A stretch of 64,000 nucleotides of DNA from Allacma fusca (taxonomy: Eukaryota > Arthropoda > Collembola > Symphypleona > Sminthuridae), in assembly GCA_947179485.1 (NCBI GenBank), contig OX359246.1:7564001-7628000 (forward strand), written 5' to 3'. Of this stretch, positions 1 to 64,000 are shown in pieces. Every line of letters begins with the position of its first letter. Within the stretch, counting starts at the first letter, position 1. The notes under the pieces are model-generated. The model did no database searches. It was not told the origin of the DNA and saw only the letters and a program-made list of their open reading frames with translations. A program made the position numbers and the translations under genes.

Positions 1-2498
1 ATAATACGTTTGATGGAACCTAAATAAGTTTCCATAGGAAAGGCACTGAAGTTGTCGAGGGCTCCGTACATTTTTGCATCTTCAGCTAGATGTATTAAAT
101 AATGAAAATTATATACTTGAGCCTCTGGTCCGTAAAGTCTTTCGCAGTGTTTCACAAATGCTATTAAGAATTCCTTTGCGAGACTGTACCGCGTGTAATG
201 TTCCGAAAGAAACATTCGTATTGCCACACTTAATAATAAAACGTTATCATAAACAGACTTTTTTTAGAATTTCCTTAAGTACAACTGGTCCCATGTATAA
301 TAAAAATTGTCTTGCCTCCGTAGCTTTCCAACGCTCACAAATTCCAACACCTCTCGGAGTTCTGTCCGATGTGATATTTTTAACGCATCCTTTCAGATCG
401 CAGGAAAGTCGTGTCACGGTATTTGCCGGGAGCCTGGTCTTGAGTGGTCCCTTTAACCACAGTGAGATCAACTTTCGGACTCATACTTGCAGTTTTGGCC
501 CAAAGTTCAAATTCAGTTCCATTCACATCCCCAAATTTTTCGTGCCGTTCAGTTAAGTTCAGTTCCCCTTGTCCAAAGCCTGTCGTAGTTCAGTTCAATT
601 CACGTCGTACTTTCCAGTCGTTACGTTCAGTTCAGTTCACCCTTGCAGTATTTTTTTAAAGTTCAATTCAATTCATTATATACTTTTCGGTCGTTCAGTT
701 CAGTTCGCCTTATCTGTCATTAGCAAGCCAATTAGTTCAAGTCATTTATGATATATTTAAGTGACATTTAGTTTGATTTTTATAACTGACTTGGAACTTT
801 GTCTAAAAAACTATTTTTGGCTAAATGGTTGATTAAATTACTGCTTTCGAAACACTGGAGTTGTGAAAGCAGTATTAATTTTGAGCTTTCTGGTAAGCAA
901 GTTAATAAATCATGTAAATGTGCTTACAATTATTGCGTGTTTTAATTCATACGATCTCGCCCGAAATATGCCAAATAAATGAGTTATTCAATACGTGTAA
1001 GAAACCAGCTTGTTTATAATTAACTATTTTTTTGATTTGTAATTTAAGGTCATTCAAATTATTAGTCAAAAGCCAGCGTGTTAGCTTTTGAGATTATAAC
1101 TATAAAATACATATATGGTCATGCAGTTTATAGAAACATCGTTGATATTCGTGTTGCGTTCACGAATATAAATGTTTATATTCAAACCTGGACTCTTAAG
1201 TTCAATTCAGTTCAGTTTGTGTTACTTGAACGTACGATGAACGTTCGTTCACATTCATAATAAGTTCTGCTGAGTTCAGTTCAAATTCGTTCAATCATAA
1301 TTTTGCATTTAACTAGTTCGTTCAAGTTCATTCTAAAACCTTGAAAATAAGGGCTAGTTCAGTTCAGTTCACCACTTTATGAACTGAACGGCTGCAAGTA
1401 TGTTCGGACTACTCCAAGGCATACCAAATGCATGTAGTCCAACGGAAACTGCGTAACCATTCCAACTCCTACTCTTTCGAATGGGCTTGGTTGTGTCAAA
1501 AATTCGTATATGTGGTGCTCTTCTTGATCTCTATGTTTAAAATTTGAGTTGGTTCGTAATGGTGCAGTTACCTCTGTAAAATGGAGTCGATGCGAAACAT
1601 ATTTCCCTTCCGTCATACATTTTTCACATGAAAAATAGCCGGTGTGAGATTTAATTCCCTTGATGAAGGATCGAGCTGGGGCGTCTAAAATAAAAATGCA
1701 TTTATTGATAATAAATTGGTAGTTTGTGTTTTCAAACACAATGCCAAACTTCACTAGGTCATCTAACTCTTCGCAAAATTTTGAAAGATATGCATTTTAG
1801 TCTTTCGGCTTTGAATTCCCAGCAAACACAGCGATCGGGAACGGGGTTTGGTGCTTGGATTCATTAAGTATGCCAATAATAGGCCAAAAGCACTGCGACG
1901 AATTTCTAAAGAGTGGCAGCCCATCTATGCTGAAGCGGCAGGTGAGTTCTGGTTCGCTGGAATTAATTCCTAATTGCAATTGCTGAACAATTCCAGTTTT
2001 TATTCCGAAATAATACATTTCTCCCCCAGGAATTTTCATAATGTTGGAGCTTCTGACTGTTTCCAGTAAACGTCTTGCCGTTTTGGGAAGGCTGGGAATT
2101 AGTTTTCTAATAATTTTCAGGAGCTGATCAATAGCTTTGTGAGTAACATTCTCAGTTACTGCCCAAATACGCAACTCTTCTTGAATGCATCCTACAGATT
2201 TATTGGTTTCAAATTCTTCGAAGTTACCGGCGTCCGCTTCTATATTAACGATATCTCCACTATATGCTTGAACATTTGGATACAAATCATACGAATTATT
2301 ACCACTGCACTTTAAATTTGAGACCATTGTAACACCAGATGTTTCAAAATTGCTTGATAAATCTTGAGAAGTTGAAGTTGAGGAGAGGTTCGAGTTCAAT
2401 TGAAGATGGATTTCACATTGTTTGAGCCGTTTCAAATCTCGGTCAACGGCAGATTTAATTTGCCTTCGGAACTGACGCTTACAAGCCTTTTTGTACAT
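1..2498 (-). pseudogene. CACTA/TNP2-like transposase gene, interrupted, C-terminus off the left edge
   Basis: Reading leftward from an ATG at 2498, a basic N-terminus (Lys/Arg-rich, about residues 1-30) is followed by a conserved DDE-type transposase body: LPKTARRLL, IDGLPLF, GNSKPK, then DAPARSFIKG, GYFSCEKC, FPLDYMHLVCLGV, ERWKATE and FRQFLLY-like blocks. The same body continues near the left edge with DNFSAFP and runs off the window. Three lesions are visible: an in-frame TAA at 1797-1799, a 921-bp insertion at 482-1402, and a frameshift within the A-run near 255-270. Across the insertion the frame rejoins exactly when one copy of the 8-bp duplication is dropped. The motif order matches a transposase family common in invertebrate genomes. 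Placing it with TNP2/Transposase_21 (CACTA) rests on recall of the FPLDYMH-type block and is less certain than the call of transposase. Not functional as it stands. Confidence 0.8.
482..1402. mobile_element. Motif-array element 1 (GTTCAGTTCA family), nested in the transposase gene
   Basis: It is flanked by a perfect 8-bp duplication TTCGGACT (474-481 and 1403-1410) and has 11-bp terminal inverted repeats CATACTTGCAG. The sub-terminal parts (about 505-720 and 1195-1385) are dense in GTTCAGTTCA and GTTCAATTCA repeats, while the middle is AT-rich and non-coding. An 8-bp duplication is the hallmark of hAT-type insertion. Removing the element and one duplicate restores the host transposase frame, which confirms the boundaries. 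Confidence 0.85.
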
Positions 2499-2744
2499 TA
2501 CTCACCGTAGTAGTTTTTATCACAAAACCAGAGATTATTGCAAACAAAATATTCCCCTGTGTTTTCTGTATTAATAATCTTACCTTTCAAATTATCCAAT
2601 CCTCACGTTAGCATTGACGTTGTGAAGTCAAAATGAGTTGATTATAGTTCCATTGGGGAGTATGCGGAAATCAAAGCGGTGGAGCTTTGGCTGGATTTAG
2701 ACGTTACTGAAATGTCTTTAAGGCTGGTCATTGAGCCGTCGGAC

Positions 2745-2855
2745 CGTAACGTTGTCGTAACGTTATTTTGCCGTTAGTATGCATGGTCTCAAATCTTTAA
2801 CGTCTTATAACGTTATAAACGAAACTTCGACGTTACTGTAACGATCTGTGTTCAT
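2745..2855. repeat. Short TAACGTTA/ACGTTAT motif array
   Basis: GTAACGTT, TAACGTTAT, TATAACGTTATAA and GACGTTACTGTAACG recur within about 110 bp. A similar cluster lies at 58808-58875. Terminal repeats were not convincing, so it is listed as a motif array only; it may be a remnant of another small DNA element. Confidence 0.5.
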
Positions 2856-2995
2856 TGGGTGCATATATATATAGAATTATCGTTATATAGAATTTCTTGC
2901 TCACCACAAGTTGAAAAATTTTAAATGGTCAAAAGTTAGTCATTATCTAAACAAATGTGGCCGTTTTAATTATGTATATATAATATTATATTTAC

Positions 2996-3337
2996 CCTAT
3001 ATAGTGGTCCATGGCCACTATACTGACAAGCAAAGTCTTCCGATGTGACCTTCTGAATTAAATGAAAATTGGTGGAATTGTAGGCACTAGTAACAGTGTT
3101 CACACAAACCACAAACTTGATGCCATCTCCTCTGGGTTCGGGCAGTAGGATATTTGAAAGTTTGATTTTTTTTGAAAGTTTGACAGGGGGACCCTTCCTC
3201 GCTTGAATTGTTTCATGTAAAAACCCATAAGAAAAATCCATTTTCACAACTCGAACAAAATCCAAACCAATATTCACACATGCTCGAAACATGTTCATAA
3301 ATAAAAATACTCTAGTTCCGTCTTCAAGGGTACACAA
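2996..3337 (-). CDS. Possible exon of an unrecognised gene
   Basis: An open stretch of a little over 110 codons on the minus strand has no ATG at its start (an ATG occurs 14 codons in). It ends at a plausible donor, AGG|GTAAAT at 2995. Residue composition is protein-like (VKLSKKIKLSN, PEPRGDGIKFVV), but I recognise no domain. No clear acceptor was seen upstream. It could be a chance open frame or a relic of a mobile element. It sits between the transposase gene and repeat DR-2. Confidence 0.2.
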
Positions 3338-3513
3338 TTCTCAACATTATAGGAATTATTTTATTCAATTCGTCTATAATTTGTTTCACATAAATATTAT
3401 TATTTTCGCTTTCACAACCGAAAAACAATGCAAATGTATCAACACGTACATACGTAAACCTTTTCAATGTAAAATTGCATTTGTATTTCATTAATTCATC
3501 ATGTTAATATTCC

Positions 3514-4946
3514 GCATTTTAAAAGTCCATAAATGCATAATGTATATTTTGTACGAGACAATCAATTATTTAAAGCAGCTTTGAAATGCAAGAACTTGAA
3601 AGCTCTCTAAACTATAGCTCTTTTAAAACATTTGTTCGTGAGTCATTTAATTTACAGGGAAAATGTTTCAAGGACGAGAAGTATATATTGAAGCTAAGTT
3701 CCGTAGAACTAGTCTGAAGTATGGAAATCAATTTGGGATTTGCTATACATCTCTTGTAATTTTGATGGAAGTCTTATCCCTTGGAATTCTAATAACGTTC
3801 TCCGTCTTGACTCGGCTTTAAACTTGGCAAGATCAAGCTTAAACACATTAAATCGGGATAAATTATTTGTAATATTTCTAACAAACGAAACCGTATTCGT
3901 ATAAGTGTGTCGATCGTTATTTTCACGTGATTAATTCTACTTGAAAAATCATCGCTACGCGTTAATTTGAGGCTTCGCGTAGGATGGTGTCAGCCGCGGC
4001 CGTCAAAGTAAGAAAATGTTTCGTTTTTTACGAAATTTCAGAATTGTTTTCGAAAAAACTATCTGGCCGATTTCAACCAAATAGACAGTAACCATTACTT
4101 TTTACATAAGCAATATTCGCAAAACGTTTCATTGAAATCGATTCAGCAGTTTTAGAGACAACAGTCATTTGACATGAAGTCCAAAACTTCAAGCATTTTT
4201 TTAAAAAAAACCAACGGGCCGATTTCAACGTCATATACAGCAGCCATTACTATTTACATAAGAACTATTCACAAAAAGTTTCATTGAAATCGTTTGAGTA
4301 GTTTTAGAGATAACAGTCATTTGACATAAAGTCCAAAATTTAAAGAATTTTTTTCGAAAGAACTATCCGGCCGATTTCAACCAAATACAAACTCAGCCTT
4401 AGTTTTGATACACGTAATGCCCATAAAAAATTTCATTGAAATCGGTTCTGTAGGTTTTGCGTAATCGTGCGGAGGGGCACACGGAGGTACGGACGTACGA
4501 ACAAGGCTATTTTACTAGGGGGCTGACGCCACCCTAAAAAACTATCCTGGAACAGCCAGCACTACTATACTTATGTACATACATGCATAGGGGCATTCGT
4601 TGGTAAATGCAAGACGAGTCCCACGCTCAAATAATTATTATTTGCAGAGCAAAATAACTCCCACATCGCAATGAGGCTATAATAAATTTTAGAAGTGTCA
4701 TTCATCTTAAGTGTGTATACATAAGATCAGATGAATTTTTTCACCAGATAACCATGCTCCTGAGGATAAGTTTTTGCGAAACTTTAGTTTATTTTCCTGC
4801 AATTCTTCAAAGCAAAGGTTTAACAGTCAGGGAATTTAAGTTTCAAAACTCACAACAAATTAATGATTTGAGTATTTATACCTCCACATGTAATTTGTAA
4901 TACATGTTTTTACGCAGTGGAATTTCAAAGGGATTCTTACAATTAG
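3514..4946 (+). repeat. Dispersed repeat DR-2, copy 1
   Basis: About 1.4 kb is nearly identical in order and sequence to 44720-47235 once the solo LTR there is removed. It begins near the AAAAGTCCATA-like segment. It includes a DR-3 module (about 3935-4540) and continues to GGAATTTCAAAGGGATTC before element 2. No coding potential was seen. It carries the empty site ATAATGTATATT that proves the LTR insertion in copy 2. Confidence 0.8.
4030..4450 (+). repeat. DR-3 internal sub-repeats, three units of about 152 bp
   Basis: The phrase ccgatttcaaccaaat and its surroundings recur near 4065, 4217 and 4369, each followed by TTCATTGAAATCG and a segment ending in CATTTGACAT(A/G)AAGTCC. The module is bounded by GCGTAGGATGGTGTCAGCC on the left and GGCTGACGCCACCCTA near 4520, which form inverted ends. 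The same module recurs at 46385-46815, 41190-41420 (partial) and 50449-50890 (reversed). Confidence 0.65.
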
Positions 4947-5957
4947 CAGAGTTGATTTCGGGTCATGTATTTTAATAGATCCGGCCATGAACATGACTTG
5001 GACATGAATATGCAAGTATAAATAATAATCAAACCCGAACTTGGTATTTTATGATCAAGTAAATACTTGCAGCACCAAGTTCATGGCCACAAGTACTTTT
5101 TGCCAGAACTTGAACTTGGTGTAGTACGCGCGTTCAGTACATTTTTCTAACCCAAACATGAACTTGACTTGACCATGAACCTGAACATGAATCTTCAAAT
5201 ATTTTAAAAATTAAGGAATAATATGTATTATGTCACATTAAATCGGCAGTTTTATGATTTTATTATCAGCAAATTAAAAAATACAAACAAAAAAGAATCA
5301 GAAAACCACAAGCCCAAAAACTACTTTACAAATCCAATTCTCCAAGCATTTTTTCGCGACACATTCTGTCCACTGTTTCATGCAATCTTTTTTTTACAAT
5401 TTTGAGCCACGCTTTAAGGCATAATTATTTACTATTCGAATTGTTTCTCCCACTATTTGGAAAGTAGGTGTAATAATTTAGTTTTACTTCTAAATAATTA
5501 ATTAATTTTTTCGACGGGTAAATATTTTTACTTTGGTATTAAAGTAATACGACACTATCGCATGTTCCAATGACGAAGCTGCTGGCTAACATTCCTTGTA
5601 TGATCTGTGTCAGGGTTTACAAAGAAAACTTGGCAGAAATTTTAAAAAACGTTTTAAAATTTGCATAATTTCCGCACAAATCGTGGGGAAAGTACGCGAA
5701 CTTGAACTTGAAAAAAGCAAGTTCGTGGTCAAGTATTTGGCAAATGAATCTTGAACACGAACAAGACTTGACGTTCAAGTCCAGATACTTTACTTGAACA
5801 TGAACATGACTTGAAGTAAAATATCGTGTTGGGGTTCTGCTTTTGGCTGTCCATGACCCGATAACTTCAAGTACTTTAAATTCTGGACATGAACATGACC
5901 CGAACTTGAGCATGACCCGAAAAATGCGTGGTGTACTTGACCATGCGATCATCTCTG
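4947..5957. mobile_element. Motif-array element 2 (ATGAACTTGACTTG family)
   Basis: The ends are CAGAG(T/A)TGAT in inverted orientation, each followed within about 35 bp by CGGGTCATG. Two motif-rich arms (about 4970-5190 and 5690-5950) repeat TTGAACTTG, CATGAACATGAC and GACTTGACC in both orientations around an AT-rich core. The flanking 8-mers ACAATTAG and AATCTTAG agree at only five of eight positions, so the duplication is either degraded or the left border is slightly off. Confidence 0.65.
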
Positions 5958-6109
5958 AATCTTAGTATAATGCCGTTCGTATTACTACTTTTATTATCAA
6001 CAAAAAATGGTACATAAATACAAGATAAGCATTTTCTTAATTACAAAAATAAATATTGTTTTCATTGTGCATAATTATATATAACAATAATTATTGGCTA
6101 TGCAAGTAT

Positions 6110-7510
6110 TAACGAACGCCCAGCCCAGAACCGAGAGGCCATTGGTGCCCAGCTAGCTACACGATCACGTTGTGCAATTGCATCTTCTAAAGTCTCCGTC
6201 CATGATTTTTCCGGAACTGGTGAGCCCCATGTAAGGGATACTAAAGCTAGGAGTCATAATCCTATGATGAGATAAATCTGTAGAACAAACGCAGAAAATC
6301 AATTATAAAATAATATTTTCAAAAATTGTAAGCTTCAGTAGACCCGATGTAAAATATTTACATTAAGTTACCCTTATTATTGGTTAACTTAATGAATGAA
6401 GTAGGCGGGGTCGGGTAGGTTTTAAGTTTTCTTCGAAGTCGCACTCATACATGTACAAGGCGTGTTTTCCAAGGGGGGTCAAAATATAAAAAAAAATGAA
6501 ATTTCAGGAAGGGGGTCAACTGCATTTCACGGAGGGTTAAATTTAGCTACTCACTGTCTTATTAATATGCGTTTCTCATGCAATGCGCCTCTGAAACATT
6601 TTTTCTTCTTCTAAAATAAGTTTTTTGTAATTCCTGCCATATTTTGAATGAATTTCAGGTTTTTTGGCTTTACAAATTTTCAAACTACCGTTTAGCCCAC
6701 TTTATTCCACATAACTTTAACGTACAAGGTCAAAGACCGGGCCGGGGGTCAAAATTTTCCAATTTTTCCAAGGGGGGTCAAAAGTAACTTTGGTATGCCC
6801 TTTGTACATGTGTGGTCGTACTTTAATGTTGAAGAATTGCTTGTAATGTAAAATGTTTAATATTTGTGTATACAGTCTTGTAGTTCCAAATGCTCTGATG
6901 AAAATCATAACCCCGGCTGAGTTTATATACCCAAGCAGGAGTAAGTAAGTATTTCCCTTGGATCATCGGACTTATTGTTAATCAGATTTATGCAGTCATA
7001 ACTGTAAATGTCCAGGTTGGCAACCCCCAATGTAATTGCATCAGGAAAAGTTTTCCTGTTGTTGCGAAGGGCAAGGTGAGTGTTCTGGAAGTTTACACGT
7101 GCTTCAGGAAAGGGTCCCGGTGGTCCTGCCTATATTTGAATGAGCGGAAATATTTCACAAAGTGTCTGGAATAAACCTGGATATATATGTATGTAACTAT
7201 TTGTATACATAGTTAGTGTATGTCAGTGATGGGCGTCTAGTGTGTTCTATTCTAGGCTCTTCTTTGTTGCATTTCGCCACATTAAGTGTATTCATTCTCC
7301 TTCGGAATTAATAACATTGTAGGTTATGCAGAGTAAAGCGTAGTGCCTCAGCCAGACGACACTTTCCAGTTGTGTAATAGTGTCGGAAGAACCCAGTGAT
7401 ATGACGTTCAGTGTTGTTGTTTATGATTCTGTTATCAACTACCTTAGAGTTATTGTAAATAAGGTGCACTTGAGTGTTTACTAACACCAGTGGACCGAAT
7501 GTCATGGAGT
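6110..7510 (-). repeat. Dispersed repeat DR-1, copy a (inverted)
   Basis: Read on the minus strand it shows blocks in the order seen elsewhere: the block with AACACTCAAGTGCACCTT and AACATAAACAACAACACT (about 7505-7260, block L), then GTTCCTTTCC...CCTTGCCCTTCG and CCTGATGCAATTACATTGGG (about 7140-6950, block A), then CGGTTCTGGGCTGG (about 6180-6120, block B). Element 3 is inserted in it. No open frame of note. Confidence 0.65.
6456..6804. mobile_element. Motif-array element 3 (GGGGGTCAAAA family)
   Basis: This 349-bp element is flanked by TACATGTA and TACATGTG (7 of 8 identical). Its ends begin CAAGG and, reversed, CAAAGG. The motif AAGGGGGGTCAAAA occurs near both ends in direct orientation, with GGGGGTCAAC and GGGGGTCAAAATTTT variants between. 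It is inserted in DR-1 copy a. The termini are short, so classification as hAT-like rests mainly on the 8-bp duplication. Confidence 0.55.
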
Positions 7511-8863
7511 TATTTTGTTTAAATTTCTAGATTTGACCCCAGAATGTTCTGGAAGCACATTTGATGCTCGGGCCATTTTTTCTTGCTTATATGTTTTATA
7601 TTGTATGACCATAGTAACTGTTGAGTACCCGACTAGGAAGCCCATTCTTTATTTATTCTACAATCCAGTCATTATTGTTCCCTCATTTTTGGCCAATTAA
7701 ATAATAATTTAATTTCGAGTTTCTTAGAATCAACCAAGCCATTGGACTTGTTTACCAGTGTAATTTTTTGTTAAATTCATATTCTGTAAAATGCCAAGTT
7801 CTTGATCGAATCCCATTCAAGAAGCGTTGATTCGATTTCCAATATGATATAAGAGGTAAGAATACAACGTTCGAGAATAGAATGTGAAGGTTATAGTTGT
7901 CCGAAGATATCGTGTCTACTAACAAAGGATTTAATTTATTGACTCAAATTGCAAATGTTTTTCATAATAGCGTTTGGCAGCGAGTTTTTGGAAATATTAT
8001 TGGCATCAAACAAGTAAATAATCGCTTTGCGATAATTTACTGCTTGAGCGAAGGGGACGTAGACGCTCCTCAGGGGTAAACCCGATTTAGTAGTAAGGTG
8101 GAGGTGAAGTGCAAGGTTGAGTTCCGATTAAGAATATGCGGTTTATCGTGAACGTATAAAATTTTAGCAGTCAAACTATTGTTTCTTCAAGACTATCCGA
8201 TTGAATTGCTACAGTTGCTAGTGACTTGGAAGTAATGTAAATAGATGGGTGCTAGTTGGCCTAGGCTATTTTGAGTTTTGAAGGTTACAAACTTTAAGGA
8301 ATGTTTTCATTGACATTCGTGTTACTACATATGTATGCCTGTACATATACTCAAATCGTGTTCAACCAGATATCCCTCCACCATAAATTCTAACTGATGA
8401 ATTTTATTAATTTCCATTAGTGTAAATTGTAATGGCTAACGCACTATTTAGTTACAAATACAATATGTATACTACAAATTCTAGTTCGTACAATAATTTG
8501 ATTAATAATGAAATTTCAAGAAATTTTCTCACAAAACTATTCAACCGATTTCATTCAACTACGAACCAAGGCTACAAGTTGACATGCGTATTGTAAAGGA
8601 ACAATTTCGAAAAATTGAAACCCGTCCAGTGTTGCTAGGCATAACCGAGATGTAATTGAAATTTCAAGTTTTTTCTTCAAAACTATCCAACCGATTTTGA
8701 CTAAATAAGAACTTAAACTACCTGGCAACATAAGTAACTAGTAAAAGCCCTGTGCTTCACAGGGGAAAGTACTTAAGAATTGTGAGAGTACACAAACTTG
8801 AGACCTACCGTAAATGACTACAGATCGCGTATCAATGCCTGTTGAGAATACTTAATGTTAATA
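7511..8863. other. AT-rich intergenic DNA with a diverged DR-3 piece
   Basis: No gene seen. About 8490-8780 resembles DR-3: ACTATTCAACCGATTT and ACTATCCAACCGATTTT occur about 160 bp apart. The rest shows no repeated or coding structure that I can support. Confidence 0.5.
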
Positions 8864-9663
8864 CAGTCGACTCTCTTTATAACGACATCAATAAATCTCG
8901 CAAAAAGTGACGTTTTAAGGGAACGACGTTATAGAGGCACATAAAATAAATAACGGTTTAATTGCAAATTTTTCGTTTTTAGTTAAATTGGACTCATGTC
9001 TCGTTTCAATTAATTAGCACATACTATATGTCTATGCAGAATGAGAATAAAAATAATTAATATTAATAAATAAATAATAATATTTTTCAAAGTTTTCCAC
9101 GCCACATACAATGTCAACAACAAAGGTCAGGGTTGAATAAAGTGTTTTCTGAATCTCAATAAGACACTTCTCAGAACATTTACCAAAGTTTTCAAAGAGT
9201 GAAAACTGTAATTCCGTCAAAACTATGAATGTCTGTTATTTACTGGATGCAAAACAAAAATCTAAATGCTTAGAAATGTGGATTTTCCTGGGTGGGACTT
9301 TATCAATGTCGTTAACCACACTTGTACATATATTTACAATAATACGTTCCTTCCAGTCTTTTATAACGTCGCTGCATAATAAGCCAATGCAATTTTAGGG
9401 AAATTGAAGAGAAAAAAAACTTTAATATGGCAGCACCAGTGCTATTTAGCTAGGTTTTGCCGCTTTATAACGTCAACATGACGTTATAAGGGTTCGCTTT
9501 TCACCTTACGGCTACAAAAAACGACTTTATAAAGGAACTGACGTTATAACGAGTGACGCAATAAAGGTAGAAGGTATCATATAATATAACTTGGGAGGAA
9601 CCCAGGATGACTTTATAGGGAGAGTGACTCTATAGGGAGAGACGCTATACGGAGAGTCGACTG
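8864..9663. mobile_element. Pogo-type (Tc1/mariner superfamily) MITE, 800 bp
   Basis: It has terminal inverted repeats CAGTCGACTCTC, is flanked on both sides by TA (8862-8863 and 9664-9665), and carries subterminal TATAACG/ACGTTATA motifs as in pogo-like elements. The interior is AT-rich with no transposase. Several internal TATAGGGAGAG repeats lie near the right end (9610-9655). Confidence 0.8.
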
Positions 9664-10515
9664 TAGCCCGCTTCACCGGGAAAAGTAATCTCATGTAAGA
9701 CATGTGAACCACTAATTGTAAGACTAACAATTCGTCTCATAACGTTAGTTTACACTACATCATCAAATAATTATGGTACAACGTTCCGACCCACCAAGGT
9801 TCTCTCCCAAACTCAATACTTCGCTATACACGTGGAATCTAACTAATCGCTTAATCAATTTAATCCCAATTTTCCATTGTTACTAAAAATTTATAAAATT
9901 AAGGTGCTTCGCCCCTTAATGGATTTTTAATAATTTTATTATAATTTGCATATAGATCAGTTGTGCCGTAATAATGTAACTGAAGTGTCCGACACTGGGT
10001 ACACTGAATATTTCAAATAAGAAAAAATAAAGGAATTCGTAGTAGCGCAACACGTTTCACGTGCTATAGTCACTAATATGCATGGTTCCTACAAATTAAT
10101 CCTTATTACCTAATGATGTTTTAGGGAATATAAAGATCAAATGTGGATGCTAAAGATTACTGACGTAAATATAAAGTGTTACAATAAGTACTTTCAATTC
10201 CATTTGATGTTCCCTAATAGGAATCGCAAACTTATGCGTACAAAGTTCAGTCACTAAAATTCTCCTCTCCTCAAATTCTTAAGGTCTGGAAAATTAGGAA
10301 GTAAATTTAGTTTGAACGATAAAGCATAGTGACGTTTCGACTTCGATTTGACAAAATAATCAGATTACAATTGCAAAGCATGGAGTTACAATTGAATTCC
10401 ATAGCCATGGCACACATGAGTAGAGCATTCGCTGTAGGCTTGAATATCAACACACAGACAGAGACACGACGTTCTAGATTTAATAGAGGAAATTGCGCTT
10501 GGGAAGTCTACTCGA
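9664..10515. other. Intergenic DNA, nothing recognised
   Basis: AT-rich single-copy-looking sequence. No open frame, repeat or element boundary that I can support. Confidence 0.4.
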
Positions 10516-10942
10516 TAGGGCTTCTACTGGGGACACTTGTTTTGACAAAAAAGTTCGTTCCGATTCAATCCCGAAATACCATGGGGACAAAAATTTGGTC
10601 CCGAAACTGTCCCGATCCCGTTCCGAAAACCTCGTCCCGTCCCGAATTATTATCCCAGTCTTAAAAAATGCTCCAAATTCCACTATTTCTATAAGAATAC
10701 CTCCAATAATAGCGAAAGTTTACTTTAAAAAGTATTCACATATACAACAATTTTAAACGGAACGATTCCCATACATATTCATTTTTACAGCAATTGTATA
10801 CTGTACAGGTATTTTTTTCTGTCCCGATCTATTGTTCCGTCCCGTCCCGAAATCTTTGGGGGAAAAAGTTCGTCCCGATTCATTCCCGAAATAACATGGG
10901 GACAAAAATGTTGTCCCGATCCCGACCGGAACAGAAGCCATA
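10516..10942. mobile_element. Motif-array element 4 (GTCCCGA subfamily)
   Basis: It is flanked by CTACTCGA (10508-10515) and CTACTGGA (10943-10950), 7 of 8 identical. The inverted ends share TA(G/T)GGCTTCT. Two clusters of GTCCCGA, ATTCCCGAAAT and CATGGGGACAAAAAT lie near the ends around an AT-rich middle. It is a shorter, diverged relative of the element at 20711-21567. Apparent reading frames across it are shadows of the GTCCC array. Confidence 0.75.
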
Positions 10943-11165
10943 CTACTGGAAGCTCAATAGAGCGTACAATATTAAGGAATTATAATCTAAAATTGCTTAA
11001 TATTGTACGATCTATTGAGCTTCCAGTAGATTGGCAGCAGGTGGTGTATAGCCGAGAAACACAGCGAGCTGAAACTCTGTCGCAGAGGAGAGCTTTTTCT
11101 TTTCAGCTCGCTCAGCTCGCTGTGGTTCTCGGCCTCGGCTTGCTTGCTGTATATACCACCTGTTT
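10943..11165. repeat. Two consecutive long inverted repeats
   Basis: The first hairpin has arms 10943-10976 and 10996-11029: CTACTGGAAGCTCAATAG pairs with CTATTGAGCTTCCAGTAG, followed by a pairing GTACAATATTAAG segment. The second has arms at about 11040-11074 and 11101-11161: CCGAGAAACACAGCGAGCTG against CAGCTCGCTGTGGTTCTCGG, with GGTGGTGTATA/TATATACCACC outside. The open frame at 10993-11190 is a by-product. Confidence 0.7.
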
Positions 11166-12475
11166 GCTTGGCTATATAGTGAAAGAGTAAACTACATACT
11201 GTAGTGGCTTGCTATATAGTGAAATGAGTGCGCCAAGCTTTAAATTAACAGATCCCTCAGAAAAGTGGCCAGTAATATAGAGATATCGAGAACAAAAATC
11301 GACGGAAGTGGTCCACTAGTTTTTGAGTTATCGTGGGAAAGGACGTACAGACAGACATTGATCATCTTAATAGGGGCGTTTATGTCGCCCCTAAAAACTG
11401 AGCCAGACCCATGATCAGGTCTGACTCAAAACGCGGACCAGTTGCAAGAAATATGGATTGGAAGTTTGTACAAACTTCTGCGCTCCAAACGTATAAAACT
11501 TATATGCACATTTATAAGTTTAACTCCATAAGAACTACTGAATGCGTGTAAGAGTTAGCTTCAAATTTAAGTCCAGGCAAACTTTAAACGTTGGAGGGAC
11601 TCATTCCGCACGGAATAGCTAAAACGTATAGAGCCAGTTTATAATTTGTAAACGTGAGGCAAAGTGAAGTAGCTTTCACGTGACCAGCAAAATTGACGTC
11701 ATTTTGATGTTATAAGTTACATAGGTTCTACAAGTATTTGCGCGGCATTTTTGTACAAACTCCTTATTACACAATATACTGGCATCCCTACTTGTAATCG
11801 CTGTCAGTTAAAATCCTTTCAGTGAATATGGTATTACCGTTGATTACGAAATCGCCTGAATGGAAAGCAAAAATCATAAAATATTAGAGGCGTGAAATAG
11901 TAAAAGCACCAAAGCCTGCTTGCGGGATATTTAAACTACCCTTTTAAAATGTGAACATGAAAAGTTGACACTTTGTTTGACTTTCGGGGAAATTCGTGGT
12001 AAACAAACTTTCACGTTTGCAAATGTTTCATACTACACGCAAAATGAAGCACAAAATTGAAAGAAGGTTGCAAAACCTTTATTGAACCTTATTCTGCTAA
12101 ACGTATTTTGCCAATACCACATTTATTTCATAAAATTGTTTAACGTCGTTTTATTTTATACCCAATGGAACTGATTAAATCCACTGTATTAATGCACTGG
12201 TCAAAATGGAATCATTTTGGTGACTATTTAATCTTTACCTTCGTGTTAATTCTGTGATGCACGATTGCATGACATCGTTCTAGTTTGTACCAAATGAAAC
12301 AATACGAAGCATGAATTGTCTCAAATGTAATTGTTTCATAAAGCAATCATCTCTTTAACCACTGCAAACTTGTTCTCCTTATATCACTGATCTTCGTTGT
12401 CATAACCTCAAATTTTAGGACTTACCGAGACCGTACGTTAATTTGATGCTGTTGTTATCTTTAAATTAAGAAATA
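11166..12475. other. Intergenic DNA with a DR-3-like tail
   Basis: About 11300-11400 carries GGACGTACAGACAGACA and TAGGGGCGTTTATGTCGCCCCTA, the kind of end seen in DR-3. The remainder shows no gene. Confidence 0.4.
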
Positions 12476-12760
12476 ATGGAGCTGGCAGAAACTATCAAGT
12501 TCGTGTCCCACTGTGACAATTATAAATTTATAGACAAATCTAAATTGTATAACAGTCAATTTGAACAGGTGGAATGATCTGCTTGGTAGTATCACAATAA
12601 CAAACATTTAAAGCAATCATACGGTTTCTACAGATCCCGTCAGATTTTAAGATTTTTAGCATGTACGTCAAGCGTGTCGGAGTGTCATTTGTACTCGGTC
12701 ACGTGCTGGCATCAGTAATTTCCTTGGATATATATAGACTATTAAGACTAATGATGATCT
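12476..12760 (+). pseudogene. Decayed 5' part of an ionotropic receptor gene
   Basis: From an ATG at 12476 the sequence parallels the first 90 or so codons of the intact receptor at 31372: MEL, then HCDNYKFIDK, then SQFEQVEW. A TGA stop then interrupts at the tryptophan-rich WYAW position of the intact gene. Weak similarity continues through the segment equivalent to MYVMSTRVPLVLHYLVAS of the intact gene. The rest of the gene is missing on this strand. Confidence 0.75.
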
Positions 12761-13149
12761 CTGATTAAAAATATGTAAAGTAGTGTTGTTACTATATAAT
12801 TAAATGCATAAAATGAATTAATACTAACAACCGTTTATGATGGGTAAGATCCTAGTAAAATAAAATAGCTCTTGATGGGCTTGATTGATTGAAGATTCGT
12901 TATGGAAATATACACATATTCCGTAATTAGGCCCAATAAGCCAGACAACATTTTGCGTGGAAATAAAATTTACGACTCGGAGACATTTGCAATTTGAATT
13001 TCACCAAAGGTAAACAAGTGAAAACAGATGTAGTCCATCACTTTAACATTAATTATAACATACCGTTTGACGTTGCTGAAAGCACGGGGAAATAAACAAA
13101 ACGTCGCAGTTTGAACATATCCAATAGTTTCTTGTGTGATCCGTAAGCA

Positions 13150-13825
13150 GTTTACGAAATTTTATATTTTCCACATCTAAATAGTACATCTTACGCTTGC
13201 ATACCTACATCATCTGGTTGTAAATATTGTAATCATTTGCTGACTGATGTGATTCGAAATGTACTAACAAGACTCGTACGAAATCACTGTACTCTCTGAA
13301 ACTTGCAAATCTTGGGTAGCATGTACGGAACCATTCCTTTGCTTTCGGGTCAGTCATTTACCGGATTTATCGGATCACCATGCTCATGCATTCTAGGCTT
13401 GTTGTAGTCCTAGGAATGACAAAAATGTGCTTTTATTGTACTGCATGGTGTGGTAAATGTATCCCATTGTTATCTTTGTAGTAGTTTGAGTCCGGTTCTG
13501 TAGTAAATTACTTAAAATGTCAACATTTTTGCACAAATCAGGAATGATTTGTGAACAAACTGAATTGGCTCTTACGCATTCCGCACTCATCTTTTTGGTT
13601 TTGCTGTACTTCAAAGCAGACATAGTTGCGCACTGCGATTTATTTACAAACAAACTAATATCTGCGCAGAAATAGCAGCGATTGTAAAGGTTAGCCAAAC
13701 CCACAATAGTTTGCCATCTATGACATCTATACAAATTATTTAAAAGAGACATTGCTCGTGCCTATGACAGTATACAAACCCCGCCTTGACATGGTTTGTC
13801 ACGTAGTAAAATTCTTAAAAAATTT
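13150..13825 (-). pseudogene. Decayed 3' part of an ionotropic receptor gene, inverted
   Basis: On the minus strand from about 13825: YYVT-like, KAGFIYCH-like and the first membrane segment (WLTFTIAAISAQILV in one frame), then, after loss of the pore and second membrane segment, IPDLCKNVD and YNKSTFLSF. These align with IHDLCKNAD and YKKKALFDI of the gene at 31372. Further along, LQPDD is still visible near 13215. Frameshifts and the missing pore region mark it as dead. It points opposite to the 5' fragment at 12476, so the two are not one simple gene. Confidence 0.75.
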
Positions 13826-13829
13826 TTTA

Positions 13830-14690
13830 AACCACTATGTAATTAATTAGACCTATTGATTTTTCGTAAACTTAACAATAAAATTTTCTAAAACTGTATG
13901 GATTCGATTATATCAAAATGCTCCGGAAAAAACGCTGATCGACCAACAACAGTGTACATGTTTCTTTTAACATCACCAATACGCTAAAAATGCCCAAAAT
14001 ACCCGGGAACTGCCAGACTAGAGCATCTTAAGTGCAATTTCAGGTGGGTAGGCATTCATAAAACACATGACATTTTCATTTGAGTAACCCTGGTTATACT
14101 TATGTACATCATAGGGCAAATCTCAATAGTCCAGTTTATGCGTATGTATAAGTGATTAAATATGGAGTGAATATATCATATCGACAACATACATACAGAT
14201 GCGCTATGATGGAGGGATTACTTTTTGGGGAATTTTGTTGAAGGATGCAAAAATATGTACGTAAAAACTTGAATTTCATTGAAATAGCGAAAATCAAAAT
14301 TTCATCGACTTTCAAAAACTCAAAATCCTTATGGGATTTAACATTAACTTTTTTTGAAAAGACAGGTGGTATCGTTTTAAATTTTGAAACTTTGGTGACG
14401 TGTCCTAGGAGAACGGGGCAAAATGCACTCGAGTTACATGAGTTTTGAAATATACTAGGTGAGTACTAAAACATGTGCTATGCTTTGTTTGAATCGGCTT
14501 GTACCATCCCAAAACGTTACCTTGTTAGGGATACGAAATCGGATAAGCAAATTCAGGAAAGTGAACATCCCATGCTCACTCTTCCAATGCTATTCGTAAA
14601 TTAACATGTTCGACAGGGTAATCTGCAATGTGCCCACTGATGCCCTGAGCAGTGTCCCATAACTTTGGTTGTGGGACCCCCTAAAATACA
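13830..14690. other. Intergenic DNA, nothing recognised
   Basis: AT-rich. Short open frames start on non-ATG or isolated codons and show no domain. Confidence 0.4.
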
Positions 14691-16676
14691 TACATACATA
14701 CGTCATTCATTAAGTTAACTATGGCTTCCAGCCTTAAAGTACAACAGCCAAACTAATAAGAGTAACCCAACAGTATTTTATTCCAAGTCTAGCGCAGATT
14801 TTTAAAAAATACATTTTACGTTCTGTTCTATATTTCCGTGCTTATTCTGCAGATTTACATTATCACAGGATTGTGTCACCTCGCTTTTGTATCCCTTACG
14901 TTGGGCTCATCAGTTTCGGAGAAATCAAGGACGGAGACTTTAAAAAATTCGATTGCTCAAGATACCGCGGACATGTCACACATCGTGTTGCTCGGTGGGG
15001 ACAATGGCCTGTCGTTTCTGGGCTGTACGTTCGTCAAGACTTGGATGAACAATAATCATTATTAATGTATACTGTAATTTATTAATATAATAATTGACTA
15101 AATTGACTGAGATGTCATCGTTGAAAGGAATTCAAAACTACTTAAAAGGTTGGACCTCTTGATTTTGATCAACGTAATGGTTGAAATCGCTATCCAAGTT
15201 TTCCAGAAATTTGCGTGTATTTTTGTTGGTGTTTAAGTTTTTACCGGTGTTTCGTAGCTTTGCACGCATTTGTTAAAATAGTATCTATAATAATTCATCC
15301 GCACAATAAAAGCAATATTAACTTTTAGAATTTATCTGAAATTTTTATCAATCGTGTCATATTATTTCTGCACAATGGTAATACATCACAATGTGAGGGG
15401 TATGAAAAATCAGCAGTAGTAATAACTGCACATTTTCTAATCCTCGGTTTGGGTTGTCACCCAAGAAACCTGGCAATCAAAATCTGATCAGCAGTTATTA
15501 ATATTTTCGGTACCGTTTTTAAAAGAAGCTAATTTTCGGTCATAAATTCTGTGAATAACAGTAGAAATAGTACGCGCGGTTTCACATTATGAATTTCTTT
15601 GAAATTGTATTGTGTCACAAAATCTATACAAATGGATACACAGAGCAAGCATACACATTCCTGTCGTAGAAGAAAAGCTGTTCATTAGCCCTGATTACTT
15701 TTACTTTGGTTCCTTGGCGTCCCTTTCGTTACACACCTTTGATATCTAGTCAAGGCAAGATTAAACACATAATAGCTAACTGACTCTGACTCACAACAAA
15801 GGGTTACCCATCACTATATCTTTTCCATTGGTAATTTCAAGACGCATGATTAAGTAATTACTCATAAATGTTTCTCAATTCTACGTAAGAACATCAATGC
15901 CACCGAAGAAACGACAGATAATTCGTAAACTCTTCGAGGAAAAGTTGCAAAAGTTCTCATATACTCACAAAAAACAATTTTTTAATTTATATAAAATTAT
16001 TTAAATTTAGCAAATTTTAAGGAATATTTCCCTATTTCCACGAATTATATAAATAATAAGGAATATGTTATGGAGCACGCCACCAGGATATTTTACAATT
16101 GAGCTTTTAATTCTCATGCATCTTTTAAATATAATCGTTTGGACACAAGTTTGCTAGAATTTGAATGGGCTTTCCAGAAAGATGTCTCTTCCATTTTTCC
16201 AAATTTGGGCATAGCAAGTAATAATGATTAATAGCAGTCTCTGGAGCGACGGTGAGGAATGCGCGAAGACGATGAAATTTTATTCTTGTCAATTTCTGTT
16301 GAATATTTGAGTTTTTTCCAAACGCATCGGCAATTGGTCCCATGATAATAAATATTATGCCTTTAAAATTAACAAACCTTGTGGTCAGCCGTATAGACAT
16401 GAGATTTTAAAATATGGCAAGATTTCGTGATAAAGGTAAATTTCCAAACGTTTCTTCATTCTGGTCGTGTGACCTTTCTACACCACATATACTCCACAAT
16501 AATATGCAAAAATCCAGCAGAATTTTTTATCCTGTCCATCCTAATGTAATTTAATTATATTTCCTTTTGAAACTCATGCCAATTCCTTACCACATCGTTT
16601 TTCTTAAAGAGTGTTTTTCTGTGGGATTTGAGATACTCTCTTGGAGAGAAAGTCAACTGCATTTTCATGCAAATTA

Positions 16677-16990
16677 AATAAATCGGAATAAATGGACAGA
16701 TTCTAAATTCATCTTAAAAGAGCCAATGCCATTGTTAACCACATTCATAAGACGAAATGGAAACATCGGATTAAATGGGCAGATTCTAAATTCATCTTAA
16801 AAGAGCCAATGCCATTTTTAACCATATTCAGAAGACGAAATTGAAACATCGGATTAAATGGTCAGATTCTAAATTCGCCTTAAAAGAGCCAATGCCATTT
16901 TTAACCATATTCAGAAGACGAAATTGAAACATCGGAATAAATGGTCAGATTCTAAATTCATCTTAAAAGAGCCAATGCCATTTTTGAGAG
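16677..16990 (+). repeat. Tandem repeat, four units of 83 bp
   Basis: The anchor AGATTCTAAATTC starts at 16698, 16781, 16864 and 16947, an exact 83-bp spacing. Each unit continues with TTAAAAGAGCCAATGCCAT and ends with a GACGAAAT(T/G)GAAACATCGG segment. Units differ by a few substitutions. Comparable positions of other DR-1 copies lack the array, so it expanded locally. Confidence 0.9.
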
Positions 16991-17565
16991 AAGTAAAAGA
17001 AGCATTAATAATTCAACAAAGTAAACTTGCTTTGATGAACGTCATAAGGGTTACATACTAAGTGATGCTTGGAAACCAATTATCCCAAAACTTAATCTGA
17101 TTTTGTGATAATAATCATATATTACAATTTAAAAATAGTTGATATAAATTAATAATTTGATTTTTTGTAAAAGAATAGAAAATAATGCAAATGTAAAAGA
17201 AAGGATAGCTGTAATAGTTTAAGGAATTATTTGTAGATAGCCCGAAGATGAGCACAGTTGTTGTTCAAAGGCTTGCTATTTATAATAAAAATGGATTCCA
17301 CAGAAACCAATATAAGTGTGAAAAAAAATCATGCAAATTATTTTGCAGACTTTTCAAAATTTCCATCATAGAACCAGGTCATCATTGTGATAATGATCGT
17401 CCAGAACGTAAAGCTAAGTCTGGTTTGACCTGGATTTAAAATTTTTCATTTTGTTTTTCAACCGAACGTCTTCCCCGAATATATTTTTAAGCTGGGTTAT
17501 AGGGCAATTTTGAATATGCGCACGACAAAGATCAGCGAGCAAGTCTTAGGAAATTCATCTTTAGG

Positions 17566-18280
17566 ATCGAAAACGGGGTTTTTAAAGCGAAGCGCTTTTG
17601 TAAAATTCCTCGTTTTTGATTTTGTCCTACGAAAGGCTCCCGCACGGGCGATTTACAACGATCGGACCAACAGTAAACGACATGTTGGGTCTTGAACTAT
17701 GACATAACGTCTTTACTTTTTCAATTTTGCGAAATTTCATGAAATTTCGAAAATTCCCGAATTTCGAAAATTGATTTGACCGCACAAACGAATTCGTTGA
17801 TCACTAAAGTCGTGGAAAATACGTTTCCCGCCCAAAATTTCGTGAAATTTGAAAAAAAACAAACTTCCGTAAAAATCTGATTAAATCACGGAAAATGGTC
17901 GCTGTTCGATGGTCACTGCGGCCGTGTAAAATACATTACCTATCCCGGAAGTCAAAATTTCATAAAATTTTGAAAAATACACTTGCAAGAAATTCCAATT
18001 TGACTTCACAAATGATTTCGGTTCTCACTACGGCCATGAAAAATAATTTTCACAACGTTTTGTTTAATTTCAATTATCCCCTTTTCCTGGCAATCCATCC
18101 GCCTGATGTAATTACGTATAAAAATACTGAGCTTTGTTGTCTGCTTCAGAATGCATGCCATACACAGATCCTCAGACAAAATCAGCCAATCAGTACGTTG
18201 ACTATCAGCTAATCTTACTTGACGCTTGACACGAGCGCTTCCCTTCAATTGCTATCAATTCATCGACTGCAGTTCGGGAT
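17566..18280. repeat. Copy-specific insertion inside DR-1
   Basis: In DR-1 copy e the segment ending TTTAGGATCGAA (62805-62818) runs almost directly into the GACGAGTCTAATATG block. Here about 700 bp intervene. The insert starts near AAGCGAAGCGCTTTT and ends near GAGCGCTTCCC, giving short inverted GAAGCGC-type ends. It contains runs of CGAAATTTCATGAAATTTCG. Exact borders and duplication were not resolved. Confidence 0.45.
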
Positions 18281-19523
18281 TTTTGAAATTGCCGTTTTTC
18301 CTTGGACGAGTCTAATATGGCATCTTTCAAAGTCTAAAATTCTTCGCGTGGGAACCCAAAATTTAGGAAATAATGGTACAAAAAAATGTAAGGCAAATGT
18401 TCTATGCACTGATTTACATCAATTCATAAACCTTTACCTCGCAATTTGACGACAAGTTTTTATTTCAGAAGATGATATTAGACTCAAAAGAATCCCTTAA
18501 AAATTTGCATCAGCCACAAAAATTTGTTTGATATTTTATTTGTGGGAATATTTTTCGGAACGAACGTTCAAACACAAGTACCAAAATCTGAAATTCGGCT
18601 ATTTCATAATCTATGGCCCTGAAGATTAAATTTTCCAACGTTGCCCTTTGTTCTTACGAATTATGCCCACAATTTTCAGGTAGACTTGATTAATAGCTCT
18701 TTCGTAAGACAATACAATTTCGTACAACTCTCTACTAAATACTGTTTTGAAAAACATTTTTAATTTGAGTCAGTAAACTAAAACCTTTGTTAGTACCACA
18801 TTTTTTCAAAACTTATAACCGTCACGTTTTATTCTCGTACGTTATACATTGTTACCTTTCTCAACGCAGCAATAATCGGATCAACTCTTCTGGGAATGGA
18901 ATTTCGTCAAAAATTTGGCATTCTGCAGAATACTTTGCAACAAAATCAAACTGCTGAACAAGACTAATGACTTGGTTAATTTTAAGAAACCCGAAATTGA
19001 ATTGTTTTTTAATTTGTCAAAATATAAGGAAAAGAAAGTCTGGATTCGACAATGGATAGAGAATTAGCTTTCTGGTAGGGTCCTCAACAGCTACTGATCA
19101 TACAATTCAAAAACTATAAGCAAGAAAAAATGGCTAGAGAGACAAAATTGAGCTTCCAGTACAATCTGGGGTCACACCCAAAAGTACACACAAAGTAAGA
19201 CAAACTCCATGAGATTCGGTCACTGGTGTTAGTAAACACTCAAGTGCACCTTTACATTATCTCTAAGGTACTTCATAACAGGAACATAAACAACAACACT
19301 ATAGGCCATATCATTGGGATATTCCAGCATTATTGGACAACTGAAGAGTGTCTTCTGGATGAACCAATATGGTGACTGGCTTCACTAAAATGTATATAAT
19401 CTACTTCAATGTTACTGATTTCGCAGGAGAATAAACACACTTAATTTGGGGAAATGCTGTATAGACTAGAGTATAGCATAAAAGTCGCTACACCGCCCTT
19501 CATTGTCGTACTAGTCGTATACT

Positions 19524-20674
19524 CAGGGTTGGCCAATTGAAAATGCCATGGCATTTTGGGCATTTTGCCTGCCGAAAATGCCCGGGCATTTTGGGCATTT
19601 TCAATTCATGGCATTTTCGGCATTTTTGGCATAATCCGCGTAGGGCAGGCATTTTGGGCATATTCAATCATTTCTTGGGATACTTCTGCCTGGCCCCTTT
19701 CTATTATTTTTTCAGCGAGGTAAATTTGGATACATTTTTTGTTCGAATCAATGCAAATTTCTTTACAAATGCATACCTAAAATTTCAATATTGTAGCGTG
19801 TCGCGTGTCTTGATTCACTATACTAACATTTGTATTATCATTATATTAAATCTCATTCCATTTTCTTAATTTTCACTTGAGATTTAATCAGGATACCTCT
19901 AATCAATGAAAATATTCAGCTTCATTGGTCAGACATCGGTGAAAATAAAATGTTGTGTAATTACTTTCATAACAAGCAGTTGGATTATACCATGAAGTGG
20001 CGTGCTCGCATGCAAGTTTAAAAGCCCAAGTGGAGGTAAAATGGGAATTATCCAAATTTATTACCAAAACGGGTATTGCTCTGGACATCGATGTGACCAA
20101 AGAAATCGATTTAAGCTCACAAGAATCAGCGTTGGTGAAATAATTCCCAACAAAGCCAGAACCGAGTTCATCAAAACAAATTAGACATGATTATCATGTG
20201 TATGAAATATCACTGCATTCCCTGAATTGGAAAAAAATATTTTAGATGACGAAAGTTATAGTTTTACTTTTCACGAGTTCGAAGGTGAGTTGATGTTGAG
20301 GATATTGTTGAATTAGATTAACATTGCACAGGGGAAGAAACGATGTAGGAATACTAATAGTTTACAAATTGCGAAGCTTTAGATTAATTCATTCTGTAAA
20401 ATGTATATTTTTAAATGAAGTTTGACATTTAAAACAATCTGGTCTGTAAAAAAGAGCGGTGCGGTAAATAATGATTATTTACAAAAAAAATCTAAAATGC
20501 CCAAAATGCCTGCCGAAAATGCCCAAAATGCCGGGCATTTTGAAAGTAGGGCATTTTCGGCATTTTCAGGGCATTTTTGGCATTTTCAGGGCATTTTTGG
20601 CATTTTTGGCATTTTCAGGGCATTTTTAAGCGGGCAGGCATAAAACCGAGGGCATTTTCATTTGGCCAACCCTG
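19524..20674. mobile_element. Motif-array element 5 (GGGCATTTT family)
   Basis: A perfect 8-bp duplication CGTATACT (19516-19523 and 20675-20682) flanks inverted ends that match at 23 of 24 positions, beginning CAGGGTTGGCCAA. About 130 bp at the left and 170 bp at the right are almost entirely GGGCATTTT, GGCATTTT and their complements AAAATGCCC. The core (about 19660-20490) is AT-rich without a transposase. Ends and duplication size are typical of hAT elements. Confidence 0.92.
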
Positions 20675-20710
20675 CGTATACTACAACTATTTATATACTG
20701 ACATACAATT

Positions 20711-21567
20711 CAGAGCTTATGTTGGGGACAAAATTCTTGTCCCGTCCCCGTCCCGTCCCGTCCCGATATTTTTTCAAAACCTTTGTCCCCAGTCCCGTCC
20801 CGACAATCGGGACACGGTGACAAAAACCATGTCCCCGTCCCGTCCCCAAAAAATTATAAAAACGTTGTCCCCGGTCCCGTCCCGAAAGTCGGGACATCGG
20901 GACAAAAAACTTGTCCCCGTCCCGTCCCCAAAATTTTAAAAAACGTTGTCCCCGGTCCCGTCCCCAAAATTAAAAAAAAATATTGTCCCCGGTCCCGAAA
21001 ATCGTGGCATGTGAACAAAATTCCTGTACCGTCCCGATAATTACTGAAAACAGTTGTCGACATTCTCATACCGAAAATCGGAACATGAGGAAAATTTCGT
21101 ACAAAAAATATTTGTACCAAAACCATAAAAAACACATACATAGAATCGTGGCTCCAAGATTCTTCCTTAACTTTTTGAGGAACAAGCCTCATTTTCTACA
21201 ACCTAAAATCGAATGTCTTACATTCGGTGAAATAGTGTTCACAGAATAGTTTACTCATGAGCATTAAAGCTGAAACGTTATCTTTGTTCTGCTATGCTTG
21301 CTAGTCCCGTCCCGTTATACACACAACCAAAAAGCGTGTCCCGTCCCGAATATAATGGGGACAATTGTTTTTGTCCCCGTCCTGTCCCGAATATAGTGGG
21401 GTCAATTTGTTTTGTCCCCGTCCCGTCCCTGATATAATGGGGACATTTTTTTTGTCCCCGTCCCGTCCCGAATACGACATGGGGACAATTATTTTGTCCC
21501 CGGGGACGTCCCGTCCCGGTCCGCCGAGTGTCCCGACGTCCCGTCCCCGTCCCCGGCAGAAGCTCTG
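20711..21567. mobile_element. Motif-array element 6 (GTCCCGTCCC family)
   Basis: A perfect 8-bp duplication ATACAATT (20703-20710 and 21568-21575) flanks inverted ends beginning CAGAGCTT(A/C)TG. Most of the element is a stuttering array of GTCCCCGTCCCGTCCC separated by short A-rich spacers. All C-rich runs lie on the plus strand in both arms. Overlapping open frames in several registers are artefacts of the array. It lies only 36 bp from element 5, both inside DR-1 copy b. Confidence 0.92.
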
Positions 21568-21575
21568 ATACAATT

Positions 21576-22600
21576 ATATCCAGGTTTTTCACAGAGTGCC
21601 CTTTGAGTTGTCAAAAGCAACTGATAGCCTTGCTACATCAAGCTAATTACTAGCTCTTTGTAGACTCTTTTCGAAATATTTCGGCTCATTCCAACATGAA
21701 CAGGGCCAGAGGGTTCCTTTCCAGCAACAAATGTAAACTACCAGAACACTCACCTTGCCCTTCGCAATATCAGGTAAACTTTTCCTGATGCAAGGTTGGA
21801 CCTCTTGATTTAGTTGAATGCAGATGTTGACGCTTTTGTTGTTCAAGGTTTCCAGAAATTTGCGGTAATTTTTGTTGTTGTTGTTTTAGTTTTTCCCGTT
21901 GTTTCGTTGATACGCACGTATTTGTTAAAATAATGTCTATAATTCCTACACCCAATAAATAAGCAAATATTTATTTTTATAATTTTAAAAATGCGCATTC
22001 GCAGTGTTTATGTACCATTTTTTATAAACCACAGCATATTGCTTCTGGATAAATTGTATTACTTGTGTAATACATAATAAAAAATATATAATTACATATA
22101 AATTGTCACGCGTATCAAAAATCAGCGGTAGTAATAACTGCACATTTTCAAATCCTCATTATGCGTTTCCACCCAAGAATACTGGTATTCTAAATCTAAG
22201 GACCAGACACCAGATATTATTATTTTCAGCACCGTTTTAAAGGAATGAGTTTCTGGTCATAAATTATTTCGAGAAAAGTAAAAATAGTAAATGCGAGCAG
22301 ACTCATTGCGTAGTAAAACAGATCTAATATATGGATACGCAGAGCAAGCATAGATACACATTCCTGCCGCAATCAAATGAAATCTAAAAAAGCCTGGCAC
22401 AAGCAAAAGTAGTATGGTAATAAATATTATTCCTTCAAAATTTTTAAACTTTTTGGTCAGCCGTCTAGACGGAAGATTTTAAAATATAACTAGATTTAGG
22501 GAAAAAGTTGTGTTAGCGACTAGAATGAAGTTTTTCTAGATATTATTTTGAAAATTAAAATTTAGAATATATTTGTTTCGAGCCCCTATACTCCACAGTA
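21576..22600 (+). repeat. DR-1 copy b, second run of blocks A to F
   Basis: After the two inserted elements the DR-1 sequence resumes with block A (GGGCCAGAGGGTTCCTTTCC at 21702) and continues with the GGACCTCTTGATTTAG segment (21799). The AATCAGCGGTAGTAATAACTG segment (22121) and GTCAGCCGTCTAGACGG follow. Blocks B to F also occur at 14690-16440, so the same segment appears twice in direct orientation around blocks G to L. Confidence 0.65.
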
Positions 22601-24100
22601 ATGTACAAAATACAACAGAATTTAGTATTACTTAACAAAGGGTTTGGATGTGAACAGAGGTGTGGAAAATACATGAAACTTAATATTTAAAGCAAAATAA
22701 AAATATATTTCCAGAAACTTAAAATACAAATACCAGGAGTACCTTAGCTACGATACAAATTAATACACAAACATCAATACAACATCAAAATTTGGCAAGA
22801 TACAAAACAAAATACTTACTTTAATGCAAAAATTCAAATGAGAAAATGAAAAATTCCGTATTTCAATTATAACACGCATTTTGAAAATACTCCCAAATTT
22901 ATTTCAAAGTATGTAAGACATGTATCTCTATCTAAAGTTTATTCTCTCAAAGTATTATGCCTTTTTCTTACAAATAATTTGATACTGTAATCCAAAATTA
23001 TTCAGCAAACGCAAGGTAGCAGGCACGTAATATAAGTTTAGAGTTGTGCATTTGTGTTGTACAAAGTAGGTTAACATTCGACCCTAGATACAGAACAGTT
23101 TTCCTTAAAACGATTAACCTTATAACTCCAGGGTAATTTATTTACGGATTTTATATTCGCGTCACTAATTTAGCTAACTTGATAGCCCTCACATACATTG
23201 ATTTTTATGTATTTGTGCAATAAGACTATTTCAAACCAGCCAAAAAAGTTGGAGCGTGCCTGCTATCAGTTGCACTCAACTCTGGCGGATTTGATGACAA
23301 ATATTGTGGAATAAAGTGAATAGAGGTCAGAATATGAAACGACAATCAGCCAAACTAATGCAATGGGCATATTTCATATGGCTACAAGGGATTCCTGAAA
23401 AACTCATTTGTGGTACAAAATGACTTCCCTACAAAACTCACATATTTAAAGGCGCTCAAGAACTTTGTACTCCACAAGGTAACCAATTTGAATTCGTGTG
23501 TTGGTTCTAACACCAAATCATACAGAAGAATTCCTCATATAGTGGTTTCCAAGGGAGTGACAAATTCCTGCCACTGTATAGGGATGCTACTGTATGTTAT
23601 TAATGGCTAACTATATACTATTAATGTTTATAGATAATAACTGTAACTAAATATGTTTATAAATTCATTTATTTTTTACAGAATACTTAAAATTATAAGT
23701 TATGCTAAGCTTCATTGAGTTTAAGATATTCAGTAACTTTAGGTTTCCTCATACTATTAATAATGTTAGCCGTAGTAGACTTTTCGACTGCAAGTTCGCC
23801 ATTCCAGACCGACTGGTCGGAGCTAATCTGCGCAGAAATTCGCGTCTTTATGGAATGAACACTTTCCAAAACATCCTATGAAGAATACCGAGTCCTCATA
23901 GAAATCAAATATTCGTCTTCAGATTCATGGAATTATAGAAATGGGAATTACTTTCACATTGTGCTCGGCGGTTTTTTCACTTTGAGGTTTTGCTTAAGTG
24001 TCGGTTTTACTAATTTATATGTTCAATATAAATAATTCAATTTATTTTAAAAATTCAACAATGAATTGAAACTTATTATAAGTGTACCAAGCAAAGGTGG
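22601..24100. other. Intergenic DNA, nothing recognised
   Basis: AT-rich. The only longer open frame (23410-23610) shows no domain and no splice context. I see no element boundary here. Confidence 0.4.
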
Positions 24101-24353
24101 GCAAAATAGTTTACCTCGCCTATTTAGCCATTACATAGCTAATTTTATGACAACTGCCATTATAATTCCGCATTGTGTGAGCCACCGTAATGCCACATAA
24201 TAGTGACATTATAGAGGGATTACAATTATAACGGGTGCCACTATACTGTACACCTTTAACATTGCAAACCTCTAGGGAGGATTTTTTGATGCCAGTAAAG
24301 AGGGAATGCCATCTAAGAGGGAACCACTATATGGGGAATTTACTGTAACTGCT
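24101..24353. repeat. Pogo-like element remnant
   Basis: Phrases such as ATTATAGAGGGATTACAATTATAACGGG and a right end ACTATATGGGGAATTTACTGTA resemble pogo-type termini, but no matching left terminus was found. The LINE's 3' tail abuts it. Confidence 0.4.
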
Positions 24354-24390
24354 GTTTGATTTGATTTGATTTGATTTGATTTATTTAGAT
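24354..24390 (-). repeat. Pentanucleotide 3' tail of the LINE
   Basis: About five copies of TTTGA on the plus strand (TCAAA/AAATC on the element strand) lie immediately 3' of the LINE's non-coding tail. Short microsatellite tails instead of poly(A) are common in CR1/I/Jockey-related elements. Confidence 0.75.
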
Positions 24391-24534
24391 TTAATTGTCA
24401 AGTTATACATCGAATTAAATCAATGATTTCCAATAACGGACAATATTTAAAAACTAGGAGTAAATTACAAAATATTTAAAAAAAACTATAGTAAGACATG
24501 GTCAATAATATATATGTGTATATTTTTGTTTACA

Positions 24535-26194
24535 TCAATTTATGAAATTTAAGGGATCCCGTTTGAGCATGATCCATTTTGTCAATTCGCTATAAAAATG
24601 TACATTATCTAGGTCACGAAGGGAAGGCGGTAGCTTATTCCACATATGAACGAGTCGATACTTAATTGATCTTTCGAAAGTTACAGATTTGTGCTTCATA
24701 GATTTGAGTGTATTTCTATGGCGTACATTTAAAACATTTAGTTCGTATTTAAATACCTCATTAAATTTTTCGCATCGGTTTTTATATAATAAATGGTGTC
24801 TAATCTGTACCATAGCAGTATATAGACGCCTTTCTTGTATTGATAAAATATTGAATTTTTCAAGTAGAAAGTTTTGCATGTCATTTGAAACAAACATTGA
24901 CTCTCTGTGACTACTGAGTCTTCTGACACCTCTCTTTCTACAGTTAATTTTATACAAACCAGAATACAAGAGTTTGTTTATCTTATTTTGAAGATAGTTT
25001 ACATCATCTGAGCTAACACAGCACCAGGACATGATACAATAATTTATATTCGAGAATAGATGTGCATGTATTAACAACTTGAACATTTCAAAATTAATAT
25101 ATGGATATAACTTATTCAAAAGATAAATAGACGAGGATAACTTTTTTCGTATATGAGCATAATGTTCTTTGAATGTTAGATTGCAGTCTAAGTATATGCC
25201 TAAATATTTGAAAGTATATACACGTTCTATAGTATTGTTACGACAATTCATAGATAAATTTTGAGGTACAGATTTGTCATTTGTCTTATTGAACACCATA
25301 AATTTTGTTTTTTCATAGTTAATTATTAAGCCATTATCATTGCACCAGGTGTCAATATCTGCGAGCGTACTTTCAGCTTTCCTTACTGCAGACTCAATGT
25401 CCTTATCATTGACGTAAATAACAATATCATCGGCAAACAATAGACAAGTGCCTAAAGAGGCTATAATGGGTAAATGGCAAAGATCATTTATATATAATAT
25501 AAATAATAAAGGCCCCAGAATAGTACCCTGAGGTACGCCACAATAGAATTTGAATTTATCCGAGATTTTGTCACCTATCTTTATACTATAAGATCTTTGG
25601 TATAAATAACTACATAGCAATCGCACAATATCTTCATGCAATTTAAAAGTTAATAACAGTTTTTTTAACAAAGGAACATGTTGAACCGTGTCAAAAGCTT
25701 TTTTAAAATCAATGAATACAGCCACTACATGGCCTTTGGTAACATCTATCTTATTAAATATTTCTTGCGTAAGTATTTGCACTGCTGTATCACATGAACG
25801 ACCTCTTCTAAAACCGTGTTGATTATCTGCAAGATTATTTGATACTGCAGATAGAATGTGGCGTTGCAGTACTTTCTCAAAAAGTTTACACATAAACGGC
25901 AGATTACTGATTGGTCGATAATTTTTTCCGTCGGTTTTACTACCGGTCTTTTTGTAAAGAGGAGTCACTTGCGCATGTTTAAATTCAGCAGGAAAGTGTC
26001 CTTCTTTCAGAAGTTTTGTGAATATGAATGCAACTGGTCCAGCAAGAGATGACAAGCACATACAGAAGATAAACGAGGATATCACGGATTGAGAGGCATT
26101 TGTTCTTCTCTTCACATAATTTGCAGCTGAAATTATTTCCTTAGGTGTGAATTCAATAGGAGAGTTAGAACGAGGGATGGCATTTGATAGTGTT
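24535..26194 (-). pseudogene. LINE reverse transcriptase domain
   Basis: Reading leftward, the frame shows NYRPISNLP, QHGFRRGRSC, FIDFKKAFDTV (first catalytic Asp), GVPQGTILGPLLFILYINDL and LLFADD (second catalytic pair). A C-terminal extension of roughly 250 residues follows, ending at a stop at 24535. Just before the palm, the block that is usually a GPDG motif reads QSVI, so a few residues are altered or lost. No start codon is needed because this is the continuation of the endonuclease frame. A one-base shift must be crossed within about 30 bp around 26165-26194 for the two to be one polyprotein. Confidence 0.88.
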
Positions 26195-27799
26195 TATATC
26201 AAATGAGGTATTAGGGGCTTCAATAACAAAGTTTTCGTTTAGTGTTTTGCAAATGTCATCAAAATTCTCTACAATTTCACCATTAGAAACTATCTTGTTT
26301 ATTTCCATGGGTTTAGGTTTACCTCCTGACAAGTCTTTAAAATTATTCCATAATGATTTGGAACTGTTAGATTTCTCACATTTAGCTTTATGATATAGAA
26401 CTTTTGAACTTTTTATGGAGCGTGTAAATTCATTACGAAGAGATTTGTAGGAACTCCATAACGCACTAAGCTGTGTTTGGGATTCGTGTAATACAAGTTC
26501 ATTGCATCCTTCAGATTTGAGGGATTGCAAGAAGGAGCGTGACTTATGGAACTTCTTTAAACATTTATTTCGATTATAAATCAACTGCCGAATATTACCA
26601 TCCAGCCATGGACATGGTTTTCCTTGGACACGTATATTTCGTAAAGGAGCGTGCTTATCAACTACAGCCATTACTTTAGCTTCAAATTGGGACCATACAA
26701 ATTCATTTGTTGCATGAAGATCGTTGGTTAGGTCAGCTCTTAGTAGCTCTGCATTTAAGTTTTCCCAGACAACATTCTTGAAACTTCTTATGGAAGCAAC
26801 ATTTGGTCTATATTTTAGTTTTGGACGTTTGACTACTATGTATATCATATCATGGTCAGAACTAAAAGGAAGCGTTCCGTACAAGGAGAGTTTTTCTGGC
26901 ACAGAGGAGTAAAAATGGTCAATAAGAGTTGCACTGAAATCACTCTTATTCTTGCGTTTTGCTATTCTTGTTGGGGTATTTATTATTTGTGTTAATCCGA
27001 ACTGTTTGGTTACCAATTGTAGCATATATGCTTCAGTCTTTGTGTGGGCTAGATCAATGTTAAAGTCACCGGCAACAAAAAGGTCAAAATTATCTGCTCG
27101 AATATTTGTTAATAACTCATCAAAGCAATCAACAAAGGCTGGTGAATATACGGAAGGGGGCTTATATACACATACCAAAATAAATGGTTTAAGGTACGGT
27201 GGCCAGATTTGTATACATGTCACTTCAACCTCGGTTGGGAATTTGACATTGTAATTTAGTTCTAAATATTTCATAGCAACAGATATGTATATAGCCGAAC
27301 CACCTCCTAATCTGTTTTTTCGATCATGTCGTATAAGGTTGTAGCCTGGAATATTATAATAGCCGTCAGGTACATCCTCAGTCCATTTAGTCTCTGTACA
27401 CATTAAGGCATCTATCTTATAGAGATCAGATAACATCCGAAGTTCACTTAACTTTACTAAATTCAGGCTATTTGCATTTATATGTACTAGCTTCAATCCT
27501 TTAGCTGTTTTCAGCTGTACATCTGCAGTAAAAGATGCGTTTATAATAGGTATCTCGTTATTGTCACAAGTAAGATTAGCCAGTGGATTTTCAATTGTTT
27601 CAAGTACCACAGGGCTGCCTTGCTTTTCACAAATAACACATTTCCATGATTTAGACTTCACTAATTTATGAAAATTATAGATAGAAGGGCGCGGAGTTAG
27701 GCAAATACGATGGAATATAAGCAAGCAGTCACAATGAATGGCCAGTTGGAATTTTTTTACAACTTTATGGCATATTGCACAATTAGGGTGCTTCTCCAT
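26165..27799 (-). pseudogene. LINE zinc-finger and apurinic-like endonuclease domain
   Basis: The ATG at 27799 is preferred over an in-frame GTG 15 bp earlier. Residues 1-60 hold a PHD-like Cys/His cluster (CAIC, HCDCLLIFHRIC, WKCVIC). Then follows an exonuclease-endonuclease-phosphatase fold with HINANSL, TETKW, GGGSAIYI, VAGDFNIDL and SDHDMI, which carry the expected metal and catalytic residues. This enzyme nicks the target DNA for target-primed reverse transcription. The frame stops at 26165, just where the reverse transcriptase frame opens, so the original ORF2 is broken by one indel. Confidence 0.88.
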
Positions 27800-27815
27800 A
27801 TTTGCATACGACACA

Positions 27816-28402
27816 AATAGTAACTAGCGAGGTGTGATATAGCTCTGAACACAGGTAAATGGACTTAAAACAAATATTGTAGACTGAATTAAGCAAAGCG
27901 CGGTAGTAAGATAAGGTAAGGAAAGGAGAGGAAAGGTAACCATATTCTGGACAAGAGGCAGGACAACCTACCTGGAGCTTGTCCAGAAATGGAATGATGG
28001 ATTTGGAGGATGTTATTTCAAAATCCTACACACAAGAGATGCCAGTTATCGCCATTCTTCTCATATCGTTTTAGGGTAAATCACCTTTTACGATATATCG
28101 CCTATCGGCGATATATCGGACCTTATCTTCATTAAAATTAGATATGCTGGGAAGATTATAACGTAATAATTTCAAAGTGATTAAATTAAATTTATTTCAA
28201 AACAAAGCAGTTGTTAATAATTTAGCGACAACTGCAGGTTATACGAAAGCTCACTGCAAGCTAATGAAAGGTTACTTTCATATAAATTAACAAATTAATC
28301 CTCTGCCTCAAAGAACAGATCCGAGGAATCCTTTAAGTCAGATTGTGCGGTTGCGCAACTAGCGTTGTAACCCAAGTCAGCATCTTCTGACACGTACAAG
28401 TA
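27816..28402. other. Intergenic DNA with a short perfect palindrome
   Basis: At 28091-28118, CGATATATCGCC, a TATC spacer and GGCGATATATCG form a perfect 12-bp-arm inverted repeat. A purine-rich GGTAAGGAAAGGAGAGG tract lies near 27910-27940. No gene seen. Confidence 0.55.
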
Positions 28403-28588
28403 CAGTCAAACCTCTTTATAGTCACTACCACTATAAGCAACTTCTCTCTATAGTAATAAAGTAATTTGGCCCCAGCGATTCTCACGTATACTGTAATGTT
28501 AACTAATTAACTACTCAGTAGTCAACGTTCTCTATAATTAACTTTTATATGCGGTCCCCTGCGATGTGACTATAAAGATGGTTGACTG
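28403..28588. mobile_element. Short pogo-type MITE, 186 bp
   Basis: It is flanked by TA on both sides (28401-28402, 28589-28590). Inverted ends CAGTCAA(A)CC(T/A)TCTTTATAGTCAC cover about 25 bp, and the interior is built from TATAGT and TATAAT variants. Short size and lack of coding make it a MITE. Confidence 0.75.
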
Positions 28589-28649
28589 TATTAAGCAACT
28601 CTCTCTCAATGAAGCCTTCATTGAAGGCTAGCCTTCGAAGGCTGGACAT

Positions 28650-30860
28650 GTCTAGGCGTCAGACATCGTGTAGCCCGGTGGGGACCAATGACATCCTGTT
28701 TTTGGGCTGGACGTTCGTCAAGACTTGGATGAACAATAATCATTAGTATTATATACTGTAATTTGTTAATATAATAATTGACTAACTTGACTGAGATATC
28801 ATCGCTGAGAGTAATTCAAAACTACTTAAAAGGTAGATTTTGATCAATGTAGTTGAAATTGTTGTGATCCAATTTATCCATAAATTTACGTACATATATT
28901 TTTGTTGTTGTTTAAGTTGTTACCGGTGTTTCGTAGTTTCGCACGCATTTGTTGAAATAGTGTCTTTAATTCATCCTCACAATTAAACAAATGCTAAGTT
29001 TTGTAATTTCAAAAATACTTACCCAGTGTTTATGTGCAATTTGTTTTCAATCGTATCATAATATTTCTGCACAATGCTAATACATTACAATGTGATGGGT
29101 ATGAAAAATCAGTAGTCGTAATAACTGCACATTTTCTAATCCTCGGTTTGGGATTTCACTCGAGAAAACCAGCAATCAAAATCTGATCAGCAGTTATTAT
29201 TCTTTTCGTTACCGTTTTTAAAAGAAGCTAATTTTTTGTATTAATTGTGCGAATAAAAGTAGAAATAGTACGAGCGGATTCACACTATGAATTTCTTTGA
29301 AATTGCATTGTCACAGAATCTATACAACGGGATACACAGATCAAGCATACACATTCCTGTCTAAGAAATGCTTTCATTATTACCCTAATTACTTTACTTC
29401 CTCTGTTCCTTGGCAGGGGTCGGATTTTTGTGGGAAGACGGGAAGATTCTTCCCAGGGAAAACATTTTCCATGCAGGGATAATCTCAAAGGGAAGGGATT
29501 TTATTTTGCGAACAGGGATTTTCAAATTCGTTAATCTTTTTTTGGGCAGGGATTTTCAAATTTGTTGACGTGTTTCAGGGATATTTGTTAGGCAAACAGG
29601 GATTTTTAGATAATTTGACCTTGTTTGACAGGGATTTGATGACTTGCAGGGAAAATGTTTTTTCCAACAGGGATTTTGAAAATCGTTGACCTTTTTTTCA
29701 GCAGGGATTTTCGAAATTGTTGAGCACCTCCCAGCAGGGACATTTGAATCAGCAGGGAAATTCAGAAAAAGTCTTCCAGGGAGATTTACAAAAATCCGAC
29801 CCCTGGTCCTTGGTGTCCTGTCACACGACTCTGACTCACAATAAGGTGATACCCATCACCATCCCTTGTCCATTGAAAATATCTCATAGTTAAGTAACTT
29901 ATAAATGTATGTTTCTCCAATCTGCGTAAGATCATCAATGCCACCGAGAGAACGACAGTAAATTCATAAACTCGTCGGAGATCAGTTGCACAAGTTCTCA
30001 TAGACACTGGACTCTAGATTTAGGACAGGCCTTGAATTTTCTTGTCTTCAAGTTACAATACATCATGAAAGGCTTCTATTTAAGAAGTCCTATTCCTTAA
30101 GCTTGGGCCCAAGAGAGAAATCCCGGGGAATCGTGCTTCTCATTTTTATCTATTTTGCTCATGCACGCATAGGAACCTTGCTGTCCTCTAGCACGCTGGT
30201 ACAGTAACGCCGGCACAAGTAGAAGTCCCATGGTAGTAAATATTGTTCCTTTAAAATTTATATACCGTGTGGTCATTGGTCTAAAGTAGACTCGGAATTT
30301 AAAATATAACTAGATTTCGTGACGAAGTTTTTTAGCAGTTAGCGTGAAGATTTCTTGAATATATTTTGAAAATTATAATGTAGAATAAATTTGTTTCGAG
30401 CTTGCTACATCCCATACTATACAAATACTCCGCAGGAATATGAAAAAACCCAACAGATTTAGGTATCCTGCAAATGATGATGTAACTTAATTATCCCCCG
30501 TGTGAATTCCTTCAAAAAACGTTTCCCTACAAGGTCTTTTTCTACAGAAATATGGGATGCGCTCTTGAAGAAAGAGTTCATTTCGTTTTCAAGCAAATCG
30601 TTTTCCAGACTTCTCAAAATTTGTTTCATTGAAACAGGTTACCACTTGTGGTAATATTCGTCAGGAACGTAAAGAAAAATATGGTTTGATTTGGATTTTT
30701 AATTTTTTAAAATTTAAAATTTTGTTTTTTAACCGAATTTATTTCTAGAATATGTTTTCACGCTGGGTTGTAGGACAATTTTGAATATGGTCACGATATA
30801 GATCAGCGAACAAATTATTAAACACTTCGTCAAAACGTTGTCTAGTAATTTGAAAATCAT
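28650..30860 (+). repeat. Dispersed repeat DR-1, copy c
   Basis: Blocks B to H appear in the usual order: GACGTTCGTCAAGACTTGGA at 28710, AATCAGTAGTCGTAATAACTG near 29110, and CAATGCCACCGAGAGAACGACAG near 29936. A GTGGTCATTGG segment near 30270 and the CGCTGGGTTGTAGGACAATTTTG block near 30765 follow. It carries element 7 as an insertion. Confidence 0.7.
29414..29805. mobile_element. Motif-array element 7 (CAGGGATTTT family)
   Basis: This 392-bp element has perfect 18-bp inverted ends CAGGGGTCGGATTTTTGT and flanking TTCCTTGG / GTCCTTGG (7 of 8). The interior is about a dozen copies of CAGGGATTTT(C/T) with TTTGTTGAC-like spacers, all on the plus strand. In the paralogous DR-1 copy b the region reads GGTTCCTTGGCGTCC (15710-15724) without the insert, which confirms the insertion site. 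Confidence 0.92.
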
Positions 30861-31371
30861 GCTGGCTTGTAGGCCAATTAAATACCTTTGCAATAAGGTA
30901 TTTTTCGTATAAAATGTGTGGTCAAAACTGCAATTTTATTAAAAATAATTACTTAGGGGAAAATTTACAACACCAGTCAGCATGAATTTATCAAACACAT
31001 TTACGCAGTTATGTATTCAAAAAAATGGTCCGAGAGGTTGCCCTTATCGACCGTTATTTGACTTTATTTAAGGTTCATGTTAAATATCATGTTTCCACAC
31101 GTGTTGACAACATTTTATGAAACCAAATTCTCATACCCGTGTTTTCCCGTTTTGTGTACATTCGTGATGCGATTATTTGATTTAGCTGTTGAACTTGTTT
31201 TATTTTATAAGCAATAAGCATGAATCAGCTAAAAGTAAATGCATCATTTTTCCAATCGTTGTAAATCGGCTCTCCTTACATCAAGCATACAAGTTGCCAA
31301 TTCCTCAGATAAATTTTCCTACAACCCAGACATCAATTTGATCTACTGATTATTATATATAACTAGAAATT

Positions 31372-33408
31372 ATGGAACTGGGAGAAGTAATGGATCACGT
31401 GTCGCATTGTGACAACTACAAGTTTATAGATAAACCTCGAACGTCTGACAGTCAATTTGAAGAGATGGAATGGTATGCTTGGAATCAAATTAATAACAGA
31501 TTAAATCCATCTTATACTTTCTACAAATCCAATTTAACTTCAAGATCTGTCAGAAAGCATTCCAAAAACTGTAGAAGCATGTACGTAATGAGCACCAGAG
31601 TACCTCTCGTACTCCATTACCTGGTAGCTTCAGTAGTTACCTCGAATTATCTGGCATCATCTGAATACAACGAATTGTATATTTTTCTGCTAAATGCGTC
31701 TCCACAGTCAGTCCAAAATAAAGTATTCTCAAAGATGATGATATATCTGAACCCCCGGTTATTCTTGCTTCAACTTCATTTCATTTTCCAGTTACCAGGC
31801 CGAACCAACATAACGGTCACACCTCACAAACAATTACAGTTGCAAACACAGTTATATATCTCCAACAGCCCGTACAGTCTTGTGCTCGTCACATTTGATT
31901 ATTTTCGAATTTTACTTCAAAATCCGCAAAAATCGCTTAACAAAATAACGAATTTCTGGGGCAACAAAATTTGCTGGGCATACCAAAACTGGCCAACGAA
32001 TTACATTCTTAGACTGCATAAGCAAGTCAGGAGAACAAATTTACGGCACAGTTGTTTGGATGATTCGACGGTATGCGGCCGTTTGTATTCATTGTTTTCC
32101 CTGCTAATAACTGACACCATAATTAAAACTGTCAACGCTTCGTTAAACACGAACCACGATAGGAAATGTAGTGTAGTTAGGGGTGGCCTGGAAACTGGCC
32201 TAAACATTGTTAACTTTAATCCAATATTCGCAACTACGATAACGACCGCTGAGCAGATTAAAGTAAAATTGATGTCGCGATACTACGTGACAGAAAATAT
32301 CAAGGCGGGATTTATATATTGTCATAAGCACGAGCAGGATCTAGCACTTAAGTTATTTGTCTGGATGACACCAATGGATTCACTAACGTGGATTTGGCTG
32401 TCATTTACGATCACTGTTATTTCCATGCAGATTGTAGTGTCAAAATGTTACACATTTAAACCAAACAATTCTCAAAGCTCGTTCATGTATGCTTTCATAC
32501 CGAGCAAGCCGTTATTTGTCGTCACCAATTTTTGTGAACAAATTCACGGGTTCACATCATTGCTCGTGTTTCAATACCCGTCATATTTCACAAATCCTGG
32601 TTGTCTCATAGTTTTATTTATGCTTAGCTGCATTGTGTTAAGCAATGGTTATAGCAGCTTCATAGTAAGTTCAATTACAAAGCCACTACCAGAGAAAATC
32701 ATGAAAACGTATGAAGAGTTGTCGAGAGATCACCAGGTTTTAGTAAGTCCGGGTGCTTGTCTCACGGAAAAGACTCGACTAAGTGTGTTTGCGTATCATC
32801 CAGTGATACACGACTTGTGTAAAAATGCCGACTACAAAACTTATGGTTTACAACAGTACCACAATTCTACTACACAGATGAAAGTGAAAGATCTTTATAG
32901 TACCATGAAATACAAGAAAAAAGCACTTTTTGACATAATTCCTAGTCCCATTACACAACTAGATTTCATGAGACTCAGCATCAAAGAAGCCATAAATGAT
33001 TGTCACCAAAGCGAAGGAATCGTTCCATATATATTTCCAAAGGGTTGGGAGTTCCAAAATCCTAAAGCTGACACGCTTATGAATGTTTTGAATACTTTGA
33101 TATCCACCGGAATATATAATGAACGAGCGTTGTTACTGACATTCCAAGTATCGACGGTCACTAAACGATTACAGTATTTGCAACCAGATGATGGTATGAA
33201 TACGTTGTATTCTTTAAGGGATGTATTTGGATTATTTTTATTACTTCTGTTTATATGCATACTTGCTCTGGTACTGGAAGTATTGTATGTACGCTTTACG
33301 AGCTACCGGGAGCAACATTTTAATTTCGGTATTATTTGTGAGAAAGTCAATTGCGTTCGTTTAAGATGTCTGAATACGCTTTATAGAAATTGTTTTAGAA
33401 AGCAATAA
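31372..33408 (+). CDS. Divergent ionotropic receptor (IR family)
   Basis: An intronless 678-residue membrane protein with the layout of an insect-type ionotropic receptor. A first membrane helix lies at about 338-360 (after MTPMDSLTW). A re-entrant pore and second helix occupy about 396-432 (PSYFTNPGCLIVLFMLSCIVL). An S2 ligand-binding lobe spans about 440-615, and a last helix about 619-643 (FGLFLLLLFICILALVLEVL) precedes a short cytoplasmic tail. The family forms ligand-gated cation channels in chemosensory neurons. A hydrophobic stretch at about residues 68-92 could be a signal segment, so translation might also start at Met64 or Met67. The ATG at 31372 is preferred because two decayed relatives conserve the segment after it. 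The ligand is unknown, and S1 is too divergent for me to place binding residues. Confidence 0.85.
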   Translation: MELGEVMDHVSHCDNYKFIDKPRTSDSQFEEMEWYAWNQINNRLNPSYTFYKSNLTSRSVRKHSKNCRSMYVMSTRVPLVLHYLVASVVTSNYLASSEYNELYIFLLNASPQSVQNKVFSKMMIYLNPRLFLLQLHFIFQLPGRTNITVTPHKQLQLQTQLYISNSPYSLVLVTFDYFRILLQNPQKSLNKITNFWGNKICWAYQNWPTNYILRLHKQVRRTNLRHSCLDDSTVCGRLYSLFSLLITDTIIKTVNASLNTNHDRKCSVVRGGLETGLNIVNFNPIFATTITTAEQIKVKLMSRYYVTENIKAGFIYCHKHEQDLALKLFVWMTPMDSLTWIWLSFTITVISMQIVVSKCYTFKPNNSQSSFMYAFIPSKPLFVVTNFCEQIHGFTSLLVFQYPSYFTNPGCLIVLFMLSCIVLSNGYSSFIVSSITKPLPEKIMKTYEELSRDHQVLVSPGACLTEKTRLSVFAYHPVIHDLCKNADYKTYGLQQYHNSTTQMKVKDLYSTMKYKKKALFDIIPSPITQLDFMRLSIKEAINDCHQSEGIVPYIFPKGWEFQNPKADTLMNVLNTLISTGIYNERALLLTFQVSTVTKRLQYLQPDDGMNTLYSLRDVFGLFLLLLFICILALVLEVLYVRFTSYREQHFNFGIICEKVNCVRLRCLNTLYRNCFRKQ

Positions 33409-34232
33409 TTGCTACTTTTTTAACTGTACTGGATATATATAAACAGTATAGTAAAAATTCGTATGCTCGTTACTACGTTATCAAGAATAGATTTGGCAAG
33501 TAGTGGTTACATAGCGGGATGTTTTTGTGCATATTGTTTCTATTTGCTGTTTAATTATCAATATCATTTCATTTTAAAATAAGCCGAACATTATTCATTC
33601 ACTTTTATTTAATAGCTGGTAAGTACGTTCAATTATATTACTTATTTGATTTAAAATAATAAGCACTCATAAAGTTAATTAATGTAATATTAAACGCATT
33701 AGCAGACAAAACTTTGTTGTAAGTAAAAATGCATTGAAAGTAATTTAAATTATTTATTGACAGAAATATATGGAGAAAGAAAGTTAATATTAATTGCCGA
33801 ACAAAATGTGAACATGGAAAGTATTAACATGAATATAGAAACTCGACAATTTAAAGTAATCATACATGTTGTATTCCAGTTATAGGTACGTAACTATATC
33901 CGGTTACGAAAGTAGTTAAGAAAGTGAGAATTAATAGGTATTCAAATTTTTGACGGAAACCACTGACACCTAAAATTTGACGCTAATAATTTAATTTTTT
34001 GGCGCGCATACTACGCCCCCTAAAGCCATTCCGAAAAATTAAAGTTGATCAATTGCAAAAATAACACAATAATGTTTCTATCATTTTTTATTTATCGTAA
34101 TAATATTTACTGTATTTAATTGGAACGCATAATTCAGCCCTTTTGAGGTTAATTTTTGAATAGAATCAGTTTTTGTAATTAATTTGTTTACGTGGTCGTA
34201 ATACCATTGCTGCAGAACGTATAGGATTTTTT
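33409..34232. other. Intergenic DNA between the IR gene and a convergent gene
   Basis: AT-rich. It contains an AATAAA on the minus strand (34087-34092) serving the gene at 34233-34929. A TTTGGCGCGCATACTACGCCCCC stretch near 34000 is the only GC-rich piece. No further gene seen. Confidence 0.45.
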
Positions 34233-34929
34233 TTACAAAATACGGCCTGCTGATGAATCAAAACTTGAAGCGTAAGTACTTTCGTATTCATGAGTATGTC
34301 TGCTCAGAGTTAAGGAATAGTTTGACCCAAAGGAAGAGCTGTTGGATTCATTACTTGCTTCTGATTCTAAAATAAACACAACAGGTTAGTTTTAGCATAA
34401 TTAGTCACCTGATTATATGGGACAGAACATTCAACTTACATTGACTTACAGTATCACAATGTACAACATTTCCAAGTCAATATTGGTTTCCTTAAGCCTT
34501 ATTCCGATTGCAACATATTCGTACACATTCTGAAACAACGTATTTCCTTATATGATGAATATACTAATTATTGGAATCGTTATCCATAAATAAACTGGAA
34601 AAATGCAAAACAATTTAAACATTATACATCGATAGACCCTTTAAATGTTCTATTAGATTAGGCAGATTGTTAGATATTTGTAAGCATAACCTACGTTTGT
34701 ACCTGTACAGCTTTTGTTTACTGAATTCCTCCCGATTCTCCAACCACTTCCAACTTCTTTGGGCAAGAGGTCCTTAGGACACTTTTTCGAAAAGTGTCGC
34801 CTTCTCAACCCATGTACAACGTCAGGGGTTGCTACACAACTTTGAGATTTATTTGCAAATTCTACGTAAATGCATCCATTGGTTATGCAGTCTGCACAAT
34901 CGAGTTGAGAGCTACATCGTTTATCCCCT
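34233..34929 (-). CDS. Two terminal exons of an unrecognised gene with a PSI-like cysteine pattern
   Basis: One exon spans 34929-34703 (acceptor TTTCCAG just before, donor CAG|GTACAA after). Its residues run RCSSQLDCADCITNGC and QSCV, spacing reminiscent of PSI/plexin-type cystine modules. The second spans 34366-34233 (acceptor TTTATTTTAG) and ends in a TAA stop; it is Ser-rich (SNESNSSSFGSNYS). The split codon G|AA joins the two in frame, and AATAAA follows at 34092. The first exon enters in phase 2, so at least one upstream exon is missing. It is not a continuation of the IR fragment at 35192, whose frame and phase do not fit. Function unknown; a secreted or membrane protein is possible. 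Confidence 0.45.
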
Positions 34930-35191
34930 CTGGAAATTACCAATTAATTGGACACCAAAATATTGTGATTCCTTATCACTAGCACAAAATACCATACGAC
35001 CAAAAAGTAAAAAGTTTTACTCCGCTTCAAACCCTGGAAGAATTAAAACCAATTGGGCTAGGAAACGATTAATCAATCATTTACAAATAGTCACCGGCCC
35101 AGAACCCCTTTGTCCATAGCGCCTTTCTGTGTCAGCTTTCTGTATCTTCCGTATGCTGTATCAATATTGATTAAGGACAAAATTGTGAAAT

Positions 35192-35350
35192 CTATTTTTG
35201 CAGCACCAATCCTGCTGCTAATTGATTGTTAATATGACTCCAAGAATACCATTCAATCTCTTCAAATTGACTGTTAGACGTACGAGGCTTGTCTATAAAT
35301 TTGTAATTGTCACAATGATACACGTATTCCATAACTTCTCCCAGGTCCAT
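35192..35350 (-). pseudogene. N-terminal fragment of an ionotropic receptor gene
   Basis: From ATG at 35350 it reads MDLGEVMEYVYHCDNYKFID, then SQFEEIEWYSWSHINNQL, close to residues 1-45 of the gene at 31372. It then diverges and reaches a TAG at 35192. Nothing resembling the rest of the receptor follows on this strand. Confidence 0.75.
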
Positions 35351-35834
35351 CATGTATAATTATTAAGGTTAGAAAATCAAATTAATTCATGGGTCGTGGT
35401 AAATTTCGTTATTTTAGGTAATGACAAATAGTATCAGTGCTGAAGGGAAATCCAGTTTGCAATGATTGGAAAAATGCTTTATGATACATTTTCTTTTAAG
35501 TAGTTTACGCGTGTCCCATTAATTATAAAATGAACCAACAACCAACTGATTCAAATAGTGGCATCTCGGAAGTAAACGAAAGGAGAAAACACTGTTAGGA
35601 AAAAAGAATTCAATTAATTGTTTCGTGACTTTCCGGTATTGGGTTTGCAACATTTGTTAGTCGTTTAACACTTGTGCAAACGTATTTTTTTGTTTGCCAT
35701 GAAACCCAAATAAGAATTTGAGCTCTTGCTTAACATTTAAGACGACTATATATGGAATATTTAAATCAACAAGAAATTAAACAAGTAAAACATCTGTCTT
35801 CATAAAAACGTTCTTTAAATTCGGGTCATAATGC

Positions 35835-36425
35835 GAACATTGTAGTGAAGGGTGGAATAAAAGTTGACCTAGAAATTATGGGCTTTAATAATGTTTTTAA
35901 AGCTACAATTAGGACCAAGGAGATTAAATTAACAATATTGTACACAATAATAGACAAATCATGTCATGAGCTCGTGCAAAGTCTAGCACTTAATATATTT
36001 GTATAAATGACACCAATGGATTCAATAACGTGGGTTTAGATATCATTTACCATTTATGTTCTGTCCTCGCAGATTGTTTTGTCAAAGGTTTGTACATTCA
36101 AGCCCAGAATTTATGAAAACGTGTTGAGGACTGCTTTCAAATCGAACCATTTGTAATATATTATCACAAAGTTTTGTGAACAACTTCACGGCTTCACATC
36201 ATTGTAATTGTTACAATACTCATCATATTTCACAAATCCCAGTCATCTCGTAATTGTATTTATGCTTTGTTGCATTGTGCTTAACAATTATTATAGCGGT
36301 TTTATAGTAAATTCAATTACAAAGCCGCGACCAGAGAAAACCATGAAAACCTATGAAGAGTTGTCGAGAGATCATCAAGTTTTAATAAGACCAGGTCATC
36401 ATCTATTGGAAAAAACTCGACAAAG
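35835..36425 (+). pseudogene. Ionotropic receptor pseudogene, pore region
   Basis: It corresponds to about codons 260-470 of the gene at 31372. The MTPMDSITWV segment is followed by a TAG, and later YSSYFTNPSHLVIVFMLCCIVL and ITKPRPEKTMKTYEELSRDH are well preserved. Several stops and small indels occur. Similarity breaks abruptly after EKTRQS at about 36425, where a retrotransposon fragment on the other strand begins. Confidence 0.85.
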
Positions 36426-36780
36426 TTGCCTACTTAAACTCATTGCAGTTTCTGCAACGGCTATTTCCTTGGCTATATCCGGGGTTGGTTTTTACTGGCA
36501 AAACATTTGCAGCCATTTTAATTGCATTCGTCCATTCCGATGTTGAAAGGCCGGCTTTGCTTTTTATCCATTTATTGGCAGCTGTGTGTTCGGAGTATTG
36601 AATGACGCCTTGTCCTTTAGTAGGAAGTTTACACCATTTTTCGTATTCTAAACGTTCGAGTTCATTTCGTATTAGTTTACATGTCTTAATTTGTTTAGTG
36701 ACAGTTGTTTGAGATTCTGTAGATGGCAATGGGAGCGATGAAACATCCAATCTATTACTGGAGGGAACGTACTTACGCAC
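36426..36780 (-). mobile_element. Fragment of a non-LTR retrotransposon polyprotein
   Basis: The minus-strand frame contains EHTAANKWIKSK, SEWTNAIKMAANVLPVK and a Cys cluster CRNCNE, arranged as in the region after the reverse transcriptase palm of R2-like and related site-specific LINEs. It is cut off right after CRNCNEFK at the junction with the IR pseudogene. The family assignment is from recall of the motif pattern and is moderate. It is unrelated to the LINE at 24354. Confidence 0.55.
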
Positions 36781-37377
36781 TTCAAACTATAGGGAATAAC
36801 ATTTTGCTTTGGGTATTATGTGTAGGAATGTAAATTGTTTTCGTTTTAATATCTGAATAAGTTTTATTGAAATGGTTTGTGAATGTATTTATGTTTCGAA
36901 TTATTAGCAATATATTGTATCGATTAGATAGTTATCTAACAAGTTATCTTGAATATAATTTAACATGTAGTTGTTACGCCAGTGACGCTTTCTTGCAAAT
37001 TATTTATATTTGATGTTAAGTTAACAATATCATTTCTCATGGATAAGCTGAAAATAATTCATATTCATTGAACTTTTTCACTCACTGATAAGTACATTTT
37101 TTCTTCGTTATCGAATGATGAGCAATCAGAAAGTAAATAAAAGTTATATTAATCAAGACAGAAGACAAAGATTAATTGGAAGTAAAAATTCATAGAAAAA
37201 CGTCCAAATTCGTCAAATACACTAATTAAATAATCTCAGAAACATACATGGAGAAAGAAAATCAATATGAATTATAACCGAAAATTTTCCAGGGACACTT
37301 TTGGTAATGAACAGTAGTCATTTGTATTCTAGTCGAGTACTCGGCACAGGTACGCAAATCCCGTACCCGTGTACTAA

Positions 37378-37563
37378 GTGCGGGGGTTTTTGTAAATTTT
37401 TGGGGACGAGACGGGGACAACGTTTTTATAAATTTTTGGGGACGGGACGGAGACATGGTTTCTGTCACAGTGTCCCGATTGTCGGAACGGGACTGGGGAC
37501 AAAGGTTTTTAAAAAATACCGGGACGGGGACGGGACAAGGAATTTGTCCCCAACAGAAGCTTT
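37378..37563 (-). mobile_element. Truncated GTCCC-family element
   Basis: The minus strand reads GTTGGGGACAAA, then GTCCCGTCCCCGTCCC and further GTCCC runs. One end (AAAGCTTCTGTTGGGGAC) matches the terminus of element 6; the other end is missing. It is embedded in a TACCCG-rich stretch (37330-37700). Confidence 0.65.
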
Positions 37564-38163
37564 ACCCGCAATGTAATGTGAAATCATGTATCTGTACCCG
37601 CATTGTACACGTTACCAAATAGTATTCAAAAACGGTTATACTCGGTTATCACGGTGTCATACGGTACTCGGGTAATTTAACCGGATTGACATATGCAATA
37701 TTACACTATATGCTATAATGTGTGACAACTTAGTGTAACTAAGACCAATGATATTTGATATTTCATACTTTCATTAACAGTGGAAAAACCTGCAATTACT
37801 TTCGAATAAACGCCAAATTAACTTGCGTACTGTAAACAGATTCGTGAAAGTTATCGAAAAGAGGTGCATAAAAAATTAGTAGTAAAAAAGTAGAATAGAT
37901 TAGGTGAAGAACTTTAAAGCAAGTTGTATACTACAAAACATAACGTATGCAGCACATGCACTAAGTATTTACAAGGTCTAGGACATTTCCCTCTTCAGCT
38001 CACAGATGGAATAGAGGTAAGTATTGCATTTCCCAATTTTTTACAATTGCTTCTAAATGTTTGTCGCAGCGTTTTGGTTAAATAAATATGTTTAAGCGTT
38101 TACTCATTTCAAAGCAATTTTGAAACTCAAAAGAAGTAAACCCATTAACGAAATAGTACAGCA
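37564..38163. other. Intergenic DNA with ACCCG/ACTCGG motifs
   Basis: TACCCGCATTGTAC, GGTTATACTCGG and GGTACTCGGGTAATTTAACCGG recur at about 37565-37685 and again near 40050-40135 (TACCGGGTACG, CGTACCCGGCGGGT). This suggests a further motif family whose ends I could not define. Confidence 0.35.
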
Positions 38164-39003
38164 TAGTGCTGTCCATGGGAACGGAAATTTGGTACCCATA
38201 CCTGTTCCTGTACCTGTACCCATTTTTTCAGGAACTAAAGCAATGGTCCTGTTCCTGTTCCCATAAAAATGGGTACCAATTCAAAGTTCCGGGACCTGCT
38301 CCTGCAGGAACAGGAATGTTCCTGTTCCCAAAAGTACCTACTTAAAGACAAGCAGAAAAATGAAAGTACAATTGACTAACACATATATGCCCCAGGTAAC
38401 TCAATTTATGAGGCTTTAAAAAACCAAATATCAATTCGACGCTATTAAAAATAAATAACAGCACGCCATCTCCAATACTTTTAGCTATTCGAATTTAAAT
38501 GATAATTCAGTAACAGTCACTAAATTAATTATCGCAGCGCAAAGTACAGTAGTAAATGAAATTAGCTATGACAAGTAGCACCTTCATTATACTTTTGCTG
38601 AACTAATAAGGAAAAGAGCACACTGGAGTTTTCTGAGCTACAATTTTGGGTTATTCCAGAGAATTCCATTTTTGCCACGTGTTAAAGAAATTTTATTATA
38701 ATTTATTATTTTGTTAAATAATGACGTGTGAAAGAGTGACTTATTTAATATGTTATGACGTACTTTTAAAATTATATTTTGTTTGTGAGGAATTTTATAT
38801 TATAAACTTCATGTAAATACCAGGTAGGTACAAGTTTTGTTCCTGTTCCCAAACCCGCTTTTGTTCCCACATTTCGGGAACAATTTCTATGTTCCCAAAC
38901 GTTCTCAAAGTGTTTTGGGAACAAAATTTGTGTTCCCGTACGCACCCATTCCTGTTCCTGTTCCCAAAAACCTGGGTGTCTCCTGTTCCCATGGACAGCA
39001 CTA
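38164..39003. mobile_element. Motif-array element 8 (GTTCCTGTTCCC family)
   Basis: A perfect 8-bp duplication GTACAGCA (38156-38163 and 39004-39011) flanks perfect 19-bp inverted ends TAGTGCTGTCCATGGGAAC. Both arms (38185-38340 and 38820-38990) are stacks of GTTCCTGTTCCC, GTACCCAT and GGGAACA. The core is AT-rich and non-coding. Diverged fragments of the same family occur at 53890-54095 and 59763-59985. Confidence 0.93.
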
Positions 39004-39363
39004 GTACAGCAGTCTTTGTTTCACTTTCTTGGTTGCTGTGTGACTTGTAGCTACGAGCATTGAAGTGATTTTTGAACTGGAAGATACTGCTAAAAATCAA
39101 GAAGTTAAACATTTCCCCCATTTTATTGTTTATAGGCTTATGGCAATGGCGCTTTGTGGTACCCAGTCCATATATAAATGCGTACAATATTTTTACACTT
39201 AGACAACTGATTTACAGTTTTTTCTTGAAATTAGCGACTCGACTTTTGTTTTCCTAATTTAGTCAGCAGTTTCCACTCAATTTCTCATCTCAATGGCTCT
39301 ATCTACACATTACTCCTTTATATCTTCGTGTAAATGCCCACTTACTAATAAGCAACCTCCAAT

Positions 39364-39975
39364 GACACATAATAATTTACCATCCAACTCATCAGAAATC
39401 TACGTTGTACATTTTATTCATCGTAACTAGTGAAGGATCGTTCAGGAAACTGTTACACAAACGTTTGATATAATTTAGTGATAAGATTTTTTAAAATTTC
39501 GGTGAATCTCTTTATCCCAATCTATTTTGCCATAATAATTCATCTCCCGTGTTTATTATCTATACTTATTAAGCATGCTTCACTAAAAGTATTTATTTTT
39601 GCTACATATAAGGGTATTATAACAATAAACTTTATATTCGGAAACACTGCAAAAAGCCAATGACACATAATATCTTACCATCCAACTCACCAGAAATTTA
39701 CGTTGCACATTTTATCAATCGTGTCTGATAAAACACCGTTCAGAAAACTGTTACACAAACGTTTGACGTAATTCAGGGATAAGATATTACATTTGAAGAA
39801 ATTTACACCAAGTTTCGGTTCATCCTTTTATCCCAATATATTTTGATATAATAATTCATCACCCGTGTTTATGATTTATACTTATTAAGCATGCTTCACT
39901 AATTGTAAGAGCATATACTTTGCTACATAAAAGGTTATTAACAATAAGCGTTATATTTAGAAACACTGCAAAAAA
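39364..39975 (+). repeat. Tandem duplication, two units of about 300 bp
   Basis: Both units start TGACACATAAT and run through ACCATCCAACTCA, AACTGTTACACAAACGTTTGA and TTATTAAGCATGCTTCACTAA. They end with AACACTGCAAAAA before 39661 and 39976. They differ by scattered substitutions and small indels, so the duplication is not recent. No coding frame spans both. Confidence 0.85.
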
Positions 39976-41189
39976 CAGACCGAAGCTTCCAATGTGCGAG
40001 CATGATTGTATAAAATTCATCTAAATATCTCAATTCTCAGGTTATACAAATATTTGGGTTCAATGATACCGGGTACGACCAAATGACCCCGTTATACTCG
40101 TACCCGGCGGGTGTATATGAGTCTGTTTTTTTAAAAACCGCCACCCGTGAATGCAACTATTTTATGAAACACATTTATAGGGTCCATTAGATGCAAAATT
40201 TGTTGTAAAAAATTCAAAAGATTTTGTTCGGTAAATCAGTTCTACAGTATTTCAGTAGCAGATTGAAAAACAACTAATTTTTGTCAGCAAACCACTTGTA
40301 CCCGAGGTATGAGAGGTAAGATGACACATTCAGTACGGTCGCTGCTATATAACTGCAAGCTTCAGTTCAGTGAGCACGCCCACATTTATTCAACCACAAC
40401 AATTACCTAATAGTGCCCTTTCATCGAATAAATCGCTTTCAAGTTTTCCAAATTTTTGTTAAATTAGATTTTTAATTTAAATCATCTATCACACCACGTT
40501 AATATTCAATTTTTAACAGTCAGGTTAGTTTTTAAGAGCCAAATTCCAAAATTATGCTTTAGTAACGAATGTGACCTTTGACCTCTCATATCTGGGAAAC
40601 TAGAGATTCTTTGACAAAAATACTGTTTCGTTATCTACTACTGAAGTCTTGCATGTGTACCAATTTTTATCAAAACAAAAACTAACGCTGCTAAAGTAAT
40701 CATGTCTTCATACGGTAATATTTTCATTTTTGTTTAAAAGTCTATACACTACTTGCAAAAAGTTACAAATGGGCTTAGTAAGTCTACAGTGAAGGGTTAA
40801 ATGAATTAAATGCGTTTTTGATTAAATGATTTAGTAAAATGATATTCAAAAGGTTTCACCAAAAGCAAAATTATCTGCATGCAAATATATTTGTACATCG
40901 TGTACACAATTTTACATTCAGTCTTAAATGAATCTAGTTATACTCACAATCAGCCCCTTCAACGACGAAATATTACTTGCCAGCTGCTGCTGGCGTGCAA
41001 GAAACAAGGATACCCTTTCGTTTCCATGCGTAAATGTTCTGTACATTACTTATGACAAAAGAATAGGGAATGTTTTTATTCAAAACAAGTGCTTGTGCTT
41101 GCACTATGCAGCTTAATTTAAACAAAATCTCTCTGTAGGAATAGGTATTATGGGTAACCGGTGGAAGTGGAACAAAGTCACTTAAACAA
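39976..41189. other. Intergenic DNA, no gene recognised
   Basis: It includes the short TACCCGG-rich stretch at 40050-40140. The open frame at 40928-41116 shows no domain. Confidence 0.4.
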
Positions 41190-41420
41190 ATAAACGCTAC
41201 GCGATAATATGAGGCTTCGCGTAGGGTGGCATCAAGTAGGCGTCAAAGTAGAATGAATTTTCGTTTTTTTTTTCGAAATTTCATATTTTTTTTCGAAAAA
41301 AACTATCTGGCCGATTTCAACCAAATAGGCAGTAACCAATACTATTTACATAAACAATATTCACAAAAAATGACATTGAAATACATTCAGTTGTTTTGGA
41401 GATAACTTTCGACTAACTGG
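41190..41420 (+). repeat. Partial DR-3 module
   Basis: Starts ACGCTACGCGATAATATGAGG, then GCTTCGCGTAGGGTGGC and CTATCTGGCCGATTTCAACC, as in DR-2, but stops after one sub-repeat. Confidence 0.7.
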
Positions 41421-42267
41421 AGTTTGCAGATGTCAAACTGACATAATAACAGCAATCTTCAATTGAACTAGCTCTACAGATTATTATTTTATGATTATTG
41501 CATGTATTGAAAGCAGCAGAATAACTGCACACGAACTGAGTGGTTTTTAACTTCGTACTAACTAAATAGCAAATGCGTGTACCTGTTGAAAACGTCACAA
41601 ATATGATTGACTTTACGATCAAAATATTGGACCCCAATTTAATGACACATTTACAGCGCTTTTTTGTAATGTTTGCTTCTATCCCTACATGAATAGTACT
41701 AAACCTCTCTTAAATGAATCACAAGAAATAAAGTTATCGGTATCGCCCAGATTCATTATTAAATCCAACTCCTCCGAATTTAAAAAATATGGCTTTGAAG
41801 CTCCCAATACTACACAACCTGTGGAATCTACTTTACTTTTTTCCAAACTTTGCTCTTTTCAATCAGTTCCTCATAAAAATATAGAGTTGCAGAATTAGAA
41901 AATATTTTGGAGCCCATTGTAAGGACATGCTAATTGATGTGTTACATCCAGAAGTACAATAAATTTATATAGTCTTTGACAATGTGCACGTTAACAGATT
42001 TTAGCCTTTTTATACAACTATAATCTTTTGTTAACATAGGTTCGCCCGTTGGTGTGCCAATACCTTTCATTTACCAAAGCGCGCAGTATATGTGCTTAAT
42101 CATGTGGTACATATGTACACACAACGGATTTCGGTGTAACTATTGGGCGGCATTTCTTTGTACTGTTTGCCTGCACGCCTTCTATTGCTGCTATGGAGCT
42201 AACACAGTCAACTGTTACAGATTGAGGAAGATTTGTGCAATTAATTTTGAATCATTTCAAAATAACA

Positions 42268-44023
42268 ATGAGTTTTTCTCCACACCTTTTGGTATTTTGG
42301 CCGACGGAAAATAGGTACTCATCTGTAAGACGTAGTTCCAATGTGAATGCAAGTTTGCAAAACGAGAGCGATGAACATTTGAAGGCAACTCCTGAGATCG
42401 AAGTATCTTTTAGTAGAAAGGTGTACAAGGGAAGAATTATGTACGGAGGTAAGTACTTTGGTATTAATTTGAACTCTCGTTCATATTTTGTAACATATAA
42501 TTCAGACTGTTTTTCCAAACATATTTAATGCTTTCACCTGGATTAATTTTTGGGCTCCATGTTATAAACCAATTTCTTTACTACATGTTAACTATAACAA
42601 ATTAAATAATTATATATTTACATTTAAAGGTCCGTCTCTAAAAGATGTGAACGCTCATCTAGACACACTGACTAATGAGCTAATTGTAAGCCACGAGGAA
42701 GAACCGCTATCAAAACCAACAAAGGTAAGTTACAATATTACAGTAACGCTCATCACAGTAGATATAGGAAAACAGAATTACAATTATCACAAGTGTAATA
42801 ACTATTAATATTATTTATCTTGATTCAGAAGAAGCGCAAAAAGAAATCCGAAATTGAAGGATCTACCATGAATGTTGCGATCCAACAAGTTGATAAGCGC
42901 AAAACCATGCCTCAATCAACTAATGCTACTCTAGATCAAGAGGAAATGCATTCGGACGAAAACAACCACACGCTGGAGAAGCGTCTAGCGAAGGCCGACT
43001 GAAACTGGTAAAAGCAAGGAGGAAAATTGATTATCTAAAAGACTAGATCAATAAAGAAAAATCATTGCGTGAGAAGTACCAAAGTAAGACTAATTGTTAT
43101 ATTTTTAGTTATTAGAAGCCGCTAATTTTTTATACGAGTATAGGGTTGTATGTAGAGGTATACAAACACTGACTCGTATAAGCAAATACAAAAAAAATTA
43201 AGGGTTAGATTAAACAATTGTAGACTTTAACCTTGCAAGGTACTATTCATTTCTAGTTGATATTTAATTATTCTGATGATTTTACCTAGACAAGTCCAAA
43301 GGTTTGCGCAAAAAGCTCCTTAAGTTCCAGGAGGATGAAATGGTTAGCTTAACAAATTGCAATCTATTTTGTATTTGAACATTCTGATATTAATAAATAA
43401 AATCAGGTATATTTTTATCAGTAACCGGTTGGGCATTAGACGTGTTGTATAAGTAAAGAGAATAATTTTTTTTGGTCTAGACAAGCGTAGATATTGGCAA
43501 CGGCGTGAAATTAAACGCTGATATGTTAGACCGGGTCAAGATATTTTCTTCGTCTCCAGCAGTTCTTGGCAGAAACATATTTCGTCTGGCGTTTGAGGAA
43601 TCCGAAGTTACTGGTAAATCTTTATTCGGTCGGGTATGCAACGCGAATAAGGAAATTCGTGCAAAACCGTCCGTTGACGAACCTAAGCGTGATGCTGTCA
43701 TAAGTGAGTTCATTAAAAATTTCATGAAAATAAGTAAACTTATTTACGACTAAGTAATATCTTTTACACATTTTCTTGTATCACCTACATTTATATTACA
43801 AACATATTTCCATTGTAATGCTTTTCAGGTTACTGCATTTCCGTAGTTGAACAGGATTGCAAAAAAAGCAGTTTAAGACAAGTTAGCAGTTCGCAGCAAA
43901 ATTTCGAAGTCCCTTGGGGAGTATATCAGGGAAGTTTCACGCACATCAAAGCAAGAGACACATGTTGTTTCTGAAGATGAAATGTATTACATTGTAAATA
44001 ATTTTAATATGCGATTTCATTAA
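42268..44023 (+). pseudogene. BEN-domain gene relic with introns retained
   Basis: Six exons can be followed by splice sites: to 42448, 42630-42724, 42829-43083, 43290-43342, 43481-43703 and 43829-44023, mostly with GTAAG-type donors and AG acceptors. The first exon reads VFWPTENRYSSV and KVYKGRIMYGG, the second and third NAHLDTLTNEL and a Lys-rich KKKRKKKSE run, then coiled-coil-like stretches. Exon five, IGNGVKLNADMLDR to AKPSVDEPKRDAVI, resembles a BEN domain, a DNA/chromatin-binding module. Damage: a frameshift and a TAG in the third exon (after YLKD), and a frameshift plus TAA in the last, past an A7 run. AATAAA follows at 44133. The upstream start may lie before 42268. Confidence 0.65.
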
Positions 44024-44719
44024 ACTATAATTAAAATAATTACGTTTTTATTGTAATTACATAATATTAATGTGCTGATTAGAATAAGACGAAATTATAT
44101 TAATCCATGCATAAAGTCAATAATACGTTTTAATAAAGATTTTTGTCACATTATTTGAAATAAATAAGCAATTTTATACATGTGACCCAATACTTCAAAA
44201 TCCTTTATTTCTAAATATTTGAATATGATAAATAAGTACGTAATGCAGCATACATTTTTACTAAGAATTGCGTAAAGGCATGTGCATAACCTTGTATAAG
44301 ATATTATGCACAAGGGAGCCATAAATAATTCTGCATACAAAAGCGTCCGAAAATTATGCACAAAAAGGGTCGCAAATTATGCATAGAGACTTGTGCATAA
44401 CTATGTAGCAAGATTTCCGACCGGGTTGTTTGACATCTTTTCCAGGTCATGGAAATAAAATTCCAAATCTTAGATTTCGCAGGTTTTGTTTAAATACTTT
44501 TGTATCTCAAATTTGATTTCCGTTGATGAATGATAATTTTCGTAGAAAAAGTTTTAATTTTCTGGCTGTGGGAAAAAGTACAATCTTAATGGCTGTAGTA
44601 GCAGTAGTAACAGCTGCACGTCTTATGGGTTATAAATGTTTTTACACGATTAATCCATAAAGAATAATATTTGTGAAAGAGTATAAGAATATAGATATAT
44701 AATAAGAATATTATGTAGT

Positions 44720-47235
44720 GATATTCCGTATTTTAAAAGTCCATAGATGCATAATGTTGTTATGATTATAATAAATTATATGTTAACCTAATGATAATAA
44801 TTAAACTAAGATTATAAAAAGGAAAAAAACTTACCTGAATTACTCCTGCTCCCACACACACACAGTACAACTCAAACTACTAAATCTACCGCGTGGGCGG
44901 AGCTACCTTTCCCTCAGCCACTCTTTCTCCCCTGCCAGCTTCCACATAACCCTACACTTCTTCCCTCTATTCCTCCACACATGTCCTCACATACTCTCAT
45001 CTCTCTTCACAGTTGCCTGCCTCATATATCCGAGTGACTGCTTTCGGCATAATCCCACATCTATCGGTGAGAACCCTTTCATAATTTCCCTACTATTATT
45101 TTATTAGGGTATGCCGTTTGGTGGGACATGCAGAGTCATACCTACCTACTTGACTTTTTTATATTTGCAGGTACGATTCTCCATACCCTGTCCTGTTGGA
45201 TTTCTCTCAAGGAGGAAATCTCTATAGGTACGACTTGGGCATTTACATCTACCTACCCTATCTACTCTTTCATATTGTTGTTAACCTTATTAGCTTGCTA
45301 TATAGTTACAGCATATGTATTTTCCTTGTATTGGCTCTATGTTAAAATTATTATAAAATATATTCTATGCGTATATGCCACTATAATCCCGGTTGTGTGC
45401 TGTATAAGTCCCTAGCCACTTCCACGGCATATATTAGCCTGCAGGTACCATCTTTCCCGTACTTGTGGGATAGGGTCCGGCTCTGATAGGACTCTACACT
45501 CTCGTTAGAGGTGCAGAGTAGGGCCTCCTCTTAGGTTTAGGGCATTCTGCCGAGGAAAGCTTCTTCCAGGGAATTCCCTATATACCCTAACCCTACCCAT
45601 TAAACTACAGGGATTTTTATAATGTATTATAATTAAGGATGAGTCCGTATCTGTAGCGTGAGCCCAATATAATTGTCAGAATTTGTAACACTACCACAAG
45701 TGAGAGTCCTCGCTATTATACTGATCATTGTCTCTAATTACTACTAATATCAGAGCTATACCGAGTTAATAAGGGATGTAAGTGTGATCTAGGGGAGACG
45801 TCAGTCGTATTGTATATATTTATTTGCGCATCTACCTCACGGTAAATGGTTCCTGGATTATTACTATAACTCATTCGCTGGGATACTTGAATAAAACCAA
45901 ATATATTTATTCAGAATTTTGTATATGTTACTACCATTATTACATAGCACAGGTAATAAGCCAGGTGGTTCATTACAATGTATATTTGTACGAGACAATT
46001 AATTATTTAAAGCAGCTTTGAAATGCAAAAACGTGAAAGCTCTCTAAACTATATCTCTTTTAAAACATTTGTTCGTGAGTCATTTAATTTACAGGGGAAA
46101 TGTTTCAAGGACGAGATGTATATATTGAGACGAAGTTCCGTAGAACTAGTCTCAAGTATGGAAATCAATTTGGGATTTGCTACACATCTCTTGTAATTTT
46201 GATGGAAGTCTTATCCCTTGGAATTCTAATAACTTTCTCCGTCTTGACTCGGCTTTAAACTTGGCAAGATCAAGCTTAAACACATTAAATCGGGATAAAT
46301 TATTTGTAATATTTCTAACTTACGAAACCGTGTTCGTAAAAGTGTGTCGAGCGTTATTTTCACGTGAATAATTATACTGGAAAAATCAACGCTACGCGAT
46401 AATTTGAGGCTTCGCGTAGGATGGTGTCAGCCGCGGCGGTCAAAGTAGGAAAATGTTTCGTTTTTTTCGAAATTTCAGAATTGTTTTCGAAAAAACTATC
46501 GGGCCGATTTCAACCAAATAGACAGTAACCATTACTCTTTACATAAGCAATATTCGCAAAAAGTTTCATTGAAATCGATTCGGCAGTTTTAGAGATAACA
46601 GTCATTTGACATAAAGTCAAAAATTTCAAGAATGTTTTTCGAAAAAACTATCCTGCCGATTTCAACCAAACACAAATTTAGCCTTAGTTTTTATACAAGT
46701 AATGCCCATAAAAAATTTCATTGAAATCGGTTCAGTAAGGTTTGCGTAATCGTGCGGAGGGACACACGGACGTACGGACAAGGCTATTTTATTAGGGGGT
46801 TGACGCCACCCTAAAAAACTATCGCTTGAACAGGCAGCACTGTAGGCGGCTATACTTACATGCATGCATAGGGGCATTCGTTGGAAAATGCAAGACGAGT
46901 CCCAAGCTCAAATAATTAATATTCGCAGAGAAAAATAACTCCCACGTCCCAATGAGCTTACAAATAAGCATATAATAAATTTTAGAAGCGTCATTCATCT
47001 TAAGTGTGTATACATAAGAGCAGCTGAATTTTTTCACCAGATAACCATGCTCCTGAGGGTAAGTTTTTACGAAAATTTAGTTTATTTTCCTGCAATTCTT
47101 CAAAGCAAAGGTTTAACGGTCAGGGAATTTAAGTTTGAAAACTCACGACAAATTAATGATTTGAGTATTTATAACTCCACATGTAATTTGTAATACATGT
47201 GTTTTGTTACGCAGTGGAATTTCAAAGGGATTCTT
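44720..47235 (+). repeat. Dispersed repeat DR-2, copy 2, split by a solo LTR
   Basis: 44720-44757 and 45978-47235 align with 3514-4946 (same sequence order, few substitutions). A DR-3 module lies at 46385-46815. The copy continues slightly further than copy 1, whose right side is taken by element 2. Confidence 0.8.
44758..45977. mobile_element. Solo LTR of 1,220 bp, Gypsy-like by duplication size
   Basis: The insertion in DR-2 begins TGTTATG and ends CATTACA (inverted match at 6 of 7). It is flanked by the 4-bp duplication ATGT (44754-44757, 45978-45981). The empty site is visible in DR-2 copy 1 (ATAATGTATATT at 3538-3549). The interior has a TC-rich stretch (44840-45060) and an AATAAA near 45889, as expected of an LTR. 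No primer-binding site or gag-pol. The hydrophobic open frame at 45128-45415 is inside it and unlikely to be a gene. Confidence 0.82.
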
Positions 47236-48770
47236 ACAAGTAACCCATGCCCTATGTCCATTCGGGATCGGAATGAAATTTTGTGGGAGCTTAGGTGCCT
47301 GGCCCAATGTCCCAGCGAGAGCAAACGTTTGTGTCATCTCGCACTGGTTTGCGCGGGAAATCGCGCAGAAGTTTTAAATGCTAATTCTATAACAAAGGTT
47401 CCCCCCTGTCCAACTTAAATTTTCCAATGTTAAATCCCTTAAGGAAACTTCATTTTCAAATTTCATGAAAAAAATTAAAATACTTAAAACCTCATTGAAA
47501 TCCCTTATACTAAGAATATAAGCATGTTCACAAACTTGGTTTGGGCCATCTCGCCCTCGTTTCCGGTGGAAACCAGATTTACGTTAGAAATTTTTTAATA
47601 CGATATAAGGGTCTGGTTTAAAATTTTATATCCTATAAGAGCGCTCCATTTTCAAATTTCGCGAAAAAAATAAAAAGGCTAAAAATCAAACAGCTCATTA
47701 ATATGCCATACAACATTATATTAGCACATGTTACCAAACTACACCAACAGAATATTAGTGGAAATGTCTTTATTGGTTTTAATTTTATACGGTGTTTCAT
47801 AACATTGGAAACATCCATTGGCTTTCAGAGGAGCTATTCAGCAGGTTTGAAATTGGGGAAATAGAAATAGGTGAAATTTGAGTGAATAATTTTATACTTT
47901 GAAATCAAAATTTGATTTTTTTTAACAGCCTGGAAATGATTTACTTCCTGCTGTTACGAGAGGAAGGACACCGCACAATCCTTACGACAATATGCCCTCT
48001 GTTCGATTTTAACGAAACAATTACTGCAGGGTGCGCCATGATATAGTGTAGATCATTTTTGATAATTGTCCCGAAAAAATCTGACGACGGGATTCGGAGA
48101 TATCCCGGGTCAAAGTTAGCAAAAAATGAGGGGGGGCTCATGGTGTACCAAAAAATTCAAACAGTGAAAATTAGCAATACAACTTCAAAAATGGCAAGAA
48201 TAAAAATTAAATAACGTGCAAACAAAATTTCAGCGAGATATGACCTCAAAATTCCAACATACTGACCTCAAGAGGTCAAAGAGCGTCGATACCGGTTTCA
48301 TAATCTAAACGGTGACAAAACTTGCCCAGATTGAAATTGGGGCTTTAATTAGACACATATTAAACGTGTGCCGAGTTTGGTTTCAGTTTGTGGAACGATG
48401 ACCCAGCTGTGACCCCCAAGTCAATATCTTACCCGTACCGGATTTGGTACCGAAAAATCATTCGAGTTGCCCGCAAATAGGCTAGAACGTTTGGTTTAAG
48501 CCCAGGTGAGTTGCCTGCCAAGTTTGGTTCCAGTTTGTGACACGATGACCCAGCTGTGACCTCCGATCTCAATATCGCACGGGGCTCGCTAATATCACTA
48601 TAGCAATATCGCTATGGGAAGAAAAAATCCGATCTTCCCATATTTTCATGAACAGTCCGATCTTAATAAAAATCTACCAGAAAGTCACATTTTCAGCACA
48701 TTTTAAAGAACATTTCCGCATTTCCACGAAGTACGTACTTATATATCTAAATAATAAAGAGTTTTTAAAT
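47236..48770. other. Intergenic DNA with a diverged internal duplication
   Basis: At about 48375-48440 and 48515-48580 the phrases AGTTTGGTT(T/C)CAGTTTGTG, ACGATGACCCAGCTGTGACC and TCAATATC recur about 140 bp apart. No gene seen. Confidence 0.5.
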
Positions 48771-50110
48771 TGACCTTGTCGTTTTTTCTTAGACGAGTCT
48801 AATATGACATCTTCCGAAGTCAAAAATTCATGACACTGGAACCCACCATTTAGGTATTAATGGTACAAAAAAATTGAAGGCAAAGGTTTTACGAACCGAA
48901 ATACGAGTTTTTGAAATTGACCTTGCGGTTTTTCTTGGACGAATCTAATGACATCTTCCAAAGTTGAAAATTCAACTCGTGGGAAATACGCAATAATTCA
49001 ACAAAAAAATGTAAGGCAAAAGTTTTATCAATTGATTTACATACGTCAATTCGTAAACTTTGACTGGCATTTCCGGAGATGACAATTTTTCACTTCAGAT
49101 GATATTAGACTCAATAGAATCACTTTACAATTTACTTTAGACACAGAAATGTTTTTGAATTATTATTTTTCGAAATATTTTTCTGATCGAGCGTTCATAC
49201 AAAACCAGGCAAAATCAAAAATTCAGTTATTTCTTCATACTTGGTTCTGCAGATTAATTTATCCAACCTTGCCATACGTTCTTACAGGTGATGACCACAA
49301 TTCTTAGGTAGACTTGTTGGATGTCTCGTGTGGAAGCCAATACAATTTCCTACCACACTCTGCCAAATACTATTATGATAAACGTTTGCAATTTGAGTCA
49401 ATAAGTGGAAAACTTTGTTAGGATCACATTTTTCCAAAACCTACAGACTTCACGTTTTATTCTCGTACGTTACATTCCTACACCTCTCTCAACGCAGCAA
49501 AAATCGGATCAAAGCTTCTTCGAATGGGATTTTTCCTTAAATTTGAAATTTTCCAGAATATGATTACCGCGCTAAAGAAGACTACTGGCTTGGGTAATTT
49601 TAAGAGACCCGAAATTAAATTATTCTATAATTAATTAGTCAAAAAATAAGGGCAAATTAATGACTGGATTGGACAATGGATAAAGAATTGACTTACTCGT
49701 GGGGTTCTCAAAAGCTACTGATTACAAAATCCAAAACATATATAAACCAGAAAAATGGCTTCAGAGTCAAAAATGAGCTTCCAGAACATTCTGAGGTCAA
49801 ATCTAACAGTACACACAAAGTAGGAAAAACTCCATGAGATGCAGTCAACTGGTGTTAGTAAACACTCAAGTGCAATCACTGACGTACACCAACTATTTAG
49901 TGACATACAATAATTGTATTAATTATGATATCCAGGATTTTCACCCAGTGCCCTTTGAGTTGACAAAGGCCACTGATAGCCTAGCAATATGAAGCTAATT
50001 ACTAGCTCTTTGTGAAATATTTCCGCTCATTCCAGCATGGCCAGAGGGTTCCTTTCCCGAAGCACGTGTAAACTTACAGAACACTCTACCTTGCCCTTCG
50101 CAACTCCCAC
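48771..50110 (+). repeat. Dispersed repeat DR-1, copy d
   Basis: Blocks I (GACGAGTCTAATATGACATC), J (CTCTCAACGCAGCAAAAATCG), K, a shortened L (AACACTCAAGTGCAA) and A (GGCCAGAGGGTTCCTTTCC) follow in order. Between L and A it reads CAACTATTTAGTGACATACAAT(A)ATT...ATATCCAGG. This is the uninterrupted counterpart of the site where elements 5 and 6 sit in copy b. Confidence 0.7.
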
Positions 50111-50448
50111 ATGGAAATGTTGTTAACAATTGTGCACAACGGCAGGATTGGATAATACTACGTGCACAATTGTGTACACTAGAAGTTATTTACCATTGTA
50201 ACTACAAGGCTGTGAACAAAGTTGCAGAAGTAAATAATTTTAAGAAAAGTGTTTTACAGTATTATGGAACTGCTATGATTCATGCATTCACGGAGTCAAA
50301 TGACAGCTGTTTAAAAATTTACCTTTCGATTTTAACGAAATTTTGTGTGAATATTGCTTATGTGAATCAGAGTGGTTATTGCTTATGTGGTTGACATCGG
50401 CCCGACAGTTTTTTTGAAAAAATATGATTATCGCTTAGTGATGATTTC

Positions 50449-50890
50449 TTAGGGGGGCATCAGCCCCCTAGTAAATAGCCTTGTCCGTACGTACGAGTGT
50501 CCTTCCGCACGATAACTCATAAACTGCTAGACCGATTAAAATGAAAGTTTTTATGGACATTACTTGTGTAATTATTAATTAAACGTAAGGCGGAGTTCGT
50601 ATTTGGTTAAAATCGGCTGGAGTAGTTTTTGAATTGACAATTTCGTGAAATTTTGGACTTCAACTCAAATGACAGTAATCTCCAAAACTTCTTAATATAT
50701 TTCAATGAAAGTTTTTGTAAATATTGCTCACGTAAATCGTAATGGTTATTTCCTATGTGGCTGAAATCGACAGGATTGTTTTTCAAAAAAAAATCTGAAA
50801 TTTCGAAAAAAAAACTCAAAATTCATGCTACTTTGACGGCGGTAGCTTGCGCCACCCTACGTGGAGCCTCAAATGATCGCGTTGTATTGA
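50449..50890 (-). repeat. DR-3 module, inverted copy
   Basis: Starts GGGGGGCATCAGCCCCCTA, ends GCGCCACCCTACGTGGAGCC, and carries the CCGATTTCAGCCACATAG-type sub-repeats read in reverse. Confidence 0.65.
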
Positions 50891-51244
50891 TTTTTGAGAA
50901 GAGAATGAAATTCACGCAAGCCCGCGCCGCGGTATGATTTATAAACGCCTCTAATTTAGCCACCGTATCGACAGTAACTGTTACACGACACACGTGATAT
51001 TTCTTTAACTTTTGTGCCTGCCACAGCCGTTTTAACAATTTAGATTAAGAAAACTTTGAGGCCAAAGGGGAAAAAAGCTTTTCTTGTAAAAATGAACACA
51101 CAGTTGCAAATACAACTTCCAAAGGATCTCAACTTTCTCGGCTTTCTTTTTTCCCGGCCAATAAATAAAAGAGGCAAATCGAGAGCCTGAATAAGTAGTA
51201 TGTAGCTGTGAGTTAGACCTATATGTAGCTCATCTCATTATTAC

Positions 51245-51880
51245 TTTGTGGTCGGAACGATTCAATTCAATTCAGATATTTTCGATTCAATCCAATTACT
51301 TATGTGGACTGAATCGTTAACCGTTTTGCGATTCGGTCCAGTATAAAAACAATTCAATTCAATTCGGTTTTACTCTACGAATTGAACTGAATTAAAAATC
51401 GTTTGTTTTTTGCGGGAAGACAAATTAAGCGCCTGCTACCACATATAAATGTTTTTTTTATTCATTTAGAAATACATGAATTAATAATAATTAATAATAT
51501 CAAATTTAATTTAATAATAAAATGATTATTTAATTCATATTTTTTAATTAATAATCAGAAATTACTGGAAGTTGAATTAAATTATAAGACGTCAGAACAT
51601 TGCTGATTTTAAGCTGTGTCGAATGATGCAAAATAATAATCACAACATTATGATGAAAGTGTGCATATTTTTCATGTGGGCATCCGCTTCACGCTATATG
51701 AGGTTTCAGTAACCGGTAAATATGAGCAATAATTAATCGTTTGGACTTCAATTCAGAGTAAGCAATTCAGTTCAGTCCAGCAGTGTGAACTGAATCGAAA
51801 AAACTACGAATCGAATTGAATCGAATTGAATCGAATCGAATCGAAAAATTTCGGTTCTGGAATGAATTAGTCCCACCACT
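51245..51880. mobile_element. Motif-array element 9 (TTCAATTC/GAATTGAA family)
   Basis: It is flanked by a perfect 8-bp duplication ATTATTAC (51237-51244, 51881-51888). The ends contain GTGGTCGGAAC and, inverted, AGTGGTGGGAC. The left arm (51260-51390) and right arm (51750-51850) are full of TTCAATTC, TCGATTC and GAACTGAA. The motif is close to that of element 1 but the termini differ. The core is AT-rich. Confidence 0.8.
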
Positions 51881-52412
51881 ATTATTACAATTGATTACAC
51901 TTTTACTTTTTCAACCCTTCTGCCCTTCCATGTCTTACTCACAGCAAATAGGAAAAGTCGAGGATGGAAAGAGACAGAACATCATGAAACTGCAAAATGC
52001 TGAAATAAATGTTATGCTGTCAATTCAGACAGAGACTCCAGGGTTGAGGGTAGAAAAGGGCAGATTGTCAAGAAATTGGGATAAATGCTATGCTCTGAAT
52101 CAAAGATGCTAGCCTATCCTACATGTAGGCCTACATGTAGGCCTATTTATAGGGTGCGAGCTATTTGCAGAAAAAATTATAGGCAAAATAGGGTGCACTG
52201 ATTTTCGCAGAAAAAATGCCTATAAAATAGGAATGCACGCCTGCATACACGCGGTCATATAGGCATATATGTAGGCAGCACAAAAACGCGCTTGTATGAA
52301 GGCAAATATGTAGGATGTACATATATACATAACTATTTTCTCATTATGGAATAAGTTATCTCAATGCTAACCAAAACGATTTTTGAACGTTGGCTATGGC
52401 TACGTTGGAATA

Positions 52413-52834
52413 GGGAGCGTTCACAAATGACGTCATCAAATTAGTGGGTGGGTGCTAACGGGAGATGATGATGTTGATGACGCAGTGGTAGGGTGGATTT
52501 GACCAAATGATGATGTCATCAACCGACGAATGTTGCCAACGATTTTTTTGCTTATCCGTTAACAGTTTTGGTAGTTTGATTCAACCTGCTTCGACTTGCT
52601 TACTTGCCGAAAATGCCCAAAATGCCAGTCATTTTCAAATTAAAACATTTTCAGGGCATTTTTAGGTAGGTAGGCATAAAACCCAGGGCATTTTCAATTC
52701 TGCAACCCTGGTGATGATGACGTCATTACATGGGGTGGGTGCGTCGTTTCATCACATGATGATGTCTGATGACAAGTGTGTGACTGGGTGCCTAAAAACC
52801 AGTATTTTGGATGACGTCATTTGTGAACGCTCCC
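52413..52834. mobile_element. Inverted-repeat element GGGAGCGTTCAC..., nested
   Basis: The ends GGGAGCGTTCACAAATGACG are inverted and extend to about 25 bp identical. They are flanked by ATA on both sides (52410-52412, 52835-52837), compatible with a 2-3-bp duplication. The interior is rich in GATGATGACGTCAT-type motifs. The superfamily is not identified; it is not hAT-like by duplication length. Confidence 0.75.
52600..52710. mobile_element. GGGCATTTT-family fragment
   Basis: It has CCGAAAATGCCCAAAATGCC, CAGGGCATTTTTAGG and a right terminus GAAAATGCCC...GGGTTGCAGAATT reading out to GCAACCCTG at 52710, as in element 5. The left terminus was not identified. It sits inside the element at 52413-52834. 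Confidence 0.65.
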
Positions 52835-53889
52835 ATATCAGGCTACTGTAGGGCAGGGGCATGTGAGATTTCCCATTCAAAATAATATCCATACATAACT
52901 AAGTACATATACATCTATTGTATGTGATTGCTCGATGCTTATATACTTACTGAACGTGCAATACGACCAATCAATAGGAGTTTTCACATAATGCATGAGT
53001 AACATTAATTTTGAAGAAGTACTCACAATCAGTTTGTTTAAAAATATGATACATAAGAAAGTAACAAACAATTGTGAGTGTTTGCGGAATAATTGTTGCA
53101 TATGAGAGATAGCCTAATTGTTTTTTAAACTAATCCTATATGTCCATAATAAAGTTGCTAAAATAAAGACAGCAAAATGTAATGAATTTTAATCAAAATA
53201 GAATTTAATTCTACAGTATAGGGTCCCATGTAGGAAGGGGCTAACACTTTCCGTTACCCTATATAGGCAGAAATGTAGGCAATGGCAAATGCCTACTTGT
53301 AGGCAAGGATATAGGCCCAGCAATTGCACAAATAGGCGAGAAGGAAGGCCCCTCCTAAACTGAATGTATAGGTAGGATGTAGGATAGGCAAAATCAGTTT
53401 AGCATCTTTGCTCTGAATTCAAATACAGCCCGCACATATTTAAAAGACATGAAATGGCGAAAGCACATAATGACGATTGAAGATGATGAGGGAAGAGGAG
53501 CATTTTTAAATCTTCGCTCCCTCCTCAACGCGCTTTTTAGGCCTGCGAGTACACAATGCCATAAAGCGCTTTTGCTATAAGTAATGCAATGTACAAGCAC
53601 ACGCTTTGGCTTTAGCTAGAATTGCCGCTCCGCGTCCTCTCCCCTTACATGAAATAGCATACTTCCACCGACGCAGGCGGTGGCTATGCTGCTCGTATAA
53701 TTAATTTTTATTGACACATTTCCTCATTCGACGTGGGATGATCTGTTCAAACAAAGAGCGTTTGCCTCTAAACCACAACAACGACACAAACATAGTCGGT
53801 CCCACCACGACAAAACAAATCAGTCATGTAATTATCGTTATGCTCGCAAGATTCCTCACACAGGTACGCATGAACAGAAACGGGTTTTT

Positions 53890-54095
53890 GAGCATACCGT
53901 TCCCGATCCTGTTGGGTACAGAGATCCCATTCAGCCTGTATTGCACCCGTTCCCATATGCGTTCCTGTTCCCACATACTATAATTGGAAAGGTTGGTTCC
54001 CAAACCTGTACCCACACTTTTGGGAGAAAACATTTTGCACCCATATCATACTCGTTCCCGTTCCTGCACCCAAACACCCGGGTGTGACCCGTTCC
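53890..54095. mobile_element. GTTCC-family fragment
   Basis: CCGTTCCCGATCCTG, GCACCCGTTCCC, TGCGTTCCTGTTCCC and CTCGTTCCCGTTCC recur. It is followed by three direct copies of TTTACTACTG (about 54090-54125). Ends unclear; related to element 8 by motif. Confidence 0.5.
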
Positions 54096-54249
54096 CTACT
54101 GTTTACTACTGTTTACTACTGTTTATAACAAAAAGTGCCACAAAAATGTGTTGCTCTGAAAATTATCAAAGAGCTTTTCTTTTTACTAATCCCATTCGGA
54201 ACACCGATACTATAGTTGGTATTAATTGAATAAGAACTGGTACTGCAGA

Positions 54250-54560
54250 TTTTTGATACGCGTCATATTATAGTGTAACACCGTTTGTGCAGAAGTAATA
54301 TGCTATGGATGATAAAAAATTGTACACAAACACAGGATACGCATTTTTTAGTTAGAAAAATAAATATTTATTTATTTATCGGTTGGAGGAATTATAGACA
54401 TTATTTTAACAAATACGTGCATATCAACGAAACAACGGAACAAACTGAAACAACAACAAAAATGAACGTAGCTTTCTAGAAACCTTGGATAACAACAACA
54501 TCAGCATCTGCATTTGACTAAATAAAGAGATTCAGCCTTTTAAGTAGTTTTGAATTATTG
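54250..54560 (-). repeat. DR-1 fragment, copy f (inverted)
   Basis: Read on the minus strand it gives the block-C phrases ACAAATACGTGC-complement, TTTTTGTTGTTGTTTCAG and GTTGTTTCGTTG, as at 21860-21920. Confidence 0.55.
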
Positions 54561-56631
54561 CTTTGAGCTTGGAGCATCTGTGAAGTCAGTCAATTAGTGC
54601 GTCAGCTGAGTTTTACATGAGAATGTCGTGGAAAAAAATAAGTCTTGTAATTCCCCGTTGGAATCTTAATATGTGAAAGTTATATGTACATATTATCTGA
54701 ATTAATTACTACAATCACACGAAAGATCCACTATACCTCATAAAATAATTTTATCCCCAGCTGCTGTCGTATGTTGAATTTTCAAGACAAATATTTATAC
54801 ATTGTAATTCTCACTCACGTTGTAAAAATAATAAATAATTAAACAATTGTGGACGAAATTTTTATGGGGTTCTTTGGGAATTGCGGTTGTTTCACGGGGA
54901 GCGTGAAATGTGACGGAAACATTTATGTTTTGACGTGTGAGTAATAAATGTAATAATTGTAGTATATATCAGAAAATAATTGGAATATAAATTTTGGGGG
55001 TTCACGCTCTGTAATAATAATAATGAAAGTGTGCTGGCGGGAGGATTTTTACGGAGAGAATTAACAGGGTGTAATTCTGCGAAGAATTTCTTATAATTTT
55101 ACCTGTCAGCCACTGAAAAAGATAAAAGTCATCGTCGTACAAACTATCCTCATTGCTGATATCTTTGATGGCAGTTTTGAGCTATGGGTCATAAGATTGA
55201 ATGGAAATATTGAACCTCAAAATGAACGTTACGTATACTTATTGAGTACTGACCATTAAAAAAAAGATTAAAAAAACTTACCTCAGAAATAGCCGCAACT
55301 ACATTCATTTCTGCGGTTTTGCCCATAGTGATCCTTACTATTAGTACTTGTGAAGACTCTTGAAGTTCACGAGACTTGCAATATTTAATCCTTCGGATGT
55401 GAGACTCAGGAACTGCTCAAGGACTGCTGCCAATCCACTGTATCATTCGGAATAGCTTGACATTTTTGAGGCTTAAATGCATTGTATTTTAATGGCCTTT
55501 CTGGCTCCCTTGTGTCCCAAGATACACTGGGAAAATTAACTACTTACATAAGGACTTCTTGTATGTAAATATTATGCTGAGGATGAGCTTGTGAGCAGGT
55601 ATGGTAATCAATCTTACTCAATCTCTCTGTTGTTTGTGGCCAAAGCATTCTCAGAGAAAAACATGTACAAAAACTTGCTTTCCAATTCTCTTGGGCATCA
55701 TTGCCTTGAGCAAGGAAATAACATATTAAGCTGGAATTAGCTTACTTTTGCTTGGGAATCATCTCTGAGTCTGATGTAGGCTTGGAATTGTCGTACGCTA
55801 CTAATAGCATATACATACATATATAGAGTGCGTATAAAAACATATGTTAAAAAATATTTTGTAGGCAAGGCTGAAGGATAGGCGATCCACTTGCCCATCA
55901 CTGCTTCGTGCTGCTGCAGTGTTCAAAAGATATCCCTCGTATGGAACCGAAAATGCCTGTATTTAGACGATTCCAAAATTGGTTATACATAACACTGTTG
56001 ATATCATTTATTTCTTGTTCTATATTGTTTTAATATACGATTTTAATTAATGAACGCTTTTGATTGACCTTAGGAATTGTCAGGTAATAATCTTGTAGGT
56101 TACTCACGACGTGTCCAGGTGCTGTCCCACACCTGGGACCATAACAAGTAATGGTCTTCCCAGGGCTATTCCAGTTGATGTAGATAAGCAAGTATAATTC
56201 GTGATTATAATGAGCTTCCGGGTGTTGGTTACATTTTTATTGCACTTTCAGCGACATTAGTTCAAAACACCCAATTAGTGGCATGACTTTAGCCTATCAT
56301 AACTTTTAACTTATTGGAGTCAACTTGACGAATTCACATTCTCGAATTATCTATTCAGTACCGGTTACAAGCTGGTTAAATTGGGACTAAAAGGTAATAC
56401 AGGAGTAAATTTATTTGTGTAACCGTGGGATATGGAATACGTAGGTTCGAAACCTGCCTGGAGTACATAGTAATGAAACCGAGATTTCTGTAGATTTTCT
56501 TATTAAATATATGTGCAGAAGTTAAGACTGCGCACAGTTTCAACTAGGAGTTTCATAGACAACAATATTCTACAACTTGATTAATTTTGTACAGAGACAC
56601 ACGACTTCCATATTTCACTCAATCAAACAAA
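54561..56631. other. Intergenic DNA upstream of the acyltransferase gene
   Basis: No gene recognised. An acceptor-like TTTTGTACAG at 56585-56592 lies just before the start codon, so a 5' untranslated exon may lie somewhere in this stretch. Confidence 0.4.
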
Positions 56632-58287
56632 ATGGTTTGGAAATTGTCATCCCATTATTTCAAATATTTGAAGGATATTTGCGTTCCTATTACCGTTTCC
56701 TTCGCCTTATACATCATTTTTACCCCAGTGCTCTTGATATTTCTACTCTACCGACATATACTAATAATATTTGTAAAAATATGTCGCCCAGACTTGCAAC
56801 CATTTGATTTGGGCTTTGACGCCCTGTTCACAACAGAACAACCTGAGCAAGGCCTTCTCAATGCTTCAATCTGTTTAGTTATTGACAAGCCAATAGTTGT
56901 CACCAGGATTCGCGAAATGCTTCGGGATCGTATTTTCAGACTACAAAAGCAAAACGGAGAGAAACTATATCAGAAACTGACCACATACTACACTAGTTTC
57001 ATGGGATATGCCTTTTGGGCATCTGACACAAAATTTAGTCTTGAAAACCACGTTCGGGGATACGACTGTGAAAGTACTTTTCAACTTCCAGCCCCTTCCG
57101 ACATGTCATCCTTGGAAGTGGTGCTCCCGAAACTGACGAAACATCCATGGAAGCCAAACCAAAGTCATTGGGAGGTCCTCGTCATATCCAATTTTTCCCA
57201 TCCAGCTGGACGGAATGTTTGTCAAACTGTCCTTATATTCCGCTTTGATCATGCACTCTGTGATGGGCACAGTATTATCAACCTGCTTCGGAATCTCTTT
57301 CAAACCCCTTTTGGGACCCCTAAATCCTCTCAAAACAGAAATATTTTGACGTTCCGACAAAAAGTTAGGATTATCCTGACATTACCATATAAGTTTGTCC
57401 AGCAAATGTGGATTTTGCCAAAGATAAGATATTTTAGCAACCCAGATTCCACAGCTGATCACGCTTGTGATATATCTGACTATTTTCAAAATATCACGGT
57501 CAAAAATATAAAAAACAAAATAGGAGTTCACTATATGTCAGTCATGTATGGGGATATGGGTGCAGCCCTTGAGGGTCTTTTTAAGGCAACCAATCAGTCT
57601 CCTCCAGATAACATACATGTCATATCGACATTTCCATTCACAACCCACCCTGGTGGAGTTTGTAATCACTGGTAAGGATTTTAGGAAAATACTTAAAAAA
57701 TACCAAGTTCTATTTAAAACCACAATGAGTCATCAAGGTAATTAAAGAAAAATAATTTCATTTCGTTTTGTTTACTCCCAGGATGTCATGTTTCCTAGAG
57801 CTCCCTTGCAACGCCAACACTTTTTCCCCAAATGACAGAATCTTCCGAATTGAAACTGCTCTTCAGAACATTGCAAACAATCTAACCATCTACACCAATG
57901 ACTTGTGCATTCGGCTAATATCCCTTTTACCAGTTTCCATGGCAAGACAGTTTTTTGCAGACGACTCGGACAGCTTCCCCGGTGTCGATATTTCCATCTT
58001 ACCTTGTACATCAACCAAAGAACTTTCTGAAGAAGGGGAAATAATTGATGCTTTTTTTACTTCTAACCCTTATGGCAAAATTGGTAAGACTATTGAACCA
58101 AATGATTTTAAATTCTTAGTACAGTGATTAACTAATCCTTGCTTCCGAAGCAATGACGATTTCCTCATGGGGAGTAAATAATCAGCAACGACTAGTTTTT
58201 AATGTCGCTGGAGCTCAAATACCGCATGGGGTCCTTTCTTCCAAGTTTCTATCGGAATTGGTTGTACTCGGTAGGAAAGAGGATTGA
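56632..58287 (+). CDS. WS/DGAT-like O-acyltransferase (wax ester synthase type), three exons
   Basis: Exons 56632-57671, 57782-58083 and 58151-58287 have GTAAGG and GTAAGA donors, pyrimidine-rich acceptors and matching phases (TG|G and G|CA). They join into 492 residues, usual for the family. The ATG lies in ACAAAATGG. Residues 18-48 are a membrane anchor. The acyl-CoA:alcohol transfer motif is FDHALCDG with His207 and Asp211 of the HxxxD core; the first residue of the usual HH pair is Asp. Exon 3 holds the SSWG and FNVAG blocks of the C-terminal domain. The family esterifies fatty alcohols or diacylglycerol with fatty acyl-CoA at the ER, making wax esters or storage lipid, perhaps for the cuticle. 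An AATAAA lies at 58393. The gene appears intact; the substrate cannot be read from sequence. Confidence 0.87.
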
Positions 58288-59762
58288 AAACAGTAACTGA
58301 ATAATAGGTAAACTTAAAAAAAACAAATTATATAACTATGTAATTATGCACACCTTTTAATTCTATTGGGTCTATATTTCTACGATTCACATAATAAAGA
58401 CGAAATTCCGCCAAAAATTATTCCAAAAAGAGGAGTTCAATAATACGTCAAGCTGATTCATCTAAAGTAATGCGAATAACTTGTGTATGATAAAACTTGT
58501 ACAAAACGTAGTGCTAACTATTTTCGCGAAAGATGTTTTTCCCCATTTCATGTCTTTCACATAGGAGCTATATGGAATATAGAGTATAGGATTTATGACA
58601 ATTTCCTGACAATCTGCCCTTTTCCACCCTCAACTTTGGAGTCTCTGTCTGAATTGATGGCACGAGATTTATTCGCAATTTCATGTTATTCTGTCACTTT
58701 TCATCCTCGACTTTTCATACAGGTTGTGAGTAAGACATGGAAGGGCTCATATCTACATGCGTACTACTTATTCATGCTCTCGATTTGCTTCTTGTATTTA
58801 TCATACCTGGATAACGTTATGGTATAACGTTATGGATTAACGTTATCAACGAAAAAATTACAATAACGGTTTTTAAAATCCAACCGAAAACAAACAATAT
58901 ATATAACCATAAATGGTTTATATTAACAAGTGCGCTAAATAAGACCTACACAATCACTAAACAATACATAAGATTTCAGGGTAAACCAATTTTTGTTTAT
59001 AAATAATATGTTATTATACTATTCATTTTTGGCTGGAATGAAGTTGTAACTTGGGTTTGTAGAAAAATCATTGCAAGGATTTTGCCAACAATATGTTTAT
59101 TTGCAACCAAATAATCGATTAATGCATGTTCATATGAATCTTTATTACAAATTAGCCTTTTTTGCTTTTGCTACATATAAGAGATTGTGAATAATACTTC
59201 GTCGTCACCAGTTCCACCACACTGTAGACGTTGGCGCTCTTGGTGTTTTTGTTCAAACGTTTCATAATCGTTTCTATGCCTGCTCATATTCTCTTATAAA
59301 GGATTTGTTTTAACGTGAGGAAGTAAAATGCCAGCTGTTACATCGAAAATGCTCTTACAAACGGTGCTCTCATCGGGAACAATTACAGCACTACAATCCC
59401 ATTGGGAGGACCTGGGAGTGCTCTTATACAGAACATGCTCTTATACGGAGACCTCTTATAGCGAGAGTACACTGTATATCTGACGTCTGACATTACCGTC
59501 TGGATTAAATTTAACTAAAGTCAAGTCTAGACTTTCCTAGTCAAGTCTGACTAGACTAGGGCAGCAGTGGATTATAGTATTTAGATGACTATGTTGTGCG
59601 TAGCAGTTGTAAGGTCACTTAAAAATTACAAAATTAATTACCTAAGTAGAATGAAATATAACAAATAGAATGAGTGCAATTGTGTGAAGCCATTGTTAGC
59701 AAAAATTGAAACAATAAGTATATGTAAAGTATAACTTTTATCCTTGAATATGTGAACTTCCG
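58288..59762. other. Intergenic DNA with two element remnants
   Basis: 58808-58875 is a TAACGTTAT cluster like that at 2745. 59330-59478 ends CTCTTATAGCGAGAGTACACTGTA and has repeated GCTCTTATA motifs, resembling one end of a pogo-type element. The open frame at 58483-58827 has no recognisable domain. Confidence 0.45.
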
Positions 59763-59985
59763 TTTCGGGTACGGGAACGGGTTCCAGGGTTTTGGGTACG
59801 GGTTTGGGTGCACCCAAAATTAATTTTTGAGAACAGGAACGGGTTTGGGTGCTATAATTTTAAAAATTTCGAGGTATGGCACTTTTGTTCACAAGATTTC
59901 GGGTGCAATTTGGAAATTATGTTCTGCCTTGCACCCAAACCCGAACTGTGGGAACGGGGACAACTTTTCTGTTCCCATGACAGGC
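59763..59985. mobile_element. GTTCC-family fragment, left-truncated
   Basis: GGGTACGGGAACGGG, GGTTTGGGTGCACCC and GGAACGGGTTTGGGTGC recur. The right end GTTCCCATGACAGGCACT is a diverged copy of the terminus of element 8. It abuts DR-1 copy e. Confidence 0.6.
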
Positions 59986-59989
59986 ACTC

Positions 59990-62900
59990 ATATGAAGCTA
60001 ATTACTAACTATAGCTATTTGTACACACTTTGTGAAATATTTCCGATTATTCGAACATGGACAGGGCCAGAGGGTTCCTTTCCAGAAGCACGTGTCAACT
60101 TCCAGAACACTCACCATGTCCTTCGTAACACATCAGGTAAACTTTTCCTGATGCAATTACATTGGGGGTTGCCAACCTGGTCCTTTCCAGTTATGCCTGC
60201 ATAAATCTAATTAACAATAAGTCCCATGATCCAAGGGAAGTACTTACTTGCTCAGTCTGAGGTATATAAACTCAGCCGGAATTATGCATATCATCAGAGC
60301 ATTTGGAGCTACTAGACCGTCAGCGCTAGAAATACTCAACATTTTCAACTACAAGCAATTCTTCATCATTAAAGTACTACTTTGAAGAAAGGTTAAAATC
60401 TACTCAACCCTAACTACTTCATTCAGTAATTTAGCCATGGCTTCCAACCTTAAGATAAAACAAGCTACATAATAAGAGTAACTCAACAGTAGTATTTTAT
60501 CCCATGTCTTATATGCAGCTTACACTTTAAAAAATATTTTTTGCTATAACTTATGCCCTCTCGGTTCTGGGCTGGATTGCTGGACGCTCGTCATGACTTT
60601 GATTAACAACCATTAATTAATGATACAATTAATGTCATTATTTAATAACTTGACCGACATGCCATTGCTCCAAGTAATTCGAAAGTACTCAGAGGCTGGA
60701 CCTCTTGATGTAGATCATTATTGCACATGTTGATGTTGTTTTATCCAAGATTCGCAGAGATTTACGTTAATTTTTGTTGTTGTTTCAGTTGATTTTTTTT
60801 TGTTTGTTGTTACGCACGCATTTGTTAAAATAGTGGCTATAGTTCCGCCGCAGAACAAAAAACAATTTTATTTTTGTAATTAAAATAGTGCTTATCTAAG
60901 CAGTATTTATGTATCATTTTTTATCAAGCCTAGGTTCATAATATTCATGCATAACTGTACTACTTTATAATGTGACGGGTCTTAAAAATGGGCAGGTGTA
61001 ATGCTTACGAATTTCAAATCCTCGAAATGGGCTTTCCCATAGGAAAACTGTCAATCAAAATATGAGTAGCAGTTTTTATTATTTTCCGCCCCAGTTTTCA
61101 AAGACGATTTTCAAGCATATACATACACATTCATGTCGTAAATGAAATCTAAGAACAGCTGTTCATTACCCCTAATAATTATAAAAGTAATTATGACTTT
61201 ACTTTCTCGGTATCCCTTTCGTTACACACCTTTAATGTTTAATATCCAGTCAAGACAAGATTGAACAGGGATTAGTTAGCTGACTCTGACTCAGAAGAAA
61301 GTGATACCCATCACTATCCCTTTTTCCAGGGGTTATAGACAACACATACAGGTTTGGAATTTCCTTGTACCTCATTAAGTTCCTTGTGTCACTAATAATT
61401 GAATTTAGTTTACATGTATTCCTTAATCTAACTTGAGCCTGTTAGGCTACTACCAATTTTGAAAAATTCAATCAAGTGCTGTTTAATATGGTTATAGTTT
61501 ATATGGCATACCATTGAGGGATTTTATAGGGCGATCAAAGATTATTAGCTGTTGTTTTTTGTGTAGTGCAAATGCTGGGACTGGGACTTTCTAAACATAT
61601 TGGTTTCCTTTTGTAAGACTCGCAAAGCACTTGAATACTAGGTGAAATACTAGATTCGTACCACAAAAACCGTTACATGAATTGGGCTCTTATCCTCGCG
61701 TATACATCAGTGCTGGGACCTCTACTCTAATAAAAATAAAGGCGGAGGAAAAAATAGATTAGAGGCCTTTAAAAATTGCATGAAAATGTCAGTAGATATA
61801 TAAACATGCGTGCGTACAGGCTGTCTCATATATGTATATTCTCCCTTTATATTCGAATTAAGGAAGGAGGACGCAGTAAATATGTTCCCCGTACCATGTC
61901 CCATCGCTCTGTAAGAGCACTGAGCATTTTCTGTATAGTGGCATCCGGGTAAGGGTATCATCATGTCGATTATATAGGCAATGATTTCTTTAGGTAAATA
62001 TTCAGACAATGATTTCTTTTCGGGAATTATTTTCGGACAATGGTTAGATGGGATTGTTGCCGGGGATGCTGCCTATCATATGCGAACCCTGGCACAAGGA
62101 GGCTAAGTTCCTTGGTACTAAATGTTATAGTTTCATAATTAACGAGCCTTCTAAATACGGGATTTAAAAGTGAAATTAGATTTCGTGACCAAGGTAAATT
62201 TCCAAACGTTTCCTCATTCTGGTTTCGACCCCTGTCTTTGCCAACTGCTCAACAGGGTCACCATTATGTCTTTTTAAGCTACTCCCAACTTGTGTTAGCA
62301 GTTGGCGTGAAGTTTTTTTTAGCAGTTATTTTGAAAATTAAAATGTAGACTAAATTTTTTTGAGCTTTCTACATCCCATGTACTCCGCAGTAATATGCAC
62401 AAATTCTGTAGAATTTAGTATCCTGCACATGATAACGTAATTTAATTATCGTTCCTCATGAACCTCGTGATGATTCCTTATGAGAGGAGTTCCTCTACAC
62501 GAGCTTTTTTCTGTGGGATTTGAGGTGCTCTTATGGAGAGAGAGAGAGTACACACCGTATTTTAAAGAAAATTATTTTCCAGACTTTTCAAAATTTCCTT
62601 TGTAGAACCAGGTCATGCATTGTGGTACTAATCGTCAAGAACGTAAAGCAATTTTGGTTTGATCTGGATTCTAAATGTTTCATTTTGCTATCAACCACAT
62701 TTATTTCTCAAATATGTATGTTTTCACGCTGGGTTGCAGGGCAATTTTTAATACTGTATGGGCACGACAATAATCAACGAGCAATTTACGGCTTAGGAAA
62801 TTCATCTTTAGGATCGAATATAAGGAAAATGAGTTTTTTAAATTGACTTTGCTGTTTTTTCTTAGACGAGTCTAATATGACATCTTCCGAAGTCAAAAAT

Positions 62901-63880
62901 TCATGACGTGGGAGCCCACCATTTCGGTAATAATGGTACAACAAAATTTAAGGCAAATGTTTTATGAATTGACTTACATCAATTCATAAACCTTGCCTCG
63001 CATTTCCGTGGGCAACAATTTGTGACTTCACAAGATCACTCAAAATATTCCCTTTAAAATTTGCTTCAGACACAAAAATTTACTTGCTATTTTATTTTCG
63101 GAAATATTTTTCGGAACGGACGCTCAAACAAAAGTAGACAAAACCCAAAAATCGGCTATTTCATCATCTTTACTCCTGAAGATTAAATTCCCCAACGTTG
63201 TTCTTGTTATATTCTTATTATATTATGTTATTATACGAGTTATGCCCTTTACCTCTCTCAACGCAGCAAAAAAGGAATCCACACCTCTTCAAATGGAATT
63301 TGGTCACAAATATATGGCATTTTGTAGAATATGATTTGGTCACAAAATTAAATGGCTAAACAAGACTAAAGGCTGGGTTAATTTTAAGAAGCTCGAAATG
63401 AAATTATTATTTAATTAGCCATAAAACATAGGGGAAATAATGACTGGATTGGATAATTGCTAAAGATTTGGAATACTGGTGGGGTTCTCAACAGCCACTG
63501 ATAATACAACCCACAAAATATAAATAAGGAAAAGAGAGCGTCAAAAATGATCTTCCAGAACATACTCTGGGTTCAAATCTAGAAATACACACAAAGTAGG
63601 AAAAACTCCATGGGATTCGGTCAACTGGTGTACTCAAGTTCACCTAATTTACATTACCTCTGAGGTACTTAATAACAGGAACATAAACAACAACACTGTA
63701 AATCATATGTTTGGGTTTTTGCAGCACTATTGAACTACTGAAGAGTTTCTTGTGACTGATTGCGAGCCACTATGATGACTGGGTTCACCCTGTAAACCCT
63801 ACAATGTTAACCATTCCGCAGGAGAATCAATGCACTTTATTTTGGGGAAATGCCATAAAGTACAAAAATAGAGTATAGCA
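59990..63880 (+). repeat. Dispersed repeat DR-1, copy e, blocks A to L
   Basis: The most continuous copy, about 3.9 kb. It has block A (GGGCCAGAGGGTTCCTTTCC 60065), B (TCGGTTCTGGGCTGG 60560), C (GCTGGACCTCTTGATG 60684), D to G, H (CGCTGGGTTGCAGGGCAATTTT 62730) and I (GACGAGTCTAATATGACATC 62865). J (CTCTCAACGCAGCAAAAAAGG 63255) and L (GAGGTACTTAATAACAGG 63662) follow. No coding frame of substance. Its nature (tandem macrosatellite or large non-coding element) is unresolved. Confidence 0.7.
61708..61775 (+). mobile_element. End of a CAGTGCTGGGACC element
   Basis: CAGTGCTGGGACCTCTACTC starts at 61708 and is followed by AAAATAAAGGCGGAGG. The same terminus recurs at about 63887. The other end was not found. 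Confidence 0.45.
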
Positions 63881-63886
63881 CAGATT

Positions 63887-64000
63887 CTGTGCTGGGACCT
63901 CTCCTCTACTGAAAATAGAGGTAGTGGTAGAAATAGAGTAGGGTCGTTAAAATCAGCAAAACATTAGTAGAGGTGCAGTAGAGGTATACAGAAATTCTAG
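63887..64000 (+). mobile_element. Start of a GTAGAGG motif-array element, cut by the window edge
   Basis: TCTGTGCTGGGACCTCTCC leads into repeats of GTAGAGGT, AATAGAGGTAG and AATAGAGTAGG up to the window end. It resembles the terminus at 61708 and has the style of the other motif-array elements. Confidence 0.5.

Follow-up and report, generated by a model that had tools for sequence, protein, structure and literature searches.

Positions 19524..21567 of the window—the whole 64,000-nucleotide stretch of Allacma fusca DNA analysed here—hold two adjacent elements, D and E, separated by 36 bp, with arms densely filled by a short repeated word. We consider that these and similar elements in the window are probably non-autonomous (MITE-like) hAT elements, in which the arm word is a subterminal site of the transposase BED domain, repeated head to tail. 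Subterminal repeats of hAT elements are a known mechanism; the variant features here are the saturation of the arms, the polarity of the motifs, and the escape of arrays.

In the model that we favor, each family was or is moved by a transposase whose gene lies in a larger hAT element with matching ends. This BED-hAT transposase would bind its own word at many places along the arms, with the N-terminal BED domain as the part that recognizes the motif, and would cut at the terminal inverted repeats (TIRs); gene-less elements that keep the ends and arms could then be moved in trans. Whole-unit slippage would alter array length, selection for mobility would hold the word and let the linkers drift, and an occasional arm would run away to form a long tandem array.

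Array-Armed Elements in the Window

Element D (19524..20674, + strand) is a non-coding, hAT-type element with the TIR CAGGGTTGGCCAA at its left end (19524..19536, +) and the right TIR at 20662..20674 (-), which reads TTGGCCAACCCTG on the plus strand. It is flanked by a perfect (8/8) target site duplication (TSD), CGTATACT, with the left copy at 19516..19523 and the right copy at 20675-20682, and contains 23 sites of the motif GGCATTTT (17 plus, 6 minus); no Pfam family matched the six frames of its core. Element E (20711..21567, +), likewise non-coding and hAT-type, has the TIR CAGAGCTT, the TSD ATACAATT (8/8; left copy 20703..20710, right copy 21568-21575), and the motif GTCCC(G), with CCGTCCC present 21 times on the plus strand and never on the minus strand.

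Comparable elements, all on the plus strand, lie elsewhere in the window: A (482..1402; TIR CATACTTGCAG; motif GTTCA; TSD TTCGGACT), which has the coding relatives L189 and L190; C (10516..10942; TIR TAGGGCTTCTAC/TATGGCTTCTGT; motif GTCCCG), E's distant relative; F (29414..29805; TIR CAGGGGTCGGATTTTTG), with the motif CAGGGA(TTTT) throughout; H (38164..39003; TIR TAGTGCTGTCCATGGGAAC; motif GTTCC(TGTTCCC); TSD GTACAGCA); and J (52101..53410; TIR CAAAGATGCTA; motif (ATG)TAGGC; TSD CTCTGAAT). A sequence-only reading had proposed ten elements of one shared architecture with an 8-bp duplication clear in nine. The design is real; the number verified is seven (A, C, D, E, F, H, and J), with TIRs and an 8-bp TSD that matches at 8/8 in five and at 7/8 in two (C and F), the threshold being at least 7/8. 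The elements were found by a de novo scan for TIRs and 8-bp TSDs, then followed up; since the exact-TSD scan is noisy by itself (16 matches versus 5-14 in 20 shifted controls), they were accepted on TIR, TSD, and arms jointly, plus other copies.

At the limits used, no convincing TSD was found at the array stretches near 2.7, 5.0-5.95, 14.0, 37.3-37.7, 44.3, 51.75-51.87, 52.6-52.7, 53.86-54.1, 58.8, and 59.5 kb; several array stretches of this kind are fragments or nested pieces. The window contains a truncated E-family left arm (37387..37561, -) that lacks a 10-bp (two-unit) stretch present in E, a D-family right arm fragment (52605..52710, +) with fewer GGCATTTT units, and diverged right arms of the D family (13987..14092, +) and the H family (53996..54096, +).

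The AT-rich core ascribed to all of these elements holds for most of them: the middle is AT-richer than the arms in six of the seven, the exception being J, and F consists of motif copies end to end, with no distinct or real core. Element J shows three-level nesting—it contains a long-inverted-repeat element (GGGAGCGTTCACAAATGACGTCA, ~52413-52834) that itself contains a D-family arm. Separate from the elements described is an array at 16682-16985, in which an 83-bp unit is repeated 3.7 times (94% matches). A long open reading frame (ORF) at 31363-33408, with shorter similar pieces at 36208-36546 and 13393-13761, resembles divergent ionotropic receptor genes by eye; none of the three has a Pfam match above the cut-off.

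Enrichment and Family Privacy of the Motifs

In each of the seven elements, the count of the top 7-mer lies above the highest value from 200 first-order Markov shuffles: 14 versus 6 in A, 7 versus 5 in C (entered as 10522-10944), 23 versus 7 in D, 21 versus 6 in E (CCGTCCC), 8 versus 6 in F, 10 versus 5 in H, and 9 versus 6 in J. The table of motifs against elements is almost diagonal, with GTTCA found 28 times in A, GGCATTTT 23 times in D, CAGGGA 13 times in F, and TAGG 38 times in J; GTCCC occurs 50 times in E and 12 times in C, and GTTCC occurs 19 times in H, 5 times in C, and 3 times in A. The motif had been called private to its family, and privacy is indeed a property of the family, not of the element: GTCCC(G) is common to C and E, distant relatives by their ends and motif, and GGCATTTT appears in J because a D-family arm is nested inside J.

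Pattern scans of viral contigs gave 91 GTCCC and 12 GGCATTTT stretches. Motif counts in 103/103, ~700 bases at each of six GTCCC loci, and the placement of motifs at the 12 GGCATTTT loci revealed no likeness to the window elements, and viral contigs were set aside. Three of the viral-contig GGCATTTT loci (L092, L097, and L102; GC 0.28-0.33) hold four or five close copies each.

Genome Copies and Mobility

The genome searched (393 Mb, 91 contigs) contains numerous nearly complete copies of D, H, F, and E. The copies fetched were for the most part the highest-ranked in the scored lists, partial or clustered ones being skipped, and are thus the better-preserved ones. Among these, the TSD is perfect in 16 of 19 D copies and at least 7/8 in 17 of 19 (the count is 19, not 20, as L133 was left out, its right TIR not being found), perfect in 14 of 20 H copies and at least 7/8 in 16 of 20, and perfect in 3 of 3 E copies; the three F copies comprise one with 8/8, one with 7/8, and one without an exact TIR pair. 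The perfect TSDs of the D and H copies differ site by site, and the arrays therefore lie within mobile units.

These copies bear directly on another reading, in which the arrays are independent simple satellites that flank, or were captured by, unrelated elements—the sequence-only reading had named this outcome as its own refutation. The window arrays do resemble minisatellites in Tandem Repeats Finder, and in one D copy ~2 kb of an arm consists of an 18-bp unit with 97 exact copies; nevertheless, the arrays stop at TIRs with TSDs in most of the D and H copies counted above, are found at matching positions among members of a family, and recur in coding hAT elements whose ends agree with those of the non-coding ones. 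The copies with TSDs already refute the satellite origin for D, H, and A, and we give it almost no credence overall.

Assignment to the hAT superfamily is supported by the ends and the target sites. TIRs of hAT elements are short and usually start with CA or TA, and hAT targets favor T at position 2 and A at position 7 (nTnnnnAn). The TIRs of the window elements and of the coding elements described below start with CAGGG, CAGAG, CATAC, CAAAG, CAGTC, TAGTG, TAGGG, or TAAGG; among 35 TSDs, T is at position 2 in 18 and A at position 7 in 23, and T is at position 2 in 41/70 of the symmetrised set. The elements combine the 8-bp TSD, the short CA/TA TIRs, and the target preference of the superfamily.

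Element A additionally provides an empty site, which together with the TSDs demonstrates mobility. It sits in a minus-strand ORF that looks transposase-like by eye (1377-2501 (-), joined across 482-1402) and has no Pfam match; with A and one TSD removed, one frame stays open ~75 codons beyond the junction, and other stops lie elsewhere in the ORF. The ORF split by A would be a second mobile element that served as the landing site. Elsewhere, at ~62.97-63.81 Mb of contig C1 in G000, eight H copies with 91-92% identity share one orientation over a stretch of 0.85 Mb, a pattern more suggestive of a repeated segment than of independent insertions.

A Gene-Carrying Relative of Family A

Matches to the hAT dimerisation domain (PF05699) were scored at 150 of 860 first-look candidates in the genome, with 0 in 14 control genomes, and at 4 of 30 hAT-domain loci (L182-L185) A's exact TIR adjoins the transposase domain. 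Two complete elements, neither of which we take to be an intact copy, carry A's TIR and arms: L189 (644-5095, 4452 bp, TSD GTTCAAAC/GTTCAAAC) and L190 (637-6876, 6240 bp, TSD ATAGAAAC/ATAGAAAC), the right TIR of each having one mismatch to A's. Reading frames of L189 match PF05699 Dimer_Tnp_hAT (3.3e-15) and zf-BED (2.7e-7); the domain scan covers L189, to which L190 is 99.6% and 98% identical over 1362 and 3152 bp. Element A (921 bp) is 75% identical to L189 over the left 318 bp and 82% over the right 256 bp, the cores not matching, and A is therefore a non-coding relative bearing the ends of a BED-hAT element. Short, non-coding, and with the ends of a coding element, it is a MITE in the full sense, an assignment that applies to family A only.

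Autonomous hAT elements had been expected for each family. Apart from L189 and L190, a scan for the window TIRs in 59 stretches around 50 hAT-domain places (from the 860 first-look candidates) found no coding partner of D, E/C, F, H, or J, and gave single near-matches to the ends of D, E, and J at 1-2 mismatches; one of six window lineages thus has a coding partner in hand. L176 and L212 were tried as coding partners of F and rejected, the F-family ends near their hAT domains being neighbouring F copies.

The coding relative also speaks to the earlier proposal that the non-coding families are array amplifications in which site number drives mobility. Sites are indeed many, and unit number varies among copies, yet A has 28 GTTCA sites against 24 in L189 (both strands, terminal 2 x 280 bp); because the sole coding partner found already has arrays, they did not first accumulate in the non-coding elements. 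Nor do candidate counts climb with site number in the family comparison (D, E, F, and H), where F, with the most candidates, has the fewest sites—3118 first-look candidates and 13 CAGGGA for F, 1566 and 23 GGCATTTT for D, 920 and 50 GTCCC for E, and 510 and 19 GTTCC for H, a comparison of four families by crude counts of which 40 per family were scored. Motif number and copy divergence within a family are not significantly related either (D, rho -0.39, p 0.09; H, rho 0.18, p 0.43), and we regard the amplification proposal as improbable.

Arrays in Other Coding hAT Elements

Across the 30 hAT-domain loci, several of which are copies of one family (L159, L160, L162; L182-L185), a 7-mer occurs at least 6 times in 400 bp on the 3' side in 14/30 and on the 5' side in 0/30. 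Among 20 further downstream flanks, which may contain arrays of neighbouring elements as at L166, a 7-mer reaches at least 6 copies in 10/20 and at least 7 in 8/20, compared with 2/300 and 0/300 shuffles. Saturation is therefore not universal among hAT flanks.

Coding elements bounded by TIRs and perfect TSDs have words of their own in the terminal 350 bp: TGAAGGA, 12 versus a shuffle maximum of 6, in L163 (3791 bp; TSD CTGGGAGG); CGGATA, 29 versus 10, in L180 (3339 bp; TSD ATTGTACT); and AAGGCA, 11 versus 8, in L166 (3574 bp; TSD GTCTAATG). The strongest array flanking L166, of GTCAAGT, was rejected as its own because it lies beyond the L166 TIR; the L166 arms hold AAGGCA. Three loci (L161, L159, and L181) have a right-side motif array and no convincing end pair, and were left out of the polarity count below.

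Some side observations concern the same loci. The arms or flanks of L180, L209, and L218 are CGGAT-rich; hAT-derived CGG-binding proteins, in one study, often favor CGG words (PMC8097297). At L176 (G000 C10:56700491-56703712), a hAT gene, inspection by eye shows several copies of a palindrome like GACAAGCTAGCTTGTC that seem to lie between coding parts, and these palindromes may be internal binding sites. Three equal-score hAT dimerisation matches on contig C8 of G000 (28181777, 28191590, and 28201403), spaced by exactly 9813 bp, represent tandem copies of one segment, each with a transposase domain.

Parallel Orientation of the Motifs

The TIRs are inverted, and the motifs run mostly in the same direction in both arms—a feature that the sequence-only reading missed. 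With sites counted as plus/minus in the left half or arm and then the right, the window elements give 9/0, 8/1 for AGTTCA in A; 4/0, 6/0 for TCCCGA in C; 7/2, 10/4 for GGCATTTT in D; 12/0, 9/0 for CCGTCCC in E; 6/0, 7/0 for CAGGGA in F; 4/1, 4/0 for CTGTTCC in H; and 7/2, 6/1 for GTAGG in J, where four plus sites are near or in nested insertions. The coding elements give 9/1, 7/0 for AGTTCA in L189; 9/5, 11/4 for CGGATA in L180; 4/1, 5/1 for AAGGCA in L166; and 10/3, 22/1 for GAAGG in L163; a further coding element, L171 (7/8 TSD, 9 of 12 TIR matches), is mixed (AATCGAA 3/2, 5/2; GAATCGA 2/3, 3/1). The majority strand is the same in both arms in nine of ten lineages, counting A and L189 as one and C and E as one; if arms were independent, nine-of-nine agreement would have a chance of ~0.002. 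The agreement in F says little because F has no core, and in single arms the strand bias reaches p < 0.05 in 5 of 14 (A left, E both, F both).

Between the two arms, inverted matches are absent in A and C, limited to the TIR in H and to the TIR plus a 17-bp piece in F, formed by the nested element in J, and made up of several pieces in D and E; direct matches comprise 57 bp at 91% in C and are also present in D, E, and F. As the motifs are mostly parallel, the left and right ends do not mirror each other inward of the TIR, and by analogy with the unequal ends of Hermes we infer that parallel arrays may help the transposase tell left from right.

The orientation could instead be functionless, a relic of one continuous array that lay between the TIRs at the start and into which a core was inserted, or within which a core decayed, later. 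Element F, which is a single continuous array, and the direct arm matches just given are what such an origin would leave; on the other hand, coding elements of 3.3-6.2 kb have the same polarity, and so does Hermes if its repeats are read from the tips. In Hermes, STR2-7 of the left end are antisense and STR1-5 of the right end are sense (PMC10368747); the oligonucleotides run from each tip, and we would accordingly read these orientations as one direction through the element. We rate the continuous-array origin as rather unlikely, if far from negligible. The same work reports that symmetrised ends lost most activity and that restoring asymmetry in one end gave no rescue (PMC10368747).

A stronger proposal is a polarised address code, in which the private word runs in the same direction through both arms, the inverted TIRs mark the place of the cut, and the parallel arrays mark the family and the left end. 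This we offer tentatively, as a possibility that we would not yet back: a role for polarity, like transposase binding itself, is suggested by sequence patterns, and on the Hermes analogy neither the polarity nor each repeat is proven to be important.

Motif Conservation and Probable Slippage

In the A/L189 alignment, which has few gaps, identity is 94.8% in motif columns and 73.5% in linkers, and 0/488 circular mask shifts are as extreme (1/488 in the reciprocal test). The difference is moderate between C and E, which retain little in common beyond the end and motif (motifs 71.6%, linkers 58.0%; 4/277 shifts), and between D2 and D (93.8% and 77.6%; 5/105 shifts); it is weak or absent in H2, D3, and E/G, the pair of E and its fragment (20/99, 37/100, and 97/166 shifts). 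Young copies of a MITE family should show no motif excess because copies decay without selection, and a deeper lineage split should show it. The conservation between A and L189 fits transposase-binding sites; concerted evolution of the repeats could also cause motif likeness. The sequence-only reading had suggested a process such as slippage plus selection; the preferential keeping of motifs in the deepest comparison, A/L189, supports the second part.

Slippage, the first part, also finds support. Arrays gain and lose whole units between copies, and array positions recur within families. Distinct indels of at least 5 bp in D number 12 in 320 bp of arms versus 6 in 815 bp of core (p 0.0008); the D arm indels range from 9 to 29 bp, and every one includes motif sequence. 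The arm excess is not significant in H, with 9 in 347 bp of arms versus 8 in 505 of core (p 0.33). Substitutions per site are 0.0095 in arms versus 0.0145 in core for D, and 0.0218 versus 0.0452 for H. Slippage is the mutational process to which these unit-sized gains and losses point. The most extended case is the D copy mentioned above (L154, G000 C1 ~53.0183-53.0216 Mb), in which the 18-bp unit fills the left arm near the left TIR; the unit is present once, twice, or not at all in other D copies, and this arm is possibly a satellite at birth.

If slippage makes the arrays, they might be its by-products, with little or no role in transposition and with the TIRs as the recognized feature. Unit-sized arm indels are common, and extra motif conservation is missing from young pairs, E with its fragment for instance; in addition, a Hermes transposon with mutated inner left-end repeats kept ~70% activity, and the structure shows left-end repeats bound by BED domains and right-end repeats without BED contact (PMC10368747). 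The contrast of motifs and linkers between A and L189 speaks against this reading, as do the end and motif that C and E share among little else, the same polarity across lineages, and the binding of such repeats by other hAT transposases (PMC3260210 and PMC3143072). We consider by-products unlikely, and retain binding sites as the probable role of the arm words.

Comparison with Known Systems

Repeats also occupy the transposon arms of foldback elements (Tetris and Galileo), which belong to a different superfamily, and Tetris supplied building blocks of a satellite. The arms of foldback elements consist of tandem units arranged as long inverted repeats. In contrast, the arrays described here are mostly parallel, with inversion mainly limited to the short TIR, which sets the window elements apart from the foldback class.

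Closer parallels come from hAT elements, whose transposases bind short subterminal repeats (PMC10368747, PMC3143072, PMC8097297). Hermes of the house fly, with AAG(T/C) repeats, resembles the elements here in its 8-bp TSD, its many short repeats at both ends, and its unequal ends (PMC10368747); it differs in that its sites are 4 bp, 17 and 14 per end, whereas here words of 5-10 bp fill much of the arm, near-tandem and slipping. Herves of the mosquito repeats one motif, CG/AATTCAT, at both ends, as here, and its transposase binds a synthetic direct tetramer of that motif (PMC3143072); the motif is repeated several times per end in a single element described, unlike the saturating arrays here (PMC3143072).

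In the maize Ac/Ds system, non-coding derivatives share the TIRs, the 8-bp TSD, and partly the motif AAACGG, which is bound by the transposase, with the coding element (PMC3260210). The motif is tallied there as three or more per element, and site number gives no mobility: 438/486 Ds-l4 elements have at least 3 AAACGG, and no tested Ds-l element excised (PMC3260210). Private words have a precedent in hAT DNA-binding domains, which prefer private 8-mers, with 4/4 motif-giving hAT proteins matching the subterminal regions of their own elements (PMC8097297); that work on hAT-derived CGG-binding proteins is a binding study and does not address array architecture (PMC8097297).

A literature search limited to titles, abstract starts, and passages found no description of saturated parallel hAT arrays, which is not proof of absence. 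Within that literature, the features for which no description was found are the saturation of the arms, the parallel polarity, which coding elements share with non-coding ones, and the unit-wise slippage that can run away.

Implications

The word carried in its arms should allow a non-coding family to be matched to the transposase that moves it, at hundreds of candidate hAT loci in one genome, and the parallel polarity offers many natural cases for how hAT transposases distinguish ends with similar TIRs. The run-away D arm illustrates one concrete way in which repeats of a transposon arm can give rise to a new tandem array. If the address code is true, slippage would keep the code long and changeable—a code that could co-evolve with the BED domain, split families, and shed private satellites.
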